Origin: Chiridota heheva
Lineage: Eukaryota; Echinodermata; Holothuroidea; Apodida; Chiridotidae
Length of the DNA: 64,000 nt
Reading direction: 5' to 3'
Assembly: GCA_020152595.1 (NCBI GenBank)
Contig: JAIGNY010003269.1
Span: 62,001 to 126,000 of the forward strand
The notes under the pieces were generated by a model. That model saw nothing but the letters and a program-made list of their open reading frames with translations. It was not told the origin of the DNA and did no database searches. A program made the position numbers and the translations under genes. Below, in pieces: positions 1 to 64,000 of this stretch (within the stretch, counting starts at the first letter, position 1; every line of letters begins with the position of its first letter).

Positions 1-762
1 ATGAGAAGCCTAACTCATAAAAACATAGAGTAGAACCAAAAATCATTGTTCTATCCCAAATATTAAGGAAGTTACAGCCATTTATCCGATTTTCAGGGTC
101 TGTGGTGGCCATCTTGGATGTGACCCAGTTTTAACTCACTTCCGGGGGGTCAGATAGTGATAGACTTTTTTCTTTTACTGAAAGCATCCAGCAGGTCCCA
201 AAACCACTGAAAAACCTTTTCTAGGAATTTGTTAGAGGTTGGGTGTTGTTTTCTCAAAAATTGATCCGCCTATAGAGTAAATAGAGCACAATATCAGATG
301 TAGAATCATCCTCCGAGTCTGCTTCAGGTAAAGAATGAAAAAGTACCTTTACCTTTGTATTCATGAATGCATTCAAGCAGCAATGTTGCTAAAGGCCAAT
401 TATTTTGTCAATATCAAGGAGCTGAAGCTGCATGGTCTGACATGAATTTATATCAATGTTTCATTTGGTCAAAATGCAAGTTCCACAAAGTATATGGATG
501 GCTTTACTTTAACTACAGATTTTACTGCTGATTAAATACAGATTGTTTTTCTAGTTCTTTTTCAAATAAAAAAAAAAAGTGTTTCAAAATTTGTTACGTA
601 CAGGTGTAGTTAAAAGTATAGTATTTTACATGAATATTTGCACCCACTACTGGCTGAAAAGGCACTCAAAACTCAGGATTGAATGAAATTTAGGCTACTT
701 GAGCAATATCTTTTGATTAAGATCATGGTCTTTCAAATACACTATAAGCAATTATGGGTAAG
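1..762. other. Non-coding stretch, no gene seen
   Basis: This AT-rich stretch has short open frames only and no motif I recognise on either strand. A run of about ten A residues lies near 570. I can support no gene or RNA here. Confidence 0.6.
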
Positions 763-927
763 CATAGGCAGGATTTGCCTAACAAAAGGGAGGGGGCGGG
801 AGGGACTCAAAAGTAGGGGAGCAGAATCATAAAATCATGCTAAGATGAAAACAAAACCACCATACAAAAGATGCAATTTCAGAAAGTGAGGGACAAGTGT
901 CCCTTGCTCCCCAAAATTCTGCCTATG
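763..927. mobile_element. Small MITE, CATAGG family, stand-alone copy
   Basis: The segment opens with CATAGGCAGGATTTGCCTA and closes with the inverted partner, AAATTCTGCCTATG. The arms match over about 14 bp. Its 165-bp length nearly equals the 166-bp copy at 22529-22694, and another copy lies at 61090-61295. The eight bases on each side agree only partly (TGGGTAAG and TAGGGAAT), so the target duplication here is decayed or absent. It has no coding capacity. Copies elsewhere have an 8-bp duplication, which suggests hAT-type mobilisation. Confidence 0.6.
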
Positions 928-1267
928 TAGGGAATTAAGTGAGTCCTTTTGGAAATGCAATTAGGAGTCATACTGCAATTCTAAATAGCATGTCAATGTG
1001 AAGCTCTGCATACCTGTTCAATTGAATCTTGGTAAAAACAATTGTGAATTTTGAAAAGCCCCAAAGGATTATTTCTTCTTCACATGTGATCATTTTTACA
1101 CCGTGGGAAAACTTTGAGAAAGGAGCTTTGGTAGGGGATCAACTTTACACAAATTTAAAGACTGCTTAAGTCTTTATGCTCTTTCTAAGCAATAATCAGA
1201 CATGGTGTCACTTCTCTCCCAGCTTCACCAAAATATACCAGGCTGGAATATGTGCTGCAGAGATAAC

Positions 1268-1353
1268 CATAATGAAATGCGTCCACGATCCCACAGCCCA
1301 CTGAGCAGGTCATAATGAAATGCGTCCACGATCCCAGAGCCCACTGAGCAGGT
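1268..1353. repeat. 43-bp tandem duplication (two copies)
   Basis: Two head-to-tail 43-bp copies start at 1268 and 1311 and differ at one base (CCCACAG against CCCAGAG). The near identity indicates a recent local duplication. No function is apparent. Confidence 0.9.
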
Positions 1354-2335
1354 ACGTCAGTCACATTACACACAAAGGTCAAGAGGTACTTCTACACATT
1401 ATCATATCAATTTTATGAATATCTTTATGAGAAGGTAACAATGGGGGTCCCCCTAAATAAATTTCACCCTTGTGGCTTTCTCGGCACTATAATTTCTGCA
1501 CAGTGTGATTGATTATAATGCAAGGTAATCATGTTTTCTTATTTATATGGAATCTACCTGGTTTAGCAGGTCCCTGGTTTACCATGTAATGTTATAACAT
1601 TTCTCTGTTTTAAGTCTTTCAAAATAACACAATGAAGTTGTGCAAGACTCTAAGCAATGTTAGTTCAAATACCATACAAGATATAGGATCCAAATTGTTT
1701 TGGTTTTTTCACACAATATATTTTCAACAATGTCAAATGGTGGCAGTCAGCTTTAAATGAGAATTTCGGAACTAATTCTTCCAGCTTGCAGAGTAGAGAA
1801 ACTTTTGAAAAATATATGACACCATCAGAGAGGAAAGGATAGAAAAAAGGCAAATTGAATTAAAGGAACACTCAGTCAAATGCAAGGTTGCAATATTCTG
1901 GAGTCTCTGGAATAATCAGACATATTTTATGGACATGATGGTAATGATCACCTTTGACATAAATGTTTAAATCAAGCATAATTCCAGAAAACAATGTTTT
2001 CTCAACAAAATGAAAACATTTTTTATAATATTGTGAAAATGTTATTATAATATCATTTTGTGTGGTGTAATATATTTTTTGTTTTTAACATTATTTGTTT
2101 TTAAGAACATAAAAATGATATGATAAAAATATTTTTGCATAATATGATATGAAAAATGTTATATTAAATGTTTTTACAACCACACATTTTGTTAATTGTA
2201 CAAACATTATAACACAAAATGTTGTGGTAAAATTTTGTAATGAACACTTAAACAACTCATGAAGCTTATTTAGAGACTTCCATAATATTCATCACAATTT
2301 TACTGCAGTGTCTTTAGATTTCTAGTTGTTATGCA
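1354..2335. other. Non-coding AT-rich stretch
   Basis: I see no coding, RNA or element signature here. Positions 2000-2260 are especially AT-rich, with repeated ATAATAT and ATTTTT words but no clean period. Confidence 0.6.
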
Positions 2336-2948
2336 CAGTGCATGGCACTGCCAGGGTTTGATATCGGAGGCACAAACCTTTTCGGCATGGGGTCAAGTTG
2401 TGGGGGTCCAAGGGGCCAATCCCATAGGAAACCTCGCATTTTCCAAGTTTTAGATGCCCCAAAAAGACTCTGAATGAGTGCAATACACATCTCTTGTAAC
2501 TAAATTAGGATGATTACAAACGATCTAATATACCAGCATATAATTTACAATGATACAGACTACCCCACCCCCATTAAAAAAGGTCAAAAATTGGGGTTCA
2601 ATATTGGGGAGCACAAACCTTTAGGGAATGGGGGCCCCTTGTGGGGTCTAAGGTCACTGGTGGGGTCCTGGGGGCAAAGCCCCTGCATTTTCCAAGTTTT
2701 AGATACCCCAAAAGACTCTTGATTGTGCAATACACAGCTTTTTTAACTAAAGTAGGATGACTACAAACGATCTAGCATAGCACCATTTATTTTTGCAATA
2801 ATACAGACTATACCCCCTTCACTATTATGCCCCCCCCCCCTCCCATTTAAAAAAGATCAGAAATAGTCATTTTGGACAAAATGAAAATGTTCACATTTTA
2901 TAGGGGGGGGCACGTCACCTTCCCCCAACCCCCGTGACGGTGCCACTG
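2336..2948. mobile_element. hAT-like non-autonomous element with perfect 8-bp target duplication
   Basis: The element begins CAGTGCATGGCACTG and ends with the inverted GGTGCCACTG. It is flanked by identical 8-bp direct repeats, GTTATGCA, at 2328-2335 and 2949-2956. An 8-bp duplication and CAGNG ends fit the hAT superfamily. The interior has no transposase. It holds two diverged tandem copies of about 240-248 bp (words CACAAACCTT at 2371 and 2611; ACAAACGATCTA near 2517 and 2765), then C-rich and G-rich runs. Inference: a MITE-like hAT derivative that suffered an internal duplication. Confidence 0.75.
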
Positions 2949-3234
2949 GTTATGCATTAAACAGGTGTATCTGAGTTCTAAGATGTAAAAGATATCGAAC
3001 AATGAAACCAGTAGAAGAATAAGAGCAGAAGTGTATTTATTGATGTGTAATTAGACTCCCTGCCAAAGGATACAACACTATCATCCTTTTCAAAGTAAAT
3101 GAAAGGATGATACAAAGACTGACAAGCAAACCCCTACTTTATTCATGACTAATATATGCTGGTGAAACCCCAATATGTGCTGGCACAACTTACATCATAA
3201 AAGACAGTAGGCCTATAACCAGGGATATACCTGC
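2949..3234. other. Non-coding spacer
   Basis: This is sequence between the hAT-like element and the THAP-bearing repeat. No feature is recognised. Confidence 0.5.
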
Positions 3235-3864
3235 TACAGAGGGATTTCATCACGTGACTCTATTCAACTGGACTCCATTTTGCAGGGCAGCGGCGGCGTT
3301 GCGTTTCAGGCATCTTCACACAGCTGCAGTCACATCACACGTACAACAAACATTCTAGCCTACCAGTACCAGTTCAGCGAATTCTACTGATTGCAGTTTT
3401 TTTTTCTCGCTTCCGATTTTACTTCATATTTTCCTTAAGTTTTATATTTTCACTGGGTATACGAAGAGTAACTTTAACGTTAACACCATCTGATTGTTCG
3501 TTATACTCAGACAAATTAAGCCTACATACCTGATATAAAGTGCTTGCTGCAAATCCTAGTGTGTAAGGCCTACCGTAGCTTGAAAGACATTGCATCGTAC
3601 AGCAGAAAACACTTCGAACAGCAATCAATATTAGATGGAAATCGAGAAAATGTCTTTTTATTCCCCCGCACACATATATTAGAACAACCAACGGCACAGT
3701 AAGATTCCAGCATAATTATCTTACAGAAATAATCTGATATAACAACATGCAAACGTATGTAAGTCAAATTAAACGTACAGCAGACAACAGTGGTTTTTCC
3801 CAACAAAATGGCGATGTAAACAAAGTCACATGGACTCGTGACGTCAGCAAAAACACCCTTATAC
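3235..3864 (-). mobile_element. THAP-bearing repeat, left copy of an inverted pair
   Basis: Reverse-complemented, this 630-bp segment aligns along its length with 5140-5709. Shared blocks include the inner end (AACACCCTTATA), a TGACGTCA box followed by ATGTAAACAAAGTCA, a THAP-coding stretch, and the outer end (GAAATCCCTCT). The two ends of a copy are only weakly inverted with respect to each other (TATAAGGG against TATAGAGGG), so I cannot define true TIRs. THAP domains are the DNA-binding domains of P-element and Kolobok-type transposases. The copy is probably the 5' part of such a transposon. The orientation is inside-out: coding reads away from the centre of the pair. Confidence 0.6.
3590..3713 (-). 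pseudogene. THAP-domain N-terminal remnant (transposase-type)
   Basis: The minus-strand frame from an ATG at 3713 shows the first half of a C2CH THAP zinc finger: an early Cys, a GCSN motif, then a TFSRFPS motif where THAP domains have a conserved phenylalanine-proline. The second half is degenerate and the frame is lost toward 3590. A TGACGTCA-containing upstream region lies at 3835-3850. The plus-strand partner at 5291 carries the matching second half (ICSEHF). Family knowledge places THAP at the N-terminus of P/Kolobok transposases. No catalytic region is present. A host THAP gene is less likely because the repeat is duplicated in inverted form. Confidence 0.6.
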
Positions 3865-5139
3865 GTAATAAATTCTCAGTGAAAATTATTACTGCAATGT
3901 TGAAAATTTTGATGTGTTTGGGATATGGAATGTTGCAAAGTAAGACTTTATTGCACAATTACTTCCTATTCAGCTTCTATTTTATAAATGTGCCAGCTGT
4001 AGCTCTAGAGATGTTACCACACTCTAGCATTTCAATTCTAAAAGAAACTTGGTCTCTTCACATTTAAGTGAAGCATACCATGGTTAATGTAATGCTATAA
4101 TAAATACATGTACTATTACATCAGTGTCCTTACCCTTACTCTTTTATTGTTCTGATCATAAGTTATGACTGACACATTATATCAGTTTATCACTATAGAG
4201 CTGACACACAATCATTAAGCGACATGTGACAAAGGAAACAAGAATAACGTATAGTGACAGAATAAATTCAAACCTTGATTATGACAGAAATAGAAATGTA
4301 ACTAAGAAACTAAAAGCAATTTAACTCGATCGACTACTGTGCTGCTAAATTGCCAACCTCTTTTGAATAGGATACGTTCCACGTAAGATAAACAGAACAC
4401 TACGTGCATGAATCTGATTTTCATACCTGACATTGAGTCATTTGTTCCATGGTGGTGATAAAGGGTTGAAGTGAATCAGTAATATGCTAAATGGCTTTTT
4501 AAACGAGCATGAGTTTTTATATTTTTATTATGGTTAGTATATGGAAAAACAGGCTGAGCATTCGCATATCAAAATATATGGTCTTGTGCTAATCATTCAA
4601 AAAAAGAGACGTTACACTTTAATACATAACTGTAGCGCAACTACCAGCACCCACTTATGTGCGCATATAGTACCCCAAAGAGCCCCTCACTTATGTGCGC
4701 ATATAGTACCCCAAAGAGCCCCTCACTTATGTGCGCATATAGTACCCCAAAGAGCCCCTCACTTATGTGCGCATATAGTACCCCAAAGAGCCCCTCACTT
4801 ATGTGCGCATATAGTACCCCAAAGAGCCCCTCCAGCTACTACGTTTTCTTCTTATTTTTTTACAATACACCACAGACGACGTACAAGAGTTTTAAATAGT
4901 ATGGTATATGGTACTTAGATTTTCCTTTTGTATTCAGTATACTGATTATAGAGCATGGTAGAAGCTATGAGATCAAACAAGAGCCTAACAAAACCTAGGC
5001 TTGCACAATCAGTCCTATCTCTGAGTGTTCTCACTTTCTCTTCCATTTCCAATTCTAAGCGTTTTATTCAACAATCTGCAACAAAAGAAAAAGGTTGTTA
5101 AAGAAGGGTGATTAGTACCATGTAAACATCCTAGTGTCT
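3865..5139. other. Spacer between inverted THAP copies
   Basis: About 1.27 kb separates the inner ends of the two inverted copies. It contains the 36-bp tandem repeat at 4652-4831 and otherwise unrecognised AT-rich DNA. No transposase catalytic domain is visible, so the pair does not bracket an autonomous element. Confidence 0.6.
4652..4831. repeat. 36-bp minisatellite, five identical copies
   Basis: Five perfect head-to-tail 36-bp units start at 4652, 4688, 4724, 4760 and 4796, each with CACTTATGTGCGCATATAG followed by TACCCCAAAGAGCCCCT. There are no spacers, so it is not a CRISPR array. The unit length is a multiple of three, which keeps frames open and creates an artefactual repeat protein. 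Confidence 0.95.
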
Positions 5140-5709
5140 GTATAAGGGTGTTACAGCTGACGTCACAAGGTTACATGACTTTGTTTACATCGCTATTTTG
5201 TTGGACAATACCACTGTCGTCTGCTGTACACTTAATTAGACTTACAAACGTTTGTATGTTGTTAAATAAGATTATTTTTGTAAGACAATTATGCCAGAAT
5301 CTTGCTGTGCCACTGGTTGCACTATAATAGATAATATAAAAAGACATTTTTTCGTTTTCCATCTGATCCTACAACGTTCAAAGTAGGTTTCTGCTGTACG
5401 ATGCAACGGATTCAACCTAAGGTTCACACTAAGATTTGCAGCGAGCACTTTCAGGTAGTATGTAGGTTTTGTCTGAGTATAATGAACAATCAGCTGGCAT
5501 TAACGTTATCGTATACCCGGTGAAAATATCAGGTAGTACCTGGTAGTAAAATTTGCTGAACTGTTACTGGTAGGTTAGCATGTAGTATGTTTGTTGTACG
5601 TGTGATGTGACTGAGCTGTGTGAAGACACGTGAAATGCAATGACAACGCTGCCCTGCAAAATAGAGTCCGCCAGTTGAGTTAGAGTCACATAATGAAATC
5701 CCTCTATAA
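5140..5709 (+). mobile_element. THAP-bearing repeat, right copy of an inverted pair
   Basis: This is the partner of 3235-3864 in opposite orientation. It runs from TATAAGGGTGTTACAGCTGACGTCAC at the inner end to GAAATCCCTCTATA at the outer end, with small indels relative to the left copy. It holds a THAP remnant (5291-5454) followed by a plausible 5' splice site. No target duplication could be assigned with confidence. Confidence 0.6.
5291..5454 (+). pseudogene. THAP-domain first-exon remnant
   Basis: The frame starting at 5291 begins MPESCCATGC, the classic THAP opening, and continues to an FxFH stretch. After an in-frame stop near 5384 and a frameshift, another frame gives the second THAP hallmark, ICSEHF, at 5434-5451. 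It is followed directly by CAG then GTAGTATG, a good 5' splice donor. This fits a first exon encoding the THAP finger of a P/Kolobok-type transposase. Stops and shifts make it non-functional. Downstream exons are absent before the repeat ends at about 5709. Confidence 0.65.
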
Positions 5710-7073
5710 CGATGTAAAGGTTAACAGATCGACAATGTTTATTCTCTATCATAGACTATTTGTGATTTGTATATATTGACAGTGGTATAAACCAATTGAT
5801 AGAGCTTAAACTTAACTGTTGACCATGAAGGTTGATCAAATACTTCATCGATCATCAAAGCATGTTCTACCCCAATTATCACATGCGTATTGTAAGAGGC
5901 GCAGAACAGAAAAATATTCATGCACAGCTATGCACTTACAATGCTTTCAAATAGTTCATTTTCATAACGTAAGACATCAACATTTTGTTCGATATTTGCC
6001 AGATACTGTAGATTGTTCCAAATTATTAGTTACACTGTATACAAATAATTGTTGTAATAAAAATAATGATACTCTGGCCTCATGTTAATGTTGACGCTAT
6101 ACATAAATAAGCATTTGCTAAACTGTATGAAAAGCTGAAAGAAGGAATGGGAAAATTTACTTATAATTTTCAATCGAATTATATGTTTTACCATATATTT
6201 TTACTGATTCTTCAGTGCTCAAATAATACCACAATTACAACAAGAAAATGCCAATTTTAACATTTTCTTTTTCATACTATTGATAGCACTGCAAGCACCT
6301 ACCATTACATAAGTACAAATTGTCATACTATATCTTCTTTAATATATATGCTGCACTTAAATTTCAAATTAAAATGAGATTTCTGTGACCAAAGAAAAAA
6401 AACATGTTTGCACCAAATGTGTGATGTCCTTTTATCTCCAAAACAACTCCATCGACATGTCAATAAGTTGTAAATATAATTACATGTTTGAGAACTTGCC
6501 CTTTCAATATAATCTGTCCATTTGCATCCCATAACACTTTTTAATAATGTCCAAGAGCAATGTTCTCTTGAAGAGGAGGCTTACAGAATTCCAAGTCGAT
6601 TAGGCAAACACAGAATGCAGACTGAATTCTTTTCCCTTACTTTATTGGTAAATTTAAGCAAAAGAATGATCAAGCTCTGCCATTCTTATGATGGGGATCA
6701 AGTTTAGGAAAAGAGCAATTTTAAATCTTTAATCCACGCTTTATATACTCTGATGAAGAAAACAAGAATTTGGCACAAAAGAATTATTTGATGAAAAGAA
6801 TTTGGAAAAACAATTGTCTAACGAAGTTGTTACATTCAAAACTGAATTTGTAAAATGTCTATGGCCAAAAAAACAAAATATTTGAAAGGCTAGCTACTTG
6901 CCTTGAAAGACAGGAATAGAAACACCAAAGTGATTATTAACAAAAAATATTGGCCTTAATTGGTGAGAGCACCAGAGCTGGTCCTGTAACCTCACATTTT
7001 GGCAGTGCCCTATTTAGTGATAAAAAGTATCCTTCCATTATCTGGAAGGATATTTTTATTTTTATTCCATCAT
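5710..7073. other. Non-coding stretch, no gene seen
   Basis: This AT-rich DNA has open frames of at most about 90 codons and no domain I recognise. No repeat family seen elsewhere in the window appears here. Confidence 0.5.
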
Positions 7074-7445
7074 TGTTGCAGAAAGCGCTGTTGCAGAAAC
7101 TGCTGCTGCAGGGACCGCTGTTGTAGTGACCGCTGTTGCAGGGACCGCTGTTGCAGGGACCGCTGTTGCAGGGACCGCTGTTGCAGGGACCGCTGTTGCA
7201 GAGACCGCTGTTGCAGGGACCGCTGTTACAGGGACCGCTGTTGCAGGGACCGCTATTGCAGAGACCGCTGTTGCAGGGACCGCTGTTACAGGGACCGCTG
7301 TTGCAGGGATCGCTATTGCAGAGACCGCTGTTGCAGGGACCGCTGTTACAGGGACCGCTGTTGCAGGGACCGCTATTGCAGAGACCGCTGTTGCAGGGAC
7401 CGCTGTTGCAGGGACCGCTGTTGTAGGGACCGCTATTGCAGGGAA
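7074..7445. repeat. 15-bp minisatellite with 60-bp higher-order units
   Basis: About 24 copies of a 15-bp unit, CTGTTGCAGGGACCG, lie here. From about 7199 to 7438 the variants repeat in blocks of four units: the 60-bp super-unit carries GAGACC, GTTACA and CTATTG variants in fixed order and recurs four times. Neither strand has stops in several frames, giving artefactual 130-175-codon frames of Cys/Asn/Ser/Gly or Ala/Thr/Val repeats. I do not call these genes. Confidence 0.95.
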
Positions 7446-7589
7446 GTTGTTGGTTATCATTCACAAAACAAATTACATTATGCTAAAATTTGAAAAACAG
7501 GGAAAAATATTTTCACAGTAACCTAAATACATATATACATGCACATGATGACATTTATATAAGGCACCATTTTCCCAGGTGTTATAAAG

Positions 7590-7945
7590 CACCCAGAATG
7601 TTGCAACACAGTCCAGATCAACATGTATGAGGGGAGCAGCAGCAGAAAATGAACCAGCTTTAGTATTGATGCAATGCTCAGCCAGGAAGTTCCCTGAAGA
7701 GCAAAGGGAACGCAATGGGACAGAAAGTTGCAGACTGGCAGAAATATATGATAAGGTTACTGATGAATGAGGGATTTATAGACAAGAAGACAAATTTAGA
7801 AATCAACTCGTTGAGACACAGGAAGCCAATGCAATTCATTGAGCAGAGGTGAGGCATGATCACGACGATGTTTCCCAAAGATAGGCTTGGCTGCTTTATT
7901 TTGCAGTTTCTGCAGACGATTTGCATTCTTCTTTGTAATACCTTT
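7590..7945 (-). pseudogene. CR1/L2-like non-LTR reverse transcriptase, C-terminal fragment
   Basis: Read on the minus strand from about 7930, the frame gives LQKLQNKAAKPIF, then HASPLLNELHWLPV and QRVDF. These form the conserved segment after the reverse transcriptase core of CR1/L2/Rex-type retrotransposons. A frameshift follows, and a SFSAAAP motif (normally before LWN) appears near 7640. The catalytic FADD region is absent, so the copy is 5'-truncated, as is usual for target-primed reverse transcription. The 3' side runs toward the 7.1-7.4 kb minisatellite. It is a dead retrotransposon tail, not a host gene. Confidence 0.7.
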
Positions 7946-9325
7946 TAATAAAAATTACGGTAGTTAAGTTGTAATGAAATTAGAGATCACACAACTGAGT
8001 GACAGGTGTCTTTATCTATGTTAGGGTGAATCTTGTCAATATTCCTGAAATGGAAGTTGATGGTTTTACTAAGTTGTGTTACATGAACCAATACCTGAAC
8101 CCATAATAGTTGTGTAACCTATACCATACATTACATAGCCGACAATCCTTAAGAGGGGTAATATCATGTCTCCCTGATATTGTTGAAGGGGACGAATATT
8201 CTAATATCCCAAACCAACAATTTTCTGAAATTGACAGCAATTCTGTAACTCCAGTATCTGAAAATCAGATGAAAATTCAGCAATATTTTGCATTGTTAAA
8301 GTTAAAGTCTACATCAGTCAAAATATTAAGATTGGCAATCAAATTTCATCAAAGTATTAACATTATGTTCCCACCCAAAACATTAACATTATGTATCGAC
8401 CCGATCTGCCTTTACCTGCATATATACACAGAATATCAGTACCATATGCAGTGGGAAACCTAACAGGGGAAAATAATCCAACTCACTCAAAAAAGTTCTT
8501 TGGAAGTCATCCTTAATTTTTATTTCATGAAAATAAACAAAAATGTCCACAAAAAAAAAAAAAAGTTTCAGATATTGCATATAACTCACATGAAATAACT
8601 TTAAAATATAATGAAGAAGTACTATCAGTTGTGATCCTACAATTTCATATCCAATGTCACATCAGGGAGTTGTCATCATTAATGCTTATATCTTTCCATT
8701 TTCCATATTGTTCCTGTTGTTTACAGTTTGCGAGTCATCATGTCATACAGATGCATTCCAAAATACATCAGGAGAATCTTAATCTCCTGATAATAAAAGA
8801 CTTTTAATTAGCATATATCGCAAGCCACCATAAACTGAAAGTCATAGTTTAAACTTCTGACTACTTCTTGTACTTTTTCTTCATTTCAAATTATACAGAC
8901 CATCAGTCACAGGTGATTCTAACATTATAATAAAGAGGTACCGGTCTCTACTCATTGAAATATCAGAAAGGTTGACAGTGTAAAACGAAGGAATCTTTAA
9001 ACCATCGATGAGTAGATATTGCCTGATTCAAGCAGTGTGCCAGTATGAGTCACCCCCGATGCAAGAAAATTAGGGTAAACAGCAGTGAAGCATTGTGCAT
9101 ACTCCTGCTGTGAGACTGTGAAGTCTCTGAAATACAGACTGTAGGGAGATGGCTGTCTGAAGACTTGACTGCTACCTAAGTACTATATCAGAGAATTCAT
9201 TCAAATTTTTGAAACCTTCTTATATCTGCAATATGGCATGCATACTTCTTTCTTCAAATTTGATATGACCAGGTAGCTATATTATAGGCCTATATTGCTC
9301 AAGTTGGTTTAACTTGTTGCATAAA
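7946..9325. other. Non-coding stretch, no gene seen
   Basis: A 117-codon plus-strand frame at 8110-8463 shows no recognisable domain, and its composition does not differ from its surroundings. An A-run lies near 8550. I can support no feature. Confidence 0.5.
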
Positions 9326-10130
9326 TAGGGGCGGCACGACCAGGGGGAGAGGGGTAATGGGGTATTTACCCTCCAACATTTTGCAAAGTGAGAAATATAT
9401 GTTAAAGAATTAGACAACATTTTGAAAGAAATCTCTCTCTTACTAAATATCTCCAACTTATTTCTAAATTTGCCAATTCTTCCACATCCTTTAATCTGCA
9501 TCCCTGGTTTTGTTCGCATTTATAGACCAAAATGTGGTGTAAATAAAACCTTTGGAATTGTGTTTTTTCCGTTCTTCTTATGTGATTGTTAGAAAATGTA
9601 CACATTCTTGTAGTATGCATGACTGATTATTTAATTTTATAAACAGTGTTTATGAATAATTCATATTCTAAGCATAAAATGACGGTCTTCAGATTTACTT
9701 GTTTACCTTTCTCTCCAAACAAAAACTGATGGATCCGGTGATCGATACACCCTGAACTTTTCTTTTGGTCATGGACTTATGGGCGATTTCCCAGTCCGAC
9801 TTGTGCCGATTCATATCAAGTTTCCTAAATAAAAACATGCAATATTTCTACCCCAAACATTCCACATGTTCATCAAATTTAAGCAGGTTTTTGGATTTTC
9901 AACTGCCCCAAATCCAGGAGCTTCCGTGGGCTTTGCCCCCTGGACCTCTACCGAGGCTCTGCCTCTGGCCCCAGGTGGACCCTAGGAAGTCATCCACCCC
10001 TGGACCCCACACCAATTGAGTGCATGCTGTGCATGCGCAATGCCGCTAAGGCGGCACATCGATTGTCTATATATTAAGATAACCATCAACAATTTTACTC
10101 CCCAATCAAAAATATGTCACGCCGCCCCTG
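9326..10130. mobile_element. Probable decayed hAT-like element (GGGGCGGC ends)
   Basis: The left end reads TAGGGGCGGCACGACCAGGG, and the right end CACGCCGCCCCTG is its inverted partner. The likely ancestral terminus is CAGGGGCGGC. The interior has a C-rich block (9900-10010) with CCCCCTGGACC-type words typical of invertebrate hAT derivatives. No 8-bp target duplication is evident (TGCATAAA against ATTAATGA), so these ends may belong to different insertions. There is no transposase. Confidence 0.4.
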
Positions 10131-10463
10131 ATTAATGAAATTTGTTGAACTAATTGTTGAATTTCATTGATTCTACTCTAAACATAAATTCTGAAAAATG
10201 CATGTCAGACATACTGACCTCATTTAATTGAAAGAAATGCAGTTCCAATCCAGTCTTTACATAATAATACTAATTCAAGACGATAGTCAACTTACTAAAC
10301 ATACTGTTTCCATATTTCGGTTTTAAAATAGTTTGCTTTCAAATCACTTTAATATTGATTTGAATGTGGAATTAACATAGGTTGATCCCCTTTTAGGTAA
10401 ACTTCTTCATTTCACAACAGTATCAAGGATAATGAAACACAGGGTCATAATTCTAATCCACAA
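10131..10463. other. Non-coding stretch
   Basis: This is AT-rich sequence without recognisable content. Confidence 0.5.
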
Positions 10464-10742
10464 AGTAGGGGACTAGGGATGGGGGTGAGGGAAACTAGGG
10501 ATGGGGATGAGGGGGACTAGGGATGTGGGGTGAGAGGGCTATGGATGGGGATGAGGGGACTAGGGATGGGGGTGAGGGACTAGGGATGGGGGTAAGGGGA
10601 CTAGAGATGGGGGTGAGGGGACTAGGGATGGGGGTGAGGTGGACTAGGGATGGGGGTGGGGGCTAGGGATGGGGGGTGAGGGGGCTAGGGATGGGGTGAG
10701 GGGATTAGGGATGGGGTGAGGGGACTAGGGATGGGGGTGAGT
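10464..10742. repeat. G-rich minisatellite, about 20-22-bp unit
   Basis: About 13 imperfect copies of a CTAGGGATGGGGGTGAGGGGA-like unit lie here. Length varies in the G-runs. Each unit holds three or more G-tracts, so the plus strand can in principle form G-quadruplexes. No coding is involved. Confidence 0.9.
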
Positions 10743-11206
10743 GCCTACGTAGAATACCATGCACTGTACAAGAACATCCCCATCTATTCATGTACCTTGC
10801 AGTATAATTTAGATAAGATAAAAATGAGAAGATAGTTTCAGAAAATGCATGGAAATTGTTGCACATGTGACAATTACACACTGTTGAACTTACTGCACAA
10901 CTCAAATCTTTGAAATGTAATGACACCTACCCAGAATAAGACATTTTGCACTTATTTGTAAGTGTCACATAAATGCAATGATTTACAGGAATATTTCAAA
11001 TGCGCTGCCTAAGCTTTGCTCAAAAAGATAATTTATCCTAATGTGAATTTTACATTCAAAATAGCAAAGTATTATTATCATCACCCATGCAAATCCTTGT
11101 CCTTGAAATGTACTTTGAGTACATTAATCTGCACTCATGCTCCTACAAAATTTCTTCATACACAAAAACAGCAGCAGCAACTCAAAATCTATTGAAAATG
11201 ATATAG
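10743..11206. other. Non-coding stretch
   Basis: No recognisable feature lies here. It directly flanks the Academ-like transposon, and its last three bases before the element (TAC, 11207-11209) form the left target-site copy. Confidence 0.5.
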
Positions 11207-11209
11207 TAC

Positions 11210-11373
11210 GAGTCAAAATGTGAAAAAAAAGTGACCTTACCCCAAAAAAATTGCAAGAAAAGGTTTTTTGGCAGTTTTATCAACTATGGGGTCTGGAGAA
11301 AAACATATTAAAAGTTGGCATCGATCAGATCTCCGGAAAGAGTTTAAATATGACGTCATAAAAAAGATGGCGC
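11210..11373 (+). repeat. Left TIR of the Academ-like element
   Basis: It pairs with 15141-15292 in inverted orientation. The best blocks are CCCC followed by an A-run and TTGCAAGAAAAGG, then TAAAAGTTGGCA, then CCGGAAAG, then TTTAAATATGACGTCATA. Identity looks to be about three quarters, with small indels near the outer end. A GATGGCGCC block near 11367 matches AATGGCTGCC in the right arm. Confidence 0.85.
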
Positions 11374-11654
11374 CGATATAAGAAATCGCTAGAAACTAGG
11401 CATAAGTCTGTAATTTAATAGTTTCTAATCATTTTAATAATGAAAATTATCACTAAAACTAAATATCTTGGCACCAACATAATTTTTGAAACTTTTCTTG
11501 GCATCATCAATAACATCAGGACGTTATCCGTGACGTCAGGCGTGACCTGTGACATCATGGCGTGATCTATGACGTCAGAATATTGTTTATTTCTAATATG
11601 TGTGTTCCAGTCCAGATTTAATGGCGCAGGGAGACATTTGATGATTTGAAAGAA

Positions 11655-14600
11655 TTTCAAGTCATTTCTGAAGGCGGGACCCAAATTGATAGCAGTGATA
11701 GCTCCCTTACAACTGGGACTGGGGGTTCAAATGCACCATCACTTTCGATCAAGGTTTTTGATAGACAGTCTGTCTGCCATGGGCTATTGCTCCTCATATA
11801 GTAAAGTGCAAAGCTTTGAGGAAAACGCCGCTTCTTCAGTGGCTCCTGATGTTTTAGGTGAGGACAAAGATATGCATGATATAATGCTTTTATTTTCCGC
11901 GGATAACGTTGACCACAACATAATGACCCTGGATGGATAGAGAACATTTCATGGTATGGGGATGGTAGCAGCCATAACACCAGGCACACGAACCAGTCAC
12001 ACTATTCCGAGGAGAAAGATGTCTGACTTTAACATAGTTGATAAGACGAAGATTGAGATCAAGGATTACCGCTTCCCAAAGAATACTCTTCGTAGCATTA
12101 AGTTTACGTCTCTGCCACTTTTGAATGTTGTTGATCATAAGATTGATGTATTGTGGGAGATGTCCTTCGCTTCAAGCAAACACTACCAAATTGGCAAGGA
12201 GTGATGCACCTGCTACACAAGGACTGTCTCCACCCTGGACAATCATCAGTATTGTTCCTACCAATGATTGATATGAACCCTAGAGATAAGACATGCATCT
12301 TCTCTACACTCGACTATATATGTGCTCTTGCTTTCAAGCACAGTGTCCCACCAATTGTAACCTTTGATCAGCCACTCTTTTAGAAAGCTTCTGAGATTAT
12401 ACATGAAGTTCAAGATGGTAGTCCACTCAGAGATATTATTTTCTTATTGAGGAGCTTTCATACTTTAATGAATTTGTTGGGGGCCATAAGAATACTCATG
12501 GGTGGAAGTGGACTAAGGGAAATCCTGGAGACAGTGTATGGTGATAACGCTGTAACACATATGATGAGTGGCAAAGCTGTGCAACGTGCATTTCGTGGAC
12601 ATCTTCTTGTTAAGCAGTGTCTCACGCATCATATAGTGACCAAGGTAATTGAAGCCGATCCAAGTTTTGAAGATCTACTTAAAGAGCTGGAAAGATTGTA
12701 TTCTCAAAAGGAGACTGGTAAAATAAGTTTAGATGCACTGCTGAAAGCAGACTGCATGGAAAGAATTTCCAATGCTCTCACTTCATGAAAGTGTGAATTA
12801 TCCAACAACTCAAAAACAAGCAAATTGTGGATTAACTATCAACGAATGTTGGGAGTTGCACAGGAGCTTATCAAGGCTGATCACACAGGGTCATGGCAAA
12901 TGCATCTCCATGCTATATACAGTATGACTGAATGCCAATATTTGCTGCTGCTGGACACCCTAACTATCTGAAGTCTGCTTATCTTTACTTACAGAAGATG
13001 AGGGATCTTGAAAGTGAAAAGTCCCCAGTGTTTCAGAAATTCAAAAATGGATTCCATGTTATTTGACGCAGCAAAAAAAAACTGAGTTGGCCTAAGTCCT
13101 GACTTGGTGATAGAGCAGACACTAATGCGGTCGCTTAAAATCACCGGTGGGCTAACAAGAGGAAGTGGCATGTCAGACCATCAGAGGGCCGTTTGGACAA
13201 TATCTGTCCCTATATCTTCCGCCTACAACTACGCCATGCAGGAATTCTGTCAGACATCATATGCAACAAGTGAACAGCACAAGGAGGCATCTGCTTTTTG
13301 TATGGACAGGGATATGAGAGACTTAGACAAAGTTGCGTGAAGCTGGAACACTATTTTCCATTTTCAATGAGGCAACCTTGCGCAACATTATCACAGGGAT
13401 AAATGCTGATGAGGGTGTCAATGTTGAAGAACTTTTCAATGTAGGCAGAGACACAGTAAAACAAATGGAAAGACACCCAGTTTTCTCATATTCCCACAAA
13501 AAGAACACTAAAGTGAAGACATTAGCATCAGCTCAAGCTGTCAAAGTTACAGAGGATCGAACCATTGATCCAGCTCTATTGTTTCAGAGGTTCCTTGTGG
13601 TATCGCAGTCAGGTGACCTTTGCCTTGATGAAGTGATGCAATATGAGCTCTCCACCTATCCACCATCCTTATTTGAAGGAAAGTATCTCTTTCGAAAACC
13701 AGATAAAGCACTTCTTCTGGAAGCTTTGAAAGACCATGGCACTTCCTTATCAGATGGTGCTGTTCTTTAGTCCATTCTAAAGACTGATCACTATGTTCTT
13801 GACGGAGCTTCCCTCCTACATCAATTGAAATGGACCGAGAGGAGCACTTTTACTTCAATTGCAGAATCGCATGCATCTTTCACGTCCGAACTGTATGGTA
13901 ATGCTACTGTTGTCTTTGATGGGTACAATGGAAGACCATCCACAAAAGACAACACCCACCAAAGACGAAGCCGAAGTCAGGTCACCAACAAGGTCGATAT
14001 TGTAGAGTCAACCAAATTTTCTGGAAAAAAAGAGGATTTTCTTTCAAACACAATGAATAAACAGGCCCTTATTAACCTGATGACGAAATACTTGCGCCAG
14101 AAAGGCTGCAACGTTATTCAGGCTGATGGTGATGCTGATGTCGATATCGTAAAAGCAGCAATCACAATGGCATCCTTCAAATCAACAACTCTCATCGTGG
14201 AAGATACAGATCTTTTGGTTTTGCTCTTGTATTATGGAACCACGAATGACTGCAAAGACCTGTACTTTAGATCAGACAAAGGTAAAGCAAATGTGTATAA
14301 CATTAAAGTTCTGAAACTCTTACTAGGGGAAGAAGTGTGCTCTGATCTGTTGTTTGCCCATGCGTTTTCCGGATGCGACACTCACGGAGGGTATATCTTT
14401 AAGTTATGGTGTGGATGTGTTCGGACGGTGGCATGGATCCTACAGACTGGGGCTGGAGTGTAAAAGGGGGTCAACTGATTCCACTCATGATGGACAAAAG
14501 CCCTGCTCCTGAAAGTCTGTTGAAAATGACACACTGCAACTGCTCGACAGGTTGCCGCACACTCAAATGTAGCTGCAAAAAACATGGCCTTGAATGTACC

Positions 14601-14690
14601 CAAGCCTGTGGACCTTGTCAAGGGGACACTTGGGATAATATATCACTCAACCCAGTATCAGATGATGATGGTAATGAAGGCTGCATGTGA
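11655..14690 (+). pseudogene. XPG-like nuclease plus CXC protein of the Academ-like transposon, disrupted
   Basis: Successive frames read one known type of long invertebrate protein. The order is PLQLGLGVQMHHH and ADNVDHN (11690-11930), FHGMG (11950), WINYQRM (12820), QTLMRSL and SGMSDHQRAVW (13115-13195), VFDGYNGRPS (13912), an acidic nuclease-like stretch with QADGDADVDIV and VEDTDLLVLL (14120-14230), AHAFSGCDT (14356-14382), and a C-terminal CXC motif CNCSTGCRTLKCSCKKHGLE (14535-14595). Frame changes occur near 12165, 13330 and 14390. In-frame stops include 11938, 12381 and 13768. The jump from GCDT straight to the DPTDWGW region shows an internal deletion. The XPG fold would act as a metal-dependent nuclease and CXC would bind DNA. 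The gene is dead. Confidence 0.75.
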
Positions 14691-15140
14691 CTGTAAAGGT
14701 TTTATAGTAAGGATAACGCCAGCTGGTAAGCTAAAATACTAGAAATTACCAAACAAACCAATATGTGCATTTATGTCTTCTAATCTATAACTGCATAAGG
14801 AAAACATTAAATGTCGATATTAATTCATTAAGTGGTTGATGATGTTGAAATCTATATTGCAATGAACACAAATAGATAACAAAAAGTTAGCCATTAAAAG
14901 CACAGCTCATCCAGGGCATCACAGTGAAAGAATCATGATATTAAGAAAAATACATGACATAATGACGTTATAGATGACGTCATAGATAACACTATCACAG
15001 CATAACGTCACACAGGTACAATGGTCAGATTAGAAAATTAACAATCATGTAAGATACTGATGCCTTAAACTTGTTTTCATACTTAAAAATGCCGGAAACC
15101 GTATGCAAATCATTGAAATTAAGCATTTTATTACATTTTG

Positions 15141-15292
15141 GCAGCCATTTTGTATGACGTCATATTTAAACCCTTTCCGGTGATCAGATTTTTGCCAACT
15201 TTTAGTATGTTAATCTCCAAGTCAAATAGTACCAAAAAATGCAAAAAAACCTTTTCTTGCAATTTTTTTGGGGTTACGTAGTATATTGACTC
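15141..15292 (-). repeat. Right TIR of the Academ-like element
   Basis: This is the inverted partner of 11210-11373. It ends ATATTGACTC, followed by TAC. Subterminal TGACGTCA-type words at 14960-15010, just inside this arm, mirror a cluster at 11515-11580 inside the left arm. Confidence 0.85.
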
Positions 15293-15295
15293 TAC

Positions 15296-17831
15296 TAATA
15301 AGTTTTTGTTCTATTTTAGAGAGAAGAGTATGCATCTTAATACATGGTGTTCCAGTTTGAAGATGTAAATTACCATTCAAGGGCTGGGAATGATCATTTC
15401 CATGATATTTCAAATGATAGGAACGTTTAATAGCTAATTTGTTATCAACATGAAGATTCATTATAATGTCAGTCATTTACATAATCAATATTTTGTTGCA
15501 TAAAAGGTCTACTTAGGTAGAGGGCTGTGTAAGGGACAGGAAGAACCAACACATCTTTTAATCTATCATAAATTATCATCAATATAAAAAAAAAAAAAGC
15601 TGGTAAAGATTAGTGAACAAATTTGACTTTTGACATTTTTAAGTCTTACTATGTATATTTTCTTGCACATTTGTGAAATATGATGGGCAGACATGACGTT
15701 TCTCTTTTCTGACCATACCATATTTGATGGGAGCTATTGGCCAAAAAGTCGAGGGCGCATTTTTCATGAGTCTCAAGAATATTCTAAAACACTTTTTGTG
15801 CATGTGATGGTACTTAAAACCTTTGATATGAATGTTCAAATTAATCATAATTATTTCTTATGAATAGGCCTACTTAAGTAAGTAATGACTCGAGCATCAA
15901 AAATTGACTCGCTTAGTTGACATTTTCCACGACACGCTGTCCATAGCATTCAATTGAATCATTTGCATACTTCCATCCATGTTTGTCTTCACTCCATGGA
16001 TCCCATTGCTTTTCCAGTCGCCTTCGTGCCCCTAATTGCACTTACACTCCACCTTCCATGTATAGTTTCTTAAAATTGTAACTACCTCCTCTGTAAACGT
16101 GTCCAAAATAGTACAATTTGCGATGAGTTATGTAATTGAACAGGCTGTTCGGGTTTTCTACTTGATTCAGCACGTACATGTATTATGTTCCTGCCAAAAA
16201 TTACACCCGTATTATTTGCAAATTCCCTTGACTTTTTTTTTTACTGATGATCTCAGAGTCCTTTAATTCTCTGTCAAAAAGGATGAAAGCAATGTTGTAT
16301 CTCTACCATACCCCAAACACGTCTTACTGATGCATTTCCCACAATTGTCGTCTCTAACGTGGAGGTTTATAGATTTCAATTCATGTATTTTGATTGGTCA
16401 AAACACAATGATCCAATAAGCAAATACATTGATCGGCCGATCATTTGGAATAAAATGTATGCTGCCACATATCAGGAGTTGTTATTTGGTCCAAATAACA
16501 ACTCCCTGCACATATTATTCATGATAGATGATTAAACAAAATGCACAAAACATAAGCTACAACTAAAGGTATATATAATTCCACTTCCTGCCAATGTGAT
16601 TTTGAAAATCAGTGATTTTGGTGAGATATAACATCTGATATCTTTTTAATGGATCAGAAACTTCCTTAATGTTCTGCTTCCTTTATCTCCATCCGACAGT
16701 GAAGAAATAATCAACACGAAATTTACTATAGCATGAGCAAAATAGTTTAAACATATTAATAAACTCATCTTTCAATCTGAACTCTGATACACTCTAATTT
16801 CTCAGATATAATTAGTAAGTGGCACGATAAAAGCAACGGAGAGAATTTAAGAGCACTTGTGAACACACCTGCAATTTTTGTATGAACAGTCAGATGGAAA
16901 TATGAGCTACATTATAATGAACAGAGTCAGCAAAATTTTCAAATAATGCATGAATTAAATCCTGAGAAGTGTGCTTAAAGACTACCTGAAGCTTTATGCA
17001 TTAAAGATATATACCAATAAGAAATGCTTATTCATGATAAGAATCATGAAATTTGAAATCATTCAGACAGACAAAAACAAGAGTGTTGGATATGTCAGCA
17101 GTATGCATATCTGAAAGACTACTGGAACAATTAGATCTGGGGATAGGTGCAAAAATTGAGGTAGACCAGGGGGGCGAGAAGGCACATGACTCCAGCCCTA
17201 TATTCCAGTGCTCCTGACTTTCTGAATGTCATCATGTACGTGGTTTGTGATCGTTTACCTAAGATTATAGTACAGCATCTAAGGGATGCAATACAAGACA
17301 CGTGTAGTCAGGGGGACAGACAACTCATATGACATCATTAACATATGGACCATGCAATCACATATTAACATATAGTATCTAAAGCAGTCATGACATGAAA
17401 TATTCGAAGACATACTCTCATTTTTATAATCAGAGGGAGAAATCCCACAGGGTTCTGATGCTAACTTTGGATAAGAAAAAAAGAAAAAAAATATCATATA
17501 TCTTTAAATGTTGTGTTCTTACACATTTAGTTTATCTATCATACTGGAACATATAATTTGTGTATATTTTGTTTATCTTGTTTAAAGCATTAAGATTTTT
17601 GCCTCAAACAATAAGCCACAATCACAACAATTAATGAAAAATTGTATATGGCTTCACCCGACATGAATAATGATGAAGTCAACAACTCTACATCTATGGG
17701 ATCCCGTATCAGCCTTGTGCTTTTGTCAACAGCATCATACCAAGTTTGATTTAAATCTGACATGGGTTTGTGGAAATATGACCATAAACAGAATTTCACA
17801 TTGATATAGTCCCACCGTCTCATAATTATTG
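15296..17831. other. Non-coding stretch, no gene seen
   Basis: These 2.5 kb are AT-rich, with no frame over about 85 codons and no domain. The only structured item I see is the perfect palindrome at 16475-16505. An A-run lies near 15588. Confidence 0.5.
16475..16505. repeat. Perfect 31-bp palindrome
   Basis: Fifteen-base arms, GGAGTTGTTATTTGG and CCAAATAACAACTCC, are perfectly complementary around a single central T. The arm ends GGAGTTGTT/AACAACTCC recur in another palindrome at 27960-27993. Confidence 0.9.
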
Positions 17832-18010
17832 ATGACATCAGCATCTAAAACAATACTATGGATCATCTACAGACCACAACACACCCATATACCAAGTATG
17901 GCATAAATCCACCTTAGTGATCTTGAGATATCGTGTTTACAAGCTTGTTAACAGAATTTAACATTAAGCCCCTCCAAGCTGGCAAGTATTGTTAACACAC
18001 ACACGCACAC
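17832..18010 (+). repeat. Single unit of the 140-160-bp satellite-like family
   Basis: The unit shares long blocks with the array at 19111-20219: GACATCAGCA, ATCTACAGACCACAAC, CATATACCAAGTATGGCAT, TGAGATATCGTGTTTACAAG and CTTGTTAACAGAATTT. It ends in a short CA repeat near 18000, like the ends of the other arrays. It may be the left part of the same array, separated by the roughly 1.1 kb holding a retrotransposon tail. Confidence 0.75.
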
Positions 18011-18149
18011 TTGTGTAGGCCTGCCTTGCTAAAGTACAACACATGAGGAAAGTAGAATCCTAGGTAATGATATTGTTAACTATATTGACAGCCTTTATTC
18101 AAAACAACATCAAAACTTTCACGTACAGTGTACATGTATATACTGACTA

Positions 18150-18745
18150 TATATAATAATAATAATAATAATAATGAATACTTGTTATGCGCCAGTATCC
18201 ATCAATAGTGATGCTCATGGCGCAGCGACACAACAATTAATGCAAAACAATGTGAACAAAAAAGAAATAATAGTTAAGAATACTGCAAAATACATACATA
18301 CAAGAACAAATATAAGCTTAAAATTGAACAGAATCAGAACACATGAGGATTGCTTTAATGATGATTTAAAAGAATTGAGGGAAGGACTAAGTTTGATGTT
18401 GTCTGGAAGTCTGTTCCATAAAAAGGGGGCAGCAGAAGAAAGTGAACGTTTACCCCATGTTCTAGAAGTACGTGGAATAGCTAATTGAAGTTTGAAATTA
18501 GAACGCATGGACTGGTGTGGAGACTTATATGGGATTAAAAGATCAGAAATATATGTGGGAGACAATGCATTAGTAGACTTATACACAAAAACAAGTATTT
18601 TAAAAACAAACATATGATGAATGGGTAGCCAATGTAAATTCCTTAAAATGGGAGTAATGTGTTCATTTGGTTTACTTAGAGTAACATCCTGGCAGCAATA
18701 TTTTATAAGCGGGAGAGACGTTTGATTTGATTGGCTGGGAGACAT
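18150..18745 (-). mobile_element. CR1/L2-like non-LTR retrotransposon, 3' end with (ATT)n tail
   Basis: This is a 5'-truncated retrotransposon on the minus strand. It carries the last part of the reverse transcriptase ORF (18215-18745), a short 3' end and a microsatellite tail, seen as about eight ATA/AAT units on the plus strand at 18150-18174. Microsatellite 3' tails rather than poly(A) are typical of the CR1/L2 group. Truncation lies at about 18740. Confidence 0.8.
18215..18745 (-). pseudogene. CR1/L2-like reverse transcriptase C-terminus (5'-truncated)
   Basis: An uninterrupted 176-codon minus-strand frame contains EHITPILRNLHWLPI, FKILVFVYKSTNALSPTYIS, then LAIPRTSRTWGKRS, SSAAPFLWNRLPDNI and SLNSFKSSLK. 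These are the ordered hallmarks of the region downstream of the polymerase core in CR1/L2/Rex1-type ORF2 proteins. The endonuclease and catalytic domains are missing, so it is a truncated insertion. The frame is still open, so the insertion is younger than the frameshifted copies at 7.6-7.9 kb and 39.8 kb. The first Met is incidental; the real ORF would begin kilobases upstream. Confidence 0.85.
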
Positions 18746-19110
18746 ATAAAAAAGAGTTACTCATATCAAGGCGGGAAGAGACAAAAGCATGAACTCAGTT
18801 GTTCAGTGGCAGGCAATGTTAAATATATACTAGCCTATGTGTTTATGTACAGTACCTGTATGGACCTGTTGAATCATTCGGCTGTTAGTCTTGTAGTTGT
18901 GTCTTTTTTCATTTATTTCTGAGTAATTCAAAATCCTTTTTGCGTGAAATAAAACTTTCAATTGCATTAGAGGTAAGATTTTCATGAATTTCATTTCAGT
19001 TATTGAATAACTCTGGCGTAAAATTTCATATGCTATATGCTATATTTTTACAACGCAGGTACAACATATGTCGTAAGAAATTTAAGCCATAGCATACTAT
19101 ACAACAAATT
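18746..19110. other. Non-coding stretch
   Basis: No recognisable feature lies between the retrotransposon tail and the tandem array. Confidence 0.5.
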
Positions 19111-20219
19111 TGTAGTTCGCGAACGCTGCCTCTTAGTGATCTTGGGATATCGTGTTTACAAGCTTGTTAACATAAATCTAGCCCCGCCTACTAATACTCA
19201 TGACATCAGCACCAAAAACAATAGGAACATCTAAAGACCACAACATACCCATATACCAAGTATAAATCCACCTTAGTGATCTTGAGATATCGTGTTTACA
19301 AGCTTGTTAACAGTATTTTACATTTAGCCCCGCCTGCTAATCAATATTCATGACATCAGTACCAAAAACAATAGGAACATCTAAAGACCACAACACACCC
19401 ATATACCAAGTATCCACCTTAGTGATCTTGAGATATCGTGTTTACAAGCTTGTTAACAGAATTTTACATTTAGCCCCACCTAGTAATTACTATTCATCAG
19501 CACCAAAAACAATAGGGAATATCTACAGACCACAACAGATCCGTATACCAAGTATGGCATAAATCTACTTTAGTGATCTTGAGATACAGTATTGTGCTTC
19601 AAGCTTGTTAAAAGAATTTTACATTTAGCCCCGCTTACTAATTAATATTCAGACCATCAACACCAAAAACAATAGGGATCATCTACAGACCACAATACAC
19701 CCATATACCAAGTATGGCATAAATTCACCATAGTGATCTTGAGATATCGTGTTTACAAGCTTGTTAACATAATTTTTATATTCAGCCCTGCCTACAAATC
19801 AATATTCATGACATCAGCACCAAAATCAATAGGGCTCATTTGCAAACAACAGCACATCCATATACCACATATGAAATAAATCCACTGCACAGTCCTTAAA
19901 ATATAGTGTTTATAAACTTGTGAACAGAATTTTACATTTAGCCTTGCCTACTAATTAATATTCATGACATCATCACCAAAAACAATAACGATCATCTACA
20001 GACAACAAATCCATATTCCCAGTATGACATAATTCCACCACATAGTTCTTGAGATATTAATTGTTTACAAGCTTGTTAACAGAATTTTAGCTCCACCCAC
20101 TGATTGATATTTATGACATCAGCACCAACAATAAGGATCATCTACAGACCACAACACATATACCAAGTATGACATAAATCCACCACAGTTCTTGAGATAT
20201 CGTGTTTACAAGCTTCTGT
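19111..20219 (+). repeat. Tandem array of about 140-160-bp units (eight copies)
   Basis: Eight diverged units are marked by GAGATATCGTGTTTACAAG-like cores at about 19144, 19284, 19430, 19581, 19741, 19896, 20051 and 20194, giving spacings of 140-160 bp. Each unit contains the core, a TTAACAGAATTTTACATTTAG segment, an AGCCCCGCC word, a GACATCAGCACCAAAAACAAT block, ATCTACAGACCACAAC and CATATACCAAGTAT. The core packs three palindromic hexamers (GATATC, AAGCTT, GTTAAC) into about 27 bp. The last unit runs into the ACAT microsatellite. A related array is at 62640-63838. Confidence 0.9.
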
Positions 20220-20615
20220 CACATACATACATACATACATACATACATACATACATACATACATACATACATACATACATACATACATACATACATACAT
20301 ACATACATACATACATACATACATACATACATACATACATACATACATACATACATACATACATACATACATACATACATACATACATACATACATACAT
20401 ACATACATACATACATACATACATACATACATACATACATACATACATACATACATACATACATACATACATACATACATACATACATACATACATACAT
20501 ACATACATACATACATACATACATACATACATACATACATACATACATACATACATACATACATACATACATACATACATACATACATACATACATACAT
20601 ACATACATACATACA
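20220..20615. repeat. Perfect (ACAT)n microsatellite, about 99 copies
   Basis: About 395 bp of uninterrupted tetranucleotide repeat begin directly after the last core of the preceding array. All frames are open on both strands (Thr-Tyr-Ile-His or Met-Tyr-Val-Cys repeats), which is an artefact. After it comes CAGCATGACTACACAAG, resembling CATCATGACTGCATAGG after the CA repeat at 63839-63905, so microsatellite plus flank looks like part of the repeat module. Confidence 0.98.
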
Positions 20616-22386
20616 CCAGCATGACTACACAAGTTTCTTATGCTATCGCATTGGAACCAAAAGAGGGTAAATTGCAGCTTAATTGATGATTATCAAATAT
20701 TCTGAAGTAATAAAGCAACACATTCTTAAGGTTTCTAATAACCTCTCAATGTATTAAGATCGTTGTTAAGGTGCAATTTCCATCTTTCATGCCCTAAATT
20801 GAGGACAAAAAAATTGTTATATATTTGTGGAAAACAAGAATTCAGTCTCCAATATTGTCGTTTTCTAAATGAAGTAAAACTGACAAATCAATTTTTTGTG
20901 GGGAAAATAATCGTTCTACGTTGTCATGGTCAACTTCGCTCTCAACAGCATCAATAGACACTTGTCATCCCATTGTCATTATGGTAGTATTGACATTTGC
21001 AGAAATACCCTTTGTGATGCCGACTTAAATAATTTAGTTATAGACTTAGTTATGACAGGAATTCTGCTTTTTAAAAGACCTAGAACTTTGTCAAGATGAG
21101 TTGCTCTTAATTGCTTTTGAGAGCACATTGGTGTTTTCAAGTCAATTCTAGGACAACGACAATAAAATTGATCAAATAGGCAATATTTTCATACTCCAGA
21201 GACATCAACATAATTTGTGGAAAATTTGAAAAGAAAGGATGGAAATATACTGTAGCTGAAAATTAATTTTTACACACCAGCTATTACAGATGGATTAAAA
21301 AGTTTTCAATGGTTAAGCAAGTCCATCTTACAAGAACAAGGATTTAAAACAAAGGCAATATCGGACATTTTAATAGGTCTTTTACCATCTCATTTGGACA
21401 ACCAACCCTTTCTACCATTATAACAGATTTTCCTTTCTAGCATTGCATTGATCCCTGGCTTACAACAGCTAGGCAGCCCTTCCTGGACACCATATAAAGT
21501 TATCTTTTTCTGACAATGTAATTTATCCCTATCTACCACTTAAATTCATCAATTTCTATTTTGGCAAGGTATCCCTTTCTACCAATGCAAGGTGTCAGGC
21601 CTTTCTGCAATTTCCAAGCAAACTGTCCCTTTCAAGTGCAAGGGATAACATGTCTACCATTTCAATGTATCAATCCATATGCAGTGTTACTTTCTCTCAT
21701 TTGAAGGTGGCCCTTTCTACTGTTGCAAAGAATGTATCATTACCACGAACAGTAAAGAATATCATTTTACCATAACAATATCATTGCATAGGCATCCATC
21801 TCTGCCAATTCTATCCCAAGCAAACTATTTCCACTGCGCATGCTAGGAGCACCATTTTTTCAACTCTTTCTATCCTTAAAGGAGAATTTGACCAAAAGAT
21901 TACTGTATAGGGTCCCTGAATAATGAAATTCTATTGCATCAACTGGGCAGTACTGAAATATTATTAATTTTACTAAATCTCAACCCAAGAAGACAATTGG
22001 TATGCATTTTCCTATCAAGCTACTCATGTTTTAATGTACCGGATGGCATCATATACCTTGATAACAGAAACAAACCAACAAACAGCGCTATGCATTTTCC
22101 TATCAATATTACTCATGTTTTAATGTACTGGATGTCATTATCCTAATTGATAACAGAAAAAAACAGAGCTTGAAATGAGACTTTCACTTGCTAAATTACA
22201 TACAATACCCTCACTGTTCAATCAATTAGTACTCCTTTGATCAAATACATGCATAGCAGTTTGGTGGTGGGAGGGGGAGGATTAAGTATATTCCTTACAG
22301 AAAGTAGTATTTATGTAATTGACAAATAAAACTCTTAATTGGAAGACACTCCCTTTTATCAACTGGCATATCACAGCACTGTAAAG
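20616..22386. other. Non-coding stretch with diffuse motif repetition
   Basis: No gene is visible. Between 21403 and 21880 a CCCTTTCTACCATTGCAA-like motif recurs about a dozen times at irregular spacing of roughly 25-50 bp, suggesting an old, decayed minisatellite. A tandem duplication lies at 22001-22160. Confidence 0.5.
22001..22160. repeat. 88-bp tandem duplication (two diverged copies)
   Basis: Two copies start at 22001 and 22089. Each begins TATGCATTTTCCTATCAA, continues ACTCATGTTTTAATGTAC, GGATG and CAT, and ends TTGATAACAGAAA. A few substitutions and small indels separate them. Confidence 0.85.
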
Positions 22387-23168
22387 CAAGGCTGTTGGAA
22401 GGAACTCGGGGCAAGGGGGCACAGAAATTGAGGGGTACTTTTCATTTTCAAAAGGGGGCACTTCTGTCAGTTTTCAGATAAGTGGGGACATGTGCCCTGT
22501 CTCCCAGTTCCTACACATATGGTTTGAGCATAGGTAGGATTTCAGGGAGCAAAGGGGCATTTTTCCCACCTCTACTTTTTTCCAAATGTATACTTTTATA
22601 CAGTGATTTTTTTGTATCTTAGCGTGTGATTTTGTCCCCCCATCCACTTTTAACTCATCCCCCTTCCCCCTTCGGTAGGCAAATCCCACCTATGGGTTTG
22701 AGATTGGTGGGCCAGGGCCAGTGTTAGCAATTGCCCACCAGGCAAATAGGTAAAAGGCCTACTTTGGAAAATCATTTCTTTGAAACTTATTGGGTGCCAT
22801 GGCCCCTTCCACCACAGCCCCAGTGTCGGGGCCCCTGGTAAATGACATGCGTTAATTGTGTCAAATAAATACTGAATGAATGTTACATCTTTTATGTACT
22901 ATGTACTATGTACGATTTGTGAGTGAGTGGATTTCTAGTTGTCTTCAAGCTTCAAAAATGACATAGAATAATTTCATATAACTTTCAAAAGGGCATCTCC
23001 TTCCCTCTTCACCCCGCTTAACAAACTTTCTGAAGTAATTAAGTAAACACATTCTGTGGGTTTCTAATACTCTCAATATATTGAGATTTCAGCATTGTTC
23101 AGTGCAGTTGGCTTCTTTCATGCCCATAAGTGGGTGGCTCCAGTTGCCCCATGGTTCCAACATCGCTG
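22387..23168 (+). mobile_element. hAT-like element, family copy A, with nested MITE
   Basis: The ends are CAAGGCTGTTGGAA and TTCCAACATCGCTG, imperfect inverted repeats. Flanks are ACTGTAAAG on the left and ACTGTAAG on the right, an 8-bp duplication with a one-base indel. The body aligns with copy B (60924-61687) in direct orientation and copy C (29104-29913) in inverse orientation. Shared words include GGGCAAGGGGG, TTCCTACACATATGGTTTGAG, GTCAAATAAATACT and GTGAGTGAGT. It has no coding capacity, so it is a non-autonomous hAT-type family. Confidence 0.75.
22529..22694. mobile_element. CATAGG-family MITE nested in hAT-like copy A
   Basis: The ends CATAGGTAGGATTT and AAATCCCACCTATG are inverted repeats. 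The 8-bp direct repeats GGTTTGAG lie at 22521-22528 and 22695-22702. The same MITE sits at the same site with the same duplication in copy B, so the insertion predates the spread of this subfamily. Confidence 0.85.
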
Positions 23169-24355
23169 ACTGTAAGAAGTCAAAACAAACTTACAAAGAC
23201 TATAACATCATGACTTTTCCTCAAAGGGAACACCATAGGTGTAGAATGCGGTGATCACAGAGTGAGTATCCCCACCTCAAACGTATAAATTCTGGAAAAT
23301 TTAGATACCAAATTCTGTCAGATCTTGCCATGGCCCCCTCCAACTGTTGAATCAAGTCGCAATGATAAGTCTAGGGAACTGCTATTTGATTAGTGTTTTC
23401 ATGAAGGAACAGAAAGTATAAATACATACCATGTACAACAATGATAATGAACCCATTCTTTCTGTTAATTTGACTCACAGCATCAATGAATGCAAAATTA
23501 AAAAATCAATGCTTGACATTTTCCTGCATTATATTTTGCTTTGAGAAGACATTTGCACACTAGAAGGTCACCTTCACTTAAGACGATTTGAATTCATGTT
23601 GAATCACATGATGAAGACACACAGCGTTCTCTTCAGTTTGTTCTTAATGAACGTGTAAGTTCACAAGAAATTATACATCTGTCAGGTGTTAATTTACAAT
23701 TGAACAATAAATTAATAAAATGTCAATTACTTTTTAAAGTAGGATGTGATATTACAATGTATTACATGAAAAAATGATACTTGCAAATGTCCTATTTTTA
23801 CATTCATCGTGTCTAAAGTTTTGTTAAATAAGCTCTTATTTAAATTAATTATAAACAAAGTTGATGGGTGACTTCAAATTAAGACAGTTTCTAGAAATAC
23901 AAACTAGAAATATGATATTTAAAAAATGACAGGTTTGCAGGAGGAACAATTACTGTTCTCTACCCATTTACTATAATGTACATGTAATACAAAAAAATGA
24001 AGGTTGTTAGATTATTAATGCAGGGCTGTTGTTAAAGTGTGCAAGGGCCCCTTGCTTTTGTGGAGCCCTGCAAATGGTTCAGAGCCGATGTTAAACTGTC
24101 TAAAATCTCATCCCTCATCTCCGGTAAAACTTGATGACCTTTTGTTTGCTTTTGGAACATTCCAGGCCACCTTGGACATAGAATTTAACATCCATTATGC
24201 GTAATTCATGTAAGAGACAATATCTGGCCTATAAATGAAGATTAATCTTCCCATAATTCATACATCACAATTTGGCAAGACAATTGCAAATTAACACTTA
24301 AAAGTTCAAAAAGGTTTTAAAAGGTATGTTGATAAATTATTTTGTTATTTACATG
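23169..24355. other. Non-coding stretch, no gene seen
   Basis: This is AT-rich sequence with no frame, motif or repeat I can assign. Confidence 0.5.
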
Positions 24356-24784
24356 CAATGGCATCCTAGGGGGGTATTGGGGCTTAACCCCCTAAATTCA
24401 TAGTCCCCTAAATTTTGTCAAAGCCATAAATATAATCTATTGAAATATCAAAGGAATCGTAGGTTGCAGAAATGTTAGCATTTCTTATAAATATCAACTA
24501 AATTATCGTTAATTTTTGACCAAAACTCTGCAACTGTGCTTAAAAAAAAATCCTCTATTTTGGACTAGAGAATTGTCAATTTTGGACCAAGATCTTCAAT
24601 TTTGGGCCAAAAATCTCAAATTTTAGACTAAACATTTCCAATTTTAACCCAAAAGTTTCACTTTTGAACCAAAAATCTGCAATTTTGGACCATGATCTGG
24701 AGGTGAACATAATAAGATGTGTTTTTGAGGAGTAAGCCCCCCTTCCCCCTTCCAAAAAAAGAACTAAAGCTAAACACGCCCCTG
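24356..24784. mobile_element. hAT-like element with degenerate T-rich internal repeats
   Basis: The left end is CAATGGCATCCTAGGGG. The right end, TAAACACGCCCCTG, is the typical inverted CAGGGGCGTG terminus. Flanks TTTACATG (24348-24355) and CTTACATG (24785-24792) match at seven of eight bases, a near-intact 8-bp duplication. The middle (24540-24710) is a degenerate repeat of about 20 bp around CAATTTTGGACCAAAAATCT. There is no transposase. Confidence 0.65.
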
Positions 24785-24792
24785 CTTACATG

Positions 24793-25849
24793 GTATTTGT
24801 CAAATTTTAGCATTAATTTTACCTGTTTGTCTGTAGACCTTTAACAACACTTTTCTTTCCCAGTTAATTCACTCTCTGTGTATGAATTTAGTAGTTGGAT
24901 GCTTTTTTTCATATCTATTTTTAATTTTATTCGCCTAGAAAGAATTTGACCTTCAAATTGTTTTTGAATACATAGATGTAATAAACCATTTTGTGCAGAT
25001 CTGAGATCTGAACAAACCTTTTGTGCTAATCTGAATTTGAATAGCTAATTAGAATTGTCCATCATTTGTAGACAAGCAAAACTAAATGTGCATTTACATT
25101 ATGCGTACTAAGTGTTCCAATTCTGTTGCTACTGAATTTGAGAATTTTAAAGCAAGAATATTCACAACAATTCGTATCTTTGCAAATGCCTATGATATTT
25201 GATAGTGTGAAGAAAAACAATTGTTGTAAGAATCTTGCCGTAATTCCATGTAGGGCAGTGGAGCAAGAGATGCTTGATCACTATTCAGAGGCAGAATGTT
25301 CAATATACCTCACAATTTTTGATTTTTGCATGATGCCTCTACTTTCAGCATCTTCTATATTTGTGTATTTAGTGTCAGAGTGTTTCTAACCCCCACCCCC
25401 TGCCTCCTTCCCCTCAAAAATAAATTTAAAATATGCCATTTCACTGTCTTGCAATTGGATAATCCAGAACTGGATTTATTACCAGGTAGCTTCTACACCT
25501 TTTTAAAGCTGCAAGAAAAGTCGGTATAGGAGTTAAAGAGGAAGGCTTATCTCAGTCATATTGTGCAATGAGATGCGAACATTCGTCTTCACTTCCAGTA
25601 GTGAACACAAGATCCATGCGCTGTCTGTTTGTAGTCAGACAGCTGTGGCACGGCACGTTGTGTGTGTCGAGTTTGATGCACAGTGCATACGTTACTGTGA
25701 CAAGAATCTTAGGTTTTCATCAATGCGTTAATGTCAGAAAGAAAAAGCGAAAGTGAAATATTAGTATTATAATACTGACAATAGTAGTCACTAGATGAAA
25801 ATTACTGAGAAAAAAAAAGAAGATAAATGCAAAAATCGAATTCAATGAT
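24793..25849. other. Non-coding stretch, no gene seen
   Basis: Several open frames of 60-87 codons occur, but none shows a domain, a splice context or consistent composition. I assign nothing. Confidence 0.5.
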
Positions 25850-25932
25850 TCTACCGGGGGCTCGAACTCACTACTGTTGGTTTGAAAAAAATCTGTAACC
25901 CTGGATACCCTTAAACCAACTGGGCTATTACA
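25850..25932 (-). repeat. tRNA-derived SINE head or tRNA-like pseudogene
   Basis: On the minus strand an A-box-like TAGCCCAGTTGGTTTAAGG lies near 25928-25910 and a B-box-like AGTTCGAGCCC near 25869-25859. Spacing and order are those of an internal RNA polymerase III promoter. The cloverleaf stems are poor and a T-rich insert lies where the anticodon arm should be, so it is not a functional tRNA gene. Downstream minus-strand DNA is T-rich. A SINE head or tRNA pseudogene is the best reading; no flanking duplication was found. Confidence 0.5.
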
Positions 25933-26710
25933 TATGTTGACCTTTACAGCATTTGTAATTAATATATACAGTACCTTGAAATAAGAGACAACAAATCCTG
26001 CAGCAATTGGTTGAAATTTCAACCAATCAAACTATTTGAATGGAATTCTAAATATTGTGTAGATATGACAATTTACCTCTTTTAAATATTAACATCTTTT
26101 TACATTTTGCTGAAAGACTGGGAGTCACTTGAAACAGTTATGGTCTACAAAACATAAAGAGATATTATTTCATTGTAGTGAAAAGTATGTAAATTGCAGA
26201 AATTCTGTCCAAAATGTAGCTAAGAAAGCATAGCAATAGAATTTGTGCAATTTACTGAGTGTAAATGCAAATAAAATGAACAACAATAAGTGCTTTGTAG
26301 ATCAATTGGGCCCTGCAGGGGTAAAGTAAAGCTATTATATCTTGAGGTGGTAGAGCAATAAAACCTGGGCCTCTTACTGGGATTTCATGAAGTACTCCAG
26401 GATTGTAAAATCACATCAAGTGTTCTGCCAAATAAATGGAACAATGTTGTGTAATGAAACCAGTCTGGTACTTTTCTTAAGTTCTATTCTTTGACATTCC
26501 TTACATTTTTGAATGAATTGAGGGGGAAATAACTTACTCTTTGGACATGATTCTCTTTTCAGAATTCTTTGACTCCAAATTTAAAGTTTCAAAAGAAATC
26601 ACAGCTGAAATTGTAGAAAAATCTAACAAGGACCGAACAGTGACTTGGATAACAAATCCCTGCTTGCAGTCTGACATTGCTACTTTATGTTGCTTTGAAG
26701 TTTGAACACT
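25933..26710. other. Non-coding stretch
   Basis: No gene is recognised. A GAGGTGGTAGAGCA word near 26344 resembles a tRNA D-arm but has no B-box partner, so I do not call it. Confidence 0.5.
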
Positions 26711-26712
26711 TA

Positions 26713-27312
26713 CCTTTACAGAAATATTACCTCGCAGCAAGCTTGAGGCACGCTTGCGGCACGTCTTGTGGCACGTCTTGCGGCACGTCTTGCGGCACGT
26801 CTTGCGGCGCGCTTGCGGCGCGCTTGCTGCGCGCTTGCGGCGCGCTTGCGGCGCGCTTGCTGCGCGCTTGCTGCGCGCTTGCTGCACGCTTGCTGCACGC
26901 TTGCTGCACGCTTGCTGCACGCTTGCTGCACGCTTGCTGCACGCTTGCTGCACGCTTGCTGCACGCTTGCTGGACAAGCTAACATTTTTAGATTACGCAT
27001 TGGCGTGCTGCAAGCATGCTACAAGCAAGTATTTGGAACAAATGAGCTTCCGCAAGCTAGCAAAACTATCTGCAAGCTTGAACAAGCTAGCAAAACTGTT
27101 GGCAAGCTTCCACAAGCTAACAAATATTTTATGCTCACTTGCATGAGCTAATGTTAGCTTGCACAAGCTAGCAAGCTATACTAACTTGCAGCGCACTTGC
27201 TGCAAGCTTGCAGCATGTTTGCAGCATGCTTGCGGAAGCTCAAAATGCAAAAAAAAAAGCTAAAAATGTTAGCTTGTCGCAAGCGGGCGTCAAGCTAAAA
27301 TTTCTGTAAGGG
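26713..27312. mobile_element. 600-bp TA-flanked MITE filled with GCTTGC repeats
   Basis: The left end CCTTTACAGAAATATTA and the right end TAAAATTTCTGTAAGGG form inverted repeats of about 17 bp (14 matching). TA dinucleotides lie at 26711-26712 and 27313-27314, consistent with a Tc1/mariner-type TA duplication. Nearly all the interior derives from AGCTTGC/GCTTGC words: a regular 11-bp minisatellite at 26752-26972, then a scrambled region with many AAGCTAGCA and GCAAGCTT words in both orientations. No transposase is present. Superfamily assignment rests on the TA flank only. Confidence 0.65.
26752..26972. repeat. 11-bp minisatellite inside the MITE
   Basis: About 20 tandem copies of CGCTTGCTGCA and its CGCTTGCGGCG/TCTTGCGGCAC variants lie here. 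Variant types are blocked along the array (GGCAC, then GGCG, then GCTGCA), indicating stepwise local expansion. Open frames across it (Ala/Arg/Leu or Ser/Lys/Gln-rich) are artefacts. Confidence 0.95.
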
Positions 27313-27314
27313 TA

Positions 27315-28089
27315 CCAACAAGCAGACTTTTATAAGGTCTAGTGGCATGCAGGGATGTAGCCAACTAGGGGGAGTAATCATAGAATGGTCGCTCCTCTTT
27401 CCCTGGTTTTGGTTGTTGTTTTTTTGCAGCTTGATAAATAACTGTAGCAGTTTAACTATGGCATGTATGGGCTTCTGAGCTAGTATTGCAAGTTATCTGA
27501 AAAATTTGAAAATTAAGGTTAATTTTTCAAAGAATCAGTCACTATTCTGAAAAAAATCACCTAATTTCAAACCCTTTAAAAAACTGGAAATAAAACTTAA
27601 GGTCAGCCCCAACAATTTGGGTACATGGTTCCAAAGCAAAGAGAGTTCACCCCCCCTCCCCTTCCCCCTCCCTCCCCCACTGATTTGGGCTATAAATTAG
27701 GTTTGGAAAAATAAAAAAACTATTAAAAGCCAAGAATGGCTAAATAGCCCAAATCGGCTATTTCAACCATATAGCACGATTCAATCTCTGGCTATAAAAT
27801 CACCAAAGTGTTAATAACTCACTGATAAAATACACCTTGCATGAGTCCGGAGTAGATTGCATCAGACGCATGACCAGGCGGCTTGCAGTAATTTTATACA
27901 CAGTAACTTGTTTGTTTGCAAGGCTACAGACTATATGACTCTAACCAGGGAGTTGGAATAGCAGGGAGTTGTTGATCTTAACAACTCCCTGCTCTAACCT
28001 ATGCATAAACCCAGCACCTTTTTAAAGAAATTCTTAGTGGTGGAGTGGGAATAAGGGTGCCAATACACAAAACGGACCTTTTCGATAAT
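27315..28089. other. Non-coding stretch with one palindrome
   Basis: No gene is seen. CAGGGATGTAGCCAACTAGG near 27350 resembles a hAT left end, but I cannot find its partner. C-rich sequence lies at 27648-27680. The palindrome at 27960-27993 is listed separately. Confidence 0.5.
27960..27993. repeat. Palindrome with GGGAGTTGTT arms
   Basis: The arms AGCAGGGAGTTGTT and AACAACTCCCTGCT are perfectly complementary around a six-base centre (GATCTT). A single CCAGGGAGTTGG half-copy lies 15 bp upstream. The arms match the core of the palindrome at 16475-16505. Confidence 0.85.
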
Positions 28090-28640
28090 TTTTTGACTTG
28101 TTACATGCCCCCACTCCTGGGTAACTTTTGCTTTCTTTTCGGAAATTTCTTTTTGCTTCATATCCAGACAATTTTCTTCGATTTCAGAACATTTTCGTGA
28201 AATTTTCTTACATTTTTGGGTGGTTTTCTTCAATTTCTAGGAATTTTTTGTAAAATCATGCTTATTTTCGGGAACTCTTTGGCCAATTAGAGGGTAATTT
28301 CCTTCAGTTCCAGACAATTTTCTTCGATTTTAAAACATTTTCGTGATTTTTTTTTTAAATTTTGGGTATTATTTTGTTATTTCCAGAAAAATTTCTTTAA
28401 TTATCTGAAAACTTGCACATTTTCGGGAATTTTGCTCAATTTCTGGAATTTTGACAAATTTTCAGGAATTGTTACTTATTTACTTACATTTTGCTTATTT
28501 TCGAAAAATCTTCCTCACTTTCGGTAATTTTTGGCCAATTCAGAGTTAATTTTTTTCATTTCTGGACAAATTCTTTCGATTATTAGAAATATTTTCTTCC
28601 TTTTTGGGAAAACCAGCATTTTCTGTGTTGGGTATCTTAA
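28090..28640. repeat. Degenerate T-rich tandem repeat, about 20-bp period
   Basis: Repeated variants of TTTTCGGGAATTTT, TTTCTTCAATTTC and CAGACAATTTTCTTCGATTT run for about 550 bp with poor phase. The same vocabulary occurs at 24540-24710 and 32040-32200, where it lies inside hAT-like elements. Here I could not define element ends. Confidence 0.65.
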
Positions 28641-29103
28641 AGGATTCAGGTAAGTCAAGTAAGATCCATCTTAAATTAAAGAAGACTTCAAAAGAAAGTT
28701 TAAAGATCGTTTTAGTTATGTTTTGTTATAATGATTGCTACTTTGAAATGTATTTTAGGCCTAGATGCTATTATTGATTAATTGTGATTCATCAATTGCA
28801 ATAATTAATTATTTGCTCAGAATGGCTAATATATTATCAATATAGTTAAAATTATGTCTTGTTGCAAGGATGTAAAATCCATCTTGATTTTATACAAAAG
28901 TATTTTGCTGTTGGTAGTCTGTTTATGATTTCTATTTCACTTAAAAGCAAACTTTGTTAATAAAAATTGCATCATATTGATGTTGAGGCTTAGCTTTTTT
29001 AGCTTACTTGAAAAAACAGTTTTCACATATTCAAAGATATTAAAGCGCCCATATGCTGTGGGACAACTAGAGTCCTGTGGGCCCATAGGGATTTTGGCCT
29101 CTG
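28641..29103. other. Non-coding stretch
   Basis: This is AT-rich DNA without recognisable features. Confidence 0.5.
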
Positions 29104-29913
29104 CAGCGATGTTGGAACCACGGCAGCAAGGGAGGGGGCACTGCCATTGGCCCTAGAGTAAGGGGCAGATTGTGCCCTTTGGAAATTGTGTGGACGGAGG
29201 CAGGAGTTGCCCTTTTAAAAGTTGTCTGGATCCTGTGGGCGGACCAGTCTAGAAGGAGGCGCCCTTTCGAAACTTATTTGAAGTTATTCTAGGTCATTCT
29301 TCAAGCTTGAAAACAAATAGATATCCACTCACTCACAAATACTACAAAATACATAGAAGTTACATACATTTAGTATTCATTTGACATAATTAAAGCATAA
29401 CAATTTACCAGGGGCACCACCAACACTGTGGTCCGTAGTGAGAGAAGGTATGCCCCTAAAAAATTTCTAAGCAGACCTCTGTGGCAGTGTGGTAAAGCTT
29501 CAGCTTTCCAATCTAGCATCCTGGGTTTGATTCCCGGTGGATCTCCAACCAGTGCTCCACAACTGGTTAATAAAACAGCCGTCACGGTTGGCGTCTTGAG
29601 GTAAATACTCCAATGGAGTTCTGTTGGGACGTTATAAACCTTGGTAAACCTAAACCTAAGCAGCAATTTTGAAAAGAAGCCTTTTACTTGTTCGCCCAAT
29701 GGGTAATTGTCAACATTGGTCCTGGCTTCCCAATCTTTAAACCCATAGGCAGAATTTGCCTACCGAAAGTGTGAGAAAGTGACAAGCAAAAACTGTCAAC
29801 TGACAAGAGTGCCCCTTTTTAAATGAAATGTGCCCCTCAATTACTGTCAAAAAATGCAAATGAACTTGATTTTCTGCTTTCTCCATTTCCTCAAGTTCCT
29901 CCCGACACCTCTG
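29104..29913 (-). mobile_element. hAT-like element, family copy C, interrupted by a SINE
   Basis: This is the inverse-orientation copy of the family at 22387 and 60924. It runs from CAGCGATGTTGGAACC to the far end at GACACCTCTG, with the shared GCCCCTCAATTACTGTCAAAA block near 29824-29850. The flanking octamers are GGCCTCTG and GCACTTTG, matching at five positions, so the duplication is decayed. A CATAGG-type MITE end remains at 29754 but most of that insert has been lost. A 181-bp SINE interrupts the copy at 29475-29655. Confidence 0.7.
29475..29655 (+). mobile_element. tRNA-derived SINE with 8-bp target duplication
   Basis: The plus strand begins with a tRNA-like head: A box TGGCAGTGTGGTAAAGC near 29481 and B box GGGTTTGATTCCC near 29523. 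A non-tRNA body follows with GGGACGTTATAAACC, and the end is AAACCTAAAC-rich. CTAAGCAG occurs at 29467-29474 and 29656-29663, a clear target duplication. Comparison with copies A and B shows that this segment is absent there, so it is an insertion. It would use a LINE reverse transcriptase in trans. Confidence 0.85.
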
Positions 29914-31963
29914 GCACTTTGGGTCCCATAACAAAGATATTGCAGTGTCATTGTTAGAGGTTAGTCCCAAATCGATTTTGCCCACGGCCTGTAACGATTA
30001 CCCACCCCTCCGGGCATTCCAAAACCTTTTGTTGTGCCACTACTAATCAAACTTGTATTCCTTTCCAAACAACCCAATGTAACTCCCCACCAACAAAAAC
30101 AGTCTTATACCCAGCCCCAAACCATATATTGTGCTACTACATGATTTATGTTCTAGCATCACAACGATATTAAAGCTCCCGCTTGCATTTCCGAAAATAA
30201 ACATCAAACATGTATTTCTTTCCTAACAACCCCAGCCCACTCGAAATCTCGATGCTCGAATTAATAACACACCAACAAAAACACAGACTTAATCACCCTC
30301 AAAATATGTTGAGCTACTACATCATTGATGTTCTAGTTTCTTGCTTCTTAACATATTTTCATGTAGCACTTAGCTATAGCTCAAACTGGTACAACAGTTT
30401 GAACAGGCTCTAAAGTCAAAAGATTGGCAAAGTATATTTAACTTTTCAATCAAATATTAAAGATCAGTGCCGTTGGGCATACAGTATCTCTTTGGCGAGA
30501 TGTTAGTACAGTGTGCGTGATTTGTATATGAAGCATACAAAACAAAAAATCAATGTTTACCACAAACTAATGGAATGACTATCAAATTCACTGGAAAAAC
30601 CAGTTCGGAATCATGTGTCCAAAAATACAGGATAGAGTTCATGAATAAATTTCACCAGCATTCACACACTGGAGAAGGAATTGATGCAACCTGAGTTATG
30701 GACCTGAATTTGAAGTGTTTTTGTTTCATTGTAGCAAAATATGAAATAAAAAAGTAAATATAATTCTAAGGAGAATTATACTCATATATATATTCATATT
30801 ATGTTATACTATATTACAATTATATTATACTGCGTCTTTGGTACCAGTTACGAGAAATAAATGTAGAAACACATATACATCAGAATTACATATTAGCACT
30901 CTCTAGAGTGCATACCTCCGCCCCATTGCAATTCCAACATGGCTAGAATATTTTTAGACTTCATTTGATCCCCATAGCCAATATAATCCACCTCATAAAT
31001 CCTAGGCCCACCATGCAAGATTCATCTCTTAAGTTTTGATCTGTAATGAACATTTGCAATCTAAATACTTCAAGATTCATCTAGTGACTGGATTTCCTTC
31101 AAGGCCATACCATTGTTTTCAGTTTTATTCAAGTGAAGCATCTTTGTTTGAGCTCTATTCAAGCAGGATTCACATTCCATCATGTTACATTTACAGCAGA
31201 AACCATTTGTATCATTTTCATTGATTCCAGAGAACATGATGTTAGGGTGCTAGCTAGACAAGTTTGAGTGCGGGCTTCAGTGACAATCCAGGGTGACCTA
31301 TTAGACCCTCCTCCATTGAAGAACTGTTCAAATTTAGTCCACTTCTATTGACAAATTGTCAATGGAAATATCATTATTATTATTTATTTTTATTTTTTTG
31401 GAATGCTAGAAGGATTTAAAAAATGTTTTATGTACAATGAGACTAGAAATTACAATGGATTTTCAATTGTCAAATACAAAAAAAGTACAAACATAAATAT
31501 GCTAGAAACTCTTTTCTCAATTCATCTCATTTCCCATTGTTATCCATCTTGCCCAAACTTTTTACCACTTTTATTTTCATTCCAGTATCGTTCGACGAAT
31601 GCCATACATTATTATAATTTGTTTCAACTTAAGATAACTAGCAGCTATTCCTATAAAATATGCAACAACTTTTGTCAATATCAAATCCCCCACAAATCCC
31701 AAGAATATAGATCAGTCCGTTATAATGTTAAGTGCGTATGAGGTTTAAGACAAATGTGATTGGTTACTTACATTTGGACCAGTCTATAAGCATGCCTTGG
31801 GCCCTTGGGGGTGTAATATTTACTTTGTTAAAGTTTGTGTGTATGGAAAGTGATGGACTTGGCAAGCTGCCAGCAGTGATTCATAATTAATACAATGACA
31901 CCCTTTAGAAAGGGCTGTCATGGCATTTTTTATTATTTTTTGTATAAGTAGTAATAAAGAAAG
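29914..31963. other. Non-coding stretch, no gene seen
   Basis: Two kilobases of AT-rich sequence. Open frames reach at most about 112 codons (31403-31741) and look random. A TA-rich run lies at 30780-30835. Confidence 0.5.
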
Positions 31964-32352
31964 CAGTGGCGTGTCTAAAGGAGGGCCCCCTAAAAAATCA
32001 TAGCCCCCTCCCCTAAAAAAAAACATTATTCAACTTCTGCGAAATTTTCATGAATTTTAAGGAAATCTTTCAATTTTCGGGAAATCTCCTTCATTTTGTG
32101 GGAAATTTCCTTCATTTTCGTGAAAAGCGTTTGAAGCTCTTCGGTGAAATCTTCTTTAATTTTTGGGAAATTTTCTTTAATTTTCAGGAAAATTCTTCAC
32201 TTTCCATACAGCACTATTAATTGGAAAAAATCTCAGGGAAGTGTTGAGAAAATCGAACAAAAGTTTTTCCTCAATTTTATTTCAATAATTTCACACTTTC
32301 ATCAATTGTCCTCCTAATCTGAAAACGACACAAAAAGCTAGACACAACCCTT
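31964..32352. mobile_element. Probable hAT-like element with degenerate T-rich repeats
   Basis: The left end CAGTGGCGTGTCTAAAGG is a classic hAT-type terminus. The right end CTAGACACAACCCTT matches its inverse at about 10 of 14 bases. The flanks AAAGAAAG and AAAAGAAA are similar but low-complexity. The interior (32040-32200) has the TTTTCGGGAAAT-type degenerate repeat also seen at 24.6 and 28.3 kb. Confidence 0.5.
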
Positions 32353-33270
32353 AAAAGAAAAAAACAAAGTTATGTGGGTTTTATTTTATTCATAATAAGA
32401 TAGAAAAGATACAATAAATAAAAGACAATCTGCAACTTGGTTCTCCTGAAATGAATTCTACCAGCCCCGAATTTGACAGGTTGCAAGATTACAGTATGTG
32501 ATGGATGCTAACAATTTCTTAACCTGTCAACTTAGCTCTTTATGTTTCAGAACCGCATCTGGTGTAGTCAACATTCTGACCGTATTATATTGCTATAGCC
32601 ACTACATGGCTGCAACACACAAGTTTTGCAAGTATTGCCTAGCATGTAGTGCCTCAGGCTACTGAGTGAGGTGTTTATCTCACTACATCCAGTGAGACTA
32701 GCCTCCTTCATTTCAAATAATATCATTCTCTTTCACTATCTCTTTGTGACTCTTCAAAAAATATTTTGGTGTAATAAAAAATTCTAATATGTTTCTGAAA
32801 CAGTGAAAATTGTCTAAATAATTCCATTCTTTATATCACTTTATAAACCCGGCTATTCAAGTATTGCATTGGCACCAAAGGTTTTCGTCTACATTCCTCA
32901 ACGTTGCCAATTTACATGACTTTTGCGAATAAAAACAACGTCATAAATTTCTATAAATAGTGTTGCTGAAATTGATTGTAGCATAGTAACATTAAAATAC
33001 AACCTTCAATAAATAGCACTTAATTTGGAGTCAATATTCTCTTCCTTTAATAAAATTTAAGATATAGTTCTCAATTAAAAGATGGTGGTTTTGAGTATGG
33101 AGTGTACAATACTAGACCTATTGCGTCCTGAGGGCCACAACAGAAAACGTGAACATGTGCATGTGGACATATATATTGGCAGCTACAGTAGACTTCAATT
33201 TGTTTTCTAACGGAGAGGGAGTACGGCAAATTAATAGGGTCACTTCATTGTTGTTAATGGCAATGATTAA
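32353..33270. other. Non-coding stretch
   Basis: No feature is recognised. Confidence 0.5.
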
Positions 33271-33363
33271 CCCTTACTCTACCACACGGCCGCTGTTTTG
33301 GGTGCCCCATCTTTGACCCCGCCTCCCAAGCACATTTTCAAAAAAGTGCTGTTAGAGTAAGGG
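33271..33363. mobile_element. piggyBac-like MITE, copy 1
   Basis: The ends CCCTTACTCTACCAC and GTTAGAGTAAGGG are inverted repeats, and TTAA flanks both sides (33267-33270, 33364-33367). TTAA duplications with CCC-type ends fit piggyBac-like elements. It is 93 bp long with no coding. Confidence 0.75.
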
Positions 33364-33506
33364 TTAATGAACCCGCGACAAGTGTGCCGACTCTAAAATA
33401 CATGCAGCATGGTCGGTGGGTGGCCCACCAGGTCACTGAAGTGGAACGAGCCCAACTCTGTTTGCTCGGAAGACAGAGGACCCTTCAATAATCAGCCTGT
33501 GATTAA

Positions 33507-33606
33507 CCCTAACTCTACCACGTAGCAATATTATCACCGTTGTGGGTGCCCCATCTTTAACCCACCTCCCGAGAACGTTTTCAAAAAAGTGCTGGTGCAG
33601 TAAGGG
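33507..33606. mobile_element. piggyBac-like MITE, copy 2
   Basis: This is a second copy of the preceding family in the same orientation, 100 bp long. It starts CCCTAACTCTACCACG, ends CAGTAAGGG and is flanked by TTAA (33503-33506, 33607-33610). It shares GGGTGCCCCATCTTT and TTTTCAAAAAAGTGCTG with copy 1. Confidence 0.75.
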
Positions 33607-33997
33607 TTAAGCATAGATAAACTACAGTATGAGGGTAGTTCTGTTCCAGTGATGCCAAACAAAGAATGTAAACAAACTATGTCATTAGTGTTTACACGGG
33701 TACCCGAAATATCTGGGTACCCGACCGATTGTGTTCTTACCCAGTTCCGTAAATACAACCCAGGTATGGATTTTCATAATATTACCAATTGCAGACTGTT
33801 TCTGTTTTAGAATTGTATGTTAAAAAGAATAAATCTTAATTTACAAGAATTATCAAGTGTATGTTTCCTTTCTAATCCAATGCAATACAATAAAACGATC
33901 ACAAAATATTGTCACAGATCGCAGAAAAGATGTTGAACGAGCGATGTGGCTACTTGTAGTAACGTATGTACGCTAGTAGTACTACATGTACTAGTAG

Positions 33998-34536
33998 TGT
34001 AAGAGATATTTTCCCCCTCACGACCCATCTTTATCTTTTCTCTTTATGTCCCTTTAACCATACAGTTATTTACCAGCTTATATCCTAGTAGCATTAATAT
34101 TCAGTGATTACTCCTCCTAGTGATATACTTATTCATTCATGCAAATTATCTCCTTATTCACCTATTTTATTCCTTATATGGATCATAATGATACCTCTTA
34201 CAATGTACTTACTCACTATTCGAAGAAACATACTTGTGGTTGACCCATCCTTCACTGACCAGCCAATTCCTCACTTTCTCCCTTTGTTAATGTTTTTCAC
34301 TTGGTTTTATGATACAGTAATGTTCACTTGGTTTTATGATACAGTAATGTTCACTTGGTTTTATAATTCTGTTAAGTAAAGTTGCATCTGCTTGTGATTT
34401 GGAGATTTTGAGTTAAAACATGATTTAAAGTGTTGAAATTAATTTGTGTTTGCTGTTTTTGTTATTAAAGTGAAATATTCCATGTAGCTTCCCACCCTAG
34501 CCTCCATCCTGACAATGTGGAGTTAGAGGGGCTACA
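33998..34536 (+). repeat. 5' LTR (539 bp)
   Basis: It runs from TGTAAGAGATATTTTCC to GAGGGGCTACA. It contains two and a part copies of a 27-bp TTCACTTGGTTTTATGATAC repeat near 34296-34365. It differs from the 3' LTR by one extra C near 34221 and one extra C near 34280. Confidence 0.95.
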
Positions 34537-34721
34537 TTTGGTGTCAGAAGTGGCCAAATGTAAAGTGATTACATTTGGTGTCAGAAGTGGCCAAATGTAA
34601 AGTGATTACATTTGGTGTCAGAAGTGGCGAAATGTAAAGTGATTACATTTGGTGTCAGAAGTGGCCAAATGTAAAGTGATTACATTTGGTGTCAGAAGTG
34701 GCCAAATGTAAAGTGATTACA
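34537..34721 (+). promoter_or_regulatory. Five tandem copies of the tRNA-Leu-type primer-binding site
   Basis: A 37-bp unit repeats five times (starts 34537, 34574, 34611, 34648, 34685) with one visible substitution, then a partial sixth. Each unit contains TGGTGTCAGAAGTGG, complementary to the CCACTTCTGACACCA 3' end of tRNA-Leu. From the second copy on, and across the LTR junction for the first, a CATTTGG/CCAAATG pair brackets the site and could form a 7-bp stem. Normally one primer-binding site abuts the LTR. Confidence 0.9.
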
Positions 34722-37201
34722 TTTGGTCATTTGGTAATTATCATATGTCATTTGGTTAACAAAACGTTTCTTTTAACTGAGGATGATACCTGATTTAACC
34801 AGTTGCTGATCCCGGATTTGTGATTGTTTTTTTTATGTGATGGTCCAACACCGCTATGAACTCAATGCTGTGGGAAGTGCGGACCACCCCTCAACGATTT
34901 AATTCATCGGTGGCCTTATATGCGCCCACAGTATTAGCCATGGTGCGTCTCGATTGAACATTCTTCACCAACATGCGTTTCTTTTAACTGTTTGTACTGT
35001 TCACCCTTTCTGTTCTTGCCAAATTTTTGGAAGTTTCCACGTGCCTAGCTCTGATGTCCGCCAACGGAGGCGTATGATGCCGCCCGGACTGTGTGCCCTT
35101 GCACTTTAAAGCCCAGAAAGAATGCTGATCTTGAGGTTGACGGACTGCGCAGTGAATTTTATATATATATGAACTTAATGTAACATTTTGTAAATTTTGT
35201 GCCTTCTCGTTACTGGGTATTGCTTATCTGTTTTAACTTTTCAACCTGGAACATTTGTAAGTTACATTTCCTCTTCATGATCCGCTTGTATGTGCGTGTG
35301 TGTAATGTGGGCAGCGAACCATTATCCTGAAGCACTGTATGTACCAATTGTTACTATGTTGGGTATCATAGTTTCTTTTGTATTCATGCAGTGTGATTGT
35401 GCCTCTAGGCTATCTTTTTTTTTCTTTGGGGAGAGGCCCGGGGTGGGGTTTTCCTGTTCCATAGGGCCTGTGTCGTTCAAGTTGTGATATTGTTCCAGCA
35501 TATAATTCATGCATGAACAGATGAATTTGTGGCTTGAAAGAATTTGTTTTGTTGTAATTGTTTAATTGCTAAATTTGGGTTAGAAATGGTTTGAATTACA
35601 CAAGTTGCAGAAAATTGACAAGAAAAGTCAGATGCTTTATAAAAATGTAGATTTTTGTTGTTTTTGGTGAAATGGGCTGAAAATCCAGGAATTCCATAAT
35701 TATCTTTTTTTTTTAAATGTATGTTATTCAAGTTTTTTATTTTGTTTTGTCATAGCAGAAATTAATGTTTTGATATTTGTGTTCTCTAATTGAATTTGGT
35801 TAGATGAGTATACTGAATTGATTACACACTGTTTTTACACGTATGTGCTGTTGGTGAATGGTGATGTGAAGTGTTGCGGCTGCTGTGGTTGTAGTCTGAA
35901 TTTCTTTGATTTAAATTGGTTGTGATGTTTGGATGAGTCTCCTCACGATTAGGGTCCGAATGGGGAACAAGGTTCCAGGGACAACCAGGTTTGGTTGGTT
36001 CGGCATAGTCGTCGACAAGCTTGTCTTGTGAGTAAATCCAATGCATGCATTACCATTTTTTTTTTAAAGAAGTATGATTGAATTAATAGTAGCTGTCTTA
36101 GATCAAACATACAGGTATAGTTTTGTGTAGCTTTTGGATTATTGGTGTGTGTGTGTTTTTTATTGAGTTCATTGCATTTCGGAATGGCTGGTGACTGATG
36201 AGTCTTTAATATAAGTATAGAGGTTACAAATGGCTTCATTTTGTGAACTATTGTTATTTTGCAAAAGTTTTCTACTTTAATGCTTATACTTAGTTGTTGC
36301 AAGCTTTAACAAGCTTGACTTCCTTCTTAGATAAGGGTGCACTAGATAAGCATTCGGCAAGTGACAATAGTTTCATTATTATGCAGAAAAAGTCAGGTTA
36401 ATCAGATTAATGCTATAGTTCAGACTAAAAACAATTGGAGTGATTGGTTCAGATCATTTATTCGATGATGAAATTGGTTTATTTTCTTCTTTTCATTGTC
36501 CTGTATGTTATTAAACTAATTTTGAACTTGATAAGTACACTTGTTTGATTAATTTAACTTGGACTTCACTAGTCTACTTTTAGTCATAGCTATATTATAT
36601 ATAGTCAGGTGATTTTCAGTTAAAACTTTTGAGTTTTGAATATGATATGAAAGTGTAATTATGTGGATACAAACTAGTTATTTTATGGTTGAAAATGAAA
36701 TGCCATTTATGAAACTCCTTGTTAGGTATATATTTGTATCTTCTGTTGTATTGTTATCCTGCTAGAAGAGGAATTTTCTTTTCCTGTACACGCTGCATTT
36801 TCATGCTACAAGAATTTATTCTTGGTTTATCCTGTTTAGGGTCTGGTCTGCATGGTAGTTAGCTGTGGATTTTTTTTTTTTTAACTTCATCATTTGTTGA
36901 ATTGTCATTATTTTTCTTTTGATCATTTTGATAGCTGCATTGAGGAGCAGTGGTTTTCTTGATTTAATGCGTTTATCATCTTTGTTATTTGTGTTTAAAC
37001 TTTGTTTTGTTTCCTGATTCTATACCACGTATATTGTTCTTGCTTATTTGACATCCGTCTATGATGATTATATTCTATATTTGGTTAGTAGTATAGCGTT
37101 TTTACGATTTGTAACTAATGTATTCGTGTATCTGTATTATTATAATCATTATTGCTATTCACCATTGTCCCGAGGATGTGACAATATTCGGCGGGGAGAG
37201 T
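34722..37201 (+). other. Internal region of the LTR element, non-coding
   Basis: There is no frame longer than about 117 codons and no retroelement domain. The region could keep packaging or other cis signals. GC-rich words near 34850-35150 contrast with the AT-rich remainder. A GAGGATGTGACAATATTC segment precedes the polypurine tract. Confidence 0.75.
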
Positions 37202-37738
37202 TGTAAGAGATATTTTCCCCCTCACGACCCATCTTTATCTTTTCTCTTTATGTCCCTTTAACCATACAGTTATTTACCAGCTTATATCCTAGTAGCATTA
37301 ATATTCAGTGATTACTCCTCCTAGTGATATACTTATTCATTCATGCAAATTATCTCCTTATTCACCTATTTTATTCCTTATATGGATCATAATGATACCT
37401 CTTACAATGTACTTACTCACTATTGAAGAAACATACTTGTGGTTGACCCATCCTTCACTGACCAGCCAATTCCTCACTTTCTCCTTTGTTAATGTTTTTC
37501 ACTTGGTTTTATGATACAGTAATGTTCACTTGGTTTTATGATACAGTAATGTTCACTTGGTTTTATAATTCTGTTAAGTAAAGTTGCATCTGCTTGTGAT
37601 TTGGAGATTTTGAGTTAAAACATGATTTAAAGTGTTGAAATTAATTTGTGTTTGCTGTTTTTGTTATTAAAGTGAAATATTCCATGTAGCTTCCCACCCT
37701 AGCCTCCATCCTGACAATGTGGAGTTAGAGGGGCTACA
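37202..37738 (+). repeat. 3' LTR (537 bp)
   Basis: It matches the 5' LTR apart from two single-base deletions. It starts directly after the purine-rich GGCGGGGAGAGT and ends GGGCTACA before the GTAG target copy. Confidence 0.95.
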
Positions 37739-37742
37739 GTAG

Positions 37743-39779
37743 CGCAAAACTTAACTCTCTAAACTTCGCTGTAAAAAAATATATATCCAAACCAGTGTGC
37801 AACAAGCAGTGTGTGTAGTATGATGTAGAAAAAAAAAAATTGCAGTTATACATTACCAAACTGTTTTGAAAGCATGTCTGCTATTTGCTGAAAAAAATTG
37901 CACCACCTATTATGAACCAATCACAACTTGTGTTCAAATGAAATTGTTACGTGTTACTGAGCGTGCACGTAACAAAATTGTGGAATCAGTCAGTAATTTC
38001 CAGCATAGCATTAATGAGGTGGAATCGTGTATTTAATATTCAAGAATACCAAGTGACCCGTCCCGTGAAATTTAGAGGAAGTGCGTATATTTTTATTTTA
38101 CGGTATTTTATGAAGATGGGTAAATAAAAGATACAAGAAACATTTGTATTCTATTTCTTTATTCACAAAAACAAAGGTACGATTGAAAAACAAGAAATAT
38201 CACAAGACTTTACAAGGTACACTGTTAGATTTTAACACATATACTACTTCCGCAAACAATATTGAAAATGCTTTGTTGGTACATTGGATACCTGGCCGAT
38301 AATGCAGGTGGGGTACCTGGTCCAATTTTTGGACCCGGTGCAAACACTATGAAAGCATTTCACTCAAGAGGATGTCTTACTCAATTTTTTTACATAAACT
38401 TGTCAAAACACTATTTTCAATATTCAAATTTCAAGTTAACTTGAGCTTTCCAAACACTATAACCATATCATATCTAGATACCTGAAGATGTTTCACATCA
38501 GCTGCCACCAAATCATGTATCTCTCCAGGGGTTTCTTCACCCTTCCGTTACTAGCTCCAACCTCAAGCAAGTTCAGTTAATAACACTGTCCTTAGTAAAT
38601 TATGTTCAAAACCTCAAATCACATCAAGTAAGTAATAAAACTGTTACTGTTACTTTAGCGTAAGAAATACACAGTAAGACTCTCAAGTTAGTTTCACCAA
38701 ATTATAATCTTGGATACTTCTTTCAGTCTCCAACTGTTAAACAAAACAGTTAAGCAAGGTAAAATAATTATATAACTACTTACGAATATACCCGTCTTGT
38801 CTCGAGTCCTAATTTAAACCAATTTTAAATAAACAAATTTCTTATCTTTGCGTAAACGGTCTACACACTGTATACAAGATGTGCATGTTATTACTCAAAA
38901 CAATCATCAACGTTCATCCAATTAAATAATCATGTGTGCCAATTGTGTTTGACTCTCACAAATTATAAATATTCATAAGCTAATTGAGCTGCTATGCCTT
39001 GATTCTCAGGGTCGTACCAGTTTCACTAATAATTATAATAACAACAAAACCATTACAACAGCCCCATCTTATAACCAAAAAAAGCTCAAGTTTTACGTAC
39101 ACGTTGAAATTAAACCATAAAATTGAGGGTAAAAGGGGCAAAATATATTTGACTTTGATAATAATTTGAGATGACACACAATTTTCAACAAATTTTACAT
39201 CCTGTTCTATCTTTATCACTCACGTTGTGAATGTTATGCTCTCTGAACATCTGTGCATGAAGCGGATTACGCAAAGTGAGATTTGCTGGTAACCACTTGT
39301 GTTGCAATTATTGATCACTGAATTTTTTTATAGTTTTTCTTTAAAAAAGGAATAAAACCTTCACACAAATCAATTTGTTTATGAGTTTAAGCATTTTGGT
39401 GAGGCACATTGATCACAGGATAAATTGTAAAGGGTTTGAAGTGATACTGTATATGCATGATGTCATCATCCTAGTTGTACATAAGATGCTATTGGTATTA
39501 CATAACCATGAATATAAGTAAAATACACATTACAAAATAAACATATTTGGAACTGGAAAAACAAAATAATTATTGTATGGATTGGATTGAAAGTTTCAAT
39601 CAATATTGAAGTTTTATGATTAATTTTATTAGTATACCACAATTTATAAGTGTTCAATTCAAAGCAAATCTGCTCAGAAGTACTTTATAATCATAATGTA
39701 AGAGGTACAAAACAAGTTTAAATTAAAAACAAACTAAGAAGTCCAGAAATCAAGGAGAAAGTAATGTAACTAAAGTCAG
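37743..39779. other. Non-coding stretch, no gene seen
   Basis: AT-rich DNA with open frames of 60-75 codons and no domain. I see nothing to annotate. Confidence 0.5.
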
Positions 39780-39900
39780 ACTTCAAAATGTTTAATAAAT
39801 GTGTCTTTAGAGCATGCATGTTTGAAGCCATAATATTGGATGCAGGAAGATAATGTTCCACAAGCGAGGAGCAACCCAGGAGAAACTATTTTCGTGATTT
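39780..39900 (-). pseudogene. CR1/L2-like reverse transcriptase tail, short fragment
   Basis: The minus strand from about 39897 reads NSFSWVAPRLWN. After a one-base shift it reads LPASNIMASNMHALKTHLL, ending LLNILKSDF. This is the conserved AFS-VAPRLWN-LP ... LKTHLF end of CR1/L2-type ORF2. Only about 40 codons remain, with one frameshift. It belongs to the same broad group as the fragments at 7.6-7.9 and 18.2-18.7 kb. Confidence 0.65.
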
Positions 39901-40407
39901 AATTCGTGAAAAGTCAAGTGTCAAAGTTTGATCCATCCCCATCAACAGCAACAGGAATGCATGAATAGGTGACTTGTTTGTATGAAGCATTGTGACCATC
40001 ATGCAAGAGAGAACCCATATGTGAAAGAACCCTCCTAAATTAGAACAAACTGACTGTGATGTAAAACAAAACGCAATTCCCCATTATTTTTAAGGAAAAT
40101 GGTTTAATCAAACACGATCTTTTTTTCAACAGTAAAATGTAAAAGACTGTTTAGATTTTCAAGATCACAATTTACAGCCAAAATGAAGATGTAACGGATG
40201 TGTGTCATAATTTTTGCAAAAGTCAGCAAATCTTCACTTTAATCTGCAATACCTCTAAAATTACTTGGTTCCACTACACCCAAAAATGAAGATTTGTGCA
40301 AATTTATTGATTGTTGATAATTTTATCTTAAAATTAATTTGTTGTTGTTGTTGTTGATTACAAAAATTTGTCAATCACTTGAAGAACATTCTACACAAGT
40401 ATAAGTG

Positions 40408-41640
40408 AAAAAACACATACAAAAAAACAAAAAAAAAACAAAGGAAAAAAACATACAAAAGAAAAACACATACAAAGGAAAAAAAACATATACAAAGGAA
40501 AAAACACATACAAAGGAAAAAACTCATACAAAGGAGAAAACACATACAAAGGAAAAAACTCATGCAAAGGAAAAAACACATGCAAAGGAAAAAACACATA
40601 CAAAGCACAACAAAAAAACACATACAAAAACATAAAAAAAAAACACATACAAAGGAAAAAACACATACAGAGAAAAACACATACAAAACACATACAAAAA
40701 AACTTATACAAAGGAAAAAACACATACAAAGAAAAAAGCACAACCAAAGGGAAAAACACATACAAAGGGGAAAAAAAACATACAAAGGAAAAAAAAAAAA
40801 ACATACAAAGGAAAAAAACATACAAACAAAGGAAAAAACACATACAAAGGAAAAAACACATACAAAAAAAAGAAAAGAACACAAAAAAAAACATACAAAG
40901 GAAAAAAAAACACTTACAAAGGAAAAACACTTACAACGGAAAAAAACACTTACAAAGGAAAAACACATACAAAGAAAAAAACACATACAAAGGGAAAAAA
41001 AACACATACAAAGGAAAAAAATACTTGCAAAGGAAAAAAACATATACAAAGGAAAAAACACTTACAAAGGAAAAAACACATACAAAGAAAAAAACACATA
41101 CAAAGGAAAAAACACATACAAAGGAAAAAACACATGCAAAGGAAAAAACACATTCAAAGGAAAAAACACATACAAAGGAAAAAACACATACAAAGGAAAA
41201 AAAACATACAAACGAAAAAACACATACAAAGGAAAAAACACATACAAAGAAGAAAAAAAAGAAAGAAAAAAAGAAACACATACAAAGGAAAAAACACTTA
41301 CAAAGGAAAAAACACTTACAACGGAAAAAACACATTCAAAAGAAAAAACACATTCAAAGGAAAAAAACACATACAAAGGAAAAAAATACTTGCAAAGGAA
41401 AAAAACACATACAAAGGAAAAAACACATAAAAGGGGAAAATAATACAAAGGAAAAAACACTTACAAAGGAAAAAACTTATACAAAGGAAAAAACATAGAA
41501 CGGAAAAAACACATACAAAGGAAAAAACACATACAAAGGAAAAAACCTACAAAGGAAAAAACCTACAAAGGAAAAAACATAGAACGGAAAAAACACATAC
41601 AAAGGAAAAAACACATACAAAGGAAAAAACACATACAAAG
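40408..41640. repeat. A-rich minisatellite, about 16-20-bp unit
   Basis: More than 60 variable copies of ACACATACAAAGGAAAAA run for about 1.23 kb. Units differ in A-run length and in C/T substitutions (CACTTACAAAGG, CATGCAAAGG). The plus strand has very little T or G, a strong strand asymmetry. Stop codons are nearly absent, producing long Lys/Thr/Gln/His or Phe/Cys/Val frames that I treat as artefacts. Confidence 0.95.
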
Positions 41641-43817
<2,177 letters not shown>

Positions 43818-43819
<2 letters not shown>

Positions 43820-45067
43820 ATGATTTAAACAACACTTTTTATCTCTGTAAAGGGGCACCTTTTAATCTTTACAAAGAAAATAGGAAATGACACATCAGTT
43901 TATGTCATCACAATGACCGGGTCCAATAGTAAGTTTTGCCCTGCATGACCCATTTCAAAATGCCCCACTAATGAAAGCCCTTTTTAGTGTGAACAAGTCC
44001 AATATGTACGGCTGTTGGGCACCCTACTTTGTCTAAGTTTAGGGGAAATTTAAAGTAGTGCATGTGCGCAAAGCACATGAAATTTCATAATTTTAGTCTT
44101 ATTACAGCTACATACTTTGTGTTACTTTCTTTAATGAAAAGAACAGCTATATAGTCTTTGAAGAAAAAGTATTTCAAAGTTTGAATGGGTAGGTTCCTTC
44201 TCTAACCAGAAAAACACAGGGCCATATGCCCCTCCCCCTCCCCATTCCTTTAATGTTGCAGTGACCTAGATGGTGCCCCCCAACTAAGTCATTTTTACCA
44301 TTGAACTAGTGTTGTGGCAATTATCTTTGTGCACCCCCCCCCATGAATATTATGTTCCTATGCTTATGTTGCAACATGCACTGTCCTCATCAACTTGTAT
44401 AATACAAGAAGCGGATTAATCTGCCTTTTATATATGAAAATTGTAAACAAAAAATCTTATGTCAATTTTTAAGATGTAACCAAATATTCAGTATTGCAGA
44501 CAGCTTTTATCTAAATTCTGTCAGCTTTTGGGGCCAAGCATCTCTAAACCACTCCTGGTGAGTTGTAACTAGCTTGCAGATAAAACAAAATATCCAAAGA
44601 TTCATCTGAAGTTTTACAGCAAGCCTCTTAAATTAAGAGGCTAAAGCTGTATATGAGCTATGTCTACGCTCTTTGAGGCTTTTTCTAAATGATCCTTGTC
44701 TAGGGTCCTTGTGGGCATGCTCTTGTCAATCAGCTGATACTGTAACACAGTGTTGTAGAATCGAGGTCTAAATGTATGGCTCACTAAAACCAACACTTGG
44801 CTCATTTCTTTATCATTCTAAGGCCTCAGAATGTTGGGGTTAATATGCAGGGTAACAATTTAACATTAACTGGCAGTGATTCCAACATCTTCTGACTGAT
44901 TATTTTTTTTTTTTTCTGGGACTTTCTGTATGTCTTTTCCAATATATGCAATGTTTTAAGAGGTATATATTTTTATATGATTCTTTCCCCTCCACCTCCT
45001 CCCCATTCCAAAAGTCTGGAAAAATCTCCTCTTTTAGTTAGATTTCATGTCCCTTAATGACATAATG
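43818..45067. other. Non-coding stretch
   Basis: No coding or element signature is recognised. C-rich runs lie near 44273 and 44333, and a T-run near 44906. Confidence 0.5.
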
Positions 45068-45363
45068 TTAAAGGATTAGTTCAGTGGTCCAGCAAGTGGA
45101 CCTTTCATCTTATATGAAAGAGGACTTTAAAAGAAACAAAATACTGAAAAAAACGTTCAAAATTCTTATTCCGTCACAGAGATATCCAAATTTAAAACTC
45201 TTATCTTTGTAGAAATTAAGTCTTCTATGAAAGGTTGGTGCTCTTATTCCCCCTTCCCTTCCCCACCTTCTTAACAATTGTTAATGTATCTTAAAGAAAA
45301 TATATTTAACTTTTTTCCTATTTAAATTTCTCTCCTCAAAACTTTCTTCAGATGGTAAATTAA

Positions 45364-45597
45364 AGGAGCACTAGACCAAAAAGTGAGGGCGTATTTTTAA
45401 GGGGTCCCACAAAGAATCAAATGTTTATTTAGCACGCAATAGTATAGCAATTTTCTGGGTAATATAAATATTCAAGTAACCTTCGACCTCACATCATCTG
45501 TGGGCTATAAAAGAATGAAGTTTATTAAATTTTTGTAGATGATATATCTGTGAAATTCACAAAAACAAACGTCCTTACTTTTCATTCTATTGCTCCT
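45364..45597. mobile_element. 234-bp TTAA MITE
   Basis: The ends AGGAGCACTAGACCAAAAAG and CTTTTCATTCTATTGCTCCT are inverted repeats with several mismatches. TTAA lies on both sides (45360-45363, 45598-45601). The right TTAA is shared with the left flank of the 9.56-kb element. It is non-coding. Confidence 0.7.
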
Positions 45598-45874
45598 TTA
45601 AAGAGGGCATGACATGGTCATCGATTTTGGCTAAAAACTTAAAATAATAACTTCTAGTAATATAAAATCACATAATTATAATACCAATTCCGAAAAAATA
45701 GTAAAAATTGGTGCAAATATCGAGAGAAATATGCAGCAAAATCGCTTATAACGCTTCGTAGCTAACGATGAAAATGCTTGTCACGTGACAAATAAGCCTG
45801 TGAGCGTAACTTCAGGCGTAAGGCAGAGCTGGCTAGCCACTGGAGACACATAAACACTGTACTTTCTTGCGATA

Positions 45875-47796
45875 ATGGCGACGGACAAAGGCGTTCTTCC
45901 TGTTCTTCGTCTGATAGCGAAATAGATCTTGTATTATAATGTTCTTCCTCAAGTTTTGATGAAGGAGAATGGAATGATTCTGATGAAAATGAAGAGGTAG
46001 AAGGTGAAATTATCGGCCTTGCCCGTACCAATTTGAGCCGGAAGGCGATGCACAGGAGGCTGAAGAATTCGACCATGTTCGCATCGAGAGACTCCAACAA
46101 ATTGTTAATAACCTACATGGTGAGATACTTTTTTTGATTATGCGTGTTTTGAGATGGGTGAAATTTCTCAATTCTTTTGGCAAAGATTAATCCCCCTCCA
46201 TAATGAAAATTGAAACCCTGGGTTAGGTCAAGAGACAGTGAAGCCTCGTATAGTAGTTTTGCGAGAATTACTTTGCGAGAAAAAGTTTTTGTTTGGTAGG
46301 CGAGGCTGGGCCTAATAGTAATACGTAGTAGTAGTGGTGGCACTAGTACTAAATGCTAGTCCGAGATTTCTCTGAAAGTGAGTTAGGCATCCATTTTTGA
46401 CATTTTGCACACCATCAAAGCTAGAGGAATCTCGAGCTAGTACTAGTAGGCCTAGTACTTGGCCTGGTTATTATACACATCCCTCAGTACTGTTGTTATT
46501 GGGATTGCGTCATTTGAGGGTTGTCATGTACTATTAGGTGCAATTCTTATGTTTTTAAAAATTCACACGTAGAAAATTGATGAATGAAAAATAACTAAGA
46601 TAATTAACGTACTAGTAGTACCGTCGGACTAATCCAGCCGTGTTATTATGGCTGCCGTTGGTGATGGCTGGCTGTCCAAGGGTACTACAAAATCCTATAC
46701 CCTCCTCAGCTCCTGTGCTGTTTTCAGCAAAGTGTAAAAGTATAGGAAGATCTCAGTTTTAAGATCTTTATGAAAATGAAACCATTTTACCTTTTTCTCG
46801 CCTACAATGACCAGAATCGATGTTTGAAGCCCATCCATGTCTTCAAAAACTGTTTTTAAAGTGATTTTAGTTACTTTTTCAAGTATTTTACACTACTTTT
46901 CATTCCGTAAAAATTGTCTGATGAGCTCTCCAAAGTATGGTCAAAATTCAAAACACTACCATTGGGGCTATAAGATTTTAGCGGGGTGATATGTTTGAGA
47001 TTATTTGAGGATAAAATTAAGATAATACATATAATGTAGTACAATTAAATAAGCTAAACATTTCTTGATGTTTTATTTATCTGTTTTGCAGTTTTTAAAT
47101 TTATTTTTATACTAATACGATTCAATTAAAAATGATGTATAGTGACGGTTTAAGATCTTTCCCATTTTTTAAAATTTACCTTAAGTGGGTATTAATTACA
47201 AAGCATCTTAAAATTTTCCATCCAAGTATTGTTTCATATAACCCTTTCTTGATTAAGGTCATGGCTTTTTATTGTCATTTCTTGGGAGGTACAGCTCCTT
47301 GAAAGGTCAAATTTTCTTTTCTCTTTCAATGTTTGTTTGAGAGGGCAGATCCTGAAGCCCAGCATTCATTAAAAAAAGGCATGTTGTACTTTACCATACC
47401 ATACAAAGGAATATATCATTTATTTCAGAGACATGAAAAATTATCATTTTATACAGTACCTAAAAACCACATATATAGGTCAATTTCCTTTGCATTGTTG
47501 GCAAAGATACCATGGGATGAACATGAAGGTTCATACTGATGAAAAGAAAAATGGGATTCATTCAAGAAGTTATTTCATTGTTCTTTTGTTAATGCTTATT
47601 TTCTTTTTGTATCTCCTCAGATGATACTGCATATCGGCAACTGGTAAGATGGTGCAGGGACTATCTTGGCAAACACAATTGTGTAATTCTACCATCATGT
47701 GCTGTGCTAAAAATCAGAACTACATTTTAATCTGAAGGACATGTTGGGTTTAAATACCCTGACTGTTATTTTGAGACTGACTCCTGTGCAGTGTGA
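45875..47796 (+). pseudogene. P2RX7_C-like domain protein, two exons, disrupted
   Basis: Exon 1 (45875-46119) has an acidic Ser-rich stretch, then after one frameshift the hallmark PYQFEPEGDAQEAEEFDHV. It ends at CATG before GTGAGA, a good donor. Exon 2 (47621-47796) starts after TATCTCCTCAG and reads AYRQLVRWCRDYLGKHN, then LPSCAVLKIR and GFKYPD, as in the C-terminus of P2X7-receptor-tail-like (P2RX7_C) proteins of invertebrates. The splice phases agree: exon 1 leaves one base and exon 2 supplies two. An in-frame TAA interrupts exon 1 near 45937, and another lies at 47728-47730. The usual Cys-rich middle is not seen. No channel domain is present, so it is not a P2X receptor. It is likely cargo of the surrounding TTAA element. 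Confidence 0.6.
46120..47620 (+). other. Intron of the P2RX7_C-like pseudogene
   Basis: It is bounded by GTGAGA and a pyrimidine-rich TTTCTTTTTGTATCTCCTCAG. I found no middle exon carrying the WCxCGxC-type zinc-binding segment known from other family members. No other feature is seen. Confidence 0.5.
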
Positions 47797-48514
47797 TTTA
47801 GTATTTCTTGGAAGTGCATCCTTAAAAATACTTGTTTTATTTGAAGATGTAAAAGTTTTGTTTTTTCGTGCTTGCCTGGCGAAGTTTGCCCCCCAAAAGT
47901 ATTTACTTTGAAGTTTCAGGTGCTAGTGTTGTAACATTAGAACAGTAATATTGTTCAGATAATTACACTACAATGAATCCGAAAAGCACCAAATTAGTTT
48001 AATTTTTAATGATATTTGTTGAAAAGCTCTTGCATGTTTTATTATGTGATGCTATTACTGTTAAACCTCTGCCATATCAATCAGTGTATACCCCAAATTA
48101 CCATGCTAACTGGTTTAACCTTTCGATATACAACCTAACCTTATTGAAATGAAATAAATGAACCAATAATCTCCTCTCCAAATGTTCACCACATTGTATT
48201 TTTTGATATACTTTCTGCAGGGCTTAAAATACATTTTGTCATTTTAAAAGTTCCTTTTGTTTTATGTTTGTTTTGCTTTACTATAATTTTGAGTAGAAAT
48301 GTAGGTTCAATGCAAATTCTCCATCAATGGCAGAGGTCAGTGCAGAAGATACTGGGTTTGAATATTCCAATTTCCAAATGGTACTGTTGTATTGCCATTG
48401 TCCTTGAGCAGCTTTTGAGCAGTTCACTCAGCTGTATATTGGTTCCAGCTTGTAAGGATTCAACCAGCTAAACATATTGCTGAGGTTAGGTCATGAGATA
48501 ATGATTAAGCCCTG
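47797..48514. other. Non-coding stretch
   Basis: No gene or repeat is recognised. Confidence 0.5.
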
Positions 48515-48522
48515 GATTGAGG

Positions 48523-49110
48523 CAGTGGCGTAGCGAGGCAGTGGCGTGGCGAGGCAGTGGCGTGGCGAGGCAGTGGCGTGGCGAGGCAGTGGCGTGGCGA
48601 GGCAGTGGCGTGGCGAGGCAGTGGCGTGGCGAGGCAGTGGCGTGGCGAGGCAGTGGCGTGGCGAGGCAGTGGCGTGGCGAGGCAGTGGCGTGGCGAGGCA
48701 GTGGCGTGGCGAGGCAGTGGCGTGGCGAGGCAGTGGCGTGGCGAGGCAGTGGCGTGGCGAGGCAGTGGCGTGGCGAGGCAGTGGCGTGGCGAGGCAGTGG
48801 CGTGGCGAGGCAGTGGCGTGGCGAGGCAGTGGCGTGGCGAGGCAGTGGCGTGGCGAGGCAGTGGCGTGGCGAGGCAGTGGCGTGGCGAGGCAGCGGCGAG
48901 GCAGTGGCGTGGCGGGGCAGTGGCGTGGCGGGGCAGTGGCGTGGCGGGGCAGTGGCGTGGCGGGGCAGTGGCGTGGCGGGGCAGTGGCGTGGCGGGGCAG
49001 TGGCGTGGCGGGGCAGTGGCGTGGCGGGGCAGTGGCGTGGCGGGCAGTGGCGTAGCCGGGTAGTGGCATGGCAGTGGCGTAGCGGGGCAGTGGCATAGCG
49101 AGGCAGTGGC
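48523..49110. repeat. 16-bp minisatellite CAGTGGCGTGGCGAGG
   Basis: About 35 copies lie in two blocks: GAGG-type (to about 48902) and GGGG-type (48903-49053), separated by a truncated unit at 48890. Degenerate copies at the right edge recover the GTAGC form. Long Trp/Arg/Gly or Pro/Arg/His frames across it are artefacts. Confidence 0.95.
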
Positions 49111-49149
49111 AATGAACAATTACACTAATTCTACCATTTCATTTGAGTG

Positions 49150-49280
49150 GCAACAAGGGGGCAGGGCTCTGAAAGGGGGAAGGGCCTCTGAAAGGGGGTA
49201 GGGCCTCTGAAGGGGACAGGGCTACTAAAAGGGGGAAGGGCCTCTGAAAGGGGGAAGGGCCTCTGAATGGGGCAGGGTGC
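49150..49280. repeat. Short G-rich minisatellite, about 20-22-bp unit
   Basis: Six imperfect copies of a CCTCTGAAAGGGGGAAGGG-like unit sit between the 16-bp array and the right end of the hAT-like element. Confidence 0.85.
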
Positions 49281-49313
49281 AAGCCCTCTGCCCGGCTACG
49301 TCCTGGAATGAGG

Positions 49314-49799
49314 GCAAATCTTTGGTTCCAAATCATTCCTTGGATTTTGTTTTCGACTACAGTAACTAAACTTTAGTCGAGGATAAGGCAACCCCTAAAT
49401 CGACTTTATGGCAATTTTAACTCCTGGGTTCAGTCCAGAGTACATGGGTAATCTTGAAATGTCTTGCTTTATTTAAGTTTGTGTTGTCCTCAAACAAAAT
49501 CAGGCTTGTACACCTTTGATCCTCCAAAGGAATTCAATAATTGTACAAAACCATCAAGCCGGTGTGAGTTGGCTTATCCAGGCCTGAGGTGCGACTTGAT
49601 TCCATCATCCTCCCTGCATTCATATGTGCTTATTACCTTTGACAAATACTGTATAAAGGAAAAGAACATCGGTGACATGCCCTTCAAGGAAATATATATT
49701 TTACACAGCAAATGAAGTTCATCAACTTGGAAGAACATTTCAGACAAAATTACTGATCAGTTGTCATATTGTATTTGTTTGTACACAACCCTCCCTTAC
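49314..49799. other. Non-coding stretch
   Basis: An 83-codon frame (49464-49715) has no recognisable domain. Nothing else is seen. Confidence 0.45.
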
Positions 49800-50195
49800 G
49801 GAACTCCATAAGACTCCTATATGAAGCATAGCGCTAAGCTATAGCCTGCATAGCAGATGCCAGTCTCCTGCGACCGGGACGGAAGTGAATGAACACCGGG
49901 TTATTACCCTACTCTTTTCGAGAAGTGTTCAGAGAAGCAAGTAGGGTGTGACTGTCCTACCATCGGGACCGGCGGTTTAACGTCCTCTCCGAAGGACGGC
50001 GAGCACCATACAATCATTGCCACTTTTTCAACAGCTGAATGAGGAGCAGGAGCTGCAAATGATGTACTTGTGCTTTGATGATCGGGCGTATCTGTCTGCA
50101 TAGCTGTGGAAAAACTGGTCAGACTTGTCCAAAGCTTGAAGGCGGGAAGCTCCAGCATCTTAGTCGTGTGCTCTACCAACTGAGCTACCTGACTT
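49800..50195 (-). mobile_element. tRNA-derived SINE, about 390 bp
   Basis: The minus strand starts near 50195 with GTCAGGTAGCTCAGTTGGTA and GAGCAC, a near-perfect tRNA A box/D arm. The B box region (GCTTTGGACAAGTC) is degraded. The body includes GGAGAGGACGTTAAACCGCC and GTAGGGTAATAACCCGGTG, GC-rich words unlike the surrounding DNA. GGACGTTA also occurs in the 29.5-kb SINE. Shared internal SINE domains of this kind exist in several animal families; I do not name one. The 3' end and target duplication were not located, so the left limit is approximate. Confidence 0.65.
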
Positions 50196-50459
50196 CTAAT
50201 TGTTGTTATGCAAATCTCAAAATTAATATGAACAAAACACTATTTATCTTAGTAATCTCACCACATCCTCACTACTTTAAGAAATATATAAACAAGTATT
50301 TTAATTGTTATGCTAATTTAAATTAACACAGAACTCACAATACTAATCTACAAGGTCTAATGCCTTAAATACCTGCCCGGCAAGATTTGTGAATGTACAT
50401 GTAGAGTATTTATTACTAAGTAATGAGCAAGGTCTAACATGCAAATAACCTGCTTAATA

Positions 50460-50965
50460 TACCAACACCACACGGCCCTACGCAAGAGGTATCAGAGATA
50501 CATATGCATATAGGCTAATAAGTATGCTTTCCCCCTTCATCATGCTAATCTGTACATTACCAACTTCATCTAACCTTGAGGAAAGTTACGTGAATGTAAA
50601 CATTTTTAACTGGCTTACTGTATGTTGTGATCTCGGATTAAACATTTCACAAGAAAGTATATTGTTATGCAAATAATTCAATTAAATGTGCACATACCTC
50701 ACCATTAAGTGTGAACAATGCTCTTCACACATATATATATATATATATATCATTTGTGTTAGCAAAATCCCACCCAACCCACCTTAATTTAAGAGATATC
50801 ATAGACACAAATGTTCATTGATATGTAAATAAGCTAATTAGTATACATACACAACCCCAAGCATGCTCCTCTGAACAGTACTAATGTCTTTTACCCATGT
50901 GCCAAGTTACATAAATGTACACTATTCTTAACTTATGTTATGAGCTCAGTTAAAACATTTGTAGA
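50460..50965 (+). repeat. Two diverged direct copies of a roughly 300-bp unit
   Basis: Matching blocks appear in order near 50486 and 50790, for example GAGATACATATGCATAT against AGACACAAATGTTCATT, then TAAGCTAATTAGTATAC-like words, CATGCT, AAGTTACRTGAATGTA-like words, and TTAAAACATTT. Divergence is high. A short TA run (50730-50750) lies between them. Confidence 0.45.
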
Positions 50966-51198
50966 TGCGATGATGACCACGACATGAAAAACTTTTCAAC
51001 TTTGACACAACTTTTCAATTTTGACACAACTTTTAAACTTTTTCTGAGCTACGCACTCTTGCGATATACAGTTCCACTGAGAATATTCAACAGCTAAATA
51101 TGAAACTAAAATGAGACTTTTGCCATAGTTCGATCAATAAATATAGTTGGAACATGGTCCACCACTATTTCTAGTATGCAAATAACACAATCTGAGTT

Positions 51199-51373
51199 CC
51201 TCAGGTCTTCTAAACCTTGTCATTTGCCGCTGCAGGGCTTCTTGGCGTGAGGGTTTCTGCACAGTGCTTGTCAAAGGTAGTGGTGGTAAAGATAACGTGC
51301 TTGTCTGCTGCTTCAGGACTTGTCTCCTGTCCCAACGGCGTTGGTTACTTCACTGAGAAGCTCATCTACATAT
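51199..51373 (-). pseudogene. Possible exon on the minus strand, unidentified
   Basis: Minus-strand TTTTATTTATTTACAG (ending at about 51374) looks like a splice acceptor. It is followed by a frame reading AYVDELLSEVTNAVGTGDKS. Another frame later reads QKPSRQEALQRQMTRFRRPE, with stops between them. I do not recognise the protein. It lies on the same strand as the THAP remnant and downstream of it, so it could be a decayed exon of the same transposase gene. That is inference. Confidence 0.3.
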
Positions 51374-54300
51374 GCTGTAAATAAATAAAAGTACCTTTAT
51401 GATCAATAAATGGAAAAAGACAAATATGATCTACAGGCAAAGTCAAAGGTAATTTAGGAGGTTACATTGAATAAGTTGAAGCAGCATTGACACTACGGTT
51501 AAAAATTGGGCGGGCAAATTTCCCCCTTGTGTAATTTTTGGGGGGAATTTGAAAAAAAGGGGGATTTCTTTTTGGAGATATACCAATAAAGGCCTAAGGA
51601 TACCACCGGAAATGCCAAACTATGGCTGTAAAATGCCAAAATCTCAGGAATCAGTAGACAAATTTGCATGCAAATTTTGTGATGTATTACAGTAAGGATG
51701 CCACACTGAAAAATGAAGTTTAAAGGAAGAAGTTTTAAGTAATATACCATGAAAGAACACAATGAAAGAAACACAAAACACCAAGAATCATCAAAATCGG
51801 TCAAAGGGAATCCCAAGATATGACTAAATGAAGTGCTTTTGTTTTAGTCACTTATTTGAAGCGTTTCCATGGCAACGGAAATGCAAGATATTGACAATTT
51901 GTAAGAGTACCACACTTAATAAGCATTATGTAAGTCAATAAAACTTGATTTATTATGAAGTATGAGCCACATGCTTTCCAAACAAATGAAAATCAAGCCT
52001 AAAAGGTTATTAATCAATGTTTTTGGGACCTCAAACATTGTTCCATTTAAATCTAAAACACCTAAACGGTCATTCCAATTTGCAATAATTAGAAGTGTGA
52101 AATCTCTATGTTCAATAATCCATAACTTTTCAGTCTTGCAAGGTATGGACTTCAAACTTGTGGAGGTTATAGATACTTGCCCATAGAATATGAATATGGG
52201 CATTTACAGCACAAAACAATTTCATTCAGTTAATTATTAATTAACAAAATTGATGATTTCTTAACTTGAGCATAATATCGAATATAGACAGAAAGTCATG
52301 CAATTATTCAAAATATGCTTTTATGAGATCTAAGTACCATGTAATTAATTTATTTTATTTTCTATTGCCCCTGTGATGCTAGAAAGCAGTTTAATTACTT
52401 TTAATTATTGTTAATTACTGTTATTTAGTACATTATATATATACTATACACATGAACACATATATACATGTACACATAACACACACATTATATATACACA
52501 TATACTCTATGAGCAGTGATGAACATGCATTTTTATGAAATAAAGTGTTAGCACAAGCTGATATCCTCAGTTTACACTTGTGACCATTAGTTCAGCTGCA
52601 TATGGACCTTTTGAAAGGCCCTATCCAGTCTTGCCACGAGGAGGCTGATCACATGAGACCATTACTCATTTGCTCTAATATGTTCTGCAAATTGTTTTCT
52701 TTCCATTTTCTAAAGTTTTCTTAACAAACAATACATACCGTTTTGACAATAAGGACAAGTATTAATACAAAAACATGTTTAACCCCAAGATCTAAAGACA
52801 AACTTCAACCCCCACCCTTAAATCCAGAACCATTCCCGTATTGATTTTGAAAACACCAACCTCCCATTTCCCCCCAGCCGCAACACAAATTAAAACATCT
52901 TCCTTCTCCAACCCAGCACTTTCACAATAGGGGCCAAGACTTCCCCCTTTTCTGGGGTAGTAGACATACTGCAGGGGGACCAGGGCCTAAGGTTGACCTT
53001 TGTAATGTTTAAAAATTACACATAAAATATAACGACAAATTAATTTACAATTTGGGCATATGAATTTACTGAAAAAAATGATCTAGCACCAGGGCCTAAT
53101 TTATGCTTAGTAATTTAAAAAATGATTCAAGTGATTATTAATTACACCTAACAAAGTGCACTAGGTGTGATACTAAATTTGAACTTGTAAAAATGTGTAC
53201 AAATTAAGCCATAAGCAAAGCTAGGGTAGCCTAACGTAGTAGGCGATTGCTTCGTAACATTAGGCTAGGCTATTATTGTACTCTGTTTATGTTATGGCCT
53301 ACACAGTGACTTAAGCCTGGCCGTTCTACAAAAATATAATTTAGAAACACTTTGTTAATGAAATTCCATTACTAAGTGAATCCATCAAATTTTAAAATAT
53401 ATTGCATTACCCGTTTTATTCACATAATAACAAACATGTATACTAGTTCCACTATTTATAGAAAGACATTTTGTTCATACCCACCAACTTTGACATCAAT
53501 TTGCGATCTGGAACCAATGAGACCAATCTAAGTTATACATATTTGGAAAGCTGAGAAAATGTACTTCTTAGTTCTATATGCCCGATTTGAAATCTTTTTC
53601 TTTTAAAAAATGATAAAAACCTTAATTTTCATTTATTATTTAAAAATTTATCGCAATTGAGTTTTATCTTGGGCATATATCATTTTAAAGCTTAAAATTT
53701 CATTTTTACTTGAGAATTGCTTTTGCATTTCTTCACTTTGGATTAGTAACAAAACCTCTTTTAATAATAGGGTTTTCCCGTTTATCGTGACACACACTAT
53801 TGCATAGCAAACTGGTCAACAGATCAGCGAGACGACCGGAAAGTAGCGTTACAAAATCGGCCGATATTTCATTCAATCGAACACATAACACACCATCGTT
53901 ACTCAATTTTGATACATTAACATCATTTTTGTAATGTGAGTGGATTATTTTGTGTTCAATTGCTACTTTTATTGAAAATAATGACTTAAATGTTCGTTTT
54001 TTCGAGTTGACTATTGTTAAAATTTCATTAGGCCAAAATAGAGGGCGCGGATTCTGAAACAAATTATTGATGAAATTTGGTATACAGTGGCAACGCTAAT
54101 TACAGGGCGACCTTGGTATATATTTTCTTATGTAAATAACTTCCCGGTCATACATCATAAATTTAGCATAAATTAGATATTGATTAAACATTAATCAAGT
54201 CAAAAGCTAACAGTGCTAATTTCAAAATCCACAACAGATCTTATCAGATTTTAATGCTTTTTCAGACAACCACAAAAAAAAGAAAAAAAAAAAGATTTTA

Positions 54301-54469
54301 CTAAGCTCTCCCTACACCACAAAAAACGCAAATAATAAATTCACTAAATTAATATGAGCTTACTGTAAGTAGGTTCCACCAATCAACAGAAATGCCGGGT
54401 CGACTAACGTCAGGTCCACTGGTTGGAGTAGCATAACAAGTTAGGTTAGCAGTAGCACTTGCCATGGCT
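51374..54469. other. Interior of the TTAA element, no recognised coding
   Basis: No transposase catalytic segment was recognised. A 109-codon minus-strand frame (53733-54062) and a 105-codon frame (51499-51816) have no domain that I know. TA/CA-rich simple sequence lies at 52430-52510. Confidence 0.45.
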
Positions 54470-54850
54470 GACGTTGAACTTGAGGGTACATCTTTAAGAC
54501 TAATTCAGTAATTGTTTCCTTCTTGATAGTAAGAAACTTTCCCGGATTGATGCTCCTAATTTCTTTGCCAGAAACACTCCCCAAGCCGAACTGTTGCGAA
54601 GCCTTGCAGCAGATTCAAAAGCGATCTTCAGTGAAGTGATCGCTACAAATTACACTGTGTTGTGTAGGCCCTAGGCTTAGGCCTAGCCTAGGCCTTTTTA
54701 AGTTCTAAAATCTGCACGGGTATCTGGTATTGTTTACAAATGCTATTGCTATCCACACTTTTTTCGTCCATTGGAAATTTATGGATGCTAATTCCTTTCC
54801 GAGAAACATTAATACACCCGCCTACAATATATCAGTAGGCCCTACGGCAT
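54470..54850 (-). pseudogene. THAP-domain remnant of the TTAA element
   Basis: From about 54850 leftward on the minus strand, frames give VGGCINVSRKGISIHKFPMD (start of a THAP finger with its phenylalanine-proline). After degenerate sequence, ICSDHFTEDRF appears at about 54651-54619, the second zinc-binding half of THAP. A shift at about 54619 leads into ESAARLRNSSAW. The order and spacing match one THAP domain of about 90 residues, with several lesions. THAP sits at the N-terminus of Kolobok and P transposases. The gene points inward from the right TIR, as expected for a transposase. Confidence 0.65.
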
Positions 54851-55161
54851 TTTCGAGAAAAATCTCGAAGAAATCGTGTTGTTTTTGATCAAAGATTCAG
54901 TCTGGACTTAGCGTTAGCGTAGGTTTTACACTGACTAAAGCAAGGCGATAGTATGGGTCATGTGACATGTCTGCCTGAAGTTTCGTCATTCGGTCACGTG
55001 ACCTCTAGACCTATTTTTCATAATCAATTTTAAGGAGGGAATTTTAAACGTCGATTTTACGCTTTCGAGATCTCTTGTCACACACAAAAATGTTCATTTC
55101 GAGAAGTAATATACCTAAGCTTACCAAAGAGAGCAATTTGTTTGACCATGTCATGTCCTCT
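54851..55161 (-). other. Upstream region and right end of the TTAA element
   Basis: Minus-strand sequence between the TIR and the THAP remnant contains paired CACGTGAC and CATGTGAC words (54960-55005), comparable with GTCACGTGAC at 45780 inside the left end. It may hold promoter or transposase-binding sites. No gene is seen. Confidence 0.4.
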
Positions 55162-55439
55162 TTAAAATAATCTTTACAAGATTCCATTTTATTACTATCC
55201 TGACATATCCAAAAAAAATTAAGCCACAAAATTGAAGGACAAAATATGATAAGAATACATAAGAATATGAGGAATCTGAGGCTGTGATGTCACAACTAGT
55301 CTGATTTCAGTGGTTTCTACACAAATGATACCAAACTTCAAACTTCATCTCTTTAATGGAATAAGATTTTTGAACGCTTTCTTCAGCATTTGTTTCTTTT
55401 GAAGTCTTCTTTGATATTATAGACCCCTGAACTAATTCT

Positions 55440-56429
55440 TTATAAGTTTGTTATGTTATCACTCAGGAGCTTATGAAGGATGCTATTTCATGCATTACAT
55501 TATCCACACAAATATGTCAATGAGAATTGTATTGGGACATCGGAGCAACTCTAAAAAGGTATTGAAGGGAAGAATGATATTTAAAGATTAATGTTGAATT
55601 GGTGTATTTATATGCTTATTTAATGCATGAGGCAAAGGACTTTGGCCTGAGTAGAATGACCCGGCTTTAGAAGGGTCATTTGCGAGTGCATAATCCTTTG
55701 AACAGACCGTGCTTTAAATACGCATATAAATACGATGCCAAAAATATTAATCTCTTTACTAAAACTTCTGTGTTAGATTGTTTGAAATGCATAAAAACAA
55801 TCAAAATGAATGAAAAACGAGAAAGGTTTAGGTACATTTTTTCACTTTGTTAAGAAATTCACCTGTTGTAAAAAATTGACTAAACCAACTACTCAAATTT
55901 GTGTATTACAGGATTTTAATGCACGGGTCATAACAATGCGACTACTCCATAGACATTTTATAAACATGATTAATCATGGGAAGTAGTTACATATTCTTAA
56001 TGTCTTTCTTTTAAGGAACCACTGTATTATATTCTGTTAATCATTATTAGACTATTGTATCAGATGTACTGTAGTTCAGCTGTTCAAATGGCTTAGAAAG
56101 ACCAGGAAATTGAGTCATTTAAAAGATTAACAGGTCCTCTTAAAAAGGATAATGACTTGTACCCAAGTAAAGTGAGGCACTTCAAAGTATACCTAATTAG
56201 TTGAAAATATGCCAGATTGTTTGACTCTGACCTTCATGAACGTTAACATCTTTCAAAGCTTTGTAGAGTTGGCACAAGGGCCCCTTGCTCCAACACTTTG
56301 AGGGGCCCTCCCTCCCTATACTTTAGCATCCCTGGGCCCTCTCCAGCTAATTAGTATTTGATGGCACCAAAGAACAGAGCCCCTTTAGCATTCCAGTCTG
56401 ACTCCAGCTTAAACAGTAAAACATACATA
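55440..56429. other. Non-coding stretch
   Basis: This is AT-rich sequence without recognised features. Confidence 0.5.
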
Positions 56430-56560
56430 GGCCATTCTCTGGCTCAGGTCACACATGCAACATAACAAGAGAATGGCCCAGTGGGATCTCCCAGGGATCC
56501 ACTGGGGCCATTCTCTTGCTGGTCACACACGTAGCGTAACGTAACGCAAAAGAGAATGAC
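56430..56560. repeat. Cluster of overlapping hairpins
   Basis: GGCCATTCTCT and AGAGAATGGCC words alternate four times. They form three overlapping stem-loops: 56430-56475, 56469-56516 (arms of about 20 bp, nearly perfect) and 56507-56560. GGTCACACA lies in two of the loops. This looks like a duplicated inverted-repeat element about 75 bp long. Confidence 0.75.
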
Positions 56561-57965
56561 TCATATACATTTTTGTACGGTCTATTAGATCCAAAGGGAC
56601 CAATTGGGCACTTTACTCAAAGAAGAGTTGTGCCATGCATGTACCCTCAAACACACACCTGCTTATTCGCACACCTAATTGAGAATTCCCTGCCAACACA
56701 CCTCCCTGCCAAAACTCATCCTTTAAGTAGTCAGCTGCATGATAAAGTATAAGAGACAAACTTGACCGGCTCCTTCACAGCAAAAGATTTTTGAAGACAT
56801 TCGTCATTTTGATCTAGCTCTAGCTCCACTACTGGTCAAGATGCTTGACAACTATAAACTTATCCTTTATGCTACAGAGAGCTCTGAGAGAGATATATCA
56901 CCTGGAGGTCAAGTGCGCCAAATAAATATATCCCTAAGGTCCCCCAAGTGACCTTCATTATCAGATACTGCCATGGGGTCCTTCATCATTCACATATGTC
57001 AGTATCTCCTTCCTAAGAGCTCTCCAGTTCAAAAGGAACTAATATACAATTTATTGATTTCAGGAAGACAAGGTAGTTCATTAACTGCAGGGTCAAAATG
57101 TTGATGCTAATCTTGCATCATTTGGTCACAAAGTCAAAACATGCAGGTACAATCTATTCTATGCTCATGGTGAGAACAACAGGAGGCTATGCAAATTTCC
57201 ATATATCAATGAAATTAAGAAAATTCACAGTTATATTTAGATTGATGTACAAACCTTATAGTTGCCCTTCAGGATCATGGCTGTGGTCAAATGTAAGTAC
57301 ATGGACGTGCATTTCATTTACTTTTGACTTTGTTTCCTCACAAACTTTTTTCATCATATTTACAAAACATACATCTTTATCATTTACAAACAAAATTCAT
57401 GAATATAATTCCACAGAAATAGACAAATATGAATCATAATAGCAAGTTTACAAAATACTCTGAAAAGCTTAATAGAGTAACACCTACCTAGTATCTAGAA
57501 AAATATCACAACTGAGAAAGGTCACAAAATGTAGACATTACTCATCCTGCTCCCTTTTCTTGCACCCTTACCATTCCTTTCCCCACAATTTCCATATTCC
57601 CCTCCAATTCCTTCCCCCCTCCATTCCATCACCTCTCCTCCTACTGTCACCAGCCAAATCTAGCCAAATCACACTTAATTAAAGCTGGTGTAAAGATATT
57701 CGTAAGAACTGTATGTGCTTTTTAAATGGCAATGAATTACAAACATTGATGGATTAATTTCAAAAGCTTCTTGGCGCAAAGGTACTACAACAGAGTTGTA
57801 GGGCCCATTTTTGTTGGTGTAGAAAGACAGCAAAGTTTCACTTCACAAATCTTAGGGTGGAGGGGGGGGGCACTAGCTCACCCTTAACCCTGGCTACATG
57901 CTACTATCACCTTTGTTCCACAATTAAATGTGGAAGTTGAATAAATCATCTGTAAATTGGTCCAA
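56561..57965. other. Non-coding stretch
   Basis: A 113-codon frame (57098-57439) has no domain and no splice context. A G-run of about eight lies near 57864. Nothing further is seen. Confidence 0.5.
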
Positions 57966-58136
57966 AAATAAAATCTGTTATGGATTAAAATCTGTAATGG
58001 AATTAAAATCTATAATGGGATAAACTCTGTAATGAGATTGAAATCTGTAATGTGATTAAAATCCATAGTGGAATCAAAATCTGCAATGGAATTAGAATCT
58101 GCAATGGAATTAAAATCTGTAATGGAATTATGGGTG
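57966..58136. repeat. 18-bp minisatellite
   Basis: About nine imperfect copies of AATGGAATTAAAATCTGT lie in tandem, with substitutions and small indels. Confidence 0.9.
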
Positions 58137-58449
58137 TGGGCCAGGAAAGGGGAGCTTAGGGAGCTACATCATCATCACCTTATTGTTCATATGAAAAGTG
58201 TCTTGCAGCAACATCTACTTGTGTGATGATGCAAGGAACACGGGATCAAATCTGAATCTCCAACAATACAACTGTATTATACTATAGAGTAGTTAATTGG
58301 TTAGAGATGATCTTCTTCTTGCAGGAGAGTATTTTGAAGTCCATGGATTTAGAGGTCCTGAGGATCACAATCCAAGATGGTCATAAAGTTGGTTATGTGA
58401 AAATTTCACACAATCCATTTTAGCTCACCAGAACACTTCACTATCTATT

Positions 58450-60298
58450 CCCAAACCCACCCTCCCTAACCACACCCTCCCCAACCACACCCTCCCCTAA
58501 CCCCATCACCTCACCTAACCCTATCACCTCCCCTAACCCCATCACCTCCCCTAACCCCATCACCTCCCCTAACCCCATTATCTCCCCTAACCCCATCACC
58601 TCCCCTGACCCCATCACCTCCCCTAATCCCATCACCTCCCCTAACCCCATCATTTCCCCTAACCCCATCACGTCCCTAACCCCATCACCTCCCTTACACC
58701 TTCCTTAACCCCATCACCTCCCTAACCCCATCACGTCCCTAGCCCCATCACCTCCCTAACAACATCACCTCCTAACAACATCACCTCCCTAACAACATCA
58801 CCTCCCTTACCCCATCACCTCCCTAACCCCATCACCTCCCTAAACCCATCACCTCCCTAACCCCATCACAAACCTAACAACATCACCTCCCTCACCCCAT
58901 CACCTCCCTAACCCCATCACCTCCCTTACCCCATCACCTCCCCTAGCCCCATCACCTTCCTAACCCATCACCTCCTAACCCCATCACCTCCCTAACCCCA
59001 TCACCTCCCTAACAACATCACCTCCCTCACCCCATCACCTCCCTAACAACATCACGTCCCTAACAACATCACCTCCCTCACCCCATCACCTCTCTAACCC
59101 CATCACCTCCCTAAGCCCATCACCTCCCTAATCCCATCACCTTTTTAACCCCATCACCTCCCTAACCCCATCACCTCCCTTACCCCATCACCTCCCTAAC
59201 CCCATCACCTCCCTAACCCCATCACCTCCCTAACCCCATCACCTCCCTTACAACATCACCTCCCTCACCTCCCTAACCCCATCACCTCCCTTACAACAAC
59301 CTCAGCCCCATCACCTCCCTAACCCCATCACCTCCCTAACCCCATCACCTCCCTAACCCCCACCTCCCTAACCCCATCACGTCCCCTAACGACATCACCT
59401 CCATCACCCCATCACCTCCCCTAACCCCATCACCTCCCTAACCCCATCACCTCCCTAACAACATCACCTCCCTAACAACATCACCTCCCTAACAACATCA
59501 CGTCCCTAACGACATCACGTCCCTAACGACATCACCTCCCTCACCCCATCACCTCCCTAACCCCATCACCTCCCTAAGCCCATCACCTCCCTAATCCCAT
59601 CACCTCCCTGACCCCATCACCTCCCTAACCCCATCACCTCCCTTACCCCATCACCTCCCTAACCCCATCACCTCCCTAACCCCATCACCTCCCTAACCCC
59701 ATCACCTCCCTAACCCCATCACCTCCCTAACCCCATCACCTCCCTTACAACATCACCTCCCTCACCCCATCACCTCCCTAACCCCATCACCTCCCTTACC
59801 CCATCACCTCCCCTAGCCCCATCACCTCCCTAACAACATCACCTCCCTAACCCCATCACGTCCCTAACGACATCACCTCCCTCACCCCATCACCTCCCTA
59901 ACCCCATCACCTTCCTAAGCCCATCACCTCCCTAATCCCATCACCTCCCTGACCCCATCACCTCCCTAACCCCATCACCTCCCTAATAACATCACCTCCC
60001 TAATAACATCACCTCCCCTAACCCTATCACCTCCCTAACCCTATCACCTCCCTCACCTCATCACCTCCCTAACCCTATCACCTCCCTAACCCTATCACCT
60101 CCCTCACCCCACCACCTCCCTAACCCCATCACCTCCCTAACCCCATCACCTCCCTAACCCCATCACCTCCCTAACCCCATCACCTCTCTAACCCCATCAC
60201 CTCCCTAACCCCATCACCTCCCTAACCCCATCACCTCCCTAACCCAATCACCTCCCTAATCCCATCACCTAACCCCATCCTCCCTAACACCATTCTCC
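58450..60298. repeat. 1.85-kb minisatellite, 17-bp unit CACCTCCCTAACCCCAT
   Basis: Roughly 105 copies occur, mostly 17 bp with 18-bp CCCCTAACCCC variants at the left. Frequent AACAACATCAC, TTACCCC and AGCCCC variants occur in recurrent combinations, suggesting higher-order duplication. The CCCTAACCC core resembles the vertebrate-type telomere repeat, but the full unit is not telomeric. The minus strand is G-rich and may form quadruplexes. Open frames (Met-Gly-Leu-Gly-Glu repeats) are artefacts. Confidence 0.95.
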
Positions 60299-60510
60299 CT
60301 AACCCATCCTCCCTAACCCCATCCTGAGCTGCCCTATCCTATCTTCCCTAAAACCCATCCTGAGCTGCCCTATCCCATCTTCCCCAACCCCCATCCTGAG
60401 CTGCCCTATCCTATCTTCCCCAAATCCCATCCTGAGCTGCCCTATCCTATCTTCCCCAAATCCCATCCTGAGCTGCCCTATTCCATCTTCCCCAACCCCC
60501 ATCTTCCTTC
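60299..60510. repeat. 36-bp minisatellite, five copies
   Basis: GAGCTGCCCTATC recurs at exact 36-bp spacing (60326, 60362, 60398, 60434, 60470) within CATCCTGAGCTGCCCTATCC units. It abuts the 17-bp array, and its CCCCAACCCCCATC part may derive from that array. Confidence 0.9.
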
Positions 60511-60915
60511 CACTATCATGCATGTTCAAGCAAAACAACCAAGTATTCATTACACTAAGGAGTAACGCCTACCACAATACAGTCAGTGCCACTTCAAGTT
60601 CACATTGCTCAAACATACTCCCTCACAAGACATTCAAATAATGTGAAAATTCACTCGGTTAAATATTCTCAATGGCAAAATTCACCTCTAAAATCAATAA
60701 TGGTAGAAACGATGATAAATTACGAATGGTTCTTTGTGAGGCAGAAGAGATGCAAAGAGATGCAGTAATGTGACTCATTACCAGGGAGAATATGAGAGCT
60801 AAATAATGCAAACACATGACTGCCATAGTGTGTGTTTGTTACCTACGGGAGTTCACTTTAAATTATGTTGCACAAAGAGTAATGTTAAGAACTGTATTAA
60901 GAAGTGAATGCTAAA
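60511..60915. other. Non-coding stretch
   Basis: No recognised feature lies here. Confidence 0.5.
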
Positions 60916-60923
60916 ATGTCACA

Positions 60924-61687
60924 CAGGGGTGTCAAAAGAAACTCAGGGCAAGGGGGGCAGAAAATCAAGCGAGGGCACTTTTTTGACAGCAATTGAGGGG
61001 CACCTTTCATATTTTTTTTAAAGAACTTTTGTGTTCTAAAAAGTGGGGGCATGTACCCCTTGGCCTGGTTCCTACACATATGGTTTGAGCATACACAAGA
61101 TTTGGGGGAAGCAAGGGGCACTTGCCCCCTTTTTTTGCCAAATATATACTTTTTGTATGGTGAATTTTTGTATCTTAGGCTGATTTTGTAATCACCTCCC
61201 CACCTCACCCCCCCCCCCCCCCTTCTACCTTCCGCCCCCGAACACACACACTTTTGACTTTCCCAACAACCTTCGGTAGGCAAATCTCACCTATGGGTTT
61301 GAGATTGGGTAGCCAGGACCAATGTTGGCAATTGCCCATTATTGTGAATAGGTAAAAGGCTTAGGCTTTTGAAAATTATCATTGGGGACCTTGCCTTCTA
61401 CCATCATGGCCCTCGGTGTCAGGTCCCTGGTCAATGACATACTTCAATTGTGTCAAATAAATACTAAATGTATGTTACATTTTGTTGTATTATGTAGAAT
61501 TTGTGAGTGAGTAGAGATATTTGTTTTCAAACTTCAAGAGTGACCTAGAATAATTTGATGTAACTTTCAAAAGGGCACTTCCTGCCCCAGTCCGCCCTAA
61601 CTTTAAAAAGGGCACCTCCTGCCCCCTTACTCTAGGGTAAGGTAAGGGAAAGTCACCCCTCTTGCTCCCGTGGTTCCAACATCACTG
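60924..61687 (+). mobile_element. hAT-like element, family copy B, with perfect target duplication
   Basis: The element runs from CAGGGGTGTCAAAAG to TTCCAACATCACTG. The octamer ATGTCACA is perfectly duplicated at 60916-60923 and 61688-61695. It is 764 bp long, collinear with copy A and inverse to copy C. It contains the nested MITE 61090-61295 and a C-run (about 16) near 61210. It has no coding. This copy defines the family boundaries. Confidence 0.85.
61090..61295. mobile_element. CATAGG-family MITE nested in hAT-like copy B
   Basis: It sits between GGTTTGAG octamers (61082-61089, 61296-61303), exactly as in copy A, and ends AAATCTCACCTATG. At 206 bp it is longer than the 166-bp copy A insert, partly because of the C-run. 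Confidence 0.8.
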
Positions 61688-61695
61688 ATGTCACA

Positions 61696-62639
61696 TACAG
61701 TGTAAAGTTCATTCAAGCTTTTAATTAGTCTTTAAGGAAAATTCACAAAATTACTCATGTGAATATAAACCTAAAATTCTCAGAAAACATCACAAAGTTG
61801 AATTCAATTTTAAGGTCATTCCACAGCTTTTGCAATGATGATAAATTTGGCTACCTAGTGTTTACATATGGCAAAAGTGGCAATTAAATCCTTATTTTTT
61901 GAATTCATCCAATTCCCAACCTTCTAAATACTTTCTTTAAAGTAAACAAACAATCTTGTTTTCAATTTTACATGGCCTGCTACTGCTGTTGTGTTTTCTA
62001 AGCAAGTCATAAAAATAATAAAAAGCTCATTATCGATGCCAATAAAGTCACGCAATCACATCACTCCCACAGAAACATTGCCTAGATTTTCACTTGCCCA
62101 CTGTGATATCGTTGTAAACTAGTTTAAGTTGCCTAGCATTGCCCTAATGAAACCTTAATGAATTCTTAATGTGACCTCATGGTGACCTTAGATGTCACAC
62201 AGAGCTCTACTTATTTCTTGCAGGGAAATGTCCTTTTTAGAAGAATGACATCTCCCTGCTTCTTGGGATTCATATTTAACACAATTACTGTAGCGGAATA
62301 TTCAGGCTAATTCTTCAAATTGGTTAACTGGGACCGTGCCGCAATCAAATAATCAGATGACCTTAAAAAATTATTCTCCTTGTACTGTATTTGTTGACAT
62401 GCTCTGTAATGGTTTAAATAGTTTCTGTTTTTTGCAATAACATCATCAATTAGCTTTTATTAACATCAAATTATGTACCCACTACATATTTCCAAAACTT
62501 TAGGTTTTGAGAAATGTGAAGGCTTTGACATAGGATAACCAGAAAACCAAAATGTTTAGTGGTTCTGATGCATTCATTCATTGTTGTTTGATTTAGAGTT
62601 TTATACTAACTGGCATTGCATATTATGAAATATGCTGAA
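61696..62639. other. Non-coding stretch
   Basis: No gene or known repeat is recognised. Confidence 0.5.
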
Positions 62640-63838
62640 TAACATATATAACTAAGCCATGCCCACCATGCATATCAATAAAAAAGAACCTATTTGACGA
62701 CACTTGTATGACGCAAAACAGGCATACTGTTGCACATTCATCACTGTATTAAAAATTAACATAAAGCCTTATCTACATGACATCACTACCAAACCAATAG
62801 GTCGCATATACGGACCCTAATTCATCTGAGTACCACATATGTCATGTGTGCGATACAAGTTTTTTGGAGATTTTTAAATTAAGGTACAAATATTAGTGAT
62901 AGAACCTGTTGACTATATAAGCATGTTCACAATTACTGACAAATAACATGCAAGTATGATGCAAACAGACATATGATTGCAATGAATGTATAACTTTTTC
63001 AAGATTTTTTATATTCAGCCCCCCCCCCCCCCCACCCTAAACTTAGCAATATGCACCATGTCATGTATACTAATAATATTCAACAATTTTATACCATAAC
63101 TAAAAATATGAATATACCAAGTATGAATCAAAACTGACATGTACCAGTAGTTATTCAAATATGAGTATTTGAAGATTTTAACATTAAGCCCTGCCTATAC
63201 TCATTGGTATGTGTGACATCACCACCAAATGCAATAGGTCACATATACGGACCATGTGCTATCTGTGTACCTCATGACATGAATCCAGTTTATCATTCTT
63301 TAGATATTGTTTACAAGCTCTTTTTAACAAAATCATATTAAGCTCCGCCCATTATGTATGTTAATGGAATTCAATGTTTTTATAGATGAGCATGTATACA
63401 CCTGCTTACATCATAATTAAACCAAATATGAAACAAAACAGACATGTGGTTTCCAAAATATGAGCATTTGAAGATTTTTACATTAAACCCCACCTAATCA
63501 TTAATATGCATGACATCACCACCAAAACAATAGCGTACATCTACCAAAGTTCTTTTTACCAAAATCATATTAAGCCCTGCCCACAATGCATATTGATGAA
63601 TTTCAAAGTCTTTTTACCATGCACACATTAGCTGACATTATAATTATTAAATATGAAACAAAACAAAGACATGTGGTTTCTAAAATATGAGCATTTCAAG
63701 ATTTTTACATTAGGCCCACTTACTCATTATAATGCATGACATTAACACCAAACCAAAATGGCACATCTACAGATCATGGGCTATTTGTGTGCCACATGAA
63801 TCCAGTGTATTGTCCATGAGATATCTTGTTAACAAGCT
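62640..63838 (+). repeat. Diverged tandem array related to the 19-20-kb satellite family
   Basis: Recurring blocks include TGACATCACCACCAAA-like words (near 62789, 63211, 63511, 63739), AATAGGTCACATATACGGACC, TATTAAGCCCTGCCCA-like words, and AAATATGAGCATTTGAAGAT. The final TGAGATATCTTGTTAACAAG matches the core of the 19.1-20.2 kb units. Spacing is longer and less regular (about 230-420 bp). Confidence 0.7.
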
Positions 63839-64000
63839 TGCTGTTAACACACACACACACACATAACACACACACACATACATACACTGTACACATGCCA
63901 TCATGACTGCATAGGTTCCCCATCAGTTGCAGGACTTATCTCCAAGTAAGACCATTATTAAAAAATTATTAAACACTGAAGCTTGACCCATAGGTCCATT
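63839..64000 (+). repeat. CA-rich microsatellite and conserved flank of the array
   Basis: CA repeats (63846-63896) follow the last core, then CATCATGACTGCATAGGTTC. The same order (core, C/A-rich microsatellite, CATGACT flank) closes the array at 20.2-20.6 kb. The window ends within this flank. Confidence 0.7.

Follow-up and report, generated by a model that had tools for sequence, protein, structure and literature searches.

The segment 45602-55161 of the window (the whole 64,000-nucleotide stretch of DNA that was analyzed) is very probably (roughly 0.92) a dead, non-autonomous copy of a Kolobok transposon family that encodes KolX; its placement in the Kol0 lineage is provisional. That the family is Kolobok with KolX is held with high confidence. 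Kojima and Bao (2022; PMC9587614) described Kol0-lineage Kolobok elements that encode a transposase and a second protein, KolX, which resembles the C-terminal ballast region of P2X7. In the sections of that paper at hand, P2X7 is proposed to have arisen by fusion with KolX (the origin of its ballast domain), and ballast-like proteins known across diverse animals are identified as parts of Kolobok elements, a point said not to have been made previously. The preliminary description of this DNA had regarded a P2RX7_C protein as a new partner reading frame for such elements; that claim falls to the 2022 publication. The family itself is new and largely non-autonomous; the pairing of KolX with Kolobok and the link to P2X7 are already in print. 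A full-text search returned no literature naming both P2RX7_C and a transposon, and the main text of a survey of ballast domains across animals (Rump et al. 2020, PMC7016195) contains no word beginning with "transpos".

The features of the window copy are given below in order of position.

45598..45601, no strand: left TTAA target-site duplication, read in the sequence; alike in 22/22 copies
45602..45620, plus strand: 19-bp terminal inverted repeat (TIR), AGAGGG form, P2RX7_C/KolX side; exact repeat match
45875..46119, plus strand: remnant of KolX (P2RX7_C-type) exon 1, containing CPYQFEPEG.., with a frameshift near its start; limits inferred
47621..47763, plus strand: remnant of the last KolX exon, following an AG acceptor; AYRQLVRWCRDYLGKHNCVILPSCAVLKIRTTF, then TAA at 47728-47730; end approximate
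48519..49110, no strand: 16-bp minisatellite, 37.7 units of GAGGCAGTGGCGTGGC
51693..54098, no strand: later 2.4-kb insertion, bordered by ATTACA on each side and unmatched in the 21 other copies read
54525..54818, minus strand: remnant of the THAP domain exon, inward-pointing (C3102:116525-116818); one TGA and one TAG inside, plus frameshifts
55143..55161, minus strand: 19-bp TIR, AGAGGA form, THAP side; exact repeat match
55162..55165, no strand: right TTAA target-site duplication, read in the sequence

The 19-bp inverted repeat is exact, has TTAA outside both of its arms and brackets 9.56 kb; its chance expectation in the window was 0.03, even with three mismatches tolerated. A search of the 1.1-Gb genome located the exact 19-mer at 110 sites (54 forward and 56 reverse). 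The reversed control pattern was found at 0 sites in the same whole-genome search, and a chance repeat was therefore rejected. Among the sites listed (100 of the 110), at least 34 inward-facing end pairs were 4.8-10.0 kb apart, with a spacing of 6.9-10.0 kb in 32 of 34. Twenty-two copies were read, namely 21 of the 34 listed end pairs (the window copy and 20 others) and an extra copy, L037, in which the right end departs from the 19-mer at one position. All 22 copies are flanked by TTAA on both sides, in keeping with the 4-bp target-site duplication of Kolobok elements, and the AG...CT termini agree with the 5'-RR / YY-3' rule given for Kolobok in PMC9587614. The ends served to orient 21 copies, and in these P2RX7_C lies toward the AGAGGG end and THAP toward the AGAGGA end. 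A 4.8-kb copy, L013 (contig C576), has the family ends and TTAA around a different interior sequence; about 340 bp of the family are retained on its left and about 450 bp on its right. These two outer pieces may thus be sufficient for transposition, to judge from L013.

The KolX and THAP genes of the window copy are both dead, with stops and frameshifts in each. KolX exon 1, which ends at a GT donor visible in the sequence itself, is interrupted by a TAA at 45937-45939; at this position, TAA is common to 17/22 copies, while GAA occurs in 4/22 and neither pattern in 1/22. The TAA in the last exon is an extra stop that is absent from copy L009. A BLAST search placed no KolX middle exon in the window copy. 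When exon 1 and the last exon were joined, P2RX7_C was matched at 22.4 bits (cut-off 23.5, E 1.2e-4) within the last exon, and Pfam returned nothing for two frames of the window near exon 1, one on each strand. The THAP exon was matched by the THAP string of L037 at E 2e-24. The preliminary description had reported a TTAA-bracketed inverted repeat enclosing 9.56 kb, with a THAP domain pointing inward from one end and a spliced P2RX7_C gene from the other. The repeat, its TTAA sites and the span are confirmed, with the qualification that 2.4 kb of the span was inserted later. The placement and direction of the two genes also stand, as remnants: the P2RX7_C gene is broken and without its middle exon, and the THAP frame is broken.

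Some features of the window were noted in passing. A tRNA-like stretch on the minus strand (ca. 50155-50194) has the appearance of a SINE head by eye; ARAGORN reported 0 tRNA genes in the window. Outside the element, three adjacent open frames of 134-230 aa (12384-14463, plus strand) had no Pfam match above the cut-off, as was also the case for one frame at 18215-18760.

Across the family, P2RX7_C exons 1 and 3 were found in 21/22 copies (L013 has only the start of exon 1), and THAP sequence in 22/22 (partial in L013); the two sets of exons are convergent, each pointing inward from its own end. Among the matches to the THAP-exon DNA that were listed, 29/40 lie no more than 1 kb from a listed exact 19-mer. 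In 19/22 copies, 7 bp are inserted in the THAP frame. By BLAST, the complete cysteine-rich middle exon of KolX occurs only in L016 and L037 of the 22 copies, and a 58-bp piece of it is kept in L025. In L016, this exon carries the motifs CICDNC..CLCC..CVVDHPGF..VCLD, which have a counterpart in L037; exon 1 is broken in these two copies too. The three exons of L016, joined by X, matched P2RX7_C at 37.2 bits (cut-off 23.5), as would be expected of a Kol0-lineage KolX; the same string matched the P2X7 chains 9e3q and 6u9v of the PDB (E 0.0013 and 0.0047, respectively) in the last exon only. THAP strings were scored in the same manner: that of L037, with its frameshift bridged by X, reached 38.5 bits, and that of L009, two frames joined by X, reached 28.5 bits (Pfam cut-off 23.9 in both cases). 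The THAP signature was recognized by eye in relatives of the window copy (CVVGGC, ICSDH, FP, LW, CF, GKFPTI). The arrangement characteristic of a Kolobok THAP domain (C2CH, the P/W/F residues and an AVPTIF-like box) is found in L037 and on contig C1540 and is broken in the window copy. Minisatellite arrays of 16- or 18-bp units, 206-2206 bp long, are located in 18/22 copies; in the search of all 22, none was found in L013, L016, L025 or L037.

The catalytic part of the transposase was sought by tblastn, using three C763/C97 transposase queries and three C1540 transposase pieces; no catalytic match was found in the 22 copies, the window copy included. The link of the window family to a catalytic Kolobok transposase thus rests on C1540. 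The best match in the genome to the L037 THAP string is C1540:464294-464575, where a frame of 230 aa is open; its THAP domain scored 52.5 bits in Pfam (cut-off 23.9). KolX exons 2 and 3 are located on the same contig (452182-452408 and 453690-453812), on the strand opposite to the THAP exon and facing it. Downstream of the THAP exon, on its strand, C1540 carries transposase exons, the frames of which are like the C97 transposase (tblastn E 2e-25); the first parts read include GDARADSPG, TDRH and DVWH. In Pfam, the frames after THAP matched, if anything, Mutator and MULE, weakly and below the cut-off. Near the right end, C1540 shares 78-82% identity with four copies of the family, and its right terminus is rearranged. 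On this sequence evidence, C1540 is a possible candidate for the transposase source of the window family. It was not among the 17 listed matches to the C763 transposase query. The proposal that other copies of the ends would repeatedly enclose both a THAP transposase and a P2RX7_C gene, as examined by searching the ends genome-wide, is borne out for the P2RX7_C exons and for THAP sequence; no match to the catalytic domain was found (0/22). The assignment to Kolobok made in the preliminary description is upheld by the TTAA duplications, the AG...CT termini, the THAP sequence and the Kolobok-like transposase exons of C1540.

The C763 transposase open reading frame matched 17 places on nine contigs, among the matches listed. 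In Pfam, it had only a weak, sub-cut-off Mutator match; on the basis of its motifs and its KolX partner, we take it to be a Kolobok transposase. A P2RX7_C match faces the transposase at three of the nine contigs, at distances of 2.9 kb (C763), 4.3 kb (C97) and 5.2 kb (C2567); C1540 has a convergent pair in addition. For the other six transposase contigs, there was no P2RX7_C among the matches listed from two P2RX7_C searches. No TTAA-flanked inverted repeat was found within 13.4 kb around the C763 element.

The search of the genome for P2RX7_C gave 22 matches at 21 places, among the matches listed. Of the 14 places that were compared, thirteen are tied to repeated families. The places on C991, C1790, C3235, C2026, C1540 and C2397 belong to the window family or its relatives; those on C763 and C288 are 96% identical over 2.5 kb; and those on C826, C97, C2129, C1435 and C1282 (L032-L036) are copies of a single dispersed repeat, with 70-85% identity over stretches outside the exon. 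The place on C3349 was compared with seven others and resembled none of them at the DNA level.

The strongest competitor to the Kolobok reading, and an improbable one, is that the element is a non-autonomous transposon of another superfamily that happened to pick up two host genes, P2RX7_C and THAP. It would accommodate the lack of a catalytic match in all 22 copies and the six of nine Kolobok-like transposase contigs at which no P2RX7_C was among the matches listed. Against it stand the gene pairs themselves: a THAP-transposase faces P2RX7_C exons at C1540, and C763, C97 and C2567 each have a transposase that faces a P2RX7_C gene. The superfamily that comes into question is piggyBac, which also makes TTAA duplications (PMC9587614). 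It was rejected on its termini, which differ from the AG..CT found here, the latter following the Kolobok rule of the same paper; the presence of a THAP domain and the Kolobok-like transposase exons of C1540 are further differences from piggyBac.

The copies could also have arisen by segmental duplication and not by transposition, a reading that retains very little probability. Low divergence is what speaks for it: the copies nearest to that of the window (L018, L023, L024, L009 and L014) differ from it by only 0.5-1.0% over the left 1.4 kb. However, when the 180 bases beyond each TTAA were compared among the 22 copies, the sole similarity joined L011 (right flank) with L012 (left flank), which points to two insertions into another repeat and not to a duplicated block. 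No same-side flank similarity between copies was detected in this comparison, which argues for separate insertions. With their TTAA-flanked, dispersed copies and unrelated flanks, these elements thus constitute a dispersed transposon family and represent neither chance nor one duplicated block. Hardly worth considering is the last alternative, that ordinary host P2RX7_C and THAP genes happen to lie between inverted repeats: ballast-type proteins are indeed known from many animals (PMC7016195), but the same P2RX7_C exons recur in 21/22 dispersed copies, TTAA-flanked at different sites, which refutes it, and disabling changes are common to most copies.

The window family, which fits the KolX-bearing type of Kolobok, has spread recently, mostly in non-autonomous form. 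Within the majority group of 19 copies, pairs differ on average by 2.9% over the left 340 bp and by 3.0% over the right 450 bp; for 18 of the 19, the left 1.4 kb gives a mean of 3.4%. The disabling changes are common to nearly all of this young group, which suggests that it was amplified after it was disabled and was moved by a transposase from elsewhere. Thus, most copies were probably mobilized in trans, as judged from the shared disabling changes and the low divergence.

A complete element of the family would most likely have KolX (P2X7 ballast-like, in three exons) next to its AGAGGG end and, convergent with KolX, an exon-split, THAP-domain Kolobok transposase next to its AGAGGA end. The usual copies are without the catalytic part and KolX exon 2; they carry the 16-bp minisatellite and other filler and retain both ends. 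The transposase made by another copy would most likely bind these ends, presumably via its THAP domain, cut at TTAA, and paste the element into new TTAA sites.

This family resembles the Kol0 lineage with KolX (PMC9587614) in its TTAA duplications, its purine-purine start and pyrimidine-pyrimidine end, and its possession of a transposase gene (here in C1540) together with a second gene for a P2X7 ballast-like product. It differs in that its copies are without a catalytic match and mostly without KolX exon 2, in the 6.9-10.0-kb spacing of 32/34 listed end pairs, and in the minisatellite of 18/22 copies. The two genes converge here; no statement on Kol0 gene orientation was found in the sections of PMC9587614 at hand. 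A second comparison is afforded by the XKol / T2-MITE elements of Xenopus (PMC6004289, 2018); that paper lists DDE, THAP and H2CH as motifs usual in Kolobok and gives AG termini together with TTAA. They share the TTAA target, a THAP-domain transposase (THAP-DDE in Xenopus), non-autonomous derivatives, and AG termini in the ten two-ended copies of Table 5 of that paper. Moreover, a T2-MITE with an amplified simple repeat (Xmix/Xstir), mentioned in that paper, resembles the window element with its internal minisatellite. The T2-MITE ends are AGGRR, in contrast to AGAGGR here, and KolX occurs 0 times in the main text of PMC6004289.

A convergent KolX-transposase pair is present at four places (the window family via C1540, and C763, C97 and C2567). 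From this, it could tentatively be proposed, with considerable doubt, that KolX is a working partner of transposition (e.g. a zinc-binding cofactor) and not a passenger, and that most P2RX7_C genes of this genome are borne by transposons and are not host genes. With both genes dead, the window copy is silent on an accessory role for KolX in transposition. The window element opens no new kind of system. As an independent case seen across a whole genome, it exemplifies the published claim that Kolobok transposons carry P2X7 ballast-like genes, and it suggests that genes annotated as P2RX7_C in such animals may belong to transposons or be what is left of transposon genes.
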